Assembly: GCA_903847155.1 (NCBI GenBank)
Contig: CAINCU010000012.1
Location: 62,001-126,000 of the forward strand
Direction: 5' to 3'
DNA from: an uncultured Gallionellaceae bacterium
GTDB taxonomy: Bacteria; Pseudomonadota; Gammaproteobacteria; Burkholderiales; Gallionellaceae
Length of the DNA: 64,000 nucleotides
In this document: positions 1 through 64,000 of the stretch, piece after piece
How the letters are laid out: the number at the start of each line of letters is the position of its first letter
How positions within the stretch are numbered: the stretch's first letter is position 1
Notes under the pieces: generated by a model
What the model was told of the DNA's origin: nothing
Seen by the model: only the letters and a program-made list of their open reading frames with translations
The model's database searches: none
Position numbers and translations under genes: made by a program

Positions 1-2
1 GC

Positions 3-254
3 AATGCCATCGTCGGAGGGCGTGTGATGACCACCGCCAGTCTCGAATATACCCATTGGTTCGGCAGCTACGGCTTTGCACTATTCAGCGATGCCGGCGG
101 TGCAGCTGATACGCTGCCCACGCTACACCTTTCATCGGGCAGTGGCGCGGGCATACGCTGGCGCAGTCCGGTGGGGCCGCTGGCGCTTGATTTGGCGCAA
201 GGCAAAGGTCAACCGAGTTCGCACGTGCACTTTTCCATCGCGGTGGCGATCTGA
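3..254 (+). CDS. tamA: TamA, C-terminal end (partial, runs off the left edge)
   Basis: Outer membrane Omp85-family barrel protein of the translocation and assembly module, which helps insert autotransporters and other barrels. Only the last 83 codons are in the window. They read as the end of a 16-strand barrel: a GGRVMTTASLEYTHWF segment typical of TamA, then a glycine-rich strand and the final strand ending HFSIAVAI. Its stop overlaps the start of the next gene as TGATG, so tamA and tamB are translationally coupled. The family call is strong because of tamB directly downstream. The barrel start and POTRA domains lie outside the window. Confidence 0.88.
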   Translation, partial: NAIVGGRVMTTASLEYTHWFGSYGFALFSDAGGAADTLPTLHLSSGSGAGIRWRSPVGPLALDLAQGKGQPSSHVHFSIAVAI

Positions 255-3200
255 TGGCCGGGGAAAAATCACGTATGCCGTTGCGCAGCAAAGTGCTGCT
301 GTGGCTGTTGACGCCCTGCGTAGTGGTAGCCGCTGCCGGGGGATGGTTAGGCGCCACCACCTCGGGTTTGCAATGGCTGGTCACTGTGGCAGAACGCCGC
401 AGCGGCGGCAGTTTCAGCGCGGCTGGGATCGGCGGCTCGTTGTTTGACGCGCCCGTTGTCGGGCAACTGGTGTTGAAAGGCGACGGTTGGCGCATCACGG
501 TAAAAGGGTTGCAAATGCACTGGCGTCCTGCGGCGCTGTTGCACAAGCAACTCAACGTGATGGATTTGTCCGCGCAGCAAATCGATGTGCTTTCGCTGCC
601 GTCGGACCACCCCACCGTGCTGCCAACCAGCCTGATGCTGCCGCTGGAGGTGAGTATGCTGCAAATGAACATCGGCTCGCTGCGCATGTTCAGTAAGGAA
701 GCTGCGCCAGCCGATTTCGAGGCGAGTGACATCAAGGCCAGCTTCGCCAGCGATGCGCAACATTACAATTTGAAAATGCTGCAAATCAAACTGCCTTATG
801 GCGAGTTTGCCGCTAACGGACAGATGGCAACGCAATCTCCTTTTGCGCTGAAGGCCACAGCCACCCTGGATACGCCGCTGACGTTGTCGGGACGCAGCGA
901 AATGCTGCATGTGGCTGCCAATGCCGATGGCGATCTGCAACATTTGGCCTTGCAGCTGTCCGGTAAAGGTGCCGGCATGAATGCGCGTGGCAACGCGCAG
1001 TTGGCACCTGTCGCTGATGTCTGGCTGAGCGGCATACAAATTCATTTCGACGGAGTCGAAGCACACTGGATTGCCGATGTCGTCCCGTCGGCCAGACTTT
1101 CCGGGAACACCGAGTGGCATGGCATCAAAGGGGGTGGCATGGAAGGCACGCTGCAACTGCACAATGCACATCCGCTGGCGTTCGATCAGCATGGAATGCC
1201 GCTGCAGGGTCTGAGTGGGCGAGTGCGCTGGGCTGACGCGCAATGGCAAGTGCGGCAAATGGATGCGAGCTTGCCGAACGACGGACACATCACCGGTGCG
1301 ATGGTTTGGCACACCCTGAGCGGCAAGGGCGATGCGCACTTGCAGGTGCATGAGGTTGATCCGTCGCTGCTGCACAGCCGCTTGCCGCACACCAGGTTGA
1401 ATGGAACTATCGTGCTGGGTAGCGCGGGAAATAATCAAACTGCCAAAGTGTCGTTCATCGGCGGCGATGTCGAAATGAGCGGCGAATTTCAACACCAAGG
1501 CAAACAAATCGAGATTCGCGATTTGCGTGTGGCGCGCGGTGAAACGGTGCTCAGCGGGCATGGGAAAATGGCCATGGACAGACGGCGGACTTTCCAGATG
1601 TTCAGCAAGCTGCAAAAACTCAACCTGGCGGAATTCTCAAACACTCCACACACCGATCTGAATGCCGATATGGAAGTGTCCGGCACGCTGTTGCCCGAGC
1701 CTGCCGGGATGATGCAATTCGAATTGGCCGACAGCCGCTTTGCAGAATATGAGATCGGCGGCAACGGGCATTTTGACTTCACCGGACTCGACTATGTGGT
1801 GGGCCAGGCCGAAGCGCGCTTGGGTGATAACCGTCTCGACCTGAGTGTGGCGCGCGGCACCGGAGCGGATCATTTGCGGCTGCATCTGATTGCGCCGAAT
1901 CTGGCGCAAATCAGCAAAGACCTGGGCGGGCAATTGACCGGGCAAGGCGATTTGAGCGGCAGTCTGAAAGTGCCAGAATTAAACTTTTCATTGGGTGGCA
2001 AACAGCTGGCGATCTCCGGCCAGCACATAGACCAATTGGATGCGGCAGGCACGCTGAGCGAGCAGACCATGAACATGCAAATCAGCATGAATGGATATCG
2101 TAACGCGGGTGAATTGAACGTGCCGCAAGCCAGCATCGAATTCAAAGGCAGCCGCGCGCAGCACACGCTGACTGCATCCGCGCGCTTGGCGCAAGGTGCG
2201 GATGCGTTGGGCGAGGTGAGCCTGAGCGCGAACGGCGGCTTCGGCGATTTGGCGCAAGGCTGGAATGCGCTGCAATGGCAAGGTTCGCTAGCCAAGCTGG
2301 ATGCGAGCGGCATCTTGCCACTGAGTTTGCTGGCCGCCGCGCCGCTGAAGTTGTCCAGGGAGACAATGCAGCTGAGCGCGGCGGATTTCACGCTGGGCGG
2401 CGGCAAGGTTCAATTGAATGAATTGCAATGGACGCCGCAACACTGGCATAGCGACGGCAAATTCAGCGGACTCAATGTGCGTGCCGTAAATATGCTGAGC
2501 GACAAGCCGCTGACGGATGCCGTCGAAACCATGCGCTTCGGCGGTTCGTGGGATGTCACGCAGGACGAACACTGGCATGGCAATCTGCAAGTGCAGCGAG
2601 AAAGCGGCGATTGGGTGATCGACAACAGTACGGGCCTGCGCCTCGGCTTGCACAGTTTGCAGATTGCGTTACGCGCAGAGAATGACCGGCTGGATGCGCG
2701 GCTGGATGCCAGCGGAGATCGTCTGGGCGAGATCGCAGCGCAGGCCAGCGTGCCGCTGACGAAGAAAGAAAGCGGCTGGTCGATGCTGCTGGAAGCGCCG
2801 CTGGCCGGGCATCTGCATTTGTCGTCGGATGACCTGTCGTGGCTGGGGTCGATGCTGGACGCCAATTTGCAAAGCGGCGGCAAGTTGAAGCTGGATGCGG
2901 ATGTAGTCGGCACTGTGCAGTCGCCCCGGTTAAACGGCGAAGCGCACGGCGAAGACTTGCTCCTTGCGTTGCTCGATCAGGGCGTGCGTTTGCAGCAAGG
3001 ACAATTGGCCATGCGCTTCGCACCGGATGCGGTGACGCTGGATAAATTATCTTTCAGCGCGCCTTACCCGCCGATGCCGCGCGACACTCTGCTGGGCGAT
3101 TATAAATTGGTTGGCACTGCCGGACAGTTGAGCGCCAGCGGGAGTATTGACCTGCAAGGCGGCAAAGGCGATTTGCAGATCATTGCCGAACGCCTGCCCT

Positions 3201-4111
3201 TGGCGCAACGCCCCGACCGCTGGCTCATCGCCTCCGGCACCGGCGGCGCGAGTTATGCCAATGACGTGCTGACGCTGAAGGGCAACATCCGCGCGGATGC
3301 CGGACTCATCAATCAACTGCTGAGCAACCGTCCGAGTTGGTCTGACGATGTGCAGATAGTCGGCAAGGAACCTGCCAAAGGTTCCGGCTTGTCCTACGCG
3401 ATAGAGGCGACGCTGGATTTGGGCGAACACTTTTACATCCGCGCATCGGGACTGGAAGCGCGGCTGGATGGCAAAATCGATTTGCGTGGCAATCCCGGAG
3501 AAGCACTGCGCGCGACCGGCACCATCGTGGCACAGGATGCGATGTTCGATGCTTTCGGGCAGCAACTGCAAGTGGAGCGCGGCATGGTGAATTTTCAGGG
3601 GCCACTGGACGATCCCGGCTTGAATATTCTGGCCTTGCGCACAGGACTGATCGTGGAAGCCGGGGTAGAAGTGACGGGCACAGTGCGCCATCCGATAGTG
3701 CAACTGGTTTCTACTCCAGTCGTGACGGATGCGGAAAAATTATCGTGGATCGTATTGGGGCGTGCGCCGGATAGCAGCGGGTTTGATTCATCGTTGCTGC
3801 TGGCTACCGCAGGCAATGTGCTGGGTGGACAATCCGGCGGAATGATCGGCCATGCCATCGGCGTGGACGATCTGTCGCTGCACCAAAAAGTCAGCGGCGG
3901 TGTCATGGGAGATCAAGGTGTCATGGGAAATCAAGTGGTGACCGTAGGCAAGCGCCTGTCAACGCGAGCCTATCTGAGTTACGAACAGGGCCTGACCGAC
4001 GCTTCCAAGGTGGCTAAATTTACCTACACACTGACTCCGCGTGTCACCATCGTCACCCAGACCGGCACCGAAGATTCGCTCGATCTGGTGTATTCGTTCC
4101 GTTTCTACTGA
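254..4111 (+). CDS. tamB: TamB, inner-membrane-anchored translocation and assembly module protein
   Basis: Partner of TamA, thought to span the periplasm and move lipid or barrel substrates towards the outer membrane. The 1285-residue protein starts with one membrane anchor (about residues 12-34) and continues as a very long run of beta-rich segments with frequent NG, GD and SG turns, as in AsmA/TamB beta-taco proteins. The last 350 or so residues form the conserved TamB (DUF490) domain and end in the aromatic terminal motif YSFRFY. The length matches the usual 1250-1350 residues. The start overlaps the tamA stop by one base. Confidence 0.93.
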   Translation: MAGEKSRMPLRSKVLLWLLTPCVVVAAAGGWLGATTSGLQWLVTVAERRSGGSFSAAGIGGSLFDAPVVGQLVLKGDGWRITVKGLQMHWRPAALLHKQLNVMDLSAQQIDVLSLPSDHPTVLPTSLMLPLEVSMLQMNIGSLRMFSKEAAPADFEASDIKASFASDAQHYNLKMLQIKLPYGEFAANGQMATQSPFALKATATLDTPLTLSGRSEMLHVAANADGDLQHLALQLSGKGAGMNARGNAQLAPVADVWLSGIQIHFDGVEAHWIADVVPSARLSGNTEWHGIKGGGMEGTLQLHNAHPLAFDQHGMPLQGLSGRVRWADAQWQVRQMDASLPNDGHITGAMVWHTLSGKGDAHLQVHEVDPSLLHSRLPHTRLNGTIVLGSAGNNQTAKVSFIGGDVEMSGEFQHQGKQIEIRDLRVARGETVLSGHGKMAMDRRRTFQMFSKLQKLNLAEFSNTPHTDLNADMEVSGTLLPEPAGMMQFELADSRFAEYEIGGNGHFDFTGLDYVVGQAEARLGDNRLDLSVARGTGADHLRLHLIAPNLAQISKDLGGQLTGQGDLSGSLKVPELNFSLGGKQLAISGQHIDQLDAAGTLSEQTMNMQISMNGYRNAGELNVPQASIEFKGSRAQHTLTASARLAQGADALGEVSLSANGGFGDLAQGWNALQWQGSLAKLDASGILPLSLLAAAPLKLSRETMQLSAADFTLGGGKVQLNELQWTPQHWHSDGKFSGLNVRAVNMLSDKPLTDAVETMRFGGSWDVTQDEHWHGNLQVQRESGDWVIDNSTGLRLGLHSLQIALRAENDRLDARLDASGDRLGEIAAQASVPLTKKESGWSMLLEAPLAGHLHLSSDDLSWLGSMLDANLQSGGKLKLDADVVGTVQSPRLNGEAHGEDLLLALLDQGVRLQQGQLAMRFAPDAVTLDKLSFSAPYPPMPRDTLLGDYKLVGTAGQLSASGSIDLQGGKGDLQIIAERLPLAQRPDRWLIASGTGGASYANDVLTLKGNIRADAGLINQLLSNRPSWSDDVQIVGKEPAKGSGLSYAIEATLDLGEHFYIRASGLEARLDGKIDLRGNPGEALRATGTIVAQDAMFDAFGQQLQVERGMVNFQGPLDDPGLNILALRTGLIVEAGVEVTGTVRHPIVQLVSTPVVTDAEKLSWIVLGRAPDSSGFDSSLLLATAGNVLGGQSGGMIGHAIGVDDLSLHQKVSGGVMGDQGVMGNQVVTVGKRLSTRAYLSYEQGLTDASKVAKFTYTLTPRVTIVTQTGTEDSLDLVYSFRFY

Positions 4112-4208
4112 TTCAAATTTCCCCGCCTTTGCAGTCTTGCGAGCCAGCGAGCTTTCTGTTTTAATCGCTCCTGACGTTTTAATAATCCTTTAACAATGGA
4201 AATATAGA

Positions 4209-4526
4209 ATGATGAAACCGGCTCAGGTGGTAAAGGCATTGGCGGCGCTGGCGCAGCCCACTCGCCTGGCGATCTACCGCCTGTTGGTGAGCACCGGCCC
4301 GGACGGATTGGCCGCCGGACAGATAGGCGCAAAACTGAAAGTGTCGCCCGCCACGCTGTCGTTCCATTTCAAGACGCTCAGCCATGCCGGGTTGGTGGAA
4401 AGCAGGCAGGACGGGCGCTTCGTGTATTACGCCGCGAACTTCACGGTGATGCACGGCATGGTGGATTACCTGACGGAAAATTGTTGCGGCAGTAATGCGA
4501 ATGCCTGCAAGACGCCGGTGAAATAA
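4209..4526 (+). CDS. arsR: ArsR/SmtB-family metalloregulator
   Basis: Winged-helix repressor of 105 residues, the first gene of an arsenic resistance block. Residues 3-90 form the ArsR fold: an ALAQPTRLAIYRLL opening, the recognition helix around VSPATLSFHFKTLSHAGLV, and a beta-wing around ESRQDGRFVYYAANF. The classical ELCVCDL metal site in the DNA-binding helix is absent. Instead a vicinal cysteine pair plus a further cysteine lies near the C-terminus (NCCGSNANAC), as in ArsR types that bind As(III) with C-terminal cysteines. It probably represses arsC, acr3 and the genes that follow; the operator was not identified. Confidence 0.88.
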   Translation: MMKPAQVVKALAALAQPTRLAIYRLLVSTGPDGLAAGQIGAKLKVSPATLSFHFKTLSHAGLVESRQDGRFVYYAANFTVMHGMVDYLTENCCGSNANACKTPVK

Positions 4527-4560
4527 GTCCTGAAGCAGGATCGTGAAAGGTACATTGATC

Positions 4561-4626
4561 GCAAGCCAGTAAATACGGGCATCTCCATATTGTGCATAGT
4601 GTAGATCGCCTATTTACGGGCATCTC
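4561..4626 (+). repeat. Dispersed 66-bp palindromic element, copy 1
   Basis: Copy in the arsR-arsC gap. It opens GCAAGCCAGTAAATACGGG and closes with GTAGATCGCCTATTTACGGG. The two arms are imperfect inverted repeats of each other around a central TGCA. Six other copies are at 20858, 32962, 43695, 50292, 60304 and 61122. Confidence 0.85.
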
Positions 4627-4668
4627 TGGGTGATTGGTTAAAGAACTTTAATATTTGGAGAGATTGGC

Positions 4669-5166
4669 ATGAGTGAAAAGCAATACAAAGTGCTGGTGTT
4701 ATGTACCGGCAATTCCGCGCGCAGCATTCTGGGCGAAGTGCTGTTCAACAATCTGGGCAAAGGCAAGTTCAAAGCATACAGCGCGGGCAGTCATCCCGCC
4801 GGAAGCGTCAACCCGGGCGCGCTGGAGCAGTTGCAAAAAATGGGCTACAGCACCGACGGACTGCGCAGCAAAAGCTGGGATGAATTCGCCGAGTCCGGCG
4901 CGCCGGAATTCGATTTCATCTTCACCGTATGCGACAACGCTGCCGGAGAAGCGTGCCCCATATGGCCGGGCAAACCCGCCACCGCGCATTGGGGCATCCC
5001 CGATCCGGCGCATGTCGACGGTGTAGAAGAACGTCGCGCCGCATTCAAACGCGCCGCTGACCAACTGGCGCGCCGTATCCAGTTATTCATGAGTTTGCCC
5101 ATAGCCAAACTGGACAAGCTCACGCTGAAAGAAAAACTGGCCGAGATCGGGCGCATCAAGGACTAA
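4669..5166 (+). CDS. arsC: Arsenate reductase, low-molecular-weight phosphatase type
   Basis: Reduces arsenate to arsenite in the cytoplasm so that Acr3 can export it. The 165-residue protein has the LMW-PTP active-site loop C-x5-R at residues 12-18 (CTGNSAR), the serine after it, and the DP loop in HWGIPDPAHVDG that supplies the general acid Asp. The C-terminal half (FKRAADQLARRIQLF) is the usual helix of the family. It lacks the closely spaced redox cysteine pair of the B. subtilis thioredoxin-type ArsC, so it may belong to the glutathione/glutaredoxin-linked subgroup; that is inference. An RBS (GGAGAG) precedes it, and acr3 starts 3 bases after its stop. Confidence 0.9.
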   Translation: MSEKQYKVLVLCTGNSARSILGEVLFNNLGKGKFKAYSAGSHPAGSVNPGALEQLQKMGYSTDGLRSKSWDEFAESGAPEFDFIFTVCDNAAGEACPIWPGKPATAHWGIPDPAHVDGVEERRAAFKRAADQLARRIQLFMSLPIAKLDKLTLKEKLAEIGRIKD

Positions 5167-5169
5167 GCC

Positions 5170-6198
5170 ATGAGCATATTCGAACGCTACCTCACCCTCT
5201 GGGTCTTCCTGTGCATCATCATCGGCGTGCTGCTGGGGCAAACTATTCCCGCACCGTTTCACTGGCTAGGCACGTTGGAAATCGCCAAGGTCAACCTGCC
5301 GGTCGGCCTGCTGATCTGGGTGATGATCATTCCCATGCTGCTGCGCATCGACTTCGGCGCATTGCACGAAGTGCGCAAACACTGGCGCGGCATCGGCGTC
5401 ACGCTGTTCATCAACTGGGCGGTCAAACCGTTTTCGATGGCGCTGCTGGGCTGGCTGTTCATCCGCCATTTTTTTGCGCCGTATCTGCCAGCGGCACAAC
5501 TAGACAGCTACATCGCCGGACTAGTGCTGCTCGCCGCCGCACCCTGCACCGCGATGGTGTTCGTGTGGAGCCGCTTGGTGAACGGCGAGCCGCTATTCAC
5601 CCTGAGTCAGGTCGCACTCAACGACACCATCATGGTGTTCGCCTTCGCACCGCTGGTGGCGCTGCTGCTCGGCATCTCGTCCATCGTCGTGCCGTGGAAT
5701 ACGCTGCTGGTGTCGGTGGTGTTGTACATCGTGTTGCCCGTGCTGCTGTCGCAAGTCTGGCGCAAGCTGCTGCTGGCGCGTGGCGAAGAAGCATTGCAAC
5801 GCACGCTGACCGCACTCGGCCCCATCTCCATCTCCGCCTTGCTGTTGACACTGGTGCTGCTGTTCGCCTTCCAAGGCAAAGCCATCGTCGAGCAGCCGCT
5901 GATTATTCTGATGCTCGCCGTGCCCATCACCATTCAGGTGTATTTCACCTCGGGCTTGGCGTATTGGCTCAACCGCAAATTCGGTGAAGCGCACTGCGTG
6001 GCCGGGCCCTCGGCGCTGATCGGCGCATCGAATTTTTTTGAACTCGCCGTCGCCGCCGCCATCAGCCTGTTCGGCTTCGAATCCGGCGCAGCCCTCGCCA
6101 CCGTGGTCGGCGTGTTGATCGAAGTGCCGGTGATGTTGAGCGTGGTGTATATCGTAAAGCGCAGCCAGGGCTGGTATCAGGCCGGACAAGCTGAATAA
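5170..6198 (+). CDS. acr3: Acr3-family arsenite efflux transporter
   Basis: Inner membrane exporter of arsenite, of the bile/arsenite/riboflavin transporter superfamily. The 342 residues contain about ten hydrophobic segments. The family's conserved cysteine is present in the fourth segment (LAAAPCTAMVFVW), and the crossover region around NDTIMVFAFAPL is also recognisable. The gene lies three bases after arsC and seven before the sigma factor, so the three are almost certainly co-transcribed. Acr3 rather than ArsB is clear from the MLLRIDFGAL and APCTAM signatures. Confidence 0.93.
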   Translation: MSIFERYLTLWVFLCIIIGVLLGQTIPAPFHWLGTLEIAKVNLPVGLLIWVMIIPMLLRIDFGALHEVRKHWRGIGVTLFINWAVKPFSMALLGWLFIRHFFAPYLPAAQLDSYIAGLVLLAAAPCTAMVFVWSRLVNGEPLFTLSQVALNDTIMVFAFAPLVALLLGISSIVVPWNTLLVSVVLYIVLPVLLSQVWRKLLLARGEEALQRTLTALGPISISALLLTLVLLFAFQGKAIVEQPLIILMLAVPITIQVYFTSGLAYWLNRKFGEAHCVAGPSALIGASNFFELAVAAAISLFGFESGAALATVVGVLIEVPVMLSVVYIVKRSQGWYQAGQAE

Positions 6199-6204
6199 CT
6201 GAAT

Positions 6205-6756
6205 ATGAGCAACCCGGCGCTGCCGCAATTCCCTTGTATCCAGAATGCGTGGAATGCGCACGAAAGTGAATTGCGCAATTACATCCGGCATCGTGCCGGA
6301 GATGCACATCTGGCCGACGATCTGCTGCAGGAAATTTTCGTCAAGGCGATGCAACAGGGCAAACAGTTCTGCGCGTTGGACAATGCCCGCGCCTGGCTGT
6401 TTCAGGTAGCGCGCAATGCGCTGATCGACCAGCACCGCCTCGGGCGGAGTGTGATCGAGTTGGTGGCGGACGATATTCCCAATTCTGAACCGGCGCATGA
6501 GCCGTTGCGTGCGCTCAGTGCCTGTGTCGCACGCGTGCTGTCCGAACTTTCGCTGGAAGACCGCGACATCATTGAGCAATGCGATCTGGAAGGCGTGAAG
6601 CAGAAAGACTATGCGGCACTGCACGGCCTTTCCCTTGCCGCCGTCAAATCGCGGCTGCTGCGCGCACGGACACGCATGCGCGCCCGTATGAGCACGGCCT
6701 GCCAGGTGCAATTCGACGAACGCGGTCGGGTTGAAAGTCATATTCCGCGCAAATAG
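6205..6756 (+). CDS. sigZ: ECF RNA polymerase sigma factor, SigZ-like
   Basis: Sigma-70 family factor of 183 residues. Region 2 spans about residues 10-75 (HLADDLLQEIFVKAMQ and ARAWLFQVARNALIDQHR) and region 4 about residues 105-165 (LSLEDRDIIEQCDLEGVKQKD followed by the helix-turn-helix LSLAAVKSRLLRARTRMR). No anti-sigma gene lies next to it. SigZ-type factors are often found with arsenic genes and with the following permease. The operon position suggests that it drives expression of this block or a related regulon. Target promoters could not be identified by eye. Confidence 0.85.
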   Translation: MSNPALPQFPCIQNAWNAHESELRNYIRHRAGDAHLADDLLQEIFVKAMQQGKQFCALDNARAWLFQVARNALIDQHRLGRSVIELVADDIPNSEPAHEPLRALSACVARVLSELSLEDRDIIEQCDLEGVKQKDYAALHGLSLAAVKSRLLRARTRMRARMSTACQVQFDERGRVESHIPRK

Positions 6757-6818
6757 TTGCATCCTTTTGCCGCTTTGTTCGTCTCCTCAGTACCACAGAC
6801 TGTTTTGGAGTTTATCGA

Positions 6819-7856
6819 ATGTCCGACTTTGCCCTGACCTTGCCACGCCGCAGCCCGCGCACCTTTTTGTTGATCGCCGCGATAGCGTGGTTCATGCTCT
6901 ACAAAACGCTGGAGCCGTTATCGCATCGGCTGGTGGATAGCTTGCCCGTCGTGCGCGGCAGCCACCTGTACGACGCGTTGCAATTTTTCCTGTACGACAC
7001 GCCCAAGGTGCTGTTGTTATTGGCGGGTGTGGTCATGGTCATGGGCATGATCAATTCCCACTTCACCCCGGAACGCACCCGCGCCTTACTGTCCGGGCGG
7101 CATGAAGGGGTGGGCAATGTGCTGGCCGCGTTGCTCGGCATCGTCACCCCGTTCTGCTCCTGTTCCGCCGTGCCGCTGTTCATCGGCTTCGTGCAGGCGG
7201 GCGTGCCGCTGGGCGTGACGTTCTCCTTCCTGATCTCCGCACCGATGGTGAATGAGATCGCGCTGGCGCTGTTGTTCGGCCTGTTCGGCTGGAAGATCGC
7301 CGCGCTGTATCTGGGGTTGGGGCTGACCATCGCCATCTTTGCCGGTTTCATCATCGGCAAACTGAAGATGGAACATCATCTGGAAGACTGGGTGCGCAAC
7401 ATGGCGCATACACAGGCCATGGTCGGTGCAGATGAACTGACCTTGCCGGACCGGATCGAAGCCGGGTTCGCCAGCGTGCGCGAGATCGTCGGCAAGGTGT
7501 GGCTCTATGTGCTGGCCGGTATCGCAGTCGGTGCGGGTATCCACGGTTATGTTCCTGCGGATTTTATGGCGAGTTTTATGGGTAAAGAAGCCTGGTGGTC
7601 GGTGCCGCTGTCCGTATTGATTGGCGTTCCGTTGTACAGCAACGCTGCCGGTATCATCCCCATCGTGGAGGCACTGCTCGCCAAGGGCGCGGCACTGGGC
7701 ACGGTGCTGGCGTTCATGATGAGCGTCATCGCGCTGTCGCTGCCGGAGATAGTGATCCTGCGCAAGGTGCTCAAACCGAGACTGATCGCCACTTTTGTTG
7801 GGGTCGTGTCGCTGGGCATCATGCTCGTCGGCTATGTGTTCAACGCGGTGGTGTGA
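6819..7856 (+). CDS. ArsP/YraQ-family permease (DUF318)
   Basis: Integral membrane permease of 345 residues with about eight to ten transmembrane segments in two halves. The first half carries the conserved cysteine motif TPFCSCSAVPLFIGF followed by a PMVNEIALALLFG segment; the second half repeats the pattern at VPLYSNAAGIIPIVEALL. ArsP members of this family export trivalent organoarsenicals, while others have no known substrate. Its place downstream of arsC, acr3 and sigZ supports a metalloid role, but the substrate is inferred from context only. The RBS is GGAG just before ATG. Confidence 0.83.
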   Translation: MSDFALTLPRRSPRTFLLIAAIAWFMLYKTLEPLSHRLVDSLPVVRGSHLYDALQFFLYDTPKVLLLLAGVVMVMGMINSHFTPERTRALLSGRHEGVGNVLAALLGIVTPFCSCSAVPLFIGFVQAGVPLGVTFSFLISAPMVNEIALALLFGLFGWKIAALYLGLGLTIAIFAGFIIGKLKMEHHLEDWVRNMAHTQAMVGADELTLPDRIEAGFASVREIVGKVWLYVLAGIAVGAGIHGYVPADFMASFMGKEAWWSVPLSVLIGVPLYSNAAGIIPIVEALLAKGAALGTVLAFMMSVIALSLPEIVILRKVLKPRLIATFVGVVSLGIMLVGYVFNAVV

Positions 7857-7916
7857 GCAGCAATATCCGTTTGCGTCGCCCGGAATCAGGCGACGTGTTT
7901 CGAGAGGAGTAACGAA

Positions 7917-8165
7917 ATGGAAGTGAATCGTATCGTCAGTATTTTTGCGGGTTTCATGATTATGTTGAGCCTGGGATTGGCGCACTGGATGGGGCAGGCT
8001 GATCTGTCGCATGTAAGCTGGCAGTGGCTGACGCTGTTCGTCGGGTTCAATCTGTTCCAGATGGGCTTCAGCGGATTTTGTCCGCTGGTGAAGATTCTCG
8101 GCGTATTTGGTTATGACAAGAGCAAGTGCTGCACGCCGACTAAAGATGGCAAATCCTGCTGCTGA
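7917..8165 (+). CDS. Small membrane protein, DUF2892 (YgaP-like membrane domain)
   Basis: An 82-residue inner membrane protein with two hydrophobic stretches (about residues 5-25 and 36-58) and a short cysteine-rich tail, KCCTPTKDGKSCC. DUF2892 proteins are commonly found beside sulfur-transfer, thioredoxin-like and ArsP-type genes. The tail cysteines could bind metalloid or exchange thiols with the thioredoxin-like protein encoded next. A strong RBS (GAGAGGAG) precedes the ATG. The molecular function is unknown. Confidence 0.75.
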   Translation: MEVNRIVSIFAGFMIMLSLGLAHWMGQADLSHVSWQWLTLFVGFNLFQMGFSGFCPLVKILGVFGYDKSKCCTPTKDGKSCC

Positions 8166-8184
8166 TAGGTAAGGAGAAATCATT

Positions 8185-8415
8185 ATGAAAAACATCAAAG
8201 TCCTCGGCACCGGCTGTGCCAACTGCAAAAACACGATGAAACTGATCGAGGAAGTCGCCAAAGACAAAGGCATTGAAATCCAACTGGAGAAAGTCGAACA
8301 ACTGCAGGACATCATGGCTTACGGCGTGATGTCTACACCGGGCGTGGTGGTGGATGGGAAAGTGGTGCATGCGGGCGGTGTGCCCAGCCGCGACAAGATT
8401 GGCGGATGGTTGTGA
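8185..8415 (+). CDS. Small thioredoxin-like redox-active disulfide protein
   Basis: A 76-residue glutaredoxin/thioredoxin-fold protein (redox-active disulfide protein 2 family). It has the active-site motif GTGCANCKNT near residues 8-17 and the conserved cis-proline segment VMSTPGVVVDGKVVHAG. Such proteins often sit beside ArsP-type permeases and probably pass electrons or hand over thiol-bound metalloid. The coding region overlaps the next gene by 10 bases, indicating coupled translation. The RBS is AAGGAG, 9 bases before the ATG. Confidence 0.82.
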   Translation: MKNIKVLGTGCANCKNTMKLIEEVAKDKGIEIQLEKVEQLQDIMAYGVMSTPGVVVDGKVVHAGGVPSRDKIGGWL

Positions 8416-9161
8416 TTGCTCTTGCCGCGCTGCTTACCTTCCTGCTGACCACGGTGTTTGCCATGGCGGGCGTCGGCGCGGCTTTTATTTTGATTCCGGT
8501 ATTCTTGGCCTTTGGCGTGGAGCTACACACGGCCATGGCGACTGCGTTGCTGCTTAATGCAATCGCCATGTCCGTCGCTTCGGTAACCTTCATCCGCAAA
8601 GGCTTGGTGGAATGGCGGCTGGTAATCCCCATGCTGGTACTGGCGGTGCTGGCGGTGCTGGCTTCCCCCTTCGGGGTTAATCTGGCACAGGGTCTGGATC
8701 GTTCATTGCTGCTATGGCTGTTCGTTGGTTTCTTGATGTTCGCCAGTTTGATGATGTTGTTCTACCGGCCCAAGGCGAGAAGTGAAAAGGCTTCGATGGC
8801 TGCGACGTTGGCCTTGGGGCTGCCGGTGGGTGCATTGGCAGGATTTATCGGCGGTTTGCTGGGCGTAGGCGGAGGCAACATCATTGTTCCCGCATTGATC
8901 GCTGCGGGACTGGAACCCAAGCGGGCTGCGGCCAGCGCCTCTTTTGTCGTGATCTTCGCATCGCTGTCAGGGTTTCTGGCGCATGCCAGTGTTGCTCAAC
9001 TCAACATGACATTGTTGGGTTCGACCGCAGTGGCGAGCGTAGTAGGTGCCGGACTGGGGGCTTGGCTGGCCAGCGAGAAAGTGGGCGGTACACAACTGAA
9101 AAGAATCATTGCGCTGGTGCTGATCGCAGTTGCCATCAAGACGGCGTGGAGTCTGCTGTGA
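8406..9161 (+). CDS. TauE/SafE-family sulfite/organosulfur exporter
   Basis: Membrane protein of 251 residues with about eight transmembrane helices in two repeated halves. The family's glycine-rich motifs are at AMAGVGAAFILIPVFLAFG in the first half and GFIGGLLGVGGGNIIVPAL in the second. Members export sulfite, sulfoacetate or related anions. Here it follows a redox protein and an ArsP-like permease, so a thiol or metalloid-conjugate substrate is possible but unproven. The ATG lies inside the end of the preceding gene. Confidence 0.85.
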   Translation: MVVIALAALLTFLLTTVFAMAGVGAAFILIPVFLAFGVELHTAMATALLLNAIAMSVASVTFIRKGLVEWRLVIPMLVLAVLAVLASPFGVNLAQGLDRSLLLWLFVGFLMFASLMMLFYRPKARSEKASMAATLALGLPVGALAGFIGGLLGVGGGNIIVPALIAAGLEPKRAAASASFVVIFASLSGFLAHASVAQLNMTLLGSTAVASVVGAGLGAWLASEKVGGTQLKRIIALVLIAVAIKTAWSLL

Positions 9162-9220
9162 ACTGTCAATTGACCTGTCTGTGACGGGTCTGTTCCTCAA
9201 CCTGAAAAAGGAGTTTTGTC

Positions 9221-9826
9221 ATGAACGATGATCATCAAGTTCTGCTCGATACCCTCAAATTTCACGGCCACTGCTGCTGGGCCAGCGTGGCCGGTGTGCG
9301 CGTGGGTCTGGCCGCGATGCGCGTACTTGGCGTGAAGCGCTCCGGCGGACGCCAGTTGCATGCCTTCATAGAGATCGGCGATGACCACGGCGGCATGTGT
9401 TTCGGCGACGGCGTGCAGTACAGCACCGGCTGCACACTGGGCAAGGGCAATATGGAAAAGACGCTCTATGGCAAGCTGGCCGTGACGCTGATCGAACGCG
9501 TCACGAATCGCGCCGTGCGGGTGAGCTACAAACCCACGCTGCAAAAGCAGATCGGCGCATCTGCGTTCATGGTCAAGCGCGGCCAAGGAATAGAGCCCGA
9601 CGAGACACCGGAGGCGGAACAGATGGAACTGGTGGACTTGATCTGGAACGCGCCCGAATCCGATGTGCTCACCGTCGAAGAAATCTTCCAGTTCAAGCGC
9701 GAGTGGTTCCCCGAAGTCATGGGCTTCGTGCCGTGTGCCGCCTGCCACGAACTTACCGCGCGGGCTTATCTGCGCGTGCTGGGTGACAAGCATGTTTGCA
9801 TTCCGTGTTCGGGTTATGAGCGTTAA
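9221..9826 (+). CDS. FmdE-family protein (formylmethanofuran dehydrogenase subunit E-like)
   Basis: A 201-residue protein with an FmdE domain in the first 150 residues (LKFHGHCCWASVAGVRVG, then DDHGGMCFGDGVQYSTGCTLGKGN) and a C-terminal zinc-ribbon-like piece (PCAACHELTARA followed by CIPCSGYER). In methanogens the domain occurs with formylmethanofuran dehydrogenase. Stand-alone bacterial members have no settled function. The Cys/His pattern suggests metal binding. Its place between a TauE permease and a metal-efflux gene suggests a link to metal or sulfur handling, which is inference. Confidence 0.8.
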   Translation: MNDDHQVLLDTLKFHGHCCWASVAGVRVGLAAMRVLGVKRSGGRQLHAFIEIGDDHGGMCFGDGVQYSTGCTLGKGNMEKTLYGKLAVTLIERVTNRAVRVSYKPTLQKQIGASAFMVKRGQGIEPDETPEAEQMELVDLIWNAPESDVLTVEEIFQFKREWFPEVMGFVPCAACHELTARAYLRVLGDKHVCIPCSGYER

Positions 9827-9880
9827 CGGCACGGCGTTCAACACTGTGGCATCGGTCACTCAATTCAAGGATATGTCGGC

Positions 9881-10795
9881 ATGAGTCACGATCACAATCA
9901 CAACCATAATCACACTGCTGCCGGAACGACGCTAATGCTGGCCATGCTGCTCACGCTGGGTTTCGCAGCCGTCGAGGCGGGCGTAGGGATATGGGCGGGC
10001 TCGCTGGCACTGGTGGCGGATGCCGGGCACATGGTCAACGATGCCGCTGCACTCGCATTGGCCGCAGGTGCAGCCTGGCTGGCGCGACGCCCGCCTTCGC
10101 TGCGGCATAGCTATGGCCTCGGGCGCGCCGAATTCATCGCCGCACTCATCAATAGTCTGGGGCTGCTGGCACTGGTGGTATGGCTGGTGGTGACCGCGAT
10201 AGCACGATTGCAAACGCCGCAAGCGGTGATGGGCGAGGCGGTCTCCATCACAGCCGCCATCGGTTTGGCGATCAACCTGCTGGTGGCATGGCTGCTGGCG
10301 CGCGGCGAGAAAAATCTCAACACCCGCGCCGCCATGCTGCATGTAATGGGCGATCTGTTGGGATCGGTGGCGGCGCTGCTCTCAGGTCTGGTGATTACTT
10401 TCACCGGTTGGACTCCGATTGATCCGCTGTTGTCGCTGCTCATCGGCGCACTGATTCTGTTTTCCAGTTTGCGATTGCTGCGCGAGGTGCTGCACGGCCT
10501 GATGGAAGGCGCACCGTTCAGCGTTGATCCGCAAGAAGTGGGGAAAGCGCTTGCTGCCCTACCCGGCGTGGCTTCGGTGCATGACCTGCACATCTGGTCG
10601 GTGAAATCCGAAGAGCCGCTGCTTTCTGCCCATCTGGTGGTGCGCGATGCAAGTCAGTGGGAAAGTGTGCTGCAAGCCAGCCATGTCATGTTGATCGAAC
10701 GCTTCGATATTCATCATGCCACGCTGCAACCTGAATCCATGACACGTACCGTGCAATGGCGCGATGTGCCGAAGTGCGATCATGACCATTGTTGA
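9881..10795 (+). CDS. Cation diffusion facilitator (CzcD/ZitB-like metal efflux)
   Basis: Proton-driven Zn/Co/Cd exporter of the inner membrane, 304 residues. The N-terminus is histidine-rich (MSHDHNHNHNH), six hydrophobic segments follow, and the metal-site pairs are visible as ADAGHMVNDAAAL in TM2 and HVMGDLLGSVAALLSG in TM5. The C-terminal cytosolic domain (about residues 210-300, VHDLHIWSV) is the CDF regulatory dimerisation domain, and the protein ends CDHDHC. It closes the plus-strand metal resistance block and may be expressed from its own promoter. Confidence 0.9.
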   Translation: MSHDHNHNHNHTAAGTTLMLAMLLTLGFAAVEAGVGIWAGSLALVADAGHMVNDAAALALAAGAAWLARRPPSLRHSYGLGRAEFIAALINSLGLLALVVWLVVTAIARLQTPQAVMGEAVSITAAIGLAINLLVAWLLARGEKNLNTRAAMLHVMGDLLGSVAALLSGLVITFTGWTPIDPLLSLLIGALILFSSLRLLREVLHGLMEGAPFSVDPQEVGKALAALPGVASVHDLHIWSVKSEEPLLSAHLVVRDASQWESVLQASHVMLIERFDIHHATLQPESMTRTVQWRDVPKCDHDHC

Positions 10796-10847
10796 GGAAG
10801 CACAGCGAAGCTCTGAGTCTATCCAGGTTGAAGGAGACGAGGCAACG

Positions 10848-11162
10848 CTAACTTTTTTCAGCCAGACAGCGCATCACCTGATGCCACCCGGCTTCGGCAT
10901 CGGCGCCCACTTGGTCGAATACCGCTTACAGTTGTTTCATTTGCGTGCCGCTGAGTTGCGCTTCCAATTTAGCGCCGCTGGCGGTGAGCGAGAGTTGCCG
11001 CACGCGCCCGTCGTGTTCCGCCGTGCCCATCGCGATCAATTTTATTTTGCTCGACTGACGCAACGGCGCGTTGAGGAACACCAGCAAATTGTTGACGGAA
11101 ATCTGGTAGTTGCGTCCGGCAAAATACAGGATGAGGTGAGTAGTTGCGATAACACCATTGCT
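10848..11162 (-). pseudogene. Decayed MarR-family regulator
   Basis: Read on the minus strand, 11138 to 10848 gives HLILYFAGRNYQISVNNLL, then FLNAPLRQSSKIKLIAMG, then TAEHDGRVRQLSLTASGAKL, then a TAA stop at 10928-10926, then AVFDQVGADAEAGWHQVM and CLAEKS before TAG at 10850-10848. This is recognisably the winged-helix half and C-terminal helices of a MarR regulator. Residues of the recognition helix appear deleted between FL and NAPLRQ, the N-terminal helices are missing, and a stop interrupts the dimerisation helix. It lies convergent to the CDF gene. It is probably a remnant of a metal or stress regulator. Confidence 0.7.
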
Positions 11163-11347
11163 TTAGTAGGTGGTAGTTATCTGTTACGCCAGCAAGGAGC
11201 AGGCAGTGATAGGTTTTGCGAAATGAACTGTGTTGCTGCGCTTATTTGCTTGAACCCGAATAACCTCGGCTCTGTGAGCTGATTCTCAGAAGATTGCGGA
11301 CAAGTTCCCTATCCAAAATTATGACGTGATAGATAACTTGCCCTGCC

Positions 11348-12535
11348 TCAGACCACAAATTTGTGGGTTACGGCATTAAGATTGCGTGCAGCTTCGATCA
11401 TGCGTTCAGTCTCCGTTACGCATGAGGCCGTGTGCTTTGCGACGCTGTCTGTGCACTGTGCATTTTCCGCAATGCGCGAGCGCACGATGCCGACCAGCAT
11501 CTGCTGATCGTCGGCAGCATCGCGTACATTTCCCACTGTACGTTTCATGGCCGTGGTGGCTTGCTCGATTTGTACGAAGGTTTCGGAAGATAGCTTTGAC
11601 GCTTCAAGTCCAGTGTGTACCGCGCCAGCATTTTCATTCGACAGCAACACGGTGGATGCGACATCCTTGCTGACTTGCTTCAGTACATTGTCGATGCGCT
11701 TGGTGGCTTGTGCTGCCTGTTCCGATAACTTCCTCACTTCATCGGCGACGACAGCGAAGCCTCGTCCCTGTTCGCCAGCACGCGCTGCTTCGATCGCCGC
11801 ATTCAGGGCGAGCAAGTTGGTTTGCTCGGCAATGGCGCGGATATCGGCGACTGCGGCTTCGACTTGCTTTGCGCTAGCATTCAGACTGTCGGCATTGGCT
11901 GAAATTTTGTCACTGGCGGCATTTAGCGCTGAGATGGCCTGCTCGGTGGCTTTGACGTGGGTAAAACCGTTGCGAACCAGTTCGTCGGCAGATGAAGCAC
12001 TTATTCCTGCTTCGTCCGCCAAGGTCAGGATGGCATTTGACTCCTCAGCCAGACCGTTGACGACCTTGAGTATTTCACCGGCATTGGTGCCATGCTCAAT
12101 CATATTACTGTTCATCTGGGACATAGAAGTGCCAATCTCTCTGGCAGTGGTATCGACCAGACTTGCTGATTGCCCCATGTCGCGCACGGTGTCGCGCAGG
12201 CTTGTGGTCATGGCATCAAAACCTTCGGTGATTTCGCCGACCGTATCGCGGCTGCGTATGCCGCATCCTTCACGCAAGTCGCCTTTGCGTATGCGGTCGG
12301 AGGCGAGGGCAACCTGACGCAATTTACTAATGAGCAGCCACTCCAGAAGTTTGTGATTGACGATGCCGATGGTGATGCCAGCGATCACGCAGCCGACACA
12401 GAACCAGAGCAGCATGCCCTCTTTCCAGTTGACAAAAAAGCTCGCATAAAAAGGAAAAACCAGCCCCATGCTCAATCCAAAACCAAGGAAGGAGTATTTA
12501 ATTTGTTTGAGAATTGAGGAAGTATTTCGGCTCAT
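11348..12535 (-). CDS. Methyl-accepting chemotaxis protein without a periplasmic sensor domain
   Basis: Chemoreceptor of 395 residues. Two hydrophobic segments sit close together (about residues 13-32 and 37-58) with only about five residues between them, so no ligand-binding periplasmic domain is present. A HAMP linker covers about residues 60-112 and the signalling domain fills the rest. The conserved hairpin tip reads [20 protein letters not shown], followed by [18 protein letters not shown]. Signals could be membrane potential, redox or a partner protein; this is inference. The gene stands alone, between the MarR remnant and prfC. Confidence 0.9.
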
Positions 12536-12906
12536 AACAAATCCTTTAAAGTCGTGGTTGTTGATACAGTACTATTTAAGTATACAGGCTACCTATCGGC
12601 AAGAACGGGTGTGACTTTAGATAAATTGCAACCGATTGGTGATTTCGCCATATCAGCTTGGTGCTTGGCGGGCAGGGAAAGATTAATTGAGAAATAGAAC
12701 CTGTCCATACAGAAGAGGAGTGGGCTAAATTAAAGAATATAGCTTTCACCACAGAGACACTAGAGAAAGGTAGGGCGCATAACCATGCGCACCTTGGTTT
12801 CCATTGCGTATCTGTACTGAAATCGTTGTTGAGTTGTCGTTTTTCAGAGTTAGACATTCCCCCCGCCAGCCTTTAGACTTGCGCACTTTTTTCACAGGCT
12901 TCAATC
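12536..12906. other. Intergenic region between divergent MCP and prfC
   Basis: About 370 bases without a supported gene. It must hold the promoters of both flanking genes. A small inverted repeat GCGCAT-AACC-ATGCGC lies at 12775-12790 inside a phrase (ACCACAGAGACAC before it, TGCGCACC after it) that resembles intergenic repeats common in betaproteobacteria. A 93-codon open frame on the minus strand has no recognisable features and is not called. Confidence 0.5.
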
Positions 12907-14547
12907 ATGTCCGACGACCTCGAACAACCCATTAAAGAACCAGCCACTGTTTCGCGCGATCTGATTACGCGCGAAGTGGCGCGCCGCCGCACGTTCGGCA
13001 TCATTTCCCACCCCGACGCGGGCAAGACTACGCTCACCGAAAAGCTGTTGCTGTTTTCCGGCGCGATCCAATTGGCTGGCGCGGTGAAGGCGCGCAAGAG
13101 CGGACGCCATGCGACCTCAGACTTTCTGGAGATCGAAAAGCAGCGCGGTATTTCCGTCGCCAGCTCGGTGATGCAATTCGAATATCGCGACCATGTGGTG
13201 AACCTGCTCGATACACCGGGTCACCAGGATTTTTCCGAAGACACTTATCGCGTGCTTACCGCCGTGGACTCGGCGCTGATGGTGATCGACGCGGCCAAAG
13301 GCGTGGAAGCGCAGACCATCAAGCTGCTGGACGTGTGCCGCATGCGCGACACGCCCATCATCACTTTCATGAACAAGATGGACCGCGAGGTGCGCGATCC
13401 GCTGGAACTGCTGGACGAGGTCGAGTCGGTGCTCAACATCCAGTGCGCACCAGTGACCTGGCCGGTCGGTATGGGCAAGACCTTCCGTGGCGTGTATCAC
13501 CTGCTGCGCGACGAGATTCTGCTGTTCACGCCAGGCGAGGAGCGCGCCGATGGCAAGGTCGAGGTCATCAAGGGCATAGACAATCCTGTGCTGGCCGCAC
13601 GCTTCCCGCTGGAGATCGAGCAGTTGAAGATGGAAGTGGAATTGGTGAACGGCGCATCGCATCCCTTCGATTTGCAACGCTTCCTCGACGGCAAACAGAC
13701 GCCGGTGTTCTTCGGCTCCGCCATCAACAACTTCGGCGTACGCGAGATTCTCGATGCGCTGCTGGACTGGGCGCCCGCGCCGATCGAGCGCGATGCCACG
13801 GCGCGTACGGTGAACCCCACCGAGCAGGCGTTCTCCGGCTTCGTGTTCAAGATTCAGGCCAACATGGATGCCAATCACCGCGACCGCATCGCCTTTCTGC
13901 GAGTGTGCTCTGGCCATTTCGAGCGTGGCATGAAGATCAAACACCTGCGCATTAACCGCGAGATTCGCGTGTCCAACGTGGTGACCTTCATGGCTTCCTC
14001 GCGCGAACAGGTGGAGGAAGCCTATGCCGGCGACATCATCGGCCTGCCCAACCACGGCAATATGCAGATCGGCGACAGCTTTTCCGAAGGCGAACTGTTG
14101 CAGTTCACCGGCATTCCGTATTTCGCGCCGGATTTTTTCCGCTCGGTACGCATTCGCAATCCTCTCAAGGTGAAGCAGTTGCACAAAGGATTGCAGCAGC
14201 TCGGCGAAGAAGGCGCAGTGCAAGTGTTCAAACCGATGGATGGTGGCGATCTGATTCTTGGCGCAGTCGGCATGTTGCAATTCGATGTGGTGGCCAGCCG
14301 CTTGCAAGGCGAATATGGCGTGGATGCGATGTTCGAAGGCACCAGCACCACCAGCGCGCGCTGGGTGACTTGCGACGACAAAAAGATACTAAGTGACTTC
14401 GAAAAAGCGCTGTCGCACAACCTCGCCATCGACGCAGCTGGCAACCTGGCTTACCTCGCGCCAAACAAAGTCAACCTGAAGCTGACGCAAGAGCGCTGGC
14501 CCAAGGTGGTATTTCACACCACGCGCGAACACGCGGTGAAGTTGTGA
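12907..14547 (+). CDS. prfC: Peptide chain release factor 3
   Basis: Translational GTPase that removes RF1/RF2 from the ribosome after termination. The 546-residue protein has the G1 loop [15 protein letters not shown] near residues 36-50, the switch region with [13 protein letters not shown]3 DTPGHQDF and G4 NKMDREVRD, then an EF-Tu-like domain 2 and the RF3-specific C-terminal domain ([19 protein letters not shown]). The length is slightly above the E. coli protein. Its stop overlaps the start of the S4 gene by 4 bases (ATGA-type coupling). Confidence 0.96.
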
Positions 14548-14762
14548 TGCAACAACTCGAATTCCAACTGCGCGGAGAATTTGTCGAGCTGAACCAACTG
14601 CTCAAGCTTGCTGGCGTGTGCGACAGCGGCGGTGCGGGCAAGGCGCTGGTGGCTGAAGGTGTGGTGTCGGTTGACGGGCAGGTGGAGTTGCGCAAAACCG
14701 CCAAGATTCGCGCCGGGCAGGTGGTGAGTTTGGGCGACGTGCAGATTAAGGTTTTGGCATAA
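14544..14762 (+). CDS. S4-domain RNA-binding protein (YbcJ-like)
   Basis: A 72-residue protein that is almost entirely one S4 RNA-binding domain: [20 protein letters not shown], then a [17 protein letters not shown] segment and a [14 protein letters not shown] end. Proteins of this type bind structured RNA, often rRNA or stalled ribosomes. It overlaps prfC and is followed 3 bases later by arfB, so three genes of translation termination or ribosome rescue form one operon. Its specific role is unknown. Confidence 0.85.
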
Positions 14763-14765
14763 GTT

Positions 14766-15179
14766 GTGTTGTACATTTCCCATAACGTTATCATTCCCGA
14801 ACGCGAGATTGAGCTGACTGCCGTACGCGCACAAGGTGCGGGCGGGCAGAATGTGAACAAGGTATCGAGCGCGGTGCATTTGCGTTTTGATGTTGGTGCT
14901 TCATCTTTGCCGTCTGATTTTAAACAACGCCTGCTGCAACTCAACGATCAGCGCATCACCAAAGACGGCGTGGTCATCATCAAAGCACAGGAATACCGCA
15001 ATCAGGAACAGAACCGTAATGAGGCATTACGACGCTTGAAAGCGTTGCTGTTATCTATCGCCGTAAAACCCAAACCGCGCATTGCCACCAAGCCTTCGCG
15101 CAGCGCGCAACGGCAACGTGTGGATAGCAAGGTCAGGCGTGGAGCAACGAAATCGTTGCGCGGCAAGGTGATGGAATGA
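14766..15179 (+). CDS. arfB: Ribosome rescue aminoacyl-tRNA hydrolase ArfB
   Basis: Hydrolyses peptidyl-tRNA on stalled ribosomes without a stop codon. The 137-residue protein has the catalytic GGQ motif in VRAQGAGGQNVNKVSSAV near residue 27 and a basic tail rich in Arg and Lys (KPSRSAQRQRVDSKVRRG) that enters the empty mRNA channel. A GTG at 14766 and a TTG at 14769 are both possible starts, and neither has a strong RBS, consistent with coupling to the S4 gene 3 bases upstream. Confidence 0.93.
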   Translation: MLYISHNVIIPEREIELTAVRAQGAGGQNVNKVSSAVHLRFDVGASSLPSDFKQRLLQLNDQRITKDGVVIIKAQEYRNQEQNRNEALRRLKALLLSIAVKPKPRIATKPSRSAQRQRVDSKVRRGATKSLRGKVME

Positions 15180-15197
15180 TGAAAGGGTTAAGTATCT

Positions 15198-15761
15198 ATG
15201 GCAATTAAAGCAACCATCTTCAAAGCTAATCTGCAAATTGCGGATATGGAGCGTCACTACTATCAGGATCACTCACTCACCATGGCGCGGCATCCGTCGG
15301 AAACGGACGAGCGCATGATGGTGCGTCTGCTGGCGTTTGCCTTGCATGCGCACGAGTATCTGGAGTTTGGTCAGGGCATGACCAACGATGAAGAGGCGGA
15401 CTTGTGGTTGAAGGATTTGACCGGGTCAATCGAGCTGTGGATCGATGTCGGCATCCCCGATGAGAAGCTGATTCGCAAAGCGTGTGGTCGTTCTAATCAA
15501 GTACTGGTGTATTGCTATGGCGGGCGCGTGGTAGACATGTGGTACGCGCAGAACGCGGCACAGTTCGGGCGCCAGAAAAATCTCGGCATCATCAATCTGC
15601 CCGTGGCAAGCACGCAGGCACTCGCCAAGTTGGTGCAGCGCAACATGAATCTGCAATGTACCATTCAGGATGGACAGGTGTGGCTGAGTGATGGCAGCAC
15701 CAGTGTGCAGGTGGAGCGGGTGGTGCTGAAACAATCGCCGAGCGTGAGAGTAAACGAATAA
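15198..15761 (+). CDS. yaeQ: YaeQ-family protein
   Basis: A 187-residue protein of the PD-(D/E)XK-like YaeQ family. The start MAIKATIFKANLQIADMERHYY, the central ETDERMMVRLLAFAL and the DLTGSIELWIDVG region are typical. The E. coli homologue was linked to suppression of rfaH loss, but the biochemical role is unsettled. The gene follows arfB by 18 bases with an AAGGG RBS, as in several proteobacteria where the two are neighbours. It converges on the next minus-strand gene with a 3-base gap. Confidence 0.92.
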   Translation: MAIKATIFKANLQIADMERHYYQDHSLTMARHPSETDERMMVRLLAFALHAHEYLEFGQGMTNDEEADLWLKDLTGSIELWIDVGIPDEKLIRKACGRSNQVLVYCYGGRVVDMWYAQNAAQFGRQKNLGIINLPVASTQALAKLVQRNMNLQCTIQDGQVWLSDGSTSVQVERVVLKQSPSVRVNE

Positions 15762-15764
15762 TTT

Positions 15765-16538
15765 TTACTGGACGAAATCCAGATCGGCGACAAGCAGATG
15801 ATGGTCGGATGACTGGGTAGGAACCACTGCATGACCGACCAGCTTCAGTTGGCGGTCAAAGAATATGTGGTCAAGCACGTATGGCCTGCGCCGCCATGTA
15901 ATCTCTTTAGTCTGCGCCGTCCGATAACCTTCCTGTGCGAATTGCTCAACTAATTCAAGGTGTTTGCTGACGTTGAAGTCGCCGCCCAAAATAGTCGGAA
16001 TGCGCGATTTATTTAATTGTTCGATAACCAACTTGCGTTGTTCAGTATGTGTTTCGCAGGATGAGTTGAGCATGAAAAAAGCCAGCAAATGCGTGTTGAA
16101 GATTTGCATTTCGCGTCCGGCGATAGTGGTTTTGGCGCCGATGAGCAAGCGGTCGGTGGGTGTTTTGGATTCGCCGTTGAATTCAAATTTTACCGGCGGC
16201 GAAGGCAGCTCCAGACGGAACAGATCGTACAACGGGGTCTTGGAGAAGATCGCCAAGCCAATGCCGAAAGGTAACTCACGCGGGTCGGCTTTCGGATAGG
16301 CAAAGTGGCCGTGATAACCGGTGAGTGCTTGGCTGATCCTGGTGTAATTGGGAGGAGGGACTATCTGTTCGCCGCCAGGTTGGGCCTGTTCCACTTCCTG
16401 CAACAACACGATGTCGGCATCATGGTGCAATATCTCGGCAATCGCCTGCTTCAAGTCGATTGGTGCATTGTCTGGATCATCTTCATCCCAGATTTGGCCG
16501 AACTGCATGTTGAACTGCAATACTTTAAAAGTAGCCAT
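15765..16538 (-). CDS. Endonuclease/exonuclease/phosphatase-family hydrolase
   Basis: Metal-dependent phosphodiesterase fold of 257 residues. The EEP motifs occur in order: LQFNMQ at the start, VLLQEVE, FNTHLLAF, LGGDFNV, LDHIFF and the terminal SDHHLLVADL. No signal peptide is visible, so it is probably cytoplasmic. Substrates in this family range from DNA to phospholipids and inositol phosphates, and nothing in the sequence picks one. It is transcribed away from the AlkD-like gene with about 85 bases between. Confidence 0.8.
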   Translation of the reverse strand: MATFKVLQFNMQFGQIWDEDDPDNAPIDLKQAIAEILHHDADIVLLQEVEQAQPGGEQIVPPPNYTRISQALTGYHGHFAYPKADPRELPFGIGLAIFSKTPLYDLFRLELPSPPVKFEFNGESKTPTDRLLIGAKTTIAGREMQIFNTHLLAFFMLNSSCETHTEQRKLVIEQLNKSRIPTILGGDFNVSKHLELVEQFAQEGYRTAQTKEITWRRRPYVLDHIFFDRQLKLVGHAVVPTQSSDHHLLVADLDFVQ

Positions 16539-16624
16539 TTTTCATTTTTTGAAAAAGTTCAGCTGCAACTTTATAGAAATGGAAAACAAGAATCAAGAAA
16601 CAAATTTTAAATCTTCCCTATTTT

Positions 16625-17335
16625 TCATGCGGTTCCAAACAAATATTGCTTTCGTTTCTTATCCGGGAAACGTTCGATAGCGTAACGCAGCATGGTGCGC
16701 GGCATATTACGGTAGTGCAGTTTCAGGAAAGCCTCTTCGACTGCAATATCGCGCTTGCCCACCTCGCGCAACATCCATCCGGTCGCCTTGTGTATCAAAT
16801 CGTGTCCATCTTGCAGTAATATTTCGGCGATGTGTAAGGTGTCGTCGAAGTCGTTCAATCGAATAAAGTGCAAGGTGGCAACAACCGCGATGCGTCGTTC
16901 CCACAATATGGTTGAACGCGCCAGCTTGTACAGAATCTTGCGCGTGCGCCCTTGCAAATAATGGCCGACGATGTGTGGTGCGGAAATATCCACCAAGTCC
17001 CAATTGTTGATGCGGTGGGTGTTGTGCAGATAGAGATCGTAAGCTGCTACTTGTTGTTCACCCGATCCGCACTGATAAAACTGCATCAACAGCAACAGCG
17101 CGAACAGTCGCTCTTCGTGGTAAGACGAATCCAGCAAAACGCCGATGGTATTAATGTCGGCATCGCGATGTTGTTTCGCCAGCGCACGCAATGGCGGCAC
17201 CTTGATGCCGAGGAATACATCTCCTGCGCCATACTGCCCCGCCCCTGTTTTGAAGAAGCGTTGCAAGATGGCTGCCGCTTCGGGCGAGGCGAGGGCTCGC
17301 AGTTCTTTACTGATTTTTGAGGCTGCCATATCCAC
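16625..17335 (-). CDS. DNA alkylation repair protein, AlkD-like
   Basis: HEAT-repeat DNA glycosylase-like protein of 236 residues. It has the helical repeat pattern of AlkD and the characteristic INNWDLVDISAPHIVG segment, whose Asp corresponds to the catalytic or substrate-contacting Asp of AlkD-type glycosylases. Other family segments are LGIKVPPLRALAKQH near the start and KATGWMLREVGKRD near the C-terminal half. It probably removes bulky or alkylated bases such as 3- or 7-alkylpurines. It is an independent minus-strand gene. Confidence 0.85.
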   Translation of the reverse strand: MDMAASKISKELRALASPEAAAILQRFFKTGAGQYGAGDVFLGIKVPPLRALAKQHRDADINTIGVLLDSSYHEERLFALLLLMQFYQCGSGEQQVAAYDLYLHNTHRINNWDLVDISAPHIVGHYLQGRTRKILYKLARSTILWERRIAVVATLHFIRLNDFDDTLHIAEILLQDGHDLIHKATGWMLREVGKRDIAVEEAFLKLHYRNMPRTMLRYAIERFPDKKRKQYLFGTA

Positions 17336-17402
17336 AAGTTATAGCTTGATATTATTTGTGCCGTGTAATGGAAGCGGTCAAGCATTCATATTGTTATTTT
17401 CG

Positions 17403-19031
17403 TCACGGCTTGCCCAAATCTTTATTTAGCGACTCGATGCGACGGTTGGCATTTCTGCTTAATTCGTGATTGGGATATTTGGAGACAAAATCGCTATACA
17501 GTTTTCTCGCCGCTTCCTTGTCCTTGAGTTTGTTCTCGGTGATGTCGGCGTTGTTGAATTGTGCCTTGATCGCTTCATCGTCTTGCGGTGCAAAAGCGAC
17601 GATGCGGTTGTTGATATCTATGGCGGTTCTCCAATCTTCCGTGGTAAGCATGGCTAGGCGTTCGGCGGCCAACAGCGCTTGCAAGCCATCCGCACCCTTG
17701 GCGAGGTCGGCGATTTTGAGATAGCTGTCAATTGCGCGCGCGGGCTGGTTGGTTTTGTTTTGCTGGATATTTGCCATCGCGTGCAAGGCGCGCAGCACGA
17801 GGGGAACATCCCGGTAATGCGCCACGATAGCCTCGTAGGTTTTGATTGCGTTCGGGTAGTCCTGCAAATCCACGTCATAAGTGGCGCCGAGCAACTCATA
17901 GGCTTGCTTCGCTTCTGCTGAATCCGGGTATTGTTCAATCAATTTGCTGTAGGACTTAGCGGCCTGATCGAAGGCCTTCTGGCTATCGTGTTGCACATTG
18001 CCGATGGACAACATGCTATCCGGGCGCAATGGACTGGATGGGTACATTACCAGCATCTTGTCGAGGCGATAAAGTGCAATCTGTGCATCCACCAGCATTG
18101 CCTGCCGCGCCAGCGCATGTTCGATCATATCTTCCTGCAACCAGCTTTGATTGCTGACCAGAAACGAAGCGCAAGCCTCGGTGATGGGGGCCGCAAAGTC
18201 TTTTTCGGTATTGTCGCCCAGATAGCGCAGCATGCCGGCCAGCCGCTCATCATGGTCGCCTTGTAATTTGCCGAGTTGCGCCGTCATGGCCTTCAGCGCG
18301 TCGCTATTTTTTTTCAGATCATCGTCTGCCAGAGCCCGTAATTGTTTGGTAGCTTCCTTACTGAAAGGCGAATCGGGATAAGCTGCCTGCAACAACAGCC
18401 AATCGATGGCGGCTGCGTAGTGATTATCGGTGCGTTGATGCACCTGCGCCATGAGATTGAAAACCTCGGCGGTTTCAGGATGTTCGGGGAATCGTTCTGA
18501 AAAATGACGCATATCGGATAACAGATCGCCATCAATGGGTTTTGACGAAGAGGAAAGTAACCGCGAAAAGAGATTTTTTGAAGGCATCGTATTCTTGACG
18601 GTGGTTCGGAAAAGCTCCACACGTTGCAGAGCCAGATTTTGTTGCGCGGCTCTTAATTGGGTTGCGGGTGTTTCTGTCGGTGGTTTGGGCGGAGCGGGTG
18701 GAGGGCAATCTACGACGCGTGGTGCTGCGGGGATATAGATCACCGGCGCTTCCACCTGAACAGCTGGCGCGGGTGTAGCTTGACTTGGTGCGGCAGCAGG
18801 GGTGGACTGAGCGGGGATGTTGGCTGTTATGGCGGCAGGTGCAGGTTGTGCGACAGCGCTATCAGCGGCAGGAGGGGTTGGCTGAACGGATACAGGTTCT
18901 GTTATCGGAGATGTTGGCGGTGCAGAGGCAGTAGTAGGTGCGGGAGGTGTCTGCGGAGTGGCGGCCTCATCAATCGCCATTGCGGGCGCAAGTACAAAGC
19001 ATAGCCATAAAGCCAATGTAAACTGTCTCAT
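17403..19031 (-). CDS. Exported tetratricopeptide-repeat protein with Pro/Ala-rich linker
   Basis: A 542-residue protein with a Sec signal peptide (MRQFTLALWLCFVLAPAMA, cleavage near residue 19), a low-complexity Pro/Ala/Thr linker to about residue 130, and then helical TPR/Sel1-like repeats to the end. Repeats around SYSKLIEQYPDSAEAKQAYE and KLYSDFVSKYPNHELSRNA resemble YbgF/BamD-type tetratricopeptides. No lipobox is present, so it should be a soluble periplasmic or envelope-associated scaffold. The specific partner is unknown. The linker would let the repeat domain reach across the periplasm. Confidence 0.72.
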   Translation of the reverse strand: MRQFTLALWLCFVLAPAMAIDEAATPQTPPAPTTASAPPTSPITEPVSVQPTPPAADSAVAQPAPAAITANIPAQSTPAAAPSQATPAPAVQVEAPVIYIPAAPRVVDCPPPAPPKPPTETPATQLRAAQQNLALQRVELFRTTVKNTMPSKNLFSRLLSSSSKPIDGDLLSDMRHFSERFPEHPETAEVFNLMAQVHQRTDNHYAAAIDWLLLQAAYPDSPFSKEATKQLRALADDDLKKNSDALKAMTAQLGKLQGDHDERLAGMLRYLGDNTEKDFAAPITEACASFLVSNQSWLQEDMIEHALARQAMLVDAQIALYRLDKMLVMYPSSPLRPDSMLSIGNVQHDSQKAFDQAAKSYSKLIEQYPDSAEAKQAYELLGATYDVDLQDYPNAIKTYEAIVAHYRDVPLVLRALHAMANIQQNKTNQPARAIDSYLKIADLAKGADGLQALLAAERLAMLTTEDWRTAIDINNRIVAFAPQDDEAIKAQFNNADITENKLKDKEAARKLYSDFVSKYPNHELSRNANRRIESLNKDLGKP

Positions 19032-19233
19032 TTATTCCCCCTGTGAGCTGATTGCGATTATTTAATCGGGCTGAGGATAGCAGTCACTCTGCACGGATTC
19101 AACCAGTTATATTCTCCAGTGCGTAATCTGGGCACGGAGCGTAAAAATTTACTAAAGAAACTCAATATCGTGCCGATAACAAACTCAAGGGATAGAAGTG
19201 TGTATGTTCCTATCAATGTGAAGGAGAGCAGCT

Positions 19234-19449
19234 ATGTCAGTCAATCCGGTTAATTCAAGCAGTAACTACGTATCTCAGGTTCAACCCCAGCCCCAATCCA
19301 ACGCTGAAAGGGTTGCAGAAAAAGAGAACGACGGAGATAGTGATGACGCTAAAAAAGCGGCACAGGCAGCGGTAGTGCAAAACACCCCCAAACCTACTGT
19401 AAATACGCAAGGGCAGACAGTCGGAGCCGTTATCAGCGTCAAAGCCTGA
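19234..19449 (+). CDS. Small conserved hydrophilic protein (71 aa), unknown function
   Basis: A 71-residue Gln/Asn/Ser-rich protein, MSVNPVNSSSNYVSQ at the start, an acidic KENDGDSDDAKKA middle, and a conserved-looking PTVNTQGQTVGAVISV end. No signal peptide or membrane segment. Proteins with this layout recur in Nitrosomonadales genomes as uncharacterised; this is recalled, not searched. A clear RBS (AAGGAG) precedes the ATG by 7 bases and a strong terminator follows, so it is a monocistronic expressed gene. Confidence 0.65.
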   Translation: MSVNPVNSSSNYVSQVQPQPQSNAERVAEKENDGDSDDAKKAAQAAVVQNTPKPTVNTQGQTVGAVISVKA

Positions 19450-19476
19450 GCACGGTTTACCAGAAAAACGTTGTAT

Positions 19477-19507
19477 GGACGGGCGCGGTTGAGAGACCGT
19501 GCCCGTT
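19477..19507 (+). terminator. Rho-independent terminator after the 71-aa gene
   Basis: Stem ACGGGCGCGGT paired with ACCGTGCCCGT around a TGAGAG loop, followed by a T run (TTTTTG). Ends the small monocistronic gene. Confidence 0.85.
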
Positions 19508-19610
19508 TTTGTCTTCAGCGAATGGTTTTCGAAATCGTCTTCCGTGCGAGTTATCGATATAGCGCAGCGGGAAACTGCTACCGTTAGTACAGTAACAATT
19601 CTAGAATGTC

Positions 19611-19630
19611 GTTTCCTAAACGTTGGAAAC
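19611..19630. promoter_or_regulatory. Inverted repeat upstream of greB
   Basis: GTTTCC-TAAACGTT-GGAAAC, a 6-bp perfect inverted repeat 91 bases before greB. It could be a regulator site; no known operator was recognised. Confidence 0.3.
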
Positions 19631-19721
19631 TAACGATGAAGCCAACCTCCTCAATCCGCTACGTGAAAGCTGCAATATGGCTTACGTTGTGCGCAAACGT
19701 TCGCATAAATGGCTGTCGTAA

Positions 19722-20285
19722 ATGAATAAAGCCTTCACCCGCGAAAACGACGACGCTGACGACGATGAACCCGCGTCGTTGCCTGCGCTGCCTGGGGGCA
19801 CCAAAAACTATATCACCCCGACTGGTTATCGCTGCCTGAAGGAGGAATACCTGCAACTGCTGAACGTGGAGCGTCCAGCGCTGGTGCAGACTGTTTCCTG
19901 GGCGGCTTCCAACGGCGACCGTTCCGAAAATGGCGATTACATCTACGGCAAAAAACGCCTGCGCGAGATTGACCGCCGCCTGCACTTTCTCGCTAAGCGG
20001 CTGGAAAATTCCGAAGTGATTGACCCGGCGCAGCGCAAAGATTGCGAGCAAGTATTCTTCGGCGCGACGGTAACGGTGTGCCACGAAGACGGCAGCGAAC
20101 GCACCTACAGTATCGTCGGCATCGATGAAGCGAACGCTAGCAAAGGCCATATCAGCTGGGTGTCGCCGCTGGCGCGCGTGCTGCTTAAGGCACGCGAGGA
20201 CGATACCATTATGCTGCCGCTACCCGAAGGTGTGGAGGAACTGGTGGTGGTCAAAGTGGTTTATTGCGAGATTGATTTCAGTTAA
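19722..20285 (+). CDS. greB: Transcription elongation factor GreB
   Basis: Stimulates RNA cleavage by backtracked RNA polymerase. The 187-residue protein has an acidic N-terminal extension, the coiled-coil with the tip acidic pair (SWAASNGDRSENGDYIYGKKR near residues 60-80), and the FKBP-like C-terminal domain with VFFGATVTV and the KGHISWVSPLARVLL segment that separates GreB from GreA. The gene stands alone after a long leader and is followed by a short reading frame and a broken gene. Confidence 0.93.
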   Translation: MNKAFTRENDDADDDEPASLPALPGGTKNYITPTGYRCLKEEYLQLLNVERPALVQTVSWAASNGDRSENGDYIYGKKRLREIDRRLHFLAKRLENSEVIDPAQRKDCEQVFFGATVTVCHEDGSERTYSIVGIDEANASKGHISWVSPLARVLLKAREDDTIMLPLPEGVEELVVVKVVYCEIDFS

Positions 20286-20295
20286 GGAGTCCGCC

Positions 20296-20373
20296 ATGAA
20301 ATACTTCGAATTCAAAGTTTGCACCGCCTTGCTTAACGAGTTTAGTGCGTTGGTAATAACGGGCTTGCTGTGA
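20296..20373 (+). CDS. Possible 25-residue peptide coupled to the next gene
   Basis: Short frame MKYFEFKVCTALLNEFSAL to TGA at 20371-20373, preceded by AAGGAG at 20284-20289. Its stop overlaps the ATG of the broken gene that follows (ATGA-like coupling). It could be a leader peptide or the remnant of a once longer gene. No family was recognised. Confidence 0.3.
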   Translation: MKYFEFKVCTALLNEFSALVITGLL

Positions 20374-20791
20374 TGCCTACACTGGAAACTTGGGAACTGC
20401 TGAGTTATGTGGTGACCGTAATCGGTCTGCCGCTGGCGATTACGGTATTCATTTTCGAACAGCGCAAAGAGCGCGACAACCAGGAATTCCTCAAGATAAC
20501 CCCGATCTGCGCCTGTTCGCCACCGAAGAAACTCCCGCCTTGTCGGCAGAACAACGCGAGCGCATGTTCATCATTTTTAGTATGCTGATCTCGCTGTTCG
20601 AGCGCGCGTACCTGCTGCTCTACGAAGAAAAAATGACTGCGAAACAACTGCGCCGCTGGCGCTCTTGGGAAGACTACATGGGCGAATGGTGCGAACGCGC
20701 CGACTTCTGCGCTGCATTACCTGCCCTGTTGCGCGGCGAAGACCCCGCATTCGCAGAGCACATTCAGAGATTGGTGAAGAGTCATAGCTGA
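20373..20791 (+). pseudogene. Frameshifted small membrane-anchored protein gene
   Basis: The frame beginning at ATG 20373 reads MPTLETWELLSYVVTVIGLP, then LAITVFIFEQRKERDNQEFL with one N-terminal membrane helix. From about 20495 the coherent reading moves to another frame: DNPDLRLFATEETPALSAEQ, then RERMFIIFSMLISLFERAY, then MTAKQLRRWRSWEDYMGEW to TGA at 20789-20791. Related proteins known to me have about 20 more residues between ERDN and the QEFLK region, so a deletion and a frameshift both seem to have occurred. Function of the family is unknown. A sequencing error could mimic the shift. Confidence 0.65.
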
Positions 20792-20857
20792 CACAGTTGC
20801 GCCTTGGTGGATGCCGCAAATGCGCTGGTTTTGCAATTCAAGAAAGTTGTCTAGCCC

Positions 20858-20923
20858 GCAAGCCAATAGGGACGGCAATCTCCGTCAAGCTAATGATGTA
20901 GATCGCCTATTGACGGGTGTTGC
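20858..20923 (+). repeat. Dispersed 66-bp palindromic element, copy 2
   Basis: Starts GCAAGCCAATAGGGACGGC and ends GATCGCCTATTGACGGG plus a short tail. It lies between the broken gene and the convergent HD-GYP gene. Confidence 0.82.
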
Positions 20924-20938
20924 GGAGAAGGTGGTCAA

Positions 20939-22240
20939 TCAAACCAATGCGGGAATCGCGAGCAGCTTAAGATTCAAGTCGTTCAGCCAAGAGTATCCTG
21001 TGCTCAGTTGAGACTGAGACTCGGAGTTTCCAATTTCTTTGGGCCAAAGACGCTCTGCTTCTTGTATCAGCGATTTGAATTGCCAGATTGCTTCGTCCAG
21101 CAGCGGGGCGAAATCATTAATGCATTCAGGATCATCGGTTATCATTTGAATCAGACTATCAGGTTCCCGCGGATCGAAGCCGGCAGAAAGCAAATCCATC
21201 CGTAAGGCAACGAGTCTTTTGTTAGCGAAATCAATTATTTTGTCGTTTATCGCTGAATTAGCATAGTGATCCAAGTCGGCAAACATTATGGCAATAAGTT
21301 TGACTTTAGCAATTAACTCGCCAATATCTTGATTGGCTGATTCATCGTGCTGGAGTGAATGGTCATTTAAAATATTCAGGTGGCCGATAAGTCCCGGGCC
21401 GTATTGCTTGAAGTTGAGTTTGAGCATCACTTCGAGCTTTTTCCATTGTCCTGTCGTCTGCCCAGGATCGAAAGCTTTGGCGGCAAGCTCGGCGACTGCC
21501 AAAATCTGTCCATAACGACTAATCTTGGTTCCCATCAGACCTCTGGGATAACCCCGGCCATCCATCCGTTCATGGTGTTCGAGAACGGCTTCAGCAATGT
21601 GCTTATTCAGTTGTGGAAATTCGTGCAACAACAGGTAGGCCGTGAGCGGGTGAGCGTAAAGATGCCGCCGCTCGTCATTGGTCATTTTGTGTGAGGATTC
21701 AAGCAATATTGGGTCGATATGCAACAAGCCGATGTCATGGAACAGGGCGGCCATAGCTACCCATTCTTCCTCATGCTCGTTCATTCCGTCGCAACTGGCC
21801 AAATAGATACTTAGTACAGCAAGAAGCAGGCTATGGTCATAAATGCTGCGAAATTTCTCGCGAGCCACTGTTAGCTTGAATGCCAATTGATGAGGAATGT
21901 CGATGCCAAGAAAGACGCGCTGGTATGCGTTTACTGTGTTGATTTTGTCCATCATCACCTTCAGCCGATCATTTTTGGCGGCCAACTCGCGCAAGTCGTC
22001 GAGGATGAGTTCATTGTTAAGCGTATGTTCCATTGTTACCGCCAACTCCATGGACGGTAACAACGTGTGGTTGAGCAGTCGATCAAGTAATCCACTGGTG
22101 ATTTGAATTCCCGTCGCTACTAGCTTTATGCCGCTCTCGGAATAAATGTCGCGAATTGCGACGATTTTGCGAGTATCTCCAAGCTCGGCAACAGCCTTGA
22201 TGAAAAAACTATTATCGGGTTGGCTCTGCAGCGGGTTCAT
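20939..22240 (-). CDS. HD-GYP domain protein (putative cyclic-di-GMP phosphodiesterase)
   Basis: A 433-residue cytoplasmic protein with a central HD-GYP domain. The metal-binding HD reads LFHDIGLLHID, and the GYP signature reads HHERMDGRGYPRGLMG, both intact. The N-terminal 150 residues (QPDNSFFIKAVAELG onwards) resemble the start of other stand-alone HD-GYP proteins and lack a recognised receiver or PAS domain. The C-terminal 120 residues are helical and unassigned. Its ATG overlaps the stop of rsmB (ATGA), so it may be the last gene of the purM-purN-DUF3108-rsmB operon. Substrate assignment rests on the motifs only. Confidence 0.83.
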   Translation of the reverse strand: MNPLQSQPDNSFFIKAVAELGDTRKIVAIRDIYSESGIKLVATGIQITSGLLDRLLNHTLLPSMELAVTMEHTLNNELILDDLRELAAKNDRLKVMMDKINTVNAYQRVFLGIDIPHQLAFKLTVAREKFRSIYDHSLLLAVLSIYLASCDGMNEHEEEWVAMAALFHDIGLLHIDPILLESSHKMTNDERRHLYAHPLTAYLLLHEFPQLNKHIAEAVLEHHERMDGRGYPRGLMGTKISRYGQILAVAELAAKAFDPGQTTGQWKKLEVMLKLNFKQYGPGLIGHLNILNDHSLQHDESANQDIGELIAKVKLIAIMFADLDHYANSAINDKIIDFANKRLVALRMDLLSAGFDPREPDSLIQMITDDPECINDFAPLLDEAIWQFKSLIQEAERLWPKEIGNSESQSQLSTGYSWLNDLNLKLLAIPALV

Positions 22241-23511
22241 TTTGAAGCACTACGTTCCAGCACTGCCGCGAAGAATCCGTCGGTGTTGTGCAATTGTGGT
22301 GTGAGTTGTAGATAGACGCCCATCGGTAGGTCGATGTGATGTTGGCGGATCACTTCCCCAGCGGGCAGCAGGGTAAAGTCGGGATGGGTGGCGAGGAAGG
22401 CTTCGACGATGGCCTGGTTTTCTTCGTGCAGCAGGCTGCAGGTGGCATACACCAAACGTCCGCCTTGATTCAGCAGGCGCGCGGCGGAGGCGAGGATGGC
22501 GGCTTGTTTGACGTTCAGCTCGGCTACGCTTTGCGCGGACTGGCGGTATTTCAAATCGGGGTTACGGCGCAGGGTGCCGAGTCCGCTGCATGGCGCATCG
22601 ACCAGCACGCGGTCGATCTTGCCCGCGAGGCGTTTCACTTTGTTGTCGTTTTCGTGCGCAATCAGTTGCGGTTGCACGTTGCTCAAACCGGAGCGCTTCA
22701 GGCGCGGCTTCAGGTTGGTAAGACGCTTTTCGGAAATGTCCCACGCGTAAAGGCGTCCTTGCGAATTCATCATCGCGCCCAGCATCAGCGTTTTGCCGCC
22801 CGCGCCCGCGCAGAAGTCCACCACCATATCGTTGCGTTTCGGCGCGAGCAGCAGGCCGAGCAGTTGGCTGCCTTCGTCCTGCACTTCAAATTTGCCGGTG
22901 AGGAACAGCGCGTGTTTGTTCAGCGCGGGTTTGTATTTGAGGCGGATGCCCATTGGCGAATAAGGCGTGGCTTGCGCGTCGAATCCGTCGGACTGCAACG
23001 ATTGCAGCACTTCGTTGCGTCCGGCCAACAGGGTGTTGACGCGCAGGTCAAGCGGGGCGGGCTGTTGCATGGAGCGGCCCAGTTCCAGAATCTCGGCATC
23101 GCTGTGGTGCGGGCGCAGTTTTTCGACGATCCAATCCGGAAATTCAGCTTGGATGGAAAGCGGCAGTTCGTTGACGTTGATGCTCTTCACGCTGCCTAGC
23201 CAGTCTGCTTCTTTCGCCTTCAGCAGTGGTTCCAGTTCGCGCAGGTTGTAGCCGCCGAATTTCACCCAATAAGCCAGTGCCATACGGCGCGCGGTGGCTT
23301 GTCCTTTGTCGTTCAAGGTGCAGGCGTGTTCGAGGAGCAGGCGGTGACGCAATGTGCCGAACAGCGTCTCGGCTACCAGCGAACGCTCGTTGGAGCCGAT
23401 GCGCTCTTCCTGGAAAAAATGGCGCAACACGGCATCTGCCGGATGCTCCATTTTCAGCGCGGTGCGCAGGGCTTGGATGACGAGATCGAGGCGGTATTCA
23501 GTGAGTAGCAT
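22237..23511 (-). CDS. rsmB: 16S rRNA m5C967 methyltransferase RsmB
   Basis: SAM-dependent RNA cytosine-5 methyltransferase of 424 residues. An N-terminal NusB-like helical domain (about 1-130) is followed by the Rossmann methyltransferase domain with the SAM loop VDFCAGAGGKTLMLG, motif IV DAPCSGLGTLRRNPD with one active-site Cys, and motif VI VYATCSLLHEENQ with the second Cys. The ATG at 23511 (MLLTEYRLDLV) is preferred over an upstream frame extension because AGGAAA lies 10 bases before it. Codes for the middle of the pur/rsm operon. Confidence 0.92.
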   Translation of the reverse strand: MLLTEYRLDLVIQALRTALKMEHPADAVLRHFFQEERIGSNERSLVAETLFGTLRHRLLLEHACTLNDKGQATARRMALAYWVKFGGYNLRELEPLLKAKEADWLGSVKSINVNELPLSIQAEFPDWIVEKLRPHHSDAEILELGRSMQQPAPLDLRVNTLLAGRNEVLQSLQSDGFDAQATPYSPMGIRLKYKPALNKHALFLTGKFEVQDEGSQLLGLLLAPKRNDMVVDFCAGAGGKTLMLGAMMNSQGRLYAWDISEKRLTNLKPRLKRSGLSNVQPQLIAHENDNKVKRLAGKIDRVLVDAPCSGLGTLRRNPDLKYRQSAQSVAELNVKQAAILASAARLLNQGGRLVYATCSLLHEENQAIVEAFLATHPDFTLLPAGEVIRQHHIDLPMGVYLQLTPQLHNTDGFFAAVLERSASK

Positions 23512-23645
23512 TTGTGTTGATTTCCTGTGGCGCGTCTCCGACGCGGGTGATGTTATTCGGATAGTTGGGCAAGCTTTGGTGCCCACGCTGAATCACCTAT
23601 TTGTTAAACGCAAGGGTGCAAAAGCGTGCACGCCTTGCCAACGAC

Positions 23646-24344
23646 TTACGGGACGATGTTCAGGCTGGTGAGCACCTGCACCAGTTTTTCGCCTGTATCT
23701 TCCGTCAACACGATTCTGCATGGCATGAATTCGTGATCGACGGCCAGCCATATTTCGGATTTCCATGCAGTGCGCTGAGGCGGGGTAGACAGGTAGTAGC
23801 TCTTTAGCGAACCGAAGGGAACCTCCACTGTTTGTCCGGTTTGCAATTGGTAGTGATAGGTATCCAGTTTGCTGCCGTTGGTCATGTTGATATTAAACTC
23901 GGCCTTGATGAGCGGGGGGGCGGCCACAAATTGATACATGACGCTCAGGCGATCTTGCGTGTCATCTGGCAGGACAAGCTGGCGTATTCCGGATTTGTCG
24001 CTCAACGTCAGCTGCATGTCGTCCCAGTCGAATTCAGCAGAATTATTCTTTGCAGTATCGTGTACGCGTTTATGGGTGAACTTGAGCGGGCGTAATCCAC
24101 TATCATCAATCTTGCCTTCGCTGGTAACTATAATGGTTTCCGGCTGAAATAGCGCCAGCATGGGGACGGGTTTGGTGACGCTCTCAATGTGGTAGCGATC
24201 GTCGGTGCGGACGAAAATCTCTTTGACTTCAGCGAATTTAATTCCTCTGGTCAGCACGTCATACGTGGCTTCGATGCGGGCGGGTACCTCTGCCCATAAC
24301 GCGGGAGACACACAGAGCATGAGAAGTGACAACAGTATGCGCAT
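23646..24344 (-). CDS. Exported DUF3108 protein
   Basis: A 232-residue periplasmic protein with a signal peptide (MRILLSLLMLCVSPALWA, cleavage about residue 18). The body is a beta-rich DUF3108 domain (VPARIEATYDVLTRGIKFAEV, later DKSGIRQLVLPDD and ILTEDTGEKLVQVLTSL). DUF3108 genes regularly follow purN in betaproteobacteria; the function is unknown. The start lies 3 bases after the purN stop, so it is in the same operon, with rsmB after a 134-base gap. Confidence 0.85.
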   Translation of the reverse strand: MRILLSLLMLCVSPALWAEVPARIEATYDVLTRGIKFAEVKEIFVRTDDRYHIESVTKPVPMLALFQPETIIVTSEGKIDDSGLRPLKFTHKRVHDTAKNNSAEFDWDDMQLTLSDKSGIRQLVLPDDTQDRLSVMYQFVAAPPLIKAEFNINMTNGSKLDTYHYQLQTGQTVEVPFGSLKSYYLSTPPQRTAWKSEIWLAVDHEFMPCRIVLTEDTGEKLVQVLTSLNIVP

Positions 24345-24347
24345 GCT

Positions 24348-24986
24348 TCAATCCAATCCGGGTGAAATGAGTGTGGCGCCGACCTGTTCGAAGTGATCGG
24401 AGGCGATACGTCCAAGCTCATCCAGCCACAGTTGCTTGTTGCATAGCCAGCGTACGGCCTGCTGCAACACGCGATGTTCTTCATGCAATACGCGCGCCGC
24501 CAACGATGCGGGGGAGTCGTTGATGAGCACCGGCACGGCAGCCTGAATGATGATAGGGCCATTATCCAGATCGGAGGTGACGAAATGTACGGTGCAGCCG
24601 TGAATTTTCACCCCGTCCCGCAACGCGCGTTCATGCGTGTTCACCCCGGCGTAAGCGGGCAGCAGCGAAGGATGGATATTGATGAGGCGACCGGCATAGT
24701 GCTCGACGAAGCCATTGGTCAGGATACGCATGAATCCGGCGAGTACGACTAAATCGGGTTGGAAGCTATCAATTTCTTTTGAGAGGGCGGCATCGAAACT
24801 CTCACGCTCGGCGAAGTCGCGGTGCGACACGACCGCAGTAGTAACGTGGTGCGCCCTGGCGATCTTCAAGCCTTGCGCATCGGAGCGGTTGCTGATAACC
24901 GCCACGACCTGACACGGCAGCTTGGCTTCCAGCAAAGCCTGCATATTGCTGCCGTGACCGGAGATGAGGATGACGATGCGTTTCAT
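24348..24986 (-). CDS. purN: Phosphoribosylglycinamide formyltransferase
   Basis: Transfers the formyl group of 10-formyl-THF to GAR in purine synthesis. The 212-residue protein has the phosphate loop ISGHGSNMQALLEA at the start and the folate/active-site region LVVLAGFMRILTNGFV, with the catalytic trio in INIHPSLLPAYAGVNTHERAL (Asn and His) and TSDLDNGPIIIQAAVPV (Asp). It starts 3 bases after purM and belongs to the same minus-strand operon. Confidence 0.96.
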   Translation of the reverse strand: MKRIVILISGHGSNMQALLEAKLPCQVVAVISNRSDAQGLKIARAHHVTTAVVSHRDFAERESFDAALSKEIDSFQPDLVVLAGFMRILTNGFVEHYAGRLINIHPSLLPAYAGVNTHERALRDGVKIHGCTVHFVTSDLDNGPIIIQAAVPVLINDSPASLAARVLHEEHRVLQQAVRWLCNKQLWLDELGRIASDHFEQVGATLISPGLD

Positions 24987-24989
24987 GGT

Positions 24990-26033
24990 TTAACGTACTT
25001 GCGTTTGATGTTCGTCGCCGTTGCGGGCGCGGATGACACCGATGCGCGACACGCTTTCGCCTGCGGCTTGCAGATGCTTGATCGCCGCATCTGCATCCTG
25101 CGCGCCGACAACGACCACCATGCCGATGCCGCAATTGAAAGTGCGGAACATCTCTTGCGCATCGACATTGCCTTGCGCGCGCAGCCAGTGGAACAGCTTC
25201 GGCATCTGCCAGGTCTTGCTGTCGATGTCGGCCACCACGTTCTGTGGCAACACTCGCGGCACGTTTTCGGTGATGCCGCCGCCGGTGATGTGCGCCATGC
25301 CTTTCACGGTGACTTGTTGCATCAGGCTCAACAGCGGCTTCACATACAAACGTGTGGGCGCCATGATGCAGTCGGCCAATGTGCGTTCGCTGTCAAATTT
25401 GGCGTTCAGGTCGGGCTTGCTGCGCTCAATAATTTTGCGTACCAGCGAATAGCCATTGGAGTGCGCGCCATTGGATGCCAGTCCCAATATCACATCGCCT
25501 GCCACGATATGCTCTCCGGTGATGATCTTGCTCTTTTCTACCACACCCACGGCAAAGCCAGCGAGATCGTATTCGCCCACCGGATACATGCCGGGCATCT
25601 CGGCAGTTTCGCCACCGATCAAGGCGCAGCCGGATTGTTCGCAGCCGGCAGCAATGCCTTTGATGACTTCGGTGGCGGCGGCCACGTCGAGTTTGCCGCA
25701 GGCAAAATAGTCGAGGAAGAATAGCGGCTCGGCACCCTGCACCAGAATATCATTCACGCTCATGGCAACTAGATCAATGCCGACGGTGTCGTGGCGATTC
25801 AGTTCAAATGCCAGCTTGAGTTTGGTGCCCACACCGTCAGTGCCGGACACCAGCACGGGCTCTTTGTACTTCTTGGAGATTTCGACTAGACCGCCAAAGC
25901 CGCCAATGCCGCTCAACACTTCGGGGCGCATGGTGCGCTTGGCAAAAGGCTTGATGTTCTCGACCAGTTGGTCACCCGCATCGATGTCAACGCCCGCATC
26001 GCGGTAGGAAAGGCTGTGGGGAGTAGTGCTCAA
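24990..26033 (-). CDS. purM: Phosphoribosylformylglycinamidine cyclo-ligase
   Basis: ATP-dependent closure of the imidazole ring giving AIR. The 347-residue protein starts [21 protein letters not shown], has the glycine-rich [11 protein letters not shown] segment, the PurM core motif [29 protein letters not shown] and the C-terminal [16 protein letters not shown]. The first gene of the operon purM-purN-DUF3108-rsmB-HD-GYP. It is divergent from hda, with about 150 bases between them for both promoters. Confidence 0.97.
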
Positions 26034-26180
26034 GTTGAGTTCTCGCTTTCTAAAAGGTAAAGTGCAGCACGTTTCTTAGCCGCGAATTTTACCCGAAATG
26101 ACACTATCCCGCATTGCCGCCTTACGCTGCTTGACCATCGCCGTCGTTTCGCGCCCAGCGCGAGCGGTGGATAATGAACC

Positions 26181-26825
26181 ATGACCCAATTGCTGTTGGG
26201 CATCGCTCCCGAATGGATTCCGACGCTGAACAACTTCGTGGCCGGGCGCAATGTGGAGCTGGTGTCGGCGCTACACTTGAGATTGGGCGGAAGCTGCATC
26301 TTCATTTGGGGCGAGGCAGGCAGCGGCAAGAGCCATTTGCTGCAAGCGACTATTGAATGCGCTCGGGCTGCCGGACAATCGGCAGCTTATGCCTGCGGCG
26401 CAGTACCACAAGCCGCGCAAGTGGTGGCGATCGATGATGTGGAACAACTGGACGATGCGGCGCAAATCGACTTGTTTGCCTTGTACAACCGCATGCGCGA
26501 AAGCAGCGCGATGTTGCTGGTGAGCGGTACACAAGCACCGGCTTTCCTGCCATTGCGCGATGACCTGCGCACGCGTTTGGGCTGGGGCCTGGTATACCAG
26601 GTGCATGCTTTGAACGATGCCGAAAAAACCGAGGCACTGCGCCAGCACGCGCTGGCGCGCGGATTCGATTTGCCGCCCGAAGTGACCACCTATCTGTTGC
26701 GTCATGGCAGGCGCGATCTGCCTGTGCTGTTGCAAATCTTGAATGCATTGGACGAACACTGTCTGCGTTTGAAACGTGCGGCCAGCGTGCCGTTGCTTAA
26801 GGAAGTCATGGCGGTGTCAGACTGA
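26181..26825 (+). CDS. hda: DnaA regulatory inactivator Hda
   Basis: AAA+ protein that with the beta clamp stimulates ATP hydrolysis by DnaA and so limits re-initiation. The 214 residues start MTQLLLGIAPEWIPTLNNF (clamp-binding QLxL-like start), then NVELVSAL, a Walker A at WGEAGSGKSHLLQA and a Walker B-like VVAIDDVEQLDD. The arginine-finger and lid region resembles DnaA domain III. No DNA-binding domain IV, as expected. The divergent partner purM is a common neighbour of hda. Confidence 0.92.
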   Translation: MTQLLLGIAPEWIPTLNNFVAGRNVELVSALHLRLGGSCIFIWGEAGSGKSHLLQATIECARAAGQSAAYACGAVPQAAQVVAIDDVEQLDDAAQIDLFALYNRMRESSAMLLVSGTQAPAFLPLRDDLRTRLGWGLVYQVHALNDAEKTEALRQHALARGFDLPPEVTTYLLRHGRRDLPVLLQILNALDEHCLRLKRAASVPLLKEVMAVSD

Positions 26826-26905
26826 ATTTGCGACAATCCAGCAGGGAGTCGTGTTTTGTGGCATTAAATGGCTGAGCTTTCGAGCTAATTTTCAGGAGAA
26901 TTTTA

Positions 26906-27559
26906 ATGAGGAAGAAAATAGTATTGGCAGTCTTGCTTGCGGCGGCGCTTCCCATGTCGGCGTTGGCGGCAGTACGGGTGGATGCGCACCTTTCCACGTT
27001 GGGTGGAGGACTTGAGGTGGCCCTGCCTATTTCGGAAGGTTTTGATGCGCGTGTCGGCTTTAACCGGTTCAATCTTAGCTTTACCCAAAGTTCCGGCGGC
27101 TTGAATTACAAGGGCGACTTTAAGCTTTCCAGCGTTACGGCACTGGCCGACTGGCGGCCATTTAGCGGTACTGCCCACCTGACGGCGGGCGCGGTGTTTA
27201 ACGGCAACAAGTTTGCGATGAATGCCACTACCGTAGCGGGTTCTGTTTACAATATCAACGGCGCAAATTACACCGCAACAGGCGACGAAAGCATCGCCAC
27301 GGACGTGAGTTTCAACAAGGTTTCTCCTTACTTGGGATTCGGCTGGAGTGGTAATCCGAAACACTCGGGTCTTTCGTTCAGCACCGATTTCGGCCTGCTG
27401 TTTCAGGGCTCTCCTAAGGCTAGCGTAACCGCCACGGGTACTTGGAATGGTGCCAATCCCACGCAATTGGCTTCCGATGCACAGACTCAAATGAACGCCG
27501 ACCTGAAGAATTTCAAGATTTATCCAGTGGCTTCGGTGGGCATCGCTTACGCATTTTAA
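26906..27559 (+). CDS. Outer membrane beta-barrel protein
   Basis: A 217-residue exported protein. Signal peptide MRKKIVLAVLLAAALPMSALA with cleavage after residue 21. The mature part has alternating beta-strand segments (GFDARVGFNRFNLSF, YKGDFKLSSVTALADW, and others), and a terminal strand SVGIAYAF ending in Phe, the signal recognised by the BAM machinery. Looks like an eight-strand barrel of the OmpA/OmpW size class. Ligand or function unknown. Good RBS (AGGAG), followed by a stem-loop. Confidence 0.72.
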   Translation: MRKKIVLAVLLAAALPMSALAAVRVDAHLSTLGGGLEVALPISEGFDARVGFNRFNLSFTQSSGGLNYKGDFKLSSVTALADWRPFSGTAHLTAGAVFNGNKFAMNATTVAGSVYNINGANYTATGDESIATDVSFNKVSPYLGFGWSGNPKHSGLSFSTDFGLLFQGSPKASVTATGTWNGANPTQLASDAQTQMNADLKNFKIYPVASVGIAYAF

Positions 27560-27582
27560 CGGTTGAAAAAGGAACGTAGCGC

Positions 27583-27606
27583 AAGGCCTGCAGCGATGCA
27601 GGCCTT
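27583..27606 (+). terminator. Stem-loop after the outer membrane protein gene
   Basis: Perfect 10-bp stem AAGGCCTGCA / TGCAGGCCTT around a GCGA tetraloop, followed by GTTGTTG. The T tract is weak, so termination may be partial. Confidence 0.65.
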
Positions 27607-27627
27607 GTTGTTGATAAAGGGATAAAA

Positions 27628-28290
27628 GTGAATCTGGCGTTATTCGATCTGGACAATACCTTGCTGAGCGGTGATAGCGATTTCGAGTGGTCACAATTTT
27701 TGATCGAGCTAGGAGTGCTCGATCGCGAATTGTTCGAGGCGAAGAATCTTGCGTTCTACGAGCAATACAAGGCGGGAACCTTGGACATCCACGAGTTCCT
27801 AGACTTTCAACTCAAGCCGTTGTCGCGCCATGCGCGCCGTGTGTTGGATGAATGGCACGCGGAATTCATGCGTGTCAAAGTGCGTCCGATGATGGGTGAG
27901 AAAGCGCGTGAATTGGTGGCGCAGCACAAGGCGGCAGGTGATGTGTGCGCGATCGTCACCGCCACCAACAGCTTCGTGACCGCGCCCATCGCGCACGAAT
28001 TCGGCGTGGAGCATCTGATCGCCACCGATCCGGAAGAGGTGAATGGCGAATTCACTGGGCAAGTGGCGGGTGTGCCGAGCTTCCGCGAGGGCAAGGTGAC
28101 GCGGATGGAAAACTGGTTGGCGCAACACGGTTGGAATTGGAAAAGTTTCGAACAGTCGTGGTTCTACAGCGATTCCATGAACGATCTGCCGCTGCTAGGC
28201 AAAGTCAAACATCCGGTCGCGGTCGATCCCGATCCAACTTTGCGCAAACATGCTGAAGAACAAGGTTGGACGGTCATTTCCCTGCGCTGA
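27628..28290 (+). CDS. HAD-superfamily phosphatase, SerB/HAD-IB type
   Basis: A 220-residue cytoplasmic phosphatase. HAD motif I is LALFDLDNTLLSGDSDFEW, motif II is the IVTATNSFVTAPIAHEFGV region, motif III a Lys in SFREGKVTRMENWLAQ and motif IV SWFYSDSMNDLPLLG. A helical cap lies at about residues 15-90. Members of this subfamily include phosphoserine phosphatases and less specific HAD-IB hydrolases, and in many proteobacteria such a gene precedes pcnB. The substrate is unknown. GTG start with an AAAGGG RBS. Confidence 0.85.
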   Translation: MNLALFDLDNTLLSGDSDFEWSQFLIELGVLDRELFEAKNLAFYEQYKAGTLDIHEFLDFQLKPLSRHARRVLDEWHAEFMRVKVRPMMGEKARELVAQHKAAGDVCAIVTATNSFVTAPIAHEFGVEHLIATDPEEVNGEFTGQVAGVPSFREGKVTRMENWLAQHGWNWKSFEQSWFYSDSMNDLPLLGKVKHPVAVDPDPTLRKHAEEQGWTVISLR

Positions 28291-28313
28291 ACAGAAGGTA
28301 TCGGGGTGCGGTG

Positions 28314-28348
28314 TATAATTCCGCGCATCGCCGCAACCCTCGCGGCGA
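28314..28348 (+). promoter_or_regulatory. Possible -10 box and hairpin ahead of pcnB
   Basis: TATAAT at 28314-28319 with no convincing -35, then an inverted repeat TCGCCGC-AACCCTC-GCGGCGA at 28328-28348 that would sit in the 5' leader of pcnB. Could be a promoter with a structured leader; weak evidence. Confidence 0.4.
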
Positions 28349-28366
28349 TTTCAACTTTTACAGACA

Positions 28367-29713
28367 ATGATAAAAAGACTGTTAAAAAAGGTGTTTGGTA
28401 AAGCCGCTCCAAAGAGTGAAGTGGGCGCGGAGCATTTGATTTCCTTCAAGGAACACAAGGTGAGCCGCGACGGCATCAGCTATGGTGCGAAGCGCGTCAC
28501 CGATGGTTTGCAGGCGGCTGGTTTTAAGGCTTTCGTGGTGGGTGGCGCAGTGCGCGATTTGCTGCTGAATCGCCAACCCAAGGATTTTGATGTCGCCACC
28601 AATGCCACACCGGAAGAAGTGCGCCGGGTGTTCCGCCGCGCACGCATCATCGGGCGGCGTTTCCGCCTGGTGCATGTGATGTTCGGCGAAGAGACGGTAG
28701 AAGTCTCCACTTTCCGTCGCGCCGTTGACGCAGTGGATGCTGAGACTGACGAGCATGGACGCATCCTGCGCGACAACGAGTTTGGCGATCAGCAGCAGGA
28801 TGCCGAACGCCGAGATTTCACTGCCAATGCGCTGTTCTACGATCCCACCACGCAAGAAATACTCGACTACCACAACGGCTATGCCGACATCCTCGCCAAC
28901 ACTTTACGTATGATCGGCGACCCGGAAGTACGTTACCGTGAAGACCCGGTGCGCATGCTGCGCGCGGTGCGGCTCTCGGCCAAGCTGGGCATGAAACTGG
29001 ATCAGGCGACCGCTGCGCCGATTTTCAAAATGAAAGAACTGCTGAGCAATGTGCCGGAGGCGCGTTTGTTTGACGAAATGCTCAAGCTGTTGTTATCCGG
29101 CCATGCGTTGCCCTGCATCAAGAAGCTGCGCGCCATGGATTTGCACCACGGCATGCTGCCGATGCTGGATGTGATCCTCGAACAACCGATGGGCGAGAAG
29201 TTCGTCATGCTGGCGTTGCAAAACACCGACCAGCGTATCGCTGAAGAGAAAGCCACGTCGCCCGCATTTTTGTTCGGCGCATTGTTGTGGCACGAAGTGT
29301 TGGCGACATGGAAAGCCAAGCAGGCTACGGGTGAGCGACCGATTGCCGCGATGCATGCAGCGATGGACGAAGTATTGGAACGCCAGCGCGTGCAGCTCGC
29401 CATCCCGCGCCGTTATGACACGGTGATGAAAGAATTGTGGTTGTTGCAACCGCGTTTCGAGCAACGCGGCGGACAGCGTCCCATGCGCCTGCTGGCCTTG
29501 CCGCGCTTCCGTGCTGCGTATGATTTTCTGCTGTTGCGATGCCAGAGCGGCGAAGTGGATACTGAACTGGGCACATGGTGGGAAGAGTTTCAGCATGCCA
29601 GCGACGAGCGTCGTGCCGAGATGTTGTTGCCGGACACCGGCGGTCCCAAGAAACGTCGCCGCCGTACCAAGAAACCCGGCGCAGCAGCGCAAGCCGAACT
29701 GCCCATAGATTAA
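28367..29713 (+). CDS. pcnB: Poly(A) polymerase I
   Basis: Adds 3' poly(A) tails that mark RNAs for decay. The 448-residue protein has the class II nucleotidyltransferase core, GFKAFVVGGAVRDLLLNRQP, followed by KDFDVATNATPEEVRRVFRR with the two catalytic Asp residues, and the RRDFTANALFYDP motif. The C-terminal tail is very basic (KKRRRRTKKPGAAA), as in PcnB rather than in CCA-adding enzymes. Its TAA overlaps the ATG of folK (TAATG), so pcnB-folK-dgk-panBC form one operon. Confidence 0.95.
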   Translation: MIKRLLKKVFGKAAPKSEVGAEHLISFKEHKVSRDGISYGAKRVTDGLQAAGFKAFVVGGAVRDLLLNRQPKDFDVATNATPEEVRRVFRRARIIGRRFRLVHVMFGEETVEVSTFRRAVDAVDAETDEHGRILRDNEFGDQQQDAERRDFTANALFYDPTTQEILDYHNGYADILANTLRMIGDPEVRYREDPVRMLRAVRLSAKLGMKLDQATAAPIFKMKELLSNVPEARLFDEMLKLLLSGHALPCIKKLRAMDLHHGMLPMLDVILEQPMGEKFVMLALQNTDQRIAEEKATSPAFLFGALLWHEVLATWKAKQATGERPIAAMHAAMDEVLERQRVQLAIPRRYDTVMKELWLLQPRFEQRGGQRPMRLLALPRFRAAYDFLLLRCQSGEVDTELGTWWEEFQHASDERRAEMLLPDTGGPKKRRRRTKKPGAAAQAELPID

Positions 29714-30192
29714 TGAAACACGTGGCATTCATCGGGCTGGGCAGCAATCTGGCTGATCCGATTGCGCAGGTATTGCATGCGTTTGAAGCTTTGGAAAATC
29801 TGCCGCAAACGCAGGTGCTGCGCCATTCTTCGCTGTATCGCAGTGCGCCGGTGGGCTATCTGGAGCAACCGGATTTCATCAACGCGGTGGCGCAACTTGA
29901 AACCGGATTAGCTCCGCGCGAACTGTTGGAGATGCTGTTGGCGCTGGAGCACGAATGCGGACGCACCCGCGAATTTTGCAATGCGCCGCGCACACTTGAT
30001 CTGGATGTGTTGCTCTACGATGATCTGATTCATCATGAACACGGTTTGACCATCCCGCATCCGCAGATGCATCTGCGCGCGTTCGTGTTGCAGCCCTTGT
30101 TGGAGATCGCGCCAGACTGCGTCATCCCGGGTGTCGGTTCGGCTGCGGAAGCCGTATTGCATTGCACGGGACAAATACTGGAGCGGCTTTAA
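29713..30192 (+). CDS. folK: HPPK, 6-hydroxymethyl-dihydropterin pyrophosphokinase
   Basis: Transfers pyrophosphate from ATP in folate synthesis. The 159-residue protein starts HVAFIGLGSNLADP, has SSLYRSAPVGYLEQPDFINA, the two-metal site region NAPRTLDLDVLLYDD and PHPQMHLRAFVLQPL, all normal. The ATG at 29713 overlaps the pcnB stop by one base. dgk starts immediately after the stop with no gap. Confidence 0.96.
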   Translation: MKHVAFIGLGSNLADPIAQVLHAFEALENLPQTQVLRHSSLYRSAPVGYLEQPDFINAVAQLETGLAPRELLEMLLALEHECGRTREFCNAPRTLDLDVLLYDDLIHHEHGLTIPHPQMHLRAFVLQPLLEIAPDCVIPGVGSAAEAVLHCTGQILERL

Positions 30193-30837
30193 ATGCCTCT
30201 GAGTAAATATCGTTACATCGTGGTGGAAGGCCCCATCGGCGTGGGTAAGACCAGCCTCGCGCAGCGCTTGGCCGACCATGCGGAAGTGCAGCCCATGCTG
30301 GAGAAGCCGCAGGAAAATCCTTTTCTGGCGAAGTTTTATCAAGATCCGGTGCGCTATGCACTGCCCACACAATTATTCTTTCTATTCCAGCGCGTCAACG
30401 AAGTGCGCGATATGGCGCAGATGGATATGTTCCAAAGCCGTACCGTATCCGATTACTTGTTCGAGAAAGATGCGCTGTTCGCGCGCCTGACCTTGAGCGA
30501 CGACGAATACAAGTTGTATCAGACCATCCAGCAGGGGCTGGCAGCGCAAGCGCCTGTGCCGGATTTGGTTATTTATTTGCAGGCACCGGTTTATACGCTG
30601 GTCGAGCGCGTGCGGCGACGCGGCAACCGTTACGAGAAAACCATTCAGGATGATTATCTGGCGCGTCTGGCCGAAAGCTATGGCGAGTTTTTCCATCACT
30701 ATGACGAAGCGCCACTGCTGGTGGTGAATAGCGAAAACCTGAACTTTGTGGATAATGCGGACGACTTCAATCTGTTGCTGGAACGTATTTCCAAAATGCG
30801 CGGTCAAAGAGAATATTTTAATGTGGGGGCACAATGA
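30193..30837 (+). CDS. Deoxynucleoside kinase (dAdo/dCyd type)
   Basis: Salvage kinase of 214 residues. The P-loop is [15 protein letters not shown] near residues 11-25, the DRY/SRT-like motif is [16 protein letters not shown] and the lid has [13 protein letters not shown]. Family members phosphorylate deoxyadenosine, deoxyguanosine or deoxycytidine. A location between folK and panB is common in betaproteobacteria. Its TGA overlaps the panB ATG by 3 bases. Confidence 0.88.
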
Positions 30838-31625
30838 GAAAGACGCTCACGACTTTGCAAACCATGCGCAGCAAGGGCGAGAAGATTGCTGTGCTGACTT
30901 GCTACGACGCCAGTTTTGCCGCGCTGCTCGAAGCGCAGGGCGTGGATGTGCTGCTGGTCGGCGATTCGCTGGGTATGGTGTTGCAGGGGCACGAGACCAC
31001 ACTGCCGGTCACTATCACCGATATGATCTATCACACCGATTGCGTGGTGCGCGGCGCGCAGCAAGCGTTCATTATCGCCGACATGCCATTCGGCACCTCG
31101 CAAGTCAGCCCGCGTGAAACCTTCGCCTACGCCGCGCAACTGATGGCGGCGGGCGCGCAGATGGTCAAGCTGGAAGGCGGGGCGGAGATGGTGGAGACCG
31201 TGCATTTTCTTACCTCGCGCGGCATCGCCGTGTGCGGCCACCTCGGTCTCACCCCGCAATCGGTCAATCAGCTCGGTGGTTACAAAGTGCAGGGCAAGAG
31301 CGATGCCGCCGCGCAGCAGTTGCTGCACGATGCGCTGGCCTTGCAACAAGCGGGCGCGGGCATGCTGGTGCTGGAAGCCATTCCTGCCGTCCTCGCTGCA
31401 CAAGTCACCGCGCAGCTTTCCATTCCCACCATCGGCATCGGTGCGGGCGCGGCCTGTTCCGGCCAGGTACTGGTGGTGTATGACATGCTCGGCATTTACC
31501 CCGGCAAGAAAGCGCGCTTCGTCAAAGACTTCATGCAGGGTGCGACATCCATTGCGCAAGCGGTCGCCAACTATGTTGCTGAAGTGAAATCGGGCACGTT
31601 CCCCACGGCGGAACATTCTTTCTGA
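30834..31625 (+). CDS. panB: Ketopantoate hydroxymethyltransferase
   Basis: First committed step of pantothenate synthesis, using 5,10-methylene-THF. The 263-residue TIM-barrel has the [15 protein letters not shown] motif with the Mg-binding Asp, the [12 protein letters not shown] segment, [11 protein letters not shown] and the [21 protein letters not shown] signature. Coupled to dgk upstream and to panC downstream (TGATG). Confidence 0.97.
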
Positions 31626-32452
31626 TGCAGCTCATCCATACTGTTTCCGAACTGCACGCCCGTTTGGCGAATGAAAAAGCCATCGCCTTTGTGCCCACCA
31701 TGGGCAATCTGCACGAAGGCCATATCGAGCTGGCGCGCATGGCGCGTAAGCGCGGGACTTGTATCGTGGTGAGCATTTTCGTCAATCCTTTACAGTTCGG
31801 CCCCAACGAAGATTTCGACAAATATCCGCGCACGCTGGAAGCGGACTGCGTCAAGCTGCAAGGGCTGGCTGATGTGGTGTTCGCGCCCGCTGTTAGCGAG
31901 ATGTATCCTGCAAAGCAAACCATCTATGTCGAACTGCCGCCCATCGCCAATGAGTTGTGCGGGGAATTTCGTTCCGGACATTTTCGCGGTGTGGCAACGG
32001 TGGTGCTGAAATTGTTCAATCTGGTGCAGCCGCAGATCGCTATCTTCGGCAAGAAGGATTATCAGCAACTGGCCATCATTCGGCAGATGGTCACCCAATT
32101 CAATTTACCCATTGAAATTATCGGCGCGGAAACCTCGCGCGCAGCAGACGGGCTGGCGCTGTCGTCGCGCAACCAGTATTTGTCTGCCGATGAGCGAACC
32201 GAAGCGGTGTATTTGAGTCAAACCTTAGCTAAGGTGCGCGAATCCTTGGTTGGCGGGGCGAATGGATATGCGGCGCTGGAGGCTGAAGCTGGCGCGGCGC
32301 TTGCCAAGCGCGGCTGGCAGGTGGAGTATGTGGCCATACGTCGGCAGTCTGATTTGGGTATCCCCGTTGAGGGTGAGCGCAAACTAGTGGTGTTGGCGGC
32401 AGCATGTTTGGGCAAAACGCGCTTGATCGATAATCTGGAAGTTTGTCTTTAA
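31625..32452 (+). CDS. panC: Pantothenate synthetase
   Basis: Joins pantoate and beta-alanine via pantoyl-adenylate. The 275-residue protein carries the adenylate-forming HIGH-like motif [31 protein letters not shown], the [16 protein letters not shown] segment and the KMSKS-like [10 protein letters not shown]. The normal length is 270-290. The start overlaps the panB stop by one base. Confidence 0.97.
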
Positions 32453-32470
32453 CGCCCGGACGTTTATAAT
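32443..32470 (+). promoter_or_regulatory. Candidate sigma-70 promoter for panD
   Basis: TTGTCT at 32443-32448 and TATAAT at 32465-32470 with a 16-base spacer, spanning the end of panC. It would let panD be transcribed apart from panBC. Confidence 0.5.
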
Positions 32471-32506
32471 GCGCGCCCCCGCGTTATGGGGCCAGAGGAG
32501 GTGAAT

Positions 32507-32890
32507 ATGCAACGAACCATGCTACAGGCCAAATTGCACCGCGTGCGCGTGACGCAGTCCGAACTGCATTACGAGGGTTCGTGCGCCATCGACGATGATT
32601 TGCTGGATGCCTCCGGTATCAAGGAATACCAGCAGATTGACATCTACAACGTCACCAACGGCGAACGTTTCACCACCTATGCCATCCGCGCCGAACGCGG
32701 CTCGCGTACCATCTCGGTGAATGGTGCGGCAGCACACAAGGCTGATCCCGGCGATATTCTCATCATCGCGACTTACTCTATTTATTCCGAGCTGGAGTTG
32801 CAGCTATACCATCCCACCCTCGTCTATGTGGATGAGCATAACGGCATCATCGGTCAGCGCAACCGTATCCCGGTACAAGCTGCAGCTTAA
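32507..32890 (+). CDS. panD: Aspartate 1-decarboxylase proenzyme
   Basis: Makes beta-alanine for PanC. The 127-residue proenzyme self-cleaves between Gly24 and Ser25 in HYEGSCAID to form the pyruvoyl cofactor; these residues are intact. [20 protein letters not shown] and the [10 protein letters not shown] end are typical. The ATG at 32507 is chosen because AGGAGG lies just upstream; a 7-codon in-frame extension lacks an RBS. Confidence 0.96.
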
Positions 32891-32907
32891 GAATATCGAA
32901 TCAAAAC

Positions 32908-32936
32908 AAAACGCCTCGGAAACGGGGCGTTTTGCA
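32908..32936 (+). terminator. Rho-independent terminator after panD
   Basis: AAAACGCC paired with GGCGTTTT around TCGGAAACGG, ending in a short T tract. Closes the pcnB-panD transcript. Confidence 0.8.
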
Positions 32937-32961
32937 TTGCAGTTAAAAACATGATCTCGTG

Positions 32962-33027
32962 AAGATTCCCGTCAATAGGCGATCTGCATCATGCGATTGA
33001 TGGAGATTGCCGTGCTTCCTGGCTTGC
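32962..33027 (-). repeat. Dispersed 66-bp palindromic element, copy 3
   Basis: Minus orientation: CCCGTCAATAGGCGATC near the left end, GGCTTGC at the right end. It lies between the convergent panD and purB genes. Confidence 0.85.
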
Positions 33028-33052
33028 GACGTGATTGGCTGTTGAAAAACTG

Positions 33053-34456
<1,404 letters not shown>

Positions 34457-34471
34457 TTACGTGAAACCCGC

Positions 34472-35524
34472 TCAGGCTGGTGTTTGGTTGAGGTACAAGG
34501 TGCGCGTGGGGAAGGGCATCTCCGCGCCGTGTTTAGCGATGATGGCGGCAACTTTGAGCAGCACATCATGTTTGACGGCGTGGAACTGCGCCAGCTCGGT
34601 GCACTTGCTGAAAGCCTGAATGACGAAGTTGAGCGAGGAGTCGGCAAATTGATCGAAGGCCACGACTGTATCGGGCATGTTGTCGATTTGCGGGTGGCTG
34701 TTCAGCATCGTGCGCACTTCTTCGACAATGGCGTCCATCTTGTCCAGGTCGTCGTAACGCAAGCCGATGGTTTCGCGGATACGGCGGTGCGACATGCGCG
34801 ACGGATTCTCCAGCACGCTGGAAGTGAATAAGGCGTTGGGCACGAAGATCAGCGTCATGTCGAGGGAGCGCAGGCGGGTCTGCCGCCAGCCGATGTATTC
34901 GACCGTGCCATCGATCTGTTTGTCTGCCGAACGTATTTTTTCTCCCACATTGAACGGACGGTCCAGATGGATCACCAATCCGCCAAATAAATTCGCCAGC
35001 AGATCCTTGGCGGCGAAACCCACCGCGATACCGCCCATGCCGCCGAAGGCCAGCACGCCGGAGATGCTGAATCCCAATGTTTGCATGACGGCCAGCGCGG
35101 CGGTCACGATCACCGCGATGCGCGAAACTTTGCTCAAGCCATCCACCGTGGTGCGATCTACTTCTTCGCCCGCCTGGCTGCGGGCAGCGACCACGTTGTC
35201 AGCCAGTTCGTGGATCAGTCTGAACAGAAACCATGCGGTGCAGAGCGTGACTGCGATGTTGCGTGCGGGCTCGATATATTCGAGCAATTGCTCGCCGGTT
35301 TGGCGATGGATCAGGTGCAGCGCGAAAGAAATGCCGGTCAGCCAGATCAATACGGGCAGCGGCTTGTGCGCCGCAGCAATCAGCGAGTCATCCCAAATGG
35401 TCTCGGTGCGCGCCGCGATCTTCGCGGCGCGGTGTAATAAGCGTTGTGCCATGAAATGCGCTGCGATAGTGCCGGCGAGTACCAATAGCAAACGGATAAT
35501 TTCTGGACTCAGGTGTTCGGACAT
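34472..35524 (-). CDS. MscS-family mechanosensitive ion channel
   Basis: Inner membrane channel of 350 residues that opens under tension. Hydrophobic segments cover about residues 8-28, 55-75, 85-105 and 128-150. The pore-lining helix and hinge read GFSISGVLAFGGMGGIAVGF, then AAKDLLANLFGG, the MscS signature. A beta domain with LDRPFNVGEKI follows, then the cytoplasmic alpha/beta domain. It lies 15 bases after mnmA in the same operon. Confidence 0.92.
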   Translation of the reverse strand: MSEHLSPEIIRLLLVLAGTIAAHFMAQRLLHRAAKIAARTETIWDDSLIAAAHKPLPVLIWLTGISFALHLIHRQTGEQLLEYIEPARNIAVTLCTAWFLFRLIHELADNVVAARSQAGEEVDRTTVDGLSKVSRIAVIVTAALAVMQTLGFSISGVLAFGGMGGIAVGFAAKDLLANLFGGLVIHLDRPFNVGEKIRSADKQIDGTVEYIGWRQTRLRSLDMTLIFVPNALFTSSVLENPSRMSHRRIRETIGLRYDDLDKMDAIVEEVRTMLNSHPQIDNMPDTVVAFDQFADSSLNFVIQAFSKCTELAQFHAVKHDVLLKVAAIIAKHGAEMPFPTRTLYLNQTPA

Positions 35525-35539
35525 GGTGTCTCCTTAAAT

Positions 35540-36709
35540 TTACTTGATGATGCCGCCACCGAGGCAGATTTCGCCGTCATATACCACGACGGATTGGCCG
35601 GGAGTGACTGCCCATTGGGCTTCTTCGAAGTCGAAATGGGCGGTGGCATTTTCCATCAATGCGAAATGGCAAGCGGCATCCTGTTGGCGATAGCGCGTCT
35701 TGGCGGCGTAACTTTGCGTGGCATCAGGCGCATGACCGCTGATCCAGTGCATGTCCAGCGCATCCAGTTGCTGGTTGAACAGCAACGGATGGTCGTGTCC
35801 CTGCACCACGATCAGACGGTTGCGCGGCATGTCCTTGCCCGCCACGAACCACGGTTCGCCCGTAGTTTCGCGCGAACCGCCGATGCCAAGTCCTTGACGC
35901 TGGCCTATGGTATAGAACGACAGGCCGATGTGCTGACCGACAACGTTTCCTTCTGGCGTGCGGTTGCGACACGGTGGCGTGGAATGCTCTGGCGCGGGAG
36001 CAACCGCATGTGACCCCCTCCCGCAATCTGGCCTGTCGGCTAACGTGTCGGGGGTCACCATATCTCCCGGTTTGGTGGGCAAATATTGAGTCAGGAATTC
36101 GCGGAACGGGCGCTCGCCGATAAAACAGATGCCGGTGCTGTCTTTCTTCGAATGGTTGGAAAGATGGTGTTCGCGCGCGATGTCGCGTACTTGCGATTTG
36201 AGAATTTGTCCCAGCGGGAACATGGCTTTGCTTAACTGTTGCTGGTTCAAGCGTTGTAGAAAATAACTCTGGTCTTTGCTGTCGTCTCTGGCTTTCATTA
36301 GTTGGAACGAGCCATCCACTTCGCGCACTTGCGCGTAATGCCCGGTAGCGATGGCATCCGCACCCAGGCGGATGGCGTGATCCAGAAAGGCTTTGAATTT
36401 GATCTCGGAATTGCACAGGATGTCCGGGTTCGGCGTGCGACCGGCCTCGTATTCGCGCAGGAAGTAGCTGAACACGCGATCTTTATATTCCTTGGCGAAG
36501 TTCACTGCCTCGATGGGAATGCCGATGGTGTCGGCTACCGCGACCGCGTCGATCAGATCCTGGCGCGAAGAACAATATTCGCTGTCGTCATCGTCTTCCC
36601 AGTTCTTCATGAACAGGCCGATGACTTCATAGCCCTGTTGTTTCAAGAGGAGTGCCGTGACCGAGGAATCCACGCCGCCGGACATGCCGACAACGACACA
36701 CTTACTCAT
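35540..36709 (-). CDS. mnmA: tRNA 2-thiouridylase MnmA with an unusual internal insertion
   Basis: Thiolates U34 of tRNA-Glu, Gln and Lys. The 389-residue protein has the PP-loop [15 protein letters not shown] near residues 8-22, catalytic Cys99 in [12 protein letters not shown] and Cys195 in [12 protein letters not shown], and the C-terminal beta domain. Between KPGDMVTPD (ending residue 221) and [12 protein letters not shown] (from 254) there are 32 extra residues with Pro, Arg, His and Cys that the family does not have. Without them the length would be a normal 357. The reading frame stays open, so function may persist since the loop is probably at the surface. Confidence 0.94.
35951..36058. 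repeat. Two stem-loops inserted in frame within mnmA
   Basis: The 96 bases 35951-36046 are absent from a normal mnmA. With the flank they hold two perfect 9-bp inverted repeats in tandem: TGCGGTTGC (35959-35967) with GCAACCGCA (36000-36008), and GTGACCCCC (36010-36018) with GGGGGTCAC (36050-36058). The insert is a multiple of three and encodes residues 222-253 of MnmA. It looks like a mobile palindromic element tolerated inside a coding region. Confidence 0.75.
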
Positions 36710-37148
36710 AGTGAGTAATCAATTCCAGAGGATAACGTTTGCCCGCAAGGTAATCTTCCACGCAGCGCAGAATCAGCGGGCTGCGGTGGCGAGCTTGCGT
36801 GGCTCGGATTTCGTCCGGTGTCATCCACACGGCGCGCACGATGCCTTTATCCAATGCTTGTTCGGGGTGGTGGGCGAGGATGCTTCCGCCGAAGGCGAAG
36901 CGCAGGTAGGTGATGTTGGCAGCGGTGGAGTGCCAGCGATAAATGCCGATCAGGAATTCCGGCTTGAAATCGTAGGCTGATTCCTCCAATACTTCGCGCG
37001 CGGCTCCTGCGGGCAGCGTTTCGTTGGCTTCCCAGTGTCCGGCGGGCTGGTTGAATAGCAGACCTTGCGGTGTGTGTTCTTCCACCAGTAAGAACTTGCC
37101 ATCCTGCTCAAGGACGGCGGCGACAGTGGCATGTGGTTTCCAGATCAT
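36702..37148 (-). CDS. NUDIX hydrolase (NudJ-like)
   Basis: A 148-residue pyrophosphohydrolase. The Nudix box is present as [20 protein letters not shown] with the E and G positions intact. The N-terminus [21 protein letters not shown] and the QPAGHWE segment resemble NudJ, a thiamine-pyrophosphate and nucleotide phosphatase that is often found beside mnmA. It overlaps mnmA by 8 bases and leads the operon. Confidence 0.88.
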
Positions 37149-37170
37149 GGCGGGATTTTAAACGAAATAA

Positions 37171-37198
37171 AAAAAGCAGGGTCGCCCCTGCTTTTTTT
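37171..37198 (-). terminator. Strong terminator after the small Ala/Lys-rich gene
   Basis: AAAAAGCAGGG and CCCTGCTTTTT pair around TCGC, with A and T runs on both sides. It ends the minus-strand gene at 37220-37453 and lies just upstream of the nudix gene. Confidence 0.88.
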
Positions 37199-37219
37199 AA
37201 TTACAACGATATTGCGATA

Positions 37220-37453
37220 TTACTGAGCAGCGGCTTCAGCCTTCTTTGCAGCCTTTTTCTTGCCGTGGTGCTTGCCGGCCTTCTTAGCTGGCTTAGCTTC
37301 TTCCTTAGCAGCAGGAGCAGCCTTAGTAGCAGCGGCAGCAGCAGGAGCAGCAACAGGAGCAGCAACAACAGCTGGCTTAGCAGCATCAGCAGCAACAGCG
37401 GAGAAAGAAGCAACAGCGAACAAAGCAGCGATCAGTGTGGATACCAGTTTCAT
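37220..37453 (-). CDS. Small exported Ala/Pro/Lys-rich protein, unknown function
   Basis: A 77-residue protein. Signal peptide MKLVSTLIAALFAVASFSAVA, then a low-complexity mature part: alanine and proline first (AAPVAAPAAAAATKAAPAA), then lysine-rich (KAGKHHGKKKAAKKAEAAAQ). The ATG at 37453 is preferred to one four codons earlier because it starts the signal peptide and has AGGAGA-like spacing upstream. The charge suggests an envelope-associated or nucleic-acid/LPS-binding protein; that is inference. Monocistronic with a strong terminator. Confidence 0.68.
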   Translation of the reverse strand: MKLVSTLIAALFAVASFSAVAADAAKPAVVAAPVAAPAAAAATKAAPAAKEEAKPAKKAGKHHGKKKAAKKAEAAAQ

Positions 37454-37573
37454 TTGAGACTCCATTATTTTAGTAGGTTAATAAACGTTTAAGACACTAC
37501 TCGTGTCGGAAGCTACAACGCAGTCACGTTTCATTGCGTTGACAATTCAATCGAAAAATTTTGAATTGAATTT

Positions 37574-37660
37574 TGGTGCCGGGGGGGGGAATCGAACCCC
37601 CACGCCCTTTCAGGCACTGGATTTTGAGTCCAGCACGTCTACCAGTTCCATCACCCCGGC
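37574..37660 (-). tRNA. tRNA-Leu (anticodon CAA)
   Basis: Cloverleaf of 87 bases on the minus strand including encoded CCA. Acceptor GCCGGGG pairs with CCCCGGC, the D arm is TGGAACTGGTAGACG, the anticodon loop is ACTCAAAAT with CAA at the centre, a long variable arm marks class II, and the T arm has GGTTCGATTCC. It reads UUG leucine codons. It lies between the small exported protein gene and queA. Confidence 0.95.
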
Positions 37661-37747
37661 TTGTGAAGGCGGCGAATTATCCATGAAACGCCTTCCTCCA
37701 TCAACTACAATGCGCGCCTTTATTTTTGTCACAATATTTTTGACTGA

Positions 37748-39903
<2,156 letters not shown>

Positions 39904-39941
39904 AATGCGCGCCTTTGAATTTTAGCTCGGAGAAAATACAA

Positions 39942-40283
39942 ATGATTTCCATCAGCAACTTGCTCATTAGTAACGCATATGCAGACGGCGGTGTGTCCGC
40001 ACCTGAAGGCGGCATTATGCAATTTTTGCCTTTGATTGCCTTGGTGGCAGTGTTTTACTTCCTGGTGCTGCGTCCTCAACAAAAGCGAGCCAAGGAACAC
40101 AAAAACCTGATGGAAGCGCTGCAAAAGGGCGATGAAGTCATTACTCTTGGCGGCATTCTGGGTAAGGTGACCAAGGTTGCCGATGAAAATGTGGCCATTG
40201 AGATCGCCGACAATGTCGTCGTCCAAGTGCAAAAAGCCGCCATCCAGAACGTACTGCCCAAAGGTACGATCAAGTCCATCTAA
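39942..40283 (+). CDS. yajC: Sec translocon accessory protein YajC
   Basis: Single-pass inner membrane protein that associates with SecDF. The 113-residue protein has a hydrophobic segment at about residues 25-45 (FLPLIALVAVFYFLVLRPQQ) and the cytoplasmic KRAKEHKNLMEALQKGDEV, TLGGILGKVTKV, which are typical. ATG 39942 is preferred over an upstream frame extension because of the GGAGAA RBS at about 39929. Confidence 0.95.
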   Translation: MISISNLLISNAYADGGVSAPEGGIMQFLPLIALVAVFYFLVLRPQQKRAKEHKNLMEALQKGDEVITLGGILGKVTKVADENVAIEIADNVVVQVQKAAIQNVLPKGTIKSI

Positions 40284-40311
40284 TATCACGCTGCATAATA
40301 AAGGTGTCGCA

Positions 40312-42123
40312 ATGAACCGCTATCCGCTGTGGAAAAATCTGCTGGTGCTGGTCGCGCTGGTACTGGGCCTGATTTACGCTTTACCCAATCTGTACGGCGA
40401 AGCGCCTGCGGTGCAAGTACTGCCGTTACGTTCCAATCTCAAGGCGGATGCTGCGTTGCTGGCGCGCGTGGAAGATGTGCTGAAAGCCGCGCAACTGAAT
40501 CCCGAAGCCATGTCGCTGGATGCTACCAGCGTCAAGGCACGTTTTAACGACACCGACACCCAGCTCAAAGCAAAGGATTTGCTGCATGCGCAGCTTGGCG
40601 ACGACTATATGGTGGCGCTCAATCTGCTGGCGCGTTCGCCGCAATGGTTGACCAGTTTAAATGCCTTGCCGATGTACCTCGGTCTGGACTTGCGTGGCGG
40701 TGTGCACTTCCTGTTGCAAATCGACATGAAGGGAGCAATCGACAAGGCATTGGAATCAGCTTCCGGGGATTTTCGCAGCACCTTGCGCGAAGCGAACATT
40801 CCCTATTCCGGCGTGAGTCGTGACAGCAGCGTGATTACTACCAAGTTCCGCGATGCTGACGCACGCAGCAAAGGCGAAGCGGAGCTTAAACAGCATTTCA
40901 ACGGGATGGACTTCAGTAAGCAAGAGGAGGGCGGCGAATTTCTGCTGATCTCCCATCTCAAGCAGCAGGAACAATTGCGTATTCAGGAATCTGCGGTACA
41001 GCAAAATCTCGTCACGCTGCGCAATCGCGTGAACGAGCTGGGCGTGGCCGAACCGGTGATCCAGCAGCAGGGTGTAGATCGCATCGTGGTGCAACTGCCC
41101 GGTGTGCAGGATACCGCGCGTGCCAAGGACATTTTGGGACGTACCGCCACGCTGGAAGTGCGTTTAGTGGATGACGAACACCATCTGGTGGCGGGGGCTG
41201 CTGCGCCGTTCGGCACCGAGATATTCAAGGATCGCGACGGATCTTCGCTACTGGTGAAGAAGGGCGTGGTTCTGACCGGTGAGCGCATCAATGACGCGCA
41301 GCCCGGTTTTGACAGCCGCAACAACGAACCTGCAGTACACATCAATCTGGATGCAGTCGGCGCGCGCAAGTTCAAGGAAGCGACACGCGAAAACGTCGGC
41401 AAGCGCATGGCCATCATCCTGTTTGAAAAAGGCAAAGGCGAGATCGTAACCGCGCCGGTGATCCGCGAAGAAATCGGTGGCGGGCGTGTGCAGATCAGCG
41501 GCAAGATGAGCACCGAAGAAGCCAAAGACACTTCGCTGCTGCTGCGTGCCGGTGCGCTGGCTGCGCCGATGGATATCGTGGAAGAGCGCACTGTGGGCCC
41601 CAGCCTGGGCGCGGACAACATCAAACGCGGCTTTGATTCCACCAAGTTTGGTTTCATCATGATCACCATCTTTATGGTCGTCTATTACCTGATGTTCGGC
41701 ACGGTATCGGTGCTGGCTTTGGGTGCTAACTTGCTGTTCCTGATTGCATTGCTCTCCATGTTGCAAGCTACGCTCACCCTGCCGGGTATGGCGGGTATCG
41801 CGCTGACGCTAGGCATGGCGATTGATTCCAACGTGTTAATCAACGAACGTATTCGCGAGGAGTTGCGCAACGGCGTGCCGCCGCAAACGGCGATCCATGA
41901 AGGCTATGAACATGCCTTCGCCACCATTCTCGACTCCAACATTACCGCGCTCATCGTGGGGGTGGCGCTGTTCCTGTTTGGCTCCGGTCCGATCAAGGGT
42001 TTCGCGGTGGTGTTGTGTCTCGGCATCCTGACCTCGATCTTCAGTGCGGTGCTGGTCTCGCGCGCATTGGTCAATGTGATCTATGGCCGCAAAGTGCGTC
42101 TGAATAAAGTTGCGATAGGTTAA
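40312..42123 (+). CDS. secD: Protein translocase subunit SecD
   Basis: Proton-driven RND-like component of the Sec system that helps release proteins in the periplasm. The 603-residue protein has an N-terminal membrane helix (PLWKNLLVLVALVLGLIY), the periplasmic P1 head with LGLDLRGGVHFLLQID, and five C-terminal helices that include the conserved AGIALTLGMAIDSNVLI with the proton-path Asp. The start ATG at 40312 matches MNRYPLW of homologues. It is 28 bases after yajC and 10 before secF. Confidence 0.97.
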   Translation: MNRYPLWKNLLVLVALVLGLIYALPNLYGEAPAVQVLPLRSNLKADAALLARVEDVLKAAQLNPEAMSLDATSVKARFNDTDTQLKAKDLLHAQLGDDYMVALNLLARSPQWLTSLNALPMYLGLDLRGGVHFLLQIDMKGAIDKALESASGDFRSTLREANIPYSGVSRDSSVITTKFRDADARSKGEAELKQHFNGMDFSKQEEGGEFLLISHLKQQEQLRIQESAVQQNLVTLRNRVNELGVAEPVIQQQGVDRIVVQLPGVQDTARAKDILGRTATLEVRLVDDEHHLVAGAAAPFGTEIFKDRDGSSLLVKKGVVLTGERINDAQPGFDSRNNEPAVHINLDAVGARKFKEATRENVGKRMAIILFEKGKGEIVTAPVIREEIGGGRVQISGKMSTEEAKDTSLLLRAGALAAPMDIVEERTVGPSLGADNIKRGFDSTKFGFIMITIFMVVYYLMFGTVSVLALGANLLFLIALLSMLQATLTLPGMAGIALTLGMAIDSNVLINERIREELRNGVPPQTAIHEGYEHAFATILDSNITALIVGVALFLFGSGPIKGFAVVLCLGILTSIFSAVLVSRALVNVIYGRKVRLNKVAIG

Positions 42124-42133
42124 GGGGTAAGAC

Positions 42134-43066
42134 ATGGAATTTTTCCGCATTAAAAAAGACATCCCATTCATGAGCTATGGCCGTTATACGACGTCCATTT
42201 CGCTGGTGACCTTCCTCGTGGCGGTAATCTTTCTCTTTACCAAGGGACTGAACTTCGGCGTGGACTTCACCGGCGGCACCGTGATGGAAGTGCATTATGC
42301 GCAGTCTGCCGAACTGGACAAGGTGCGTGACCAACTTGGCAGCATCGGACTGAAAGAAGCCCAAGTACTGAACTTCGGTTCCAGCAAAGACGTGCTGATC
42401 CAGATCCCGCTCAAGGATGATAAAGCCGGTGCGAAACTCTCCGAACAAGTGCTGGCTGCCTTGCGCCAGCAGGATGTCAGCGTCGAACTGCGCCGCGTCG
42501 AATTCGTCGGGCCACAAGTTGGTAAAGATTTGGTGGATAACGGTGCGATGGCGTTGCTGCTGGTTTCTCTGGGCATCGTTGGCTATCTGTGGCTGCGCTT
42601 CGAATGGAAGTTTGGTCTGGCCGCGATCATCGCCAACTTGCATGACGTGGTCATCATCTTGGGCTTCTTCGCCTTCTTTCAGTGGGAATTTTCACTCACC
42701 GTGCTGGCGGCGGTGCTGGCTGTGCTGGGATATTCGGTGAACGAATCAGTGGTGGTGTTCGACCGGATTCGCGAGAACTTCCGCAAGATGCGCAAGACCG
42801 AAGTCAACGAGATCATCGACAACGCCATCACCCGCACCATGTCGCGCACCATCATCACCCATGCCTGTACGCAGATGATGGTGACCTCCATGCTGTTCCT
42901 GGGCGGCGAGACGCTGCACTACTTCGCGCTGGCACTGACCATCGGCATCCTGTTCAGTATCTATTCCTCGGTGCTGGTCGCCAGCCCGTTGCTGATGATG
43001 TTCGGTGTATCGCGCGAAGACTTCATCAAGCCGGAAAAGGTCGAAGCCGAAGAAGTGCTGCCGTAA
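42134..43066 (+). CDS. secF: Protein translocase subunit SecF
   Basis: Partner of SecD. The 310-residue protein has a first membrane helix near residues 19-38, the conserved LNFGVDFTGGTVMEV in the first periplasmic domain, and the helix VLGYSVNESVVVFDRIREN with the proton-path Asp, followed by TRTMSRTIITHACTQM. Normal length and order. Confidence 0.97.
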   Translation: MEFFRIKKDIPFMSYGRYTTSISLVTFLVAVIFLFTKGLNFGVDFTGGTVMEVHYAQSAELDKVRDQLGSIGLKEAQVLNFGSSKDVLIQIPLKDDKAGAKLSEQVLAALRQQDVSVELRRVEFVGPQVGKDLVDNGAMALLLVSLGIVGYLWLRFEWKFGLAAIIANLHDVVIILGFFAFFQWEFSLTVLAAVLAVLGYSVNESVVVFDRIRENFRKMRKTEVNEIIDNAITRTMSRTIITHACTQMMVTSMLFLGGETLHYFALALTIGILFSIYSSVLVASPLLMMFGVSREDFIKPEKVEAEEVLP

Positions 43067-43079
43067 GTGGAAGGTAATT

Positions 43080-43706
43080 TTGCTCGACATCATCTTGCAT
43101 CTGGATGCGCATCTGCTGTTATGGGTGCAACAGTACGGCATGTGGATCTACGCCATCCTGTTCGCCGTCATCTTCGCCGAAACGGGCTTGGTGATCGCGC
43201 CCTTCCTGCCCGGCGATTCGCTGCTGTTCGTCACCGGCGCGCTGTGCGGCATGGGCTCGCTGGACATGCAAATCCTGCTGCCGGTGCTGATGCTCGCCGC
43301 GTTCGCGGGAGACAACACCAACTACTGGATCGGCCGCCTGCTCGGGCTGCGCTTGCTCAACAGCAGCAAGCAGCGATTCATCAAGCATGAGCATCTGGAA
43401 AAGACTCACCTGTTCTACGAAAAACACGGCGGCAAAACCATCATCTTCGCGCGCTTCCTGCCTATCATCCGCACCTTCGCCCCGTTCGTGGCGGGCATCG
43501 GCACCATGAGCTACCGCCTGTTCATCATGTTCAGCGCGCTGGGCAGCGTGGCGTGGATTGGCAGCCTAACGCTGGCAGGCTACTTCTTCGGCAACATCCC
43601 CATCATCAAAGACAACCTCACCTTGATGATTCTCGTCATCGTTGTTATCTCATTCATACCGGCGATCCTCGAATTCATCAAACACCGTCGCGCCGCAAGC
43701 CAGTAA
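43080..43706 (+). CDS. DedA-family membrane protein
   Basis: A 208-residue polytopic protein related to undecaprenyl-phosphate and other lipid flippases. Conserved DedA segments: FAETGLVIAPFLPGDSLLF, then GDNTNYWIGRLLG, and the Arg/Pro-rich IFARFLPIIRTFAPFVAGIG. No in-frame ATG precedes the conserved start; TTG at 43080 with GGAAGG 6 bases upstream fits best. The last codons and the TAA (43704-43706) lie inside repeat copy 4. Confidence 0.88.
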   Translation: MLDIILHLDAHLLLWVQQYGMWIYAILFAVIFAETGLVIAPFLPGDSLLFVTGALCGMGSLDMQILLPVLMLAAFAGDNTNYWIGRLLGLRLLNSSKQRFIKHEHLEKTHLFYEKHGGKTIIFARFLPIIRTFAPFVAGIGTMSYRLFIMFSALGSVAWIGSLTLAGYFFGNIPIIKDNLTLMILVIVVISFIPAILEFIKHRRAASQ

Positions 43707-43760
43707 ATACGGGCATCTGCATCAAGTGCATGATGCGGATTGCCTATTGACGGGCGTTTC
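43695..43760 (+). repeat. Dispersed 66-bp palindromic element, copy 4
   Basis: Begins GCAAGCCAGTAAATACGGG and ends ATTGCCTATTGACGGG plus tail. It overlaps the 3' end of the dedA-type gene, providing its last two codons and stop. Confidence 0.88.
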
Positions 43761-43805
43761 CATGAGGTTGTGTTTTGCGTACGGATCTAACCAGTGGCGA
43801 ATTAC

Positions 43806-44789
43806 TCAACTGCTTGGCGCAGGAATACTCCTGATAAGTTTCATGCGGGCGGCATCCCAATTCGCTACAGCCCATTCCAGCACAGCGCCCACACTACAAC
43901 TTGCCAACTCCGCAGGCGGTCGTTGCTGCAAAAAATCCAGCACGCGCAGCAACGTGGCAACAGGCTGTGACGCAGCCACCGGCGCAGCCAACGTCCGCTT
44001 GCTCAACTTCTCACCCGCCGCGTTCACCGCGATTGGCAAGTGCATGTAATGCGGCGTGGGCAGGCCGAGCAAGTGTTGCAGATAAATCTGGCGCGGCGTC
44101 GAAGCCAGCAGATCAGCGCCGCGTACGACATGCGTGATGCCCTGCAATGCATCGTCCACCACCACCGCCAACTGATAAGCGAACAAGCCATCCGCGCGCT
44201 TCACCACGAAATCGCCGATTTCGGTTTCAGGATGCTGTTTGGTGCGTCCTTGCAGTGCGTCCATAAACTCAACTGAACCGTGCGGGCTGAGCTTGTCGAA
44301 GCCTGCCCTGAGCCTGTCGAAGTGGCCCAGGCGCCCTTCGCCATGGGAGGGTGATTTTCCCGTCCGCACCCGCCAAGCTCTTTCTTCGCGCCCAGCCGGA
44401 ATGCCATCACGACAAGTGCCGGGATAGACCAACCCCTCAATCCCATGCAACGCCGAATCCGCAATCTCCTTGCGCGTACAACTACACGGATACACCGCAC
44501 CGCTGGCTTGCAGCGAATGCAACGCCTGCTCATAAGCCACCGCGCGCCGGCTCTGATACAGCACAGGCTCATCGCTCTGCAACCCGAACGCCCCCAGCGT
44601 GCGCAGCATGTCATCCGCCGCCCCCGGCACGCAGCGCGGCGTATCAAGGTCTTCCATGCGCACCAACCAAGTGCCGCGATGAAGTTTTGCATCGAGATAA
44701 CTGCCGACGGCAGCGACGAGAGAGCCGAAGTGCAGCGGCCCGGTAGGAGAGGGGGCGAAACGCCCACGATAGTCAGTTGTGGATGACAT
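43806..44789 (-). CDS. gluQ: Glutamyl-Q tRNA(Asp) synthetase with a repeat-derived insertion
   Basis: Attaches Glu to the queuosine base of tRNA-Asp. The 327-residue protein has the HIGH-like APSPTGPLHFGSL near residues 12-24, the zinc-site cysteines YPCSC (102, 104) and YPGTC (126), the GDFVVKRADGLFAYQLAVVV segment and a KLSKR KMSKS-like loop. Between RAWRVRT and SVEFMDALQG there are about 29 extra residues, GKSPSHGEGRLG then HFDRLRAGFDKLSPHG, from a dispersed repeat. Without them the length is a normal 298. The frame remains open. Confidence 0.92.
   Translation of the reverse strand: MSSTTDYRGRFAPSPTGPLHFGSLVAAVGSYLDAKLHRGTWLVRMEDLDTPRCVPGAADDMLRTLGAFGLQSDEPVLYQSRRAVAYEQALHSLQASGAVYPCSCTRKEIADSALHGIEGLVYPGTCRDGIPAGREERAWRVRTGKSPSHGEGRLGHFDRLRAGFDKLSPHGSVEFMDALQGRTKQHPETEIGDFVVKRADGLFAYQLAVVVDDALQGITHVVRGADLLASTPRQIYLQHLLGLPTPHYMHLPIAVNAAGEKLSKRTLAAPVAASQPVATLLRVLDFLQQRPPAELASCSVGAVLEWAVANWDAARMKLIRSIPAPSS
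44277..44363 (-). repeat. TTCGACAAGCTCAG-type repeat inserted in gluQ
   Basis: In plus-strand terms it holds CTGAGCTTGTCGAAG at 44287-44301 and CTGAGCCTGTCGAAG at 44308-44322, a near-exact 15-base duplication with 21-base period, followed by a GCCCTTCGCCATGGGAGGG stretch. Such TTCGACAAGCTCAG phrases are widely dispersed intergenic repeats in beta- and gammaproteobacteria; here the unit is in frame within a gene and encodes about residues 143-171. Confidence 0.78.
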
Positions 44790-44801
44790 TCGGTTTTGTA
44801 G

Positions 44802-44827
44802 GGCGGGTTAGCGCAGCGTAACCCGCC
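44802..44827. repeat. GGCGGGTTA palindrome between gluQ and a membrane protein gene
   Basis: GGCGGGTTA-GCGCAGCG-TAACCCGCC, a perfect 9-bp inverted repeat. The phrase is a common intergenic repeat in proteobacteria. It follows the stop of the upstream minus-strand gene by 7 bases and could act as a transcription attenuator or 3' stabiliser. Confidence 0.7.
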
Positions 44828-44834
44828 GGATGGT

Positions 44835-45239
44835 TCAATGCCCGTTGGTTATTGCGCTACGCTTGCTAACAATGTACGCACGCAGCTTTTCAGTAACGAA
44901 GCGCCCAAGGGAAAAGGTGAGTGCAAAAGGAATAATGCCCCAGAGCCCCGATATTCCAAGAGCAAGAGAAATGGCATCCATCGGGCGCTCGGAATGAAAG
45001 GCAAAGACGGCGGTATATAGAAGAACCCAGCAAGCGAACCATATGATCGAGCCGTATTTATTCCAACGATTGTTGGGAACGAACATCCCAGTGATTACCC
45101 CACCGACAAGCCCCGCTGAGAAGGGTGTGAAGGCAAGAGCCGCGAGCCCTGTTTCCTGAGCGGAGGCTGGGAAAGCGACACAAAGCAGCCCGACTGCGAG
45201 AGTGACCGGAGGTGTTAAATGATGACGGCAAGCGGGCAT
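44835..45239 (-). CDS. Predicted small membrane protein, unknown function
   Basis: A 134-residue protein with an N-terminal signal or anchor (about residues 8-27, ending FPASAQ), and further hydrophobic segments at about 33-55, 62-80 and 88-110. No family was recognised. The start MPACRHHLTPPVTLAVGLL is supported only by the open frame and its place 18 bases after clpA. Possibly co-transcribed with clpA. Confidence 0.5.
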   Translation of the reverse strand: MPACRHHLTPPVTLAVGLLCVAFPASAQETGLAALAFTPFSAGLVGGVITGMFVPNNRWNKYGSIIWFACWVLLYTAVFAFHSERPMDAISLALGISGLWGIIPFALTFSLGRFVTEKLRAYIVSKRSAITNGH

Positions 45240-45257
45240 TTATTTTGATCTACTGTA

Positions 45258-47522
45258 TTAAACAGCTACTTCCTCTTCCTCAAACTCCAGCACCACCTTG
45301 CCGTCCTTCACATCCACGGTGACCTTGCCGCCGTTCGCCAGTTTGCCGAACAGCAGTTCGTCGGCGAGTGCGGAGCGGATGGTGTCCTGGATCAGGCGCG
45401 CCATCGGGCGTGCGCCCATCAGCGGGTCGAAGCCGTTCTCGGCGAGGTACTCCTTGAGTGCGTCGGTGAAATGCGCATCCACTTTCTTCTCGTGCAGTTG
45501 TTCGTCCAGTTGTATAAGGAACTTGTCCACCACGCGCAGGATGACTTCCTTCGACAGCGAGGCGAAGGAAACGATGGCATCCAGCCGGTTGCGGAACTCC
45601 GGCGTGAACAGACGTTTGATGTCGATCATCTCATCGCCCACCACGGAGGAAACTTTAGTGAAGCCCATCTGTGTCTTGTTCAAAGCCTCGGCACCCGCGT
45701 TGGTGGTCATGATAATGACCACGTTGCGGAAGTCGGCCTTGCGCCCGTTGTTGTCGGTGAGCGTGCCGTGATCCATCACTTGCAGCAGGATGTTGAAGAT
45801 GTCCGGGTGTGCTTTCTCGATCTCGTCCAGCAGCAGCACGCAATGCGGTTGCTTGCTGATGGCTTCGGTGAGCAGGCCGCCCTGGTCGAAACCGACATAG
45901 CCAGGCGGCGCGCCGATCAGGCGTGACACGGCATGGCGTTCCATGTATTCCGACATATCGAAACGGTGTATCGGCATGCCCATGATGTAGGCCAACTGGC
46001 GCGCCACTTCGGTCTTGCCGACACCGGTGGGGCCGGAGAATAAAAAGCTGCCGATAGGCTTCTGCGGACTGCCGAGGCCGCTGCGCGACATCTTGATGGC
46101 GCGTGCCAGTGCGTCGATGGCTTTGTCCTGGCCGAATACGGTGGCCTTCAAATCCCTGTCCAAATTCTTCAACGCGTTGCGGTCGTCATGCGACACGGTG
46201 CGTGCCGGGATGCGCGCGATCTTGGCGATGATTTCTTCGATCTCATGCTTGCCCACGATCTTCTTCTGTTTGGACTTGGGCAGGATGCGTTGCGCCGCTC
46301 CGGCTTCATCCAGCACGTCGATGGCCTTGTCCGGCAAATGACGGTCATTGATGTAGCGTGCAGAAAGTTCGGCAGCGCTGGTGATGGCGGCGGCGCTGAA
46401 CTTGATGCTGTGGTGGTCTTCGAAACGCGATTTAAGCCCTTTCAAAATCTCGATGGTCTCTTCGACTGAAGGTTCGGACACGTCGATCTTCTGGAAGCGA
46501 CGCGACAACGCGGAATCCTTTTCAAAGATGCCGCGATATTCCTGATAAGTGGTCGCGCCAATGCACTTCAAAGCGCCGCTGGACAAGGCAGGCTTGAGCA
46601 GATTGGAAGCGTCCATGGTGCCGCCAGAGGCCGCGCCGGCGCCGATGAGGGTATGTATCTCATCGATGAACAATACCGCGTTAGGCGCGTCTTTCAATTC
46701 TTTCAGCACGGCTTTCAAGCGTTGCTCGAAATCGCCGCGATATTTGGTTCCCGCCAGCAATGAACCCATATCCAGCGCATACACCTGCGCATCTTTCAGA
46801 ATGTCGGGGATGTCGCCTTCGATGATGCGGCGCGCCAGACCTTCGGCGATGGCGGTCTTGCCCACGCCAGCTTCACCCACCAGCAGCGGGTTGTTCTTGC
46901 GGCGGCGGCACAACGTTTGAATCACGCGCTCCAGTTCAATGTCGCGTCCGATCAGAGGATCAATCTTGCCGGCCAGCGCATGCGCATTCAGATCCAGTGT
47001 GTAATTCTTCAGTGCGCTGTCGTTGTTTTGTGCCGGTTCGCCTTCATTCTCGTTCGCGGTTTTTTGTATGGCAGGTTGCTGTCCATCTGATGTTTTGTTG
47101 ATGCCATGCGCAATGTAGTTCACCACATCGAGGCGAGTGATCGCGCGCTGGTTGAGGAAATACACCGCATGCGATTCCTTCTCGCCGAACAGCGCCACAA
47201 GAATGTTCGCTCCGGTCACTTCTTTCTTGTTGGTGGATTGCACATGGAGGATGGCGCGTTGTATTACGCGCTGGAATCCAACCGTGGGTTGGGTATCCAC
47301 CTCTCCGGTTCCCAGCACCACAGGTGTGTGCATCTCGATGTGCTGCGTCAGCACGGCGCGCAACTCATCAATATCCGCCCCGCATGCACGCAGCACGTGC
47401 GCGGCTGAAGGATTGTCCAGCATCGCCAGCAAAAGATGTTCGACGGTGATGAACTCGTGACGTTTTTGGCGAGCCTCGACAAAGGCTAGGTGCAGGCTAA
47501 CTTCCAGTTCTTGGGCAATCAT
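45258..47522 (-). CDS. clpA: ATP-dependent Clp protease ATP-binding subunit ClpA
   Basis: AAA+ unfoldase that feeds ClpP. The 754-residue protein has the N-terminal Clp domain (HEFITVEHLLLAMLDNPSA), the first AAA module with GEAGVGKTAIAEGLA and DEIHTLIGAG, and the second with FSGPTGVGKTEVARQ and LLLDEIEKAH. No middle coiled-coil, so ClpA rather than ClpB. It starts directly after the clpS stop. Confidence 0.97.
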   Translation of the reverse strand: MIAQELEVSLHLAFVEARQKRHEFITVEHLLLAMLDNPSAAHVLRACGADIDELRAVLTQHIEMHTPVVLGTGEVDTQPTVGFQRVIQRAILHVQSTNKKEVTGANILVALFGEKESHAVYFLNQRAITRLDVVNYIAHGINKTSDGQQPAIQKTANENEGEPAQNNDSALKNYTLDLNAHALAGKIDPLIGRDIELERVIQTLCRRRKNNPLLVGEAGVGKTAIAEGLARRIIEGDIPDILKDAQVYALDMGSLLAGTKYRGDFEQRLKAVLKELKDAPNAVLFIDEIHTLIGAGAASGGTMDASNLLKPALSSGALKCIGATTYQEYRGIFEKDSALSRRFQKIDVSEPSVEETIEILKGLKSRFEDHHSIKFSAAAITSAAELSARYINDRHLPDKAIDVLDEAGAAQRILPKSKQKKIVGKHEIEEIIAKIARIPARTVSHDDRNALKNLDRDLKATVFGQDKAIDALARAIKMSRSGLGSPQKPIGSFLFSGPTGVGKTEVARQLAYIMGMPIHRFDMSEYMERHAVSRLIGAPPGYVGFDQGGLLTEAISKQPHCVLLLDEIEKAHPDIFNILLQVMDHGTLTDNNGRKADFRNVVIIMTTNAGAEALNKTQMGFTKVSSVVGDEMIDIKRLFTPEFRNRLDAIVSFASLSKEVILRVVDKFLIQLDEQLHEKKVDAHFTDALKEYLAENGFDPLMGARPMARLIQDTIRSALADELLFGKLANGGKVTVDVKDGKVVLEFEEEEVAV

Positions 47523-47825
47523 TTAACTTTCCTCCATCTGGCATCGCAAAGGATGTCCATGTTGTATTGCGTAACTCATTACTTGACTCACCTTGGTCTC
47601 AGCGATGTCCTTTGGATACAAACCACAAACCGCAGAACCTTCATTATGTACTTTGAGCATGATTTGCGTTGCCTGTTCCGCTGTCTTCGCAAAAAAAAGT
47701 TGCAACACTTCAATTACAAACTCCATCGTGGTGAAATCGTCATTCAACAACATGACTTTATACATCTTCGGCGGCTTGGTTTTGCCGCGTTCCAGTAATA
47801 ATACGTTTTCTTGCTTGGTCGTCAT
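47523..47825 (-). CDS. clpS: ClpS adaptor for N-end rule substrates
   Basis: Delivers proteins with destabilising N-termini to ClpAP. The 100-residue protein has the flexible N-terminal tail, then PPKMYKVMLLNDDFTTMEFV with the substrate-binding Asn-Asp-Asp, and HNEGSAVCGLYPKDIAETK. The ATG at 47825 (MTTKQENVLLL) fits family length; the open frame extends upstream without homology. Same operon as clpA. Confidence 0.94.
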   Translation of the reverse strand: MTTKQENVLLLERGKTKPPKMYKVMLLNDDFTTMEFVIEVLQLFFAKTAEQATQIMLKVHNEGSAVCGLYPKDIAETKVSQVMSYAIQHGHPLRCQMEES

Positions 47826-48070
47826 AAAGGTTATTGTGGCATTCCTGTCTGTACCATATTTGACGATTAACGCGGCTTTTTCAAGTCTGTTTGAAAAATA
47901 TTTATAATTACTGCTTGACGATGCGAGTTCGAGTGCGGTAAAAAGCGTCCGGGTGTTTGAATCAGAGTATCTGCTAGTGCTGGTTTTGCCATGTGCGGTC
48001 CCATTTGCGATCTTGGAATTCAAACAATTTGACGGGGTTCCACCCGTTGTTTTTTGTAAGGAAGTTAAGC

Positions 48071-48274
48071 ATGGCAAACGGTACAGTTAAATGGTTCAAC
48101 GACGCAAAGGGTTTTGGTTTCATTACTCCCGATGATGGCAGTGAAGATCTGTTCGCGCATTTCTCAGCGATCAACATGAGCGGCTTCAAGTCTCTCAAAG
48201 AAGGTCAGAAAGTGACTTTCGAAGTTGTTCAAGGTCCAAAGGGTAAACAAGCCTCAAACATCCAAGCGGGTTAA
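48071..48274 (+). CDS. cspA: Cold-shock protein, CspA family
   Basis: A 67-residue OB-fold RNA chaperone. RNP1 is KGFGFITP and RNP2 is DLFAHFSAI, both intact. An AAGGAAG RBS precedes the ATG by about 8 bases. Divergent from clpS with about 245 bases between, so a long 5' leader typical of cold-shock genes is possible. A strong terminator follows. Confidence 0.96.
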
Positions 48275-48294
48275 TTCCTGATTGAGATGTGACA

Positions 48295-48326
48295 AAAAAG
48301 CCCGCCACGAAAGTGGTGGGCTTTTT
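48295..48326 (+). terminator. Terminator after cspA
   Basis: AAAAAGCCCGCCAC and GTGGTGGGCTTTTT pair around GAAA. It also stands 3' of the convergent ABC-F gene, so it may serve both strands. Confidence 0.88.
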
Positions 48327-48364
48327 GTTGTGTATTACCGTCAGCGTGCCGATTCGCTGACGCG

Positions 48365-50215
48365 CTACGACACAGCCTCCAGACTCATCTGCATCTCCAG
48401 CCAACCTTCTTCCAGCTCAGCTACTTTGCTTTCCAATTCCACGCGGCGCGCGTTCAGTTTGGCGATGAAGTCACTGCTGCTATTGGCGTAGGTGGCGGGA
48501 TCGCCCAGTTGGTTGTTGATTGCGGTCAGCTCGGTTTGGGCTTTGCCCATTTCGGTTTCCAGCTTGGTCAGCTTGGACTGCAACGCTTTGCGGTTCGGCT
48601 TGGGTGCGGCGGACTGGCTGGGTTTATCCAGCTTGACCTGCACCGACTCGCGGCGGCGGGTCTCGATCCAGATCTTGTAATCTTCCAGATCGCCGTCGAA
48701 CAGCTTTGCATTGTTGTCGGCCACCAGCCACAGTTCATCGGCCACCGCACGGATCAGGCTGCGGTCGTGCGACACCAGCACCACCGCGCCGGTATATTCC
48801 TCCAGCGCCAGCGTCAGCGCATCGCGCATGTCCAGATCGAGGTGGTTGGTTGGCTCGTCCAGCAACAGCAAATGCGGCTTTTGCCAAGCCAGCAAGGCGA
48901 GCGCCAGTCGGCTTTTTTCACCACCGGAAAAACTCGCAACCGGACGTTCTTCGCTGTTGCCCGCCAAGCCGAAGCGGCCGAGGAAGGTGCGCAAGGTGAG
49001 CGTGGTTTCCTTTGGGGCCAGCCGCTCCATGTGTTGCAACGGCGTGGCGGTGCTGTCGAGATTTTCCAGTTGATGCTGGGCGAAATAACCGATGCGGATG
49101 TCCGGCGTGATTTCCAGCTTGCCCGAGGTGGGTTGCAACTCGCCGACTAGCAGCTTGATCAGCGTGGATTTACCCGCGCCGTTCGGCCCCAGCAGCGCGA
49201 TGCGCGCACCGGCACGCAGCACCAGATCGACGTTACTGAACAACTGTTTTTCGCCGTAGCCGAAGCCCATGCTTTCCGCGCGCAACAACAAATCCGGACT
49301 GCGTTCAGGCGCTTCGATCTCCAGTTCGAAATGGCCGTCGGTGACATGCGCCGGTGCGATGCGTGTCAGCCGTTCCAGTGCCTTCACACGGCTTTGCGCC
49401 TGCTTGGCCTTGGTCGCCTTGGCGCGGAAGCGGCGCACGAAATCTTCCAGATGGGCGATCTTCACTTGCTGCGTCTGGAATGCCTGATTCTGCAAGGCGA
49501 TACGTTCGGCGCGCGCGCGCTCGAAATCGTCGTAGTCGCCGGCATAGCTGTCGATCACGCAATCGTGCACATGGGCGATGCGGTTGACCGTGGCATTGAG
49601 AAATTCGCGGTCGTGCGACACCAGCAGAATGCTGCCGGGATAGCGCGCCAGATATTGTTCCAGCCAGATGATGGCTTCGAGGTCGAGGTGGTTGGTGGGT
49701 TCATCCAGCAACAGCAGATCGGCGCGGTGCATCAGCGCGCGTGCCAGATTCAGGCGCATGCGCCAGCCGCCGGAAAAGCTGCTCACGGGTCGTTGCAAGG
49801 TGTCGGATTCAAAGCCCAAGCCGTTCAACAATTGCGCGGCGCGCGCCGGCGTGCCATAACCGTCAATCGACTCGAAATGCTGCTGTGCCTCGAACCATGC
49901 CGCGTCATGCTGCTCGCGCGACAAAATCTTTTCCAGCTCGCGCAACTGGCTGTCGCCATCCAGCACGAACTCCAACGCAGGCTGTGCGGAATTGGCGATC
50001 TCCTGTTCCACATAGCCCAGCGTCTTGCCGCTTTGCAGCGACACCTCGCCACCGTCGGATTTGATCTCGCCGCGAATCAGGCGGAACAGCGTGGATTTGC
50101 CGCAGCCGTTCTTGCCAACTAGACCGATGCGCTGGTTGGCGAAAGCTTGTAAATTGGCGGATTGGAACAGCGGAATGCCACCTTGCAGGTACGTCATGTT
50201 TTGAATATTCAGCAT
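48365..50215 (-). CDS. ABC-F family ATPase (Uup/YheS type)
   Basis: Soluble twin-ATPase of 616 residues that acts on the ribosome or on translation. First domain: LVGKNGCGKSTLFRLIRGEI, signature SSFSGGWRMRLNLARAL, Walker B LLLDEPTNHLDLEAI. A linker with the P-site tRNA interaction motif follows, then the second domain: LGPNGAGKSTLIKLL, ASFSGGEKSRLALALLA, LLLDEPTNHLDLDMR. The C-terminal coiled coil (KLTKLETEMGKAQTELTAI) resembles YheS. No transmembrane segments. Confidence 0.92.
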   Translation of the reverse strand: MLNIQNMTYLQGGIPLFQSANLQAFANQRIGLVGKNGCGKSTLFRLIRGEIKSDGGEVSLQSGKTLGYVEQEIANSAQPALEFVLDGDSQLRELEKILSREQHDAAWFEAQQHFESIDGYGTPARAAQLLNGLGFESDTLQRPVSSFSGGWRMRLNLARALMHRADLLLLDEPTNHLDLEAIIWLEQYLARYPGSILLVSHDREFLNATVNRIAHVHDCVIDSYAGDYDDFERARAERIALQNQAFQTQQVKIAHLEDFVRRFRAKATKAKQAQSRVKALERLTRIAPAHVTDGHFELEIEAPERSPDLLLRAESMGFGYGEKQLFSNVDLVLRAGARIALLGPNGAGKSTLIKLLVGELQPTSGKLEITPDIRIGYFAQHQLENLDSTATPLQHMERLAPKETTLTLRTFLGRFGLAGNSEERPVASFSGGEKSRLALALLAWQKPHLLLLDEPTNHLDLDMRDALTLALEEYTGAVVLVSHDRSLIRAVADELWLVADNNAKLFDGDLEDYKIWIETRRRESVQVKLDKPSQSAAPKPNRKALQSKLTKLETEMGKAQTELTAINNQLGDPATYANSSSDFIAKLNARRVELESKVAELEEGWLEMQMSLEAVS

Positions 50216-50291
50216 GGCGCAATGATAACAGAGGCATCTGCGGCTAGCCCCGAACAGGCAGCGCGAAATATTTAAAAACTTAATTGCGTGG

Positions 50292-50350
50292 AGATGTCTG
50301 TCAATAGGCGATCTGCATCATGAGAGTGGCAGAGAAGGCCGTGCATATTA
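50292..50350 (-). repeat. Dispersed palindromic element, copy 5 (degenerate)
   Basis: Has the GTCAATAGGCGATCTGCATCA arm in part (GTCAATAGGCGATCT) at the left; the GCAAGCC end is eroded to an unrelated sequence. It lies at the border of the decayed region. Confidence 0.72.
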
Positions 50351-50549
50351 ACGAAGTGTGCTGGAGTTCTAACAGGCAGTTGAAATTCGCAAAGATTCAA
50401 GAACTGGACAAACTTCTGCGAACTCGCTGAACGAATAACGTTTACTGATTTGATGATCGTTTCGATGCGCTCCTGCCTTTTGAGGCGCATCCCGTCCAAC
50501 ATAGTACCCATAACGATTAGCTCGAAAACCGCGGTGACTCGGGAATGAA

Positions 50550-51084
50550 TTTCAGCAGCCTGCTAACGATCCCGACGCGCGCATCTGGCCGACCAAGGTG
50601 CATCGTGGCAAACAGCCATACAACATGGTTAATAACACCCTTACCGTACAACATATAGCTGGCGAAGACGATTCGGCGCTATGACAACTATGCCTGGCAA
50701 AAAGCAATTTCAGCCGGGATGAAGGCGGCCTGATTACCTTATAGTGGGAAATATGGCTTTGTCAGTACCGAGATGACATGGCCAATCACACACATGGTCG
50801 CGCCGAAAGAAAGTTCCTTGTTTTGTGATCAGTGCCACAGCAAGAACGGGCGTTTGAAGGATATTGATGATGTGTATATGCCATCACGTGACAGCACAGA
50901 CTTTTGATATAACTGGCTGGACGCAGGTGTTTTAAGCGTTGATCGGCGTACTGGCCCACGGTGCTATCCGCATTTATACCGCTAAGAATACCGGTACTGC
51001 TTTTGCAATAGAGCAATTTGCCACTTGCAGTAACGGTTTCTACACATTCGACGATCTCTTACTGCGCAAGATGAGTGATATGTA
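50550..51084 (+). pseudogene. Multiheme c-type cytochrome remnant (octaheme OTR-like C-terminus)
   Basis: Three-frame reading gives ANDPDARIWPTKVHRGKQPY, then NMVNNTLTVQHIAGEDDSAL and a TGA at 50682-50684. After a shift comes YDNYAWQKAISAGMKAA, a TGA at 50731-50733, then PYSGKYGFVSTEMTWPITHM, VAPKESSLFCDQCHSKNGRL with a CxxCH heme site at 50824-50838, and KDIDDVYMPSRDSTDF. Another shift near 50905 gives DITGWTQVF, a TAA at 50933-50935 and ALIGVLAHGAIRIYT, a membrane helix. These pieces match the C-terminal part of tetrathionate-reductase-family octaheme cytochromes. The N-terminal hemes are missing. Confidence 0.72.
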
Positions 51085-51159
51085 AAAAATTAGGCAGTGC
51101 GAATCAGAGCCAAATACGATTGAACGGTGCATAGTATCTGATACTTACTGCAAGGTATT

Positions 51160-51639
51160 TCACAAATCAGACAATGGTTTTTCAGCCATTTTGTCATCCT
51201 TGATTTTTAATTGCTCAATCACGCCTGCTAACGATAAATTGAGTGCCTGAATGGCTTCCTGCGGCAGAGAAGATAACGCCTCCGGCAATACTCCTTCGGC
51301 TGGACCAGGAGCTTTGGCTATCAATTTGGCGGCTTTTTCCGTCAAGCGCAAACCGACGCGGCGTTGATCTTCCTTGCTGCGTTCTTTGATGATCAGCTTG
51401 CGCTCCACCAGTTTTTCAACCAGCTGACTGCACGTGGATTGGTGGATAGACAGGCGTTCCGCCAGTTCGGAAACGCCGATGTCCGGCGTGTTTGCGATTT
51501 CCTGCATCACCCACAATTGCGACCCGGAAACTCCGCAAGTCTGCTCAACTTCCCTGAAGTGCTGGCGAACCGAACCATAAATAACCCGAAATTTTTTAAG
51601 TACCTGCAGTGAAAGTAGTTTTTTGTCGCGATTATTCAA
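51160..51639 (-). CDS. MarR-family transcriptional regulator
   Basis: A 159-residue winged-helix regulator. DNA-binding domain about residues 40-110: GVSGSQLWVMQEIA, then GVSELAERLSIHQSTCSQLV (recognition helix) and the wing RSKEDQRRVGLRLTEKAAKL. The flanking helices would form the dimer. The gene is the intact neighbour of the IS5-family remnant and the antiporter fragment; it could regulate one of the adjacent genes or a multiheme gene lost here. No ligand is implied by sequence. Confidence 0.85.
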   Translation of the reverse strand: MNNRDKKLLSLQVLKKFRVIYGSVRQHFREVEQTCGVSGSQLWVMQEIANTPDIGVSELAERLSIHQSTCSQLVEKLVERKLIIKERSKEDQRRVGLRLTEKAAKLIAKAPGPAEGVLPEALSSLPQEAIQALNLSLAGVIEQLKIKDDKMAEKPLSDL

Positions 51640-51690
51640 GTGACTTCTCCATGGAAGAAAACGCTGTTTGATTTAATGTAACAGATTATA

Positions 51691-51790
51691 GGGCACCTCT
51701 AAAAATCCCCCGAAATAATATCCATAAGCTGTCAGCGTAATGACACAGGAAACGTGATTGAGCAAAGCAAACACGAGCACGGGATAAGAG
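51691..51790 (+). mobile_element. Left end of an IS5-family insertion sequence (truncated)
   Basis: GGGCACCTCTAAAAATCCCC at 51691-51710 matches the terminal inverted repeat style of IS5-family elements, and is followed about 80 bases later by a transposase start codon. Only the left end and the first 50 or so transposase codons are present; no right end was found. Confidence 0.68.
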
Positions 51791-52447
51791 ATGAAGAAAG
51801 TCACCCAACTTGGATTTTTTGACATAGCCGCTCGGACAGATAAGCTCAGAGAGATGGGCGATCCGCTGGTCGGATTGAATACGCAAATCGACTGGGAAGA
51901 CTTCCGTCTCGACCTGAACCGGATTCATACCAAAGCGCGCAAGAGTGTAATCGGCAATGTATTGCATCGGATCAAGGCCACCGTTGAAGAACGCAATCGC
52001 CACCTGCGTACCAAGGAGGACGTACAGCTACTTTCAATGGTGGCCAATACCATCCTGTTTGTAGCTATGGCAGAAATGATCTATGTCAATCTGCTATGGA
52101 AATATAGCGTCGAGATTTTGGTGATGTTCCTGACTACCACGTTGATGCGCGGCTTGATGATGTGGCTGTTTGCTTGGCTTGCCAACAGGTCGGACAAGAT
52201 GGTCGACATCAATTTGCGCTGGTGGGGCGTGCTGACATTCGCCGGTATCAAGGGCGGACTTTCAGTGGTGATGTTAACCATGATTCCGGAGTCGTTTGAA
52301 TATCTTGAGATGTTCAAAGCGGTGGTGATCGGAGTCATCATGCTTTCAACTTTCATCTATTCCGGCGTGCTCATAGCGATCATCGGCAGCAACAAAAATC
52401 AATTCCTTGTTGAGAAAAAGGAAGAGGAAAGCTCGCACCATTATTGA
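51791..52447 (+). CDS. Chimeric ORF: IS5 transposase N-terminus fused to C-terminal half of a CPA1 Na+/H+ antiporter
   Basis: Open frame of 218 codons. Residues 1-53 read as an IS5-family transposase start: TQLGFFDIAARTDKLREMG, DPLVGLNTQIDWEDFRLDL and ARKS. From about residue 55 the protein is the C-terminal half of a cation/proton antiporter: NVLHRIKATVEERNRHLRTK, then TM segments around SMVANTILFVAMAEMIYV, a GVLTFAGIKGGLSVVMLTM segment and a final helix. The N-terminal helices with the ion-binding Asp pair are missing, so transport is unlikely. It probably arose by an IS-linked deletion. The frame is intact without stops. Confidence 0.75.
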   Translation: MKKVTQLGFFDIAARTDKLREMGDPLVGLNTQIDWEDFRLDLNRIHTKARKSVIGNVLHRIKATVEERNRHLRTKEDVQLLSMVANTILFVAMAEMIYVNLLWKYSVEILVMFLTTTLMRGLMMWLFAWLANRSDKMVDINLRWWGVLTFAGIKGGLSVVMLTMIPESFEYLEMFKAVVIGVIMLSTFIYSGVLIAIIGSNKNQFLVEKKEEESSHHY

Positions 52448-52604
52448 TGGATACTTTCCGATACATCTTGGCCTAATCTTAAGTTGTACTGTGATTCTTC
52501 TATGTATCCTTGTGTAGCATGTATAATGGTTGCAATGTAAATTGTTCGCCGAAACACATACGTATTTTGCACATGATGAAACTGCCAAGTAGGAGGTTGT
52601 CCTG

Positions 52605-53882
52605 ATTCTGGATTGGAAGCGTCGGCTCGTGTTCTGGAGCGGGGCAATTAGTGTAGGTGTGGTGGCGATCTTGTTTGCTGTCGCGTGTGAACGTGCGAAC
52701 GGACAGTTCCACAAATTGCTGTCCATTTCCCCTTATATCCCCTTGCTGGTCACCCCTCTCGGGTTTGCATTGATCGTATATTTGACCCGGAAATATTTTC
52801 CCGGCGCGCAAGGTAGCGGCATTCCGCAAGTCATCGCCTCGCTGGACCCGAAAGAAAGCCGCGAAGTTCGCGAACAAGTGCTTTCTCTGCGCGTGACTAT
52901 CGGCAAGATCATGCTGACCATCGGCGGGCTTTTCTTTGGTGCGGCGGTGGGACGTGAAGGTCCCACCGTGCAAATCGGCGCGTCCATCATGCACAAACTG
53001 GGCAGCCTTGCCCGTTTCCCGCAACACGATCTGGAAAAAGGCTTGATCCTTGCTGGTGCTGCAGCCGGAGTCGCAGCCGCATTCAACACGCCGCTGGCGG
53101 GAATCGTGTTCGCGATTGAAGAGATGAGCCGCTCTTTTGAAGAGCACAACAGCTCAACCATTCTCATGACTGTGATCATCGCCGGTATCACTTCGCTGGC
53201 CTTGCTTGGCAATTACTCCTATTTTGGACACACCAACGAGACGCTGGGGTTCGGCAGCGAATGGAGTGTCGTCTTCATCTGCGGCGTGGCGGGGGGGCTG
53301 TTGGGCGGGGCGTTCAGTCGAGCGTTGATCGAAGTCAATAAAGGTTTGGTCGGAACTATGGGCACATGGATCAAGGCTAACCCGGTTGGTTTTGCTGCGG
53401 CTTGCGGTTTGCTGTTGGCATTGATCGGTCTGGCTTCGGGCAATAACACTTACGGTAGCGGTTACAGCGAAGCGAAATCGCTGGTCGATGGACAAACCAC
53501 ATTACCGGAAAGCTACGGACTGCTTAAAATGATGGCCACCGCAATTTCCTACGTCAGCGGTATACCCGGCGGAATCATGGCGCCCACGCTTTCGGCGGGC
53601 GCGGGATTTGGCGCCAATGTGGCGCATTTCTTTACATCCGTTCCCGCCGGTGCCGCAATCATTCTGGGCATGGTTGCCTACTTTGCCGGTGTAACGCAGG
53701 CACCGATCACTGCCTTCGTCATCGTGATGGAAATGATAGACAACCACGAAATGATCCTGCCGCTGATGGCCGCCGCATTTATTGCCAAAGTCTGCTCGCG
53801 CATGGTCTGCCCGACACCAATATTCCACACGATGGCAAGTAATTTCATTCGCAGGCCCAAGCATCATGCGAAGATGGACTGA
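52605..53882 (+). CDS. ClC-family chloride/proton channel or exchanger with a probable ATT start
   Basis: A membrane protein of about 425 residues with the ClC motifs GSGIPQVI, GREGPTVQIGASI and GIPGGIMAPTLSAGAGFG; anion-pore residues are intact. The homologous start MLDWKRRLVFW would use ATT at 52605, 8 bases after AGGAGG (52591-52596); CTG at 52602 is less well spaced. The first canonical start is GTG at 52629, which lacks an RBS and trims a conserved segment. The gating glutamate (E in GREGP) is present, as in both channels and exchangers. Downstream of the antiporter fragment. Confidence 0.88.
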   Translation: MLDWKRRLVFWSGAISVGVVAILFAVACERANGQFHKLLSISPYIPLLVTPLGFALIVYLTRKYFPGAQGSGIPQVIASLDPKESREVREQVLSLRVTIGKIMLTIGGLFFGAAVGREGPTVQIGASIMHKLGSLARFPQHDLEKGLILAGAAAGVAAAFNTPLAGIVFAIEEMSRSFEEHNSSTILMTVIIAGITSLALLGNYSYFGHTNETLGFGSEWSVVFICGVAGGLLGGAFSRALIEVNKGLVGTMGTWIKANPVGFAAACGLLLALIGLASGNNTYGSGYSEAKSLVDGQTTLPESYGLLKMMATAISYVSGIPGGIMAPTLSAGAGFGANVAHFFTSVPAGAAIILGMVAYFAGVTQAPITAFVIVMEMIDNHEMILPLMAAAFIAKVCSRMVCPTPIFHTMASNFIRRPKHHAKMD

Positions 53883-54097
53883 AAACGGATATGGCAGGCT
53901 GCAGTTTTATCCGAAATGAAAGTTTTGCCTGAGCCGATGCGCGCCAATCGCATTGTTAGCGGGCAATCTCCTGCCTGACATCCAACTTCCGTAACCAACC
54001 CCAGCTTTATTTTTTTCGAGGGGGAAAAACGGAAATCGAAGTGTGCTACGATTTTTCCGTGTGGCCGACTTAAGCTCGCAACTTGACGGGGGAAATC

Positions 54098-55789
54098 ATG
54101 CTCGACGAATTTATTCACGAACCGCGCATTGCCTACTTCTCGATGGAAATCGCGTTGCGCAACGAAATTCAGACTTATGCCGGCGGATTGGGCATGCTCG
54201 CGGGCGATACCATGCGCTCGGCCAACGATCTCGACCTGCCGATGGTGGCAGTCAGTTTGATGAGCCGCGCCGGATATTTCCGTCAGGAGATCGACGCCCA
54301 AGGCAGGCAACTGGAACACCCGGCAACTTGGGAGCCCGGCCGTTGGGCGCTGCAGCTCAATGCCAAAATTGCCGTGCCGATTGACGGGCGCATGGTCTGG
54401 ATCTGCGCATGGTTGTACGTGCTGCAAGGCAGCATGGGCGGACGTCAACCGGTGCTGCTACTCGACACCGATCTGAATGAAAATAGCAGTGAAGACCGCG
54501 AACTAACGCACTACCTCTACGGCGGCGACAACGTCTACCGTCTCAAGCAGGAAATCGTGCTGGGCATAGGCGGCGTGCGCTTGCTTCAGGCCTTGGGCTT
54601 TACGATCCGGCATTACCACATGAACGAGGGGCACTCGGCATTGCTCGGGTTGGAACTGATGCGGCGCTTTACATACTCCGAAGAGGAGTTGCGCCCCGGT
54701 GAATCGCGTTACGACATTCCGCGCGTGCGCGATCTTTGCAGCTTTACCACGCACACACCGGTCGAGGCTGGGCATGATCGTTTTCCCTATGAGTTGGTAC
54801 AGCGCGTGCTTGATGACGGCTTCGATATTGAAGAGATCAAACATCTGGCCGGTGAGGACAGCCTGAACATGACGCGGCTGGCGCTGAATCTGAGCGAGTA
54901 TATAAACGGCGTTGCAAAAAAACACGCCGAAGTGGCGAATGCGATGTTTCCCGGCTACCTGGTGCATGCGATCACCAATGGCGTACATCCCTATACTTGG
55001 GCTTCCGAAGGCTTCCGCCAGCTTTACGATCACTATCTGCCGAGTTGGTGTCACGAGCCGCAGTTGTTGATGCGTGTCGACTGTTGCATTCCCGATAACG
55101 CAATTTGGCAAGCGCATGCTCAGGCGAAACAACATCTCATCGAGAAGGTGCAAGCACTAACCGGCGTAGTGCTAAAGCCAAATGTGCCGATCTTCGGCTT
55201 TGCGCGGCGCATGACTGCATACAAGCGACCAAGTCTTTTATTTTCAAACTTTGAAAGGTTGCAGACGATTGCACGCAAGCAGCCGTTCCAGATCGTGCTT
55301 GCCGGCAAAGCACATCCGCGCGATGAGGACGGCAAGCATCTGATCGAGCAGTTGCATGCGCAGGCGCGAACTCTTGCCGGTGCGATACCTATCGCCTATC
55401 TGCCCGATTACGATTTGGCTATGGCACAGACACTGACCGCAGGAGTGGATGTGTGGCTCAACACGCCGTTACCACCGTTCGAGGCTTCCGGCACCAGCGG
55501 TATGAAAGCCGCACTAAACGGCGTGCCAAATTTTTCTGTGCTCGATGGCTGGTGGATCGAAGGCTGTCTTGAAGGTGTCACCGGATGGGCTATCGACGAC
55601 AAGACGGGAATGGTCGATGGCAGTCCTCACGCACTTTACGACAAGCTCGAGCAGGTGGTACTGCCGCTGTATTACGGAGCCAGAGAGGGCTGGGTTAAAG
55701 TGATGAAGGGGGCGATCAGCAAAAACGCGTCCTACTTCAACAGTCATCGCATGATGCGGCGTTATGCAACGGAGGCGTACTGGAGATGA
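54098..55789 (+). CDS. Alpha-glucan phosphorylase, short form
   Basis: Degrades glycogen or maltodextrin to glucose-1-phosphate using PLP. The 563-residue protein is of the short phosphorylase subfamily (about 550-600 residues). It starts PRIAYFSMEIALRNEIQTYA, has GGLGMLAGDTMRSANDL, the FGFARRMTAYKRPSLLF segment and the PLP-lysine region ASGTSGMKAALNGVPNFSVL. The ATG at 54098 has GGGGGAAA 4-10 bases upstream. It stands alone, next to the ClC gene on one side and decayed DNA on the other. Confidence 0.9.
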   Translation: MLDEFIHEPRIAYFSMEIALRNEIQTYAGGLGMLAGDTMRSANDLDLPMVAVSLMSRAGYFRQEIDAQGRQLEHPATWEPGRWALQLNAKIAVPIDGRMVWICAWLYVLQGSMGGRQPVLLLDTDLNENSSEDRELTHYLYGGDNVYRLKQEIVLGIGGVRLLQALGFTIRHYHMNEGHSALLGLELMRRFTYSEEELRPGESRYDIPRVRDLCSFTTHTPVEAGHDRFPYELVQRVLDDGFDIEEIKHLAGEDSLNMTRLALNLSEYINGVAKKHAEVANAMFPGYLVHAITNGVHPYTWASEGFRQLYDHYLPSWCHEPQLLMRVDCCIPDNAIWQAHAQAKQHLIEKVQALTGVVLKPNVPIFGFARRMTAYKRPSLLFSNFERLQTIARKQPFQIVLAGKAHPRDEDGKHLIEQLHAQARTLAGAIPIAYLPDYDLAMAQTLTAGVDVWLNTPLPPFEASGTSGMKAALNGVPNFSVLDGWWIEGCLEGVTGWAIDDKTGMVDGSPHALYDKLEQVVLPLYYGAREGWVKVMKGAISKNASYFNSHRMMRRYATEAYWR

Positions 55790-55871
55790 GAGGCAGCACT
55801 CTCGTCCGGCGCATCAAGGAATTTTGCATTTGATTCTGCGTTTCGCCCAGATAATCCATAAGCCGAAATAA

Positions 55872-56145
55872 TATGCCTCCGGATTTGCCGATGGTCATTT
55901 TACTTGCTGGGACGATCAATGCACCTTGGACAAATGGATACATAGCCCGGCAGTTAAATATTTTCTCTATGACGAGAAGTTCCACCAATTGCGTTCGGAT
56001 CATGCGCAATTCCATTTTGTGGCGGGTACTGTGATTCAGCATATGCACGCCAATGAATACGCTACTGCTGAAGAAAGAATACCAGCATGTTTTACGCAAG
56101 GTGATGATGGAGCTTGCTGAATTGAATCAGCACGTCAGCGGATAA
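55872..56145 (+). pseudogene. Remnant of a chemoreceptor zinc-binding (CZB) domain gene
   Basis: Frame from 55872 reads YASGFADGHFTCWDDQC, then TLDKWIHSPAVKYFLYDEKF, then HQLRSDHAQFHFVAGTVIQH and MHANEYA. Near 56060 the sensible frame shifts to LLLKKEYQHVLRKVMMELAE, then LNQHVSG and TAA at 56143-56145. The C-x2-L-D-K-W and H-x2-F-H pattern resembles CZB domains found at the C-termini of chemoreceptors and diguanylate cyclases. A stop codon lies just upstream (55869-55871) and the rest of the gene is missing. Confidence 0.55.
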
Positions 56146-56263
56146 ATCAATAGTCGCCGCATCAATGAAATCAGGCGCGCAACATGTACAGTGCGCCTTT
56201 TCCTTTTCAGCATGTCTGAAATATGGAACAATTGCTCCATTGAAGAACATATTGGGGCGAATC

Positions 56264-56812
56264 ATGATAGACCGAGAAGGTTATCGCCCGAACGTCGGCA
56301 TTATTCTGACTAACGCAAAGAATCAGGTATTTTGGGGTAAACGCATCAGGCAGGACGCATGGCAGTTTCCGCAAGGCGGTATCCAGCATGGTGAGACACC
56401 AGAGCAGGCGATGTATCGCGAATTGCACGAAGAAGTCGGCTTGCGATCCAGCCACGTCCAGATATTGGGACGTACCCGCGATTGGATGCGTTATGAGGTG
56501 CCGCAGAGTTGGGGCAAGCGCGAGTCGCGCAATAATTACAAAGGTCAGAAGCAGATATGGTTTCTGCTGCGTTTGACCGGGCGCGACTGCGACGTGTCAT
56601 TGCGGGCAACCGGGCATCCCGAGTTTGATGCATGGCGCTGGAACGAGTACTGGATCGAGTTGAATAACGTGATCGAGTTCAAACGCGAGGTGTATCGCAT
56701 GGCGCTGAATGAATTAGTACGTTTCCTTCCGGACCTCAAAAATCAATCCACTCATTTCACTCCGGCACACAGCGGTGAAAATAATTCAGACTTTCAACAG
56801 GAGGAAACATGA
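56264..56812 (+). CDS. rppH: RNA pyrophosphohydrolase RppH
   Basis: Nudix enzyme that removes pyrophosphate from mRNA 5' ends to start decay. The 182-residue protein starts [17 protein letters not shown], has [18 protein letters not shown], the Nudix box continuing [10 protein letters not shown], and the [10 protein letters not shown] and [17 protein letters not shown] end of RppH. ATG 56264 is preferred to the upstream frame extension from family length. It overlaps the CBS gene by 4 bases. Confidence 0.95.
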
Positions 56813-57405
56813 CTGCGAACTACCAAGCTTTGACATCGGCACCACTGAAAATGGGATCCTCGTGCATGCGGCCAAGCCAGACGCTGCCTGAACGCGTGAA
56901 GCTGGGCAGTCCGGCTATAGATGTGATGACAGATCTCAGCAAGATTTCCGTGGTTAGCGTGCGCGCCAAAACCTCGATGGATAAAGCCAATAGCAAAATG
57001 ATCAAATGCGGTGTGCGCATGTTGCTGGTACTGGACGATAACGAGCACTTGGCGGGGTTGGTCACGGCAAGCGATGTGTTGGGTGAAAAGCCGATGCACT
57101 TCCTGCAGAGTATGGGTGGGACATATGCGGATATCACGGTGCGCGACATCATGACCACTCAGCATGAGTTGGAGGTTTTGAAAATTGAAGACGTGCAGAA
57201 CGCCAAGGTTGGAGACATTGTCGCCAGCCTGAAAAAAGCCAATCGCCAACACACTCTGGTTGCCTCCGAAGCGGCTGATGGACGGCAAACGGTGTGCGGA
57301 CTTTTCTCCATTACTCAGATTGCACGCCAACTTGGTGCGCAAGTGCAGAGTTTTGAATTGGCGCGCACATTCGCCGAGATTGAGGCTGTTATTGCACGCA
57401 GTTGA
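56809..57405 (+). CDS. CBS-domain protein
   Basis: A 198-residue cytoplasmic protein with two CBS motifs: about residues 40-95 ([20 protein letters not shown] ... [20 protein letters not shown]) and about 105-190 ([20 protein letters not shown] ... [16 protein letters not shown]). CBS pairs bind adenosine nucleotides and regulate a partner, but no catalytic domain is fused here, so the partner is unknown. Translationally coupled to rppH (ATGA), with an AGGAGG RBS in the rppH tail. Confidence 0.88.
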
Positions 57406-57481
57406 TTCAGCCGAAAATGCAGTGTAGCGAATGTTCGTTCTTCGTCTATTTGCGCCCATCACACACTTCGAGGAACTCACG

Positions 57482-58438
57482 ATGTTGAAGGTCCGTTTGC
57501 TGGTGATGACTTGCCTGCTTTCTTTTGCAGTTGCAGGCTGCGCCGGGTTGTTGGGTTCAGCAGCAGACCCCGGCAACGAGGTTCGCATCCGCGAAGACAG
57601 TAAGCCCAGTCCCGATGCCAGACAGGAAAAATATCCGATCATTATCCGGCTTGCCGGGTATGCGGATACGCGTGGAGCCGATAGCCCGCGTCGTCTGGGT
57701 GTCGCAACAGCGCGGGTTATCGGCATGTATGGCGTGGACATCATGTCTGATCGTAATGTGGCAGATGTGGTAGCTGCATCTGTCATGAAGCGTTTGGACG
57801 AGGATGGAATGCATGTGCTGTCCAGAGCCGATAAGGCAAGTGCGAATTTTCAACTGAGCGGCTCAGTTAAAGAATTAAGCATCAATGTAAAGGAGCGGGA
57901 CAGCGTGAACATTGCGGTTGAATCGACTTTGACCGACCTGCCCAGCGGCAAAGTAATCTGGTCGGGTGTCGTGGTAGAGAAAGCCGACCGCTTTGCAGGC
58001 GTTTCGGGGAACAGTAAAAAAGACATTGCCGACTACTTGCGAAAAGAGTTGGGAATAGCCATGGGTAAGACTAGCGAATCCATCCTTTCCGTGCTGATGT
58101 CGACGCAGCCTGATTTGTTTAATCTGAAGGTAGGTGAAAAGCCTGTTCAGGGCGTAACGGTCTTAAGCAATCCTGCTGTGGGTGCGGCTTCCTCGGTAGT
58201 TTCTGCACCATCGCATGAATTGGTACCATCTAGTGGAATTCTGGTGGTAAGTTCTATGCCGTCGCATGCAAAGGTCTATGTGGATGGTGTGTATTTCGGA
58301 CTTACCCCGTTGCGCGCAGAGCTTGATGCGGGAGTGCTTGAGGTGAGCGTAAAGTTGGACGATTATCAGTCGGCTTCAGAAAAAGTTTCCGTGCGCAAAG
58401 GTGATACTACGGAATTGGAAATAAAGCTTCACCACTAA
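57482..58438 (+). CDS. PEGA-domain lipoprotein
   Basis: A 318-residue predicted lipoprotein. Signal peptide MLKVRLLVMTCLLSFAVAGC with the lipobox VAGC, so lipid attachment at Cys20. The middle (about residues 40-190) is a mixed region with SDRNVADVVAASVMKRL and VIWSGVVVEKADRFAG similar to penicillin-binding-protein activator or FlgP-like folds; not firmly assigned. The C-terminal 75 residues are a PEGA domain (VVSSMPSHAKVYVDGVYFG then LTPLRAELDAGVLEV). Probably envelope-anchored. GAGGAA RBS before ATG 57482. Confidence 0.78.
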   Translation: MLKVRLLVMTCLLSFAVAGCAGLLGSAADPGNEVRIREDSKPSPDARQEKYPIIIRLAGYADTRGADSPRRLGVATARVIGMYGVDIMSDRNVADVVAASVMKRLDEDGMHVLSRADKASANFQLSGSVKELSINVKERDSVNIAVESTLTDLPSGKVIWSGVVVEKADRFAGVSGNSKKDIADYLRKELGIAMGKTSESILSVLMSTQPDLFNLKVGEKPVQGVTVLSNPAVGAASSVVSAPSHELVPSSGILVVSSMPSHAKVYVDGVYFGLTPLRAELDAGVLEVSVKLDDYQSASEKVSVRKGDTTELEIKLHH

Positions 58439-58463
58439 CCATGAATGAGGTTTGAGCAAAATA

Positions 58464-58488
58464 AAAAGCCCGCAGTGCGGGCTTTTTT
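58464..58488. terminator. Bidirectional terminator between the PEGA gene and dut
   Basis: AAAAGCCCGC / GCGGGCTTTT around AGT, with A and T tracts. Serves the plus-strand lipoprotein gene and the minus-strand dut. Confidence 0.88.
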
Positions 58489-58503
58489 GTCGGCTATGCG
58501 TGC

Positions 58504-58953
58504 TTAGTGTTTGCCTGTGCTACCGAACCCGCCTGTGCCACGATGGCTGACGGGAAACTCTTCGACGATATTGAATTGCACTTGTGTTATCGGAACAATG
58601 ACCAGTTGAGCGATGCGCTCCATCGGCATCAGCACGAACGGATGGTGTCCACGGTTCCAGATCGAGATGAAAATCTGGCCCTGATAATCCGAATCTATCA
58701 GTCCGACCAGATTGCCCAGCACGATGCCGTGCTTATGTCCCAAGCCGGAACGCGGCAGGATCATCGCTGCGTAGTGCGGGTCGTTCAAATGCAGGGCGAT
58801 GCCGCTGGGGATCAGTTCGCATTGTCCCGGCTGGATGGTCATGCTGTCCGCAATGCAAGCGCGCATGTCGATGCCGGCCGAGCCTGGCGTGGCGTAGGCG
58901 GGCGGATGCTCATGCAAGCGCGGGTCGAGTATTTTTACATCCACTTTTTTCAT
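58504..58953 (-). CDS. dut: dUTP pyrophosphatase
   Basis: Hydrolyses dUTP to dUMP. The 149-residue trimeric dUTPase motifs are in order: [40 protein letters not shown] and [11 protein letters not shown]. The ATG overlaps the coaBC stop by one base. Standard coaBC-dut arrangement. Confidence 0.97.
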
Positions 58954-60143
58954 TACTTGCTTCCTTTCTTATAAAGCACGGCAGCGTGGCACAACAGCGC
59001 CCGTGCCAAAGTGAGTTTGTCGGCACGCGGCAACACATGCTCACCCGCATCGTCGAACAATACCAATTCATTATCGTCGCTGCCGATGGCGTGCTGCGCC
59101 AGATTGGCGGCGAGTAGCGGAATGTTTTTCTTTTTGCGTTTGTCTTTAGCGTGTTCGCACAGCTTTTCGCTTTCCGCCGCAAAGCCCACGCAGAACGGCG
59201 GCTTGGGCAGGTTGGCGACGTAAGCAAGGATGTCCTGATTGGGAATTAATTCCAGAGTCAACTTGCTATCACTCTTCTTGATTTTCTGTTCGCTCGGTTG
59301 TGCCACGCGATAATCCGCCACCGCAGCCACGCCGATAAAAATTTCAGAATGCGCAACATGCTGCTTCACCGCATCGAACATCTCGGCGGCACTGATGACA
59401 TCCACCACATGCGCACCATGCGGTTTGGCAAGTGATGTCGGGCCGGATACTAGTGTCACCTGCGCGCCCATCTCCAGCGCGGCCTGTGCGATGGCATAAC
59501 CCATCTTGCCGCTGCTGCGGTTGGTGATGCCGCGCACCGCGTCGATGGCTTCATAAGTGGGGCCGGCAGTGATAAGAATTTTAAGACCAGCCAGCAGTTT
59601 CGGCTGGAATAAAGCAGCGATGTCGCGTGCCAATCCCTCAGCTTCCAACATCCGCCCCATGCCTTCTTCGCCGCAGGCTTGTGCGCCGCTCGCCGGACCC
59701 AACACCATTACGCCATCGACCATGAGTTGTTGCACATTGCGTTGCGTTGCCGCGTTTGCCCACATCTGCTTGTTCATCGCAGGCGCGATCAATAGCGGGC
59801 AATTGCGCGCCAGACACAAAGTTGAGAGCAAGTCGTTCGCCAATCCGTGCGCCAGCTTGGCGATGAAGTCTGCTGTGGCGGGAGCGATCACAATGGCATC
59901 GGCCACGCGGCTGGAATGAATGTGCGCCAGCCCCTTGTCGTCCTGCCATTGGTCGATCAATACCGGCATGCCGGTGAGCGCCTGCATTGTCGAAGGCGTA
60001 ATGAAATGCGTCGCCGCTTCCGTCATCGCCACCTGCACCTCAATGCCTTGCTTTACCAGCAACCGCGCCAACTCTGCTGCCTTATAGGCCGCGATGCCAC
60101 CAGTGATGCCGAGCACAATGCGTTTGGTTTGGGCTTCATTCAT
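58953..60143 (-). CDS. coaBC: Bifunctional phosphopantothenoylcysteine synthetase/decarboxylase
   Basis: Two consecutive steps of CoA synthesis. The N-terminal flavoprotein CoaC domain has [18 protein letters not shown], a [11 protein letters not shown] segment, and PAMNKQMW; the C-terminal CoaB domain has [21 protein letters not shown] with the synthetase motif and [12 protein letters not shown]. The start is taken at ATG 60143 ([12 protein letters not shown]); an ATG four codons upstream is also open. 396 residues, normal. Links to panBCD at 31-33 kb, which make the pantothenate precursor. Confidence 0.95.
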
Positions 60144-60303
60144 AATGACGCGCATCTTATCAAGAAACTGTTGCGCATGGCGCAGGTGTGCAAGGCGTTA
60201 GCCATTGCGATGGCTGCATTGTGCGGAAGGTTTGGCATGGGGAGTAGTGAATAGAATTCGATGCATGGATTGCGAGGCGTACTTCAAATACCCACTTTCC
60301 TTC

Positions 60304-60369
60304 GAGACACCCGTCAATAGGCGATCTACGTCATATGCATTATGGAGGTGCTCGTATTTATTGGCTTGC
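60304..60369 (-). repeat. Dispersed 66-bp palindromic element, copy 6
   Basis: Minus orientation: CCCGTCAATAGGCGATC near the left, GGCTTGC at the right end. It lies in the 389-base gap between the start of coaBC and the end of the winged-helix gene, which otherwise shows no recognisable feature. Confidence 0.85.
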
Positions 60370-60532
60370 GGGCAAGATGCTCTTTGGTATCCTTAGCTCG
60401 CACGGAAAATGCGGAATGGACTTGTTACTCGCGTGGACACAAAGGTGCGTCCAGCTTCGAACTTGCCATCATGATGAACAAAGAAAGTTAAGTTATTCCC
60501 AAGCCGTTCAGGACGAGTGACTGCGCGGAAAG

Positions 60533-60802
60533 TTACGAAATTTTCAGTTGAGACTTCGATTTTCTGCCGGGTGCTGCGGGAGGAATGAATCCGGCCAGCC
60601 TGCATTTCAGACCTTCTATTTTTTTCCCCTGATCGTAGCGGATGGAATGGCACGACATGATCTCGCCCTTGGCAGCAAGCTCCGCCAGACGAGTGCGCGC
60701 GACCGCAAGAGAGATGCCGACAGCTTCTGCGATCTCGGTATCGAGTTGCTCTCCGTGCGCTTTCAAGTATTTCAAAATGTCGTTCATAGCGTCGTTTGCC
60801 AT
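60533..60802 (-). CDS. Small winged-helix DNA-binding protein
   Basis: An 89-residue protein. Residues 5-60 form a helix-turn-helix (MNDILKYLKAHGEQLDTEIA, AEAVGISLAVARTRLAELAA, KGEIMSCHSIRYDQG) of the ArsR/FaeA-like type. The tail is basic (PGRKSKSQLK). An ATG 14 codons upstream is open, but MANDAMNDIL fits family starts better. The regulated gene is unknown. Nothing obvious lies next to it: coaBC is upstream in the same direction after repeat copy 6. Confidence 0.72.
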   Translation of the reverse strand: MANDAMNDILKYLKAHGEQLDTEIAEAVGISLAVARTRLAELAAKGEIMSCHSIRYDQGKKIEGLKCRLAGFIPPAAPGRKSKSQLKIS

Positions 60803-61121
60803 ACCAAAGTTATTGCCTAGGATGCTAATGTACAGCGGAATCAAGGGAAAAGGAGATAAAGAACTCTATTCGAAAGATATTTTTTATCAATTAGTCTTCT
60901 TGGTCGGTTCGAATTCGCCATTTAATAGGCACCATTTTTCCCGTACTTCACCTTTTGACGTGGCTTTGCAGGGAGTTGCCCGAGGCGTTTTCTGTTTCAA
61001 ACCGAGATGGTGTTGTAGTTCGCCCGAGAAGCTATTTAGGCCGTTTGGTCCATTGACGCAGCATGGGCGGGGGAATAGGGTGCGTGCAAGATGAGATAAA
61101 TATCTTTAATGTCACTTGTCT
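60803..61121. other. Non-coding gap between the winged-helix gene and radC
   Basis: About 320 bases in which I see no gene, repeat or RNA. A short minus-strand frame reads KTPRATPCKATSKGEVREK, then WCLLNGEFEPTKKTN, but it has no start codon, RBS or recognised homology. Confidence 0.4.
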
Positions 61122-61185
61122 GTAAGGCAATAAATACGGGAATCGTCACGTGATGTGTGTGTAGATCGCCATTTGACGCGGCTTG
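61122..61185 (+). repeat. Dispersed palindromic element, copy 7 (diverged)
   Basis: Begins GTAAGGCAATAAATACGGG and continues GTGTAGATCGCCATTTGACG near its end. One base in the GCCTATT part is missing. It lies 72 bases before radC. Confidence 0.78.
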
Positions 61186-61257
61186 CAGCGATGATGGGCA
61201 TCATATCCAATATGCTGTTCGGTTTTTCTTCTTTCAATTTCGAAAGTGAGGCGCAAT

Positions 61258-61932
61258 GTGAGTATCGTTGACTGGCCGGCGGGAGAGCGTCCGCGTGAGA
61301 AGTTGTTGCAGCGCGGAGCGGCGGCGTTGTCCGATGCGGAATTATTGGCGATCTTCTTGCGCACTGGTGTGGTGGGCAAGAGCGCGGTTGATCTGGCGCG
61401 CGAGCTGTTGGCGCGGTTCGGCAATCTGACGCAATTGTTTGCGGCTGGAGAAAATGAGTTTTGTGCTATCCACGGTATGGGGCAGGCGAAATTTGTGCAG
61501 TTGCAGGCGGTGCTGGAAATGTCGCGGCGCGCGTTGCACGAAGAGATGCAGTCCGGTGATGCTTTGAATTCGCCGCGTGCGGTGCGTGATTTTTTGCAGT
61601 TGTTATTGCGCGGGAAGCAGCAGGAGGTGTTTGTTGCGATCTTTCTGGATGCGCAACACCGGGTGGTTGCAACCGAAGAGTTGTTTCAGGGGACGCTGAC
61701 GCAGACTAGCGTTTATCCTCGCGAAGTGGTGAAGCGAGCGTTATTTCACAATGCGGCGGCGCTGATTTTTGCGCATAACCACCCATCAGGGGTGGCGGAG
61801 CCGAGTCAGTCGGATCAATTGCTGACGGATACATTGAAACAGGCATTGCAGTTGGTGGATGTGCGGGTGCTGGATCATTTCATCGTGGCGGGTGCAGGAT
61901 GCTTGTCATTTGCGGAAAAAGGAATGCTGTGA
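61258..61932 (+). CDS. radC: RadC-family protein (JAB/MPN domain)
   Basis: A 224-residue protein with an N-terminal helix-hairpin-helix region ([20 protein letters not shown]) and a C-terminal JAB1/MPN-like metal site, [19 protein letters not shown], with the His, His and Asp residues intact. Its role in E. coli repair is now doubted, and a nuclease or peptidase activity is unproven. GTG at 61258 with GAGG about 8 bases upstream is preferred over GTG 61246. Its last 4 bases overlap the start of the kinase gene. Confidence 0.93.
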
Positions 61933-63482
61933 AGGGGCAAGCCATATCTATAGCGCCCAAGCGGGCTAGGTCTTTTGAGGCGACGGTGGTGAGCGTCATC
62001 ATCCGCGATTTCATTCATTTGACTGAGCGGATTTCCTCGAACAGCCTGGTGCATCTGATGGGCGACTATTACGAGAAGGTTTGTTTTCAGGTTACGCAAC
62101 AACAGGGTGTTCTTGCTTCGATCAGCAATCACAGCATGGTGGTTACGTTTTCCGTGGTGGAAGGGGCGGATGCGCACGCTCGCCGTGCTTTACGGTGTGC
62201 GTTGGCGATTGCAATGATTGCCTATCAGACGCGCTTCTGGATCCGGCAAGCATTTCCAGAACAAGGTTTGGATAAATTCGGTGTCGGCATCGGCATTCAT
62301 ACCGGCGAGTTGATCTTCGCCGAATTCGGAATAGCTCCGCACGTTCAACAGGTGGCAAGCGGGCACGCGGTGTCGATCGCATCTTTGCTGGCGGGCAAAT
62401 CCAAGGAACTGGATTGGAATATGGTGTGCAGCGAGCAATCGCTCATGCTGGCCGGGCAGGGGGTGAAAGCACGCCGCCGCAGTGTAATCGGCGCGGAGTG
62501 GTTGAACTACCCGGTACATGTCGCGGAAGTGGTGGTGGTGCGCGGCGATACGGATGAGGTCGTCGATGAGGATGAGGAGGAGCTGGATTCGACATTGATT
62601 TTGGAACGCGGCATGAGCCTGGAGCGCTATGCGTCGCTCGATTCGGCGCGCTACGCCGCTTTGATGGATGCGAACCTGATGAACCTTCCGGTGGTCCCGG
62701 GTTATCGATGTTTGCGCGCATTGGGGCAGGGCGGTATGTCAAAGGTGTTTTTGGTCGAGCGCTTGTGCGATGGCGAGCAACTGGCATTGAAGTTTGCCGA
62801 TGGCAGCGTTTCCCAGGACAGCGAGGTGTTGTATCGCTTTGTTGAAGAATATGGCTTGCTGGAACAAGTTCATCATCCCAATGTGCTTCATATATATGAT
62901 CAGGGTGTGACCGACGATGCCTTGTTCATTGTGATGGAATATCTATCCGGCGGTACGCTCAAGCAGCTTATAGGAAGTAGCGGCATGCAATTGGCTCGTG
63001 CGTTGAGCGTGTTGCGCGAAGTGGTGCAGGCGTTGGTGGAAGTGCACAGGCTGGGCATCATTCATCGTGACATCAAGCCGGAGAACATCATGCTGCGGAG
63101 CGATGGTATGGCAGTGTTGTGTGACTTTGGCGTCGCACGGAGGATTTGTAAGGGGCATCAACAAGGCCCGATGGAGTTTGTAATCGGCACGCCGTATTTT
63201 ATGAGCCCTGAACAGGCTCTTGGCGAAGATGAAGAAGAGCGTACCGATATATACAGTATGGGGGCGGTATTCTTCAATATGCTCACGGGTGAGAAACCCT
63301 ATCAGGGGAAGTCGCTGGAAGAGATCGTGCAGCAGCATCTGCGCGCGCCAGTCCCAACATTGCCGCCGCGCTATAGTCATCTGCAAAAGCTTCTCGAGCG
63401 AATGATGGCAAAAGATAAGGAACAACGCTATTCGGCGGCAGAGTTGCTGAAGCAAATGGATGAGTTGAAAGGAAGTATCTGA
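61929..63482 (+). CDS. Fusion of a class III cyclase-like domain and a Hanks-type Ser/Thr kinase
   Basis: A 517-residue cytoplasmic protein. Residues 15-200 align with class III nucleotidyl cyclases ([19 protein letters not shown], then [16 protein letters not shown]). Both metal Asp positions look lost (Ile24, His68), as do the transition-state Asn and Arg (Ser149, Leu153). An acidic linker (about 205-222) follows. Kinase, about 260-517: [12 protein letters not shown], Lys288 in LALKFAD, Asp381 in [11 protein letters not shown], Asp399 in CDFGVARR, then [13 protein letters not shown]. No transmembrane helix. GTG 61929, with AAGGAA upstream, overlaps the radC stop by 3 bases (GTGA). An ATG at 61899 is the alternative. 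Confidence 0.87.
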
Positions 63483-63557
63483 CCGACGCTGCCCCCGATA
63501 TTCCGGCAAGGAAGAAATTGATGGGCCTATTTCTTGCTGATAATCTCAATATTCCCT

Positions 63558-63586
63558 TTGACAAGGTCTGCGCTTATATGGATAAT
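63558..63586 (+). promoter_or_regulatory. Sigma-70 promoter for the tRNA-tuf operon
   Basis: TTGACA at 63558-63563 and GATAAT at 63581-63586 with an exact 17-base spacer, followed by a GC-rich CGCGCGC discriminator typical of stringently controlled stable RNA promoters, 15 bases before tRNA-Tyr. Confidence 0.85.
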
Positions 63587-63600
63587 CGCGCGCTCTTTTT

Positions 63601-63685
63601 GGAGGGGTGGCCGAGTGGTTAAAGGCAGCAGACTGTAAATCTGCCCTCTTAGAGTACGAAGGTTCGAATCCTTCCCCCTCCACCA
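63601..63685 (+). tRNA. tRNA-Tyr (anticodon GTA)
   Basis: 85 bases with encoded CCA. Acceptor GGAGGGG pairs with CCCCTCC, anticodon loop CTGTAAA with GTA, long variable arm (class II), T loop GGTTCGAATCC. First gene of the tRNA-tuf operon. Confidence 0.96.
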
Positions 63686-63738
63686 GGTTTTTTGCAGTTT
63701 GCTTTAGTAGGATCAAGTGGGCTGGAGTAGGGTTTTGT

Positions 63739-63812
63739 GCGGGTGTAGCTCAATGGTAGAGCTGAAGCCTTCCAAGCTTATGACGAGGGTTCGATTCCCT
63801 TCACCCGCTCCA
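63739..63812 (+). tRNA. tRNA-Gly (anticodon TCC)
   Basis: 74 bases with encoded CCA. Acceptor GCGGGTG pairs with CACCCGC, anticodon loop CTTCCAA with TCC, T loop GGTTCGATTCC. Follows tRNA-Tyr by 53 bases. Confidence 0.96.
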
Positions 63813-63820
63813 ATGTGTAT

Positions 63821-63895
<75 letters not shown>

Positions 63896-63947
63896 AAGTT
63901 TTTTATTGTTAGTTCTTTATCGTTAATTGGGTTGATGGGGGAATATC

Positions 63948-64000
63948 ATGGCAAAGAGTAAATTTGAACGTACAAAGCCGCACGTGAACGTAGGCACGAT
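63948..64000 (+). CDS. tuf: Elongation factor Tu, N-terminal start (partial, runs off the right edge)
   Basis: The first 17 codons read MAKSKFERTKPHVNVGT, the invariant start of EF-Tu. A GGGGGAAT sequence before the ATG can serve as RBS. It is the fourth gene of the tRNA-Tyr/Gly/Thr-tuf operon. The remainder lies beyond the window. Confidence 0.96.
   Translation, partial: MAKSKFERTKPHVNVGT

Follow-up and report, generated by a model that had tools for sequence, protein, structure and literature searches.

What are 96 extra bases, folded into two tandem inverted repeats, doing inside an open and apparently intact gene for a tRNA-modifying enzyme, and how did they come to be there? This question is raised by mnmA in a 64,000-nucleotide stretch of DNA (the window) from an uncultured bacterium of the family Gallionellaceae. 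An earlier note made from the sequence had described two perfect 9-bp inverted repeats in tandem, and both were found at the positions it gave, 35959-35967/36000-36008 (I4) and 36010-36018/36050-36058 (I5). That the insert lies in frame was likewise borne out: the minus-strand ORF at 35540-36709 stays open through both repeats, and the match to the MnmA family profile covers residues 5 to 388 of its 389-amino-acid product. The solved structure 2der, of E. coli MnmA, aligns up to query residue 221 and then resumes from residue 251. MnmA matches were present in 60 of the 61 genomes searched (own genome counted), and none of the 29 mnmA loci fetched from relatives carries the additional 32 residues, the aligned region being 93-102 nt shorter there. 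Comparison with these empty sites places the 96 bases (32 codons) best at 35958-36053, a position that may shift by 2 because 'AC' is shared at both ends; the interval first proposed, 35951-36058, does hold the repeats and includes host bases as well. The parts of the mnmA copy are as follows.

35540-36709, minus strand: mnmA, tRNA 2-thiouridine(34) synthase (ORF, family match and structure alignment)
35958-36053, minus strand: 96-nt insertion of 32 codons, one of several equal placements (empty sites)
35958-36058, minus strand: match of covariance model R1 at mnmA
36050-36058, minus strand: outer arm of hairpin 1, GTGACCCCC on the gene strand (inverted repeat)
36054-36058, minus strand: host (mnmA) part of the hairpin-1 outer arm (empty sites)
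36044-36049, minus strand: conserved box GACACG of hairpin 1 (alignment A1)
36019-36026, minus strand: conserved box TTGCGGGA of hairpin 1 (alignment A1)
36010-36018, minus strand: inner arm of hairpin 1, GGGGGTCAC, complementary to host GTGAC (family consensus GGAGGTGCG)
36000-36008, minus strand: inner arm of hairpin 2, TGCGGTTGC (inverted repeat)
35994-35999, minus strand: conserved box TCCCGC of hairpin 2, reverse complement of a hairpin-1 box (alignment A1)
35968-35974, minus strand: conserved box CCGTGTC of hairpin 2, reverse complement of GACACGG (alignment A1)
35959-35967, minus strand: outer arm of hairpin 2, GCAACCGCA, ending in CCGCA, the commonest right end

Hairpin 1 is composed of a 9-bp stem, a box (GACACGTTAC), an inner 4-bp hairpin and the box TTGCGGGA. 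It is directly followed by hairpin 2, in which a 9-bp stem likewise encloses a box (TCCCGCACC), an inner 4-bp hairpin and the box CCGTGTC, so that loops of 31-32 nt lie under the 9-bp stems. Since hairpin 2 repeats the boxes of hairpin 1 largely as their reverse complements, the element amounts to an inverted pair of one ~50-nt unit. When the region 35945-36064 was folded as RNA, two adjacent hairpins formed at -48.1 kcal/mol, compared with a mean of -38.4 for shuffled sequences (z -2.5). Rfam had no match on the element; its sole match between 35500 and 36800, with E values up to 5 allowed, lies at 36215-36294 and falls far below the cut-off.

The earlier note had taken the insert for a mobile element, and its stem-loop pair does recur in the genome. 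While a DNA search of the own genome with the exact insert sequence returned the mnmA copy as the only full-length match, the covariance model R1 found seven places (11 matches, both strands), namely mnmA and six others. R1 was built from alignment A1 of 75 copies, taken from 89 distinct full-length copies after 14 (second copies, orthologues and weak ones) had been dropped by hand; copies with a different right arm (class C, below) are absent from the 89. In a DNA search over 61 genomes, copies of ~98-101 bp, mostly 70-80% identical, were found in many genomes of the same genus. R1 matched in 98 of 158 genomes of Gallionellaceae (own genome counted), no genome giving more than about 25 matches. 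Of 399 genomes sampled from the order, 20 had a match, and 14 of these lie outside the family. A pattern scan of named genomes gave 105 stretches with the element, and their hosts were mostly Gallionella, Sideroxydans, Ferrigenium, Sideroxyarcus and Gallionellaceae, Gallionellales or Nitrosomonadales MAGs, the few others bearing only the submitter label Proteobacteria or Gammaproteobacteria. It is hard to credit, then, that the insert is a native domain of MnmA or an assembly artefact: the single full-length copy returned by the DNA search would suit such an origin, but the empty sites of all fetched relatives and the presence of the family in so many genomes and in unrelated genes speak against it.

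Several variants were seen along the way. Genomes from other families of the order (L346-L350) contain weaker relatives of the element, mostly 103-105 nt long, and two contigs from a viral collection (IMG/VR; L208, L209) hold the element outside long ORFs. Tandem copies with a period of 99 occur in three stretches (L065, L075, L082), in frame within one ORF, which in L082 is that of acrylyl-CoA reductase. In two copies of the own genome, C5:17864-18026 and C14:52590-52752 (L213, L214), a second hairpin of ~55-62 nt is nested in hairpin 1, as it also is in L086 and L091; an ATG stands within a few bases after the two own-genome copies.

Among the 75 aligned copies, 24 of the 26 pairs showed two-sided changes and 95.9% of 1919 cells were paired, and because the fold thus recurs elsewhere with compensated differences, its formation in the mnmA insert is not due to chance. 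None of 500 shuffles, which keep the relatedness among copies, reached the observed covariation on any of five measures, and slid versions of the alignment dropped to 29-59% paired. An alternative fold, a single long hairpin in which the two hairpins pair with each other, had almost no covariation and was rejected. Two-sided changes (271 cells) far outnumbered one-sided ones (30), and G-U pairs made up only 33 of the 1919 cells. Together, the scarcity of G-U and the predominance of two-sided changes point to pairing of DNA rather than RNA, or to events that alter both sides together. Eight genomes share an orthologous insertion in an MsbA-like transporter, and paired changes were seen there too: 3 of 26 pairs carried two-sided changes, in 7 cells; 35 of 500 shuffles reached three pairs and none reached 7 cells.

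Strong covariation and conserved loop boxes are also what would be expected if selection preserved the hairpins for a function, as RNA or as DNA, in regulation or in protein binding, with the compensatory changes arising by ordinary selection. We consider this improbable. G-U pairs are commoner in RNA helices than they are here, the copies stand in both orientations and in many unrelated genes, and Rfam, as mentioned above, does not match the element.

A further feature of this family is the relation between the hairpin-1 stem and the host. Since the insert is bounded by the empty sites in relatives, the five outer-arm bases of hairpin 1 at mnmA are the gene's own, and in general the left flank is host sequence and yet forms the outer part of this stem. 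Empty sites were read for mnmA, glnE, the dipeptidase, acrylyl-CoA reductase, earP, recG and mfd (the last in one relative). The left flanks are NNGCA-like and end in GCA in 52 of 75 copies, and the family's default inner arm reads TGCGA. At mnmA, host GGTGA stands opposite inner-arm TCACA, at glnE host CTGCG opposite CGCAC, and at earP host CTGCC opposite GGCAT; in these three genes, for which relatives have empty sites, the flank is other than GCA, and the inner arm deviates from the default together with it. Over the 70 ungapped copies, flank and inner arm matched in 94-100% of cases at the nearest three columns, in 74% at the fourth and in 11% at the fifth, giving a five-column mean of 0.757 compared with 0.608 after shuffling (0 of 2000 shuffles as high). 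In 23 copies the flank does not end in GCA; their inner arm fitted better than the default in 12, equally well in 10 and worse in one. Judged from these sequences, hairpin 1 tends to carry an inner arm complementary to the host sequence where the element was inserted, a feature of which we found no earlier description in the open-access literature searched.

Left and right 5-mers agreed at 0.739, compared with 0.663 in shuffled sets (0 of 2000 as high). A 5-bp target duplication, such as would be looked for in a MITE, is nevertheless not shown for the copies in general, for mnmA and many others show no duplication and keep CCGCA at the right, an end shared by 37 of 75 copies including that in mnmA. 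In mnmA the right end is CCGCA and the left flank GGTGA, so that apart from the common AC no duplication of the target is seen.

We think it likely that the mnmA insert is a copy of a non-autonomous mobile palindromic DNA element whose arms have been corrected by template switching and which is tolerated in frame. The element measures ~96-99 net bases and consists of two inverted ~50-nt hairpins, in which the loop boxes are conserved and the stems vary; it is found beside NNGCA-like sites. Its mobility, as suggested by the dispersed copies and empty sites, would depend on an enzyme acting in trans, with single-stranded hairpins as the probable mobile form. The host flank would be copied into the inner arm by template switching of the polymerase (quasi-palindrome correction), either in the course of insertion or later, and the same process would keep both stems near perfect. 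Template switching during replication has been described as creating and repairing hairpin stems (PMC8794818), and we regard such correction as the likeliest cause of the match between arm and host.

An alternative cause of this match is that the inner arms are guides which choose the site by pairing with single-stranded target DNA, so that the arm would match the flank from the start. The ends of IS200/IS605 elements bear guide sequences, and the GCA of most left flanks would fit the TGC of the default inner arm. At mnmA, moreover, the right-hand CCGCA is the element's own and no target duplication is seen. A Y1 transposase gene was found in all 16 tested genomes with the element and in 12 of 16 without a match, a weak contrast in favour of guided insertion. 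Nonetheless, of 40 stretches around Y1 genes only two gave an R1 match to the element, which lay 2-3 kb from the gene. The geometry also differs, in that the hairpin-1 arm encloses its hairpin, unlike the arrangement at the left end of IS608, and the paired changes at the orthologous site would require an additional process. Guided insertion predicts the same final match of arm and flank as template switching does; we regard it as unlikely. Its further-reaching form, in which the inner arms read the target by pairing and act as a rewritable address, such that after every insertion the arms would match the new site, mutated arms would reach new sites and the element would be a minimal, self-reprogramming hairpin pair tolerated by proteins, we consider doubtful as well, and a degree more so.

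Among the RAYT and Y1 genes inspected, no mobilising enzyme was found. When the Y1-gene stretches L351-L420 were scanned for half-elements, such as the ends of a parent transposon would give, only the two complete copies were returned. Genes with the RAYT motif (~170-220 aa) were present in the stretches of 14 of 16 element-bearing genomes and of 3 of 16 genomes without a match, two of these three having been recognised by motif and one by eye, and the comparison covers only the Y1 hits that were fetched. None of the four Y1 hits of the own genome was recognised as a RAYT-type gene. Eleven RAYT genes were printed with 260-nt flanks; GTAG-type palindromes adjoin them and the element was in none, which counts against guided insertion and led us to reject RAYT as the cognate enzyme. 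In six of the stretches (L381, L383, L384, L391, L392 and L400) the RAYT gene is flanked by GTAG repeats of the type GTAGGTCGGGTTAGCGCAGCGTAACCCGAC.

How do genes accommodate the element? Copies occur in both orientations, within genes and outside them. We scanned 40 host ORFs, picked from copies in open frames, with NCBIfam and Pfam; 30 had a family match and 10 had none. In 22 of the 40, to which mnmA is additional, the element is either flanked by matches on its two sides or crossed by one, the second side having been inferred for some from the stretch count, the profile position or further comparisons where only the best stretch was printed, and in eight the match does not bracket it. The bracketing families are MsbA or MsbA-like (two sites), AceE, acrylyl-CoA reductase, QseC-like kinase, beta-Ala-His dipeptidase, RecG, MnmC, EarP, TIGR01777, GlpK-like kinase, GlnE, AroA, CoA-binding protein, RlmN, RibD, Mfd, YhdP (two ORFs), RelA/SpoT, ArgS and glucose-6-phosphate isomerase. 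Counted by these matches, some 20 conserved gene families hold an in-frame copy. Of the own-genome copies, that in ribD keeps the frame, and one in a family-4 uracil-DNA glycosylase stands in an open frame with a family match on the upstream side only. The added protein segment, where translated, would comprise 32-33 residues, among which Ala, Gly, Pro and Ser are by eye abundant. Dipeptidase (L267/L272, G010) and recG (L339, G011) contain other extra segments in frame, of ~8 and ~60 residues; by eye these are distinct from the present family and look like further translated repeats.

The reading frame was assessed on 111 of 143 distinct hits, partial and stretch-end hits having been dropped, by asking whether an ORF of 200 aa or more ran through each of them and extended 30 aa beyond it on either side; such spanning ORFs are defined by length only and may be antisense. 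Class A comprises copies whose model length is a multiple of three (net 96/99), class B 25 copies of net 98, one of net 97 and one of net 104, and class C the copies with a different right arm, whose length cannot be taken from the model. Spanning ORFs contained 50 of 60 class A, 7 of 27 class B and 21 of 24 class C copies, compared with 1455 of 1963 random positions in the same stretches (74%); classes A and C are thus found in genes as often as this background or somewhat more often, and class B much less often. By copy, A and B differ with a Fisher value of 4e-7. Over 61 site clusters, A and C together gave 38/49 versus 5/12 for B (p=0.03), and class A alone 24/33 versus 5/12 (p=0.08). An earlier cut without weaker-ended copies had given 54/66 versus 7/27 in spanning ORFs; with those copies added and class C counted as frame-shifting, the figures were 52/64 versus 28/49 (p=0.007), with no difference at the cluster level.

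Class C was set apart, on the basis of its different arm, after this pooled grouping had given no cluster-level difference. Its classification as frame-shifting (net 98 by the model) was rejected, as the empty mfd site (L207, one relative) gives net 99. In 6 of 8 class C ORFs scanned, family matches in one frame were found on both sides, and the 21 class C copies within ORFs share a single frame; class A copies in ORFs use mainly two (25 and 18 of 50). A tblastn search for empty class C sites in the fetched loci returned one weak candidate. The element consensus is open in five of six frames, which is not unusual (205 of 1000 shuffles). Survival of copies within genes would follow from this openness together with a net length that is usually a multiple of three.

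The best-known translated palindromic elements are those of the obligate intracellular Rickettsia, and here a palindrome family is found in iron-oxidising Gallionellaceae, where it inhabits conserved genes such as argS, aceE, relA/spoT, msbA, recG, mfd and ribD. What seems new is that the inner arm tends to mirror the host gene at the insertion site. Arms that tend to match the flank are a natural record of how hairpin arms are made or chosen at insertion, so that template switching and guided targeting could be separated by sequencing alone.

In comparison with known systems, IS200/IS605 elements have a left flank that is host sequence and right-end bases that are the element's, both pairing with inner bases, and the mnmA copy resembles them in each respect; the arm geometry of its left-end hairpin differs, and no such transposase is linked to the element. 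REP doublets, or REPINs, moved by RAYT are likewise inverted hairpin pairs of ~100 nt, and RAYT genes occur in many genomes with the element. However, its consensus lacks a GTAG tag, its loops measure 31-32 nt, its matches number at most about 25 per genome, and the RAYT genes in its genomes bear their own GTAG-type repeats. CGTC-tagged REPs have 8-9 bp stems, head-to-head pairs, intragenic copies and no dedicated transposase, with loops of 4-5 nt and mostly a CCA tail (PMC3733652). The element shares the stem length, the paired units, the intragenic copies and, among the genes inspected, the lack of a dedicated transposase with them and differs in its long loops and a consensus without CGTC. 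The text of that paper (PMC3733652) mentions neither Gallionella nor Sideroxydans, and in the open-access literature searched we found no paper on a palindromic or repeat element of Gallionella and nothing on this family. Rickettsia palindromic elements are dispersed palindromes of ~100-150 bp that lie in frame in unrelated conserved genes and add a translated segment (PMC2229807, PMC10969869), and the domains they encode are treated in PMC2635572. The earlier note's comparison with them is supported as regards the way of living, as many copies of the ~100-bp dispersed palindrome described here lie in frame inside unrelated conserved genes. The likeness is one of description, and the element is set apart by its lineage, its twin hairpins, its long conserved loops and an inner arm that tends to match the flank.
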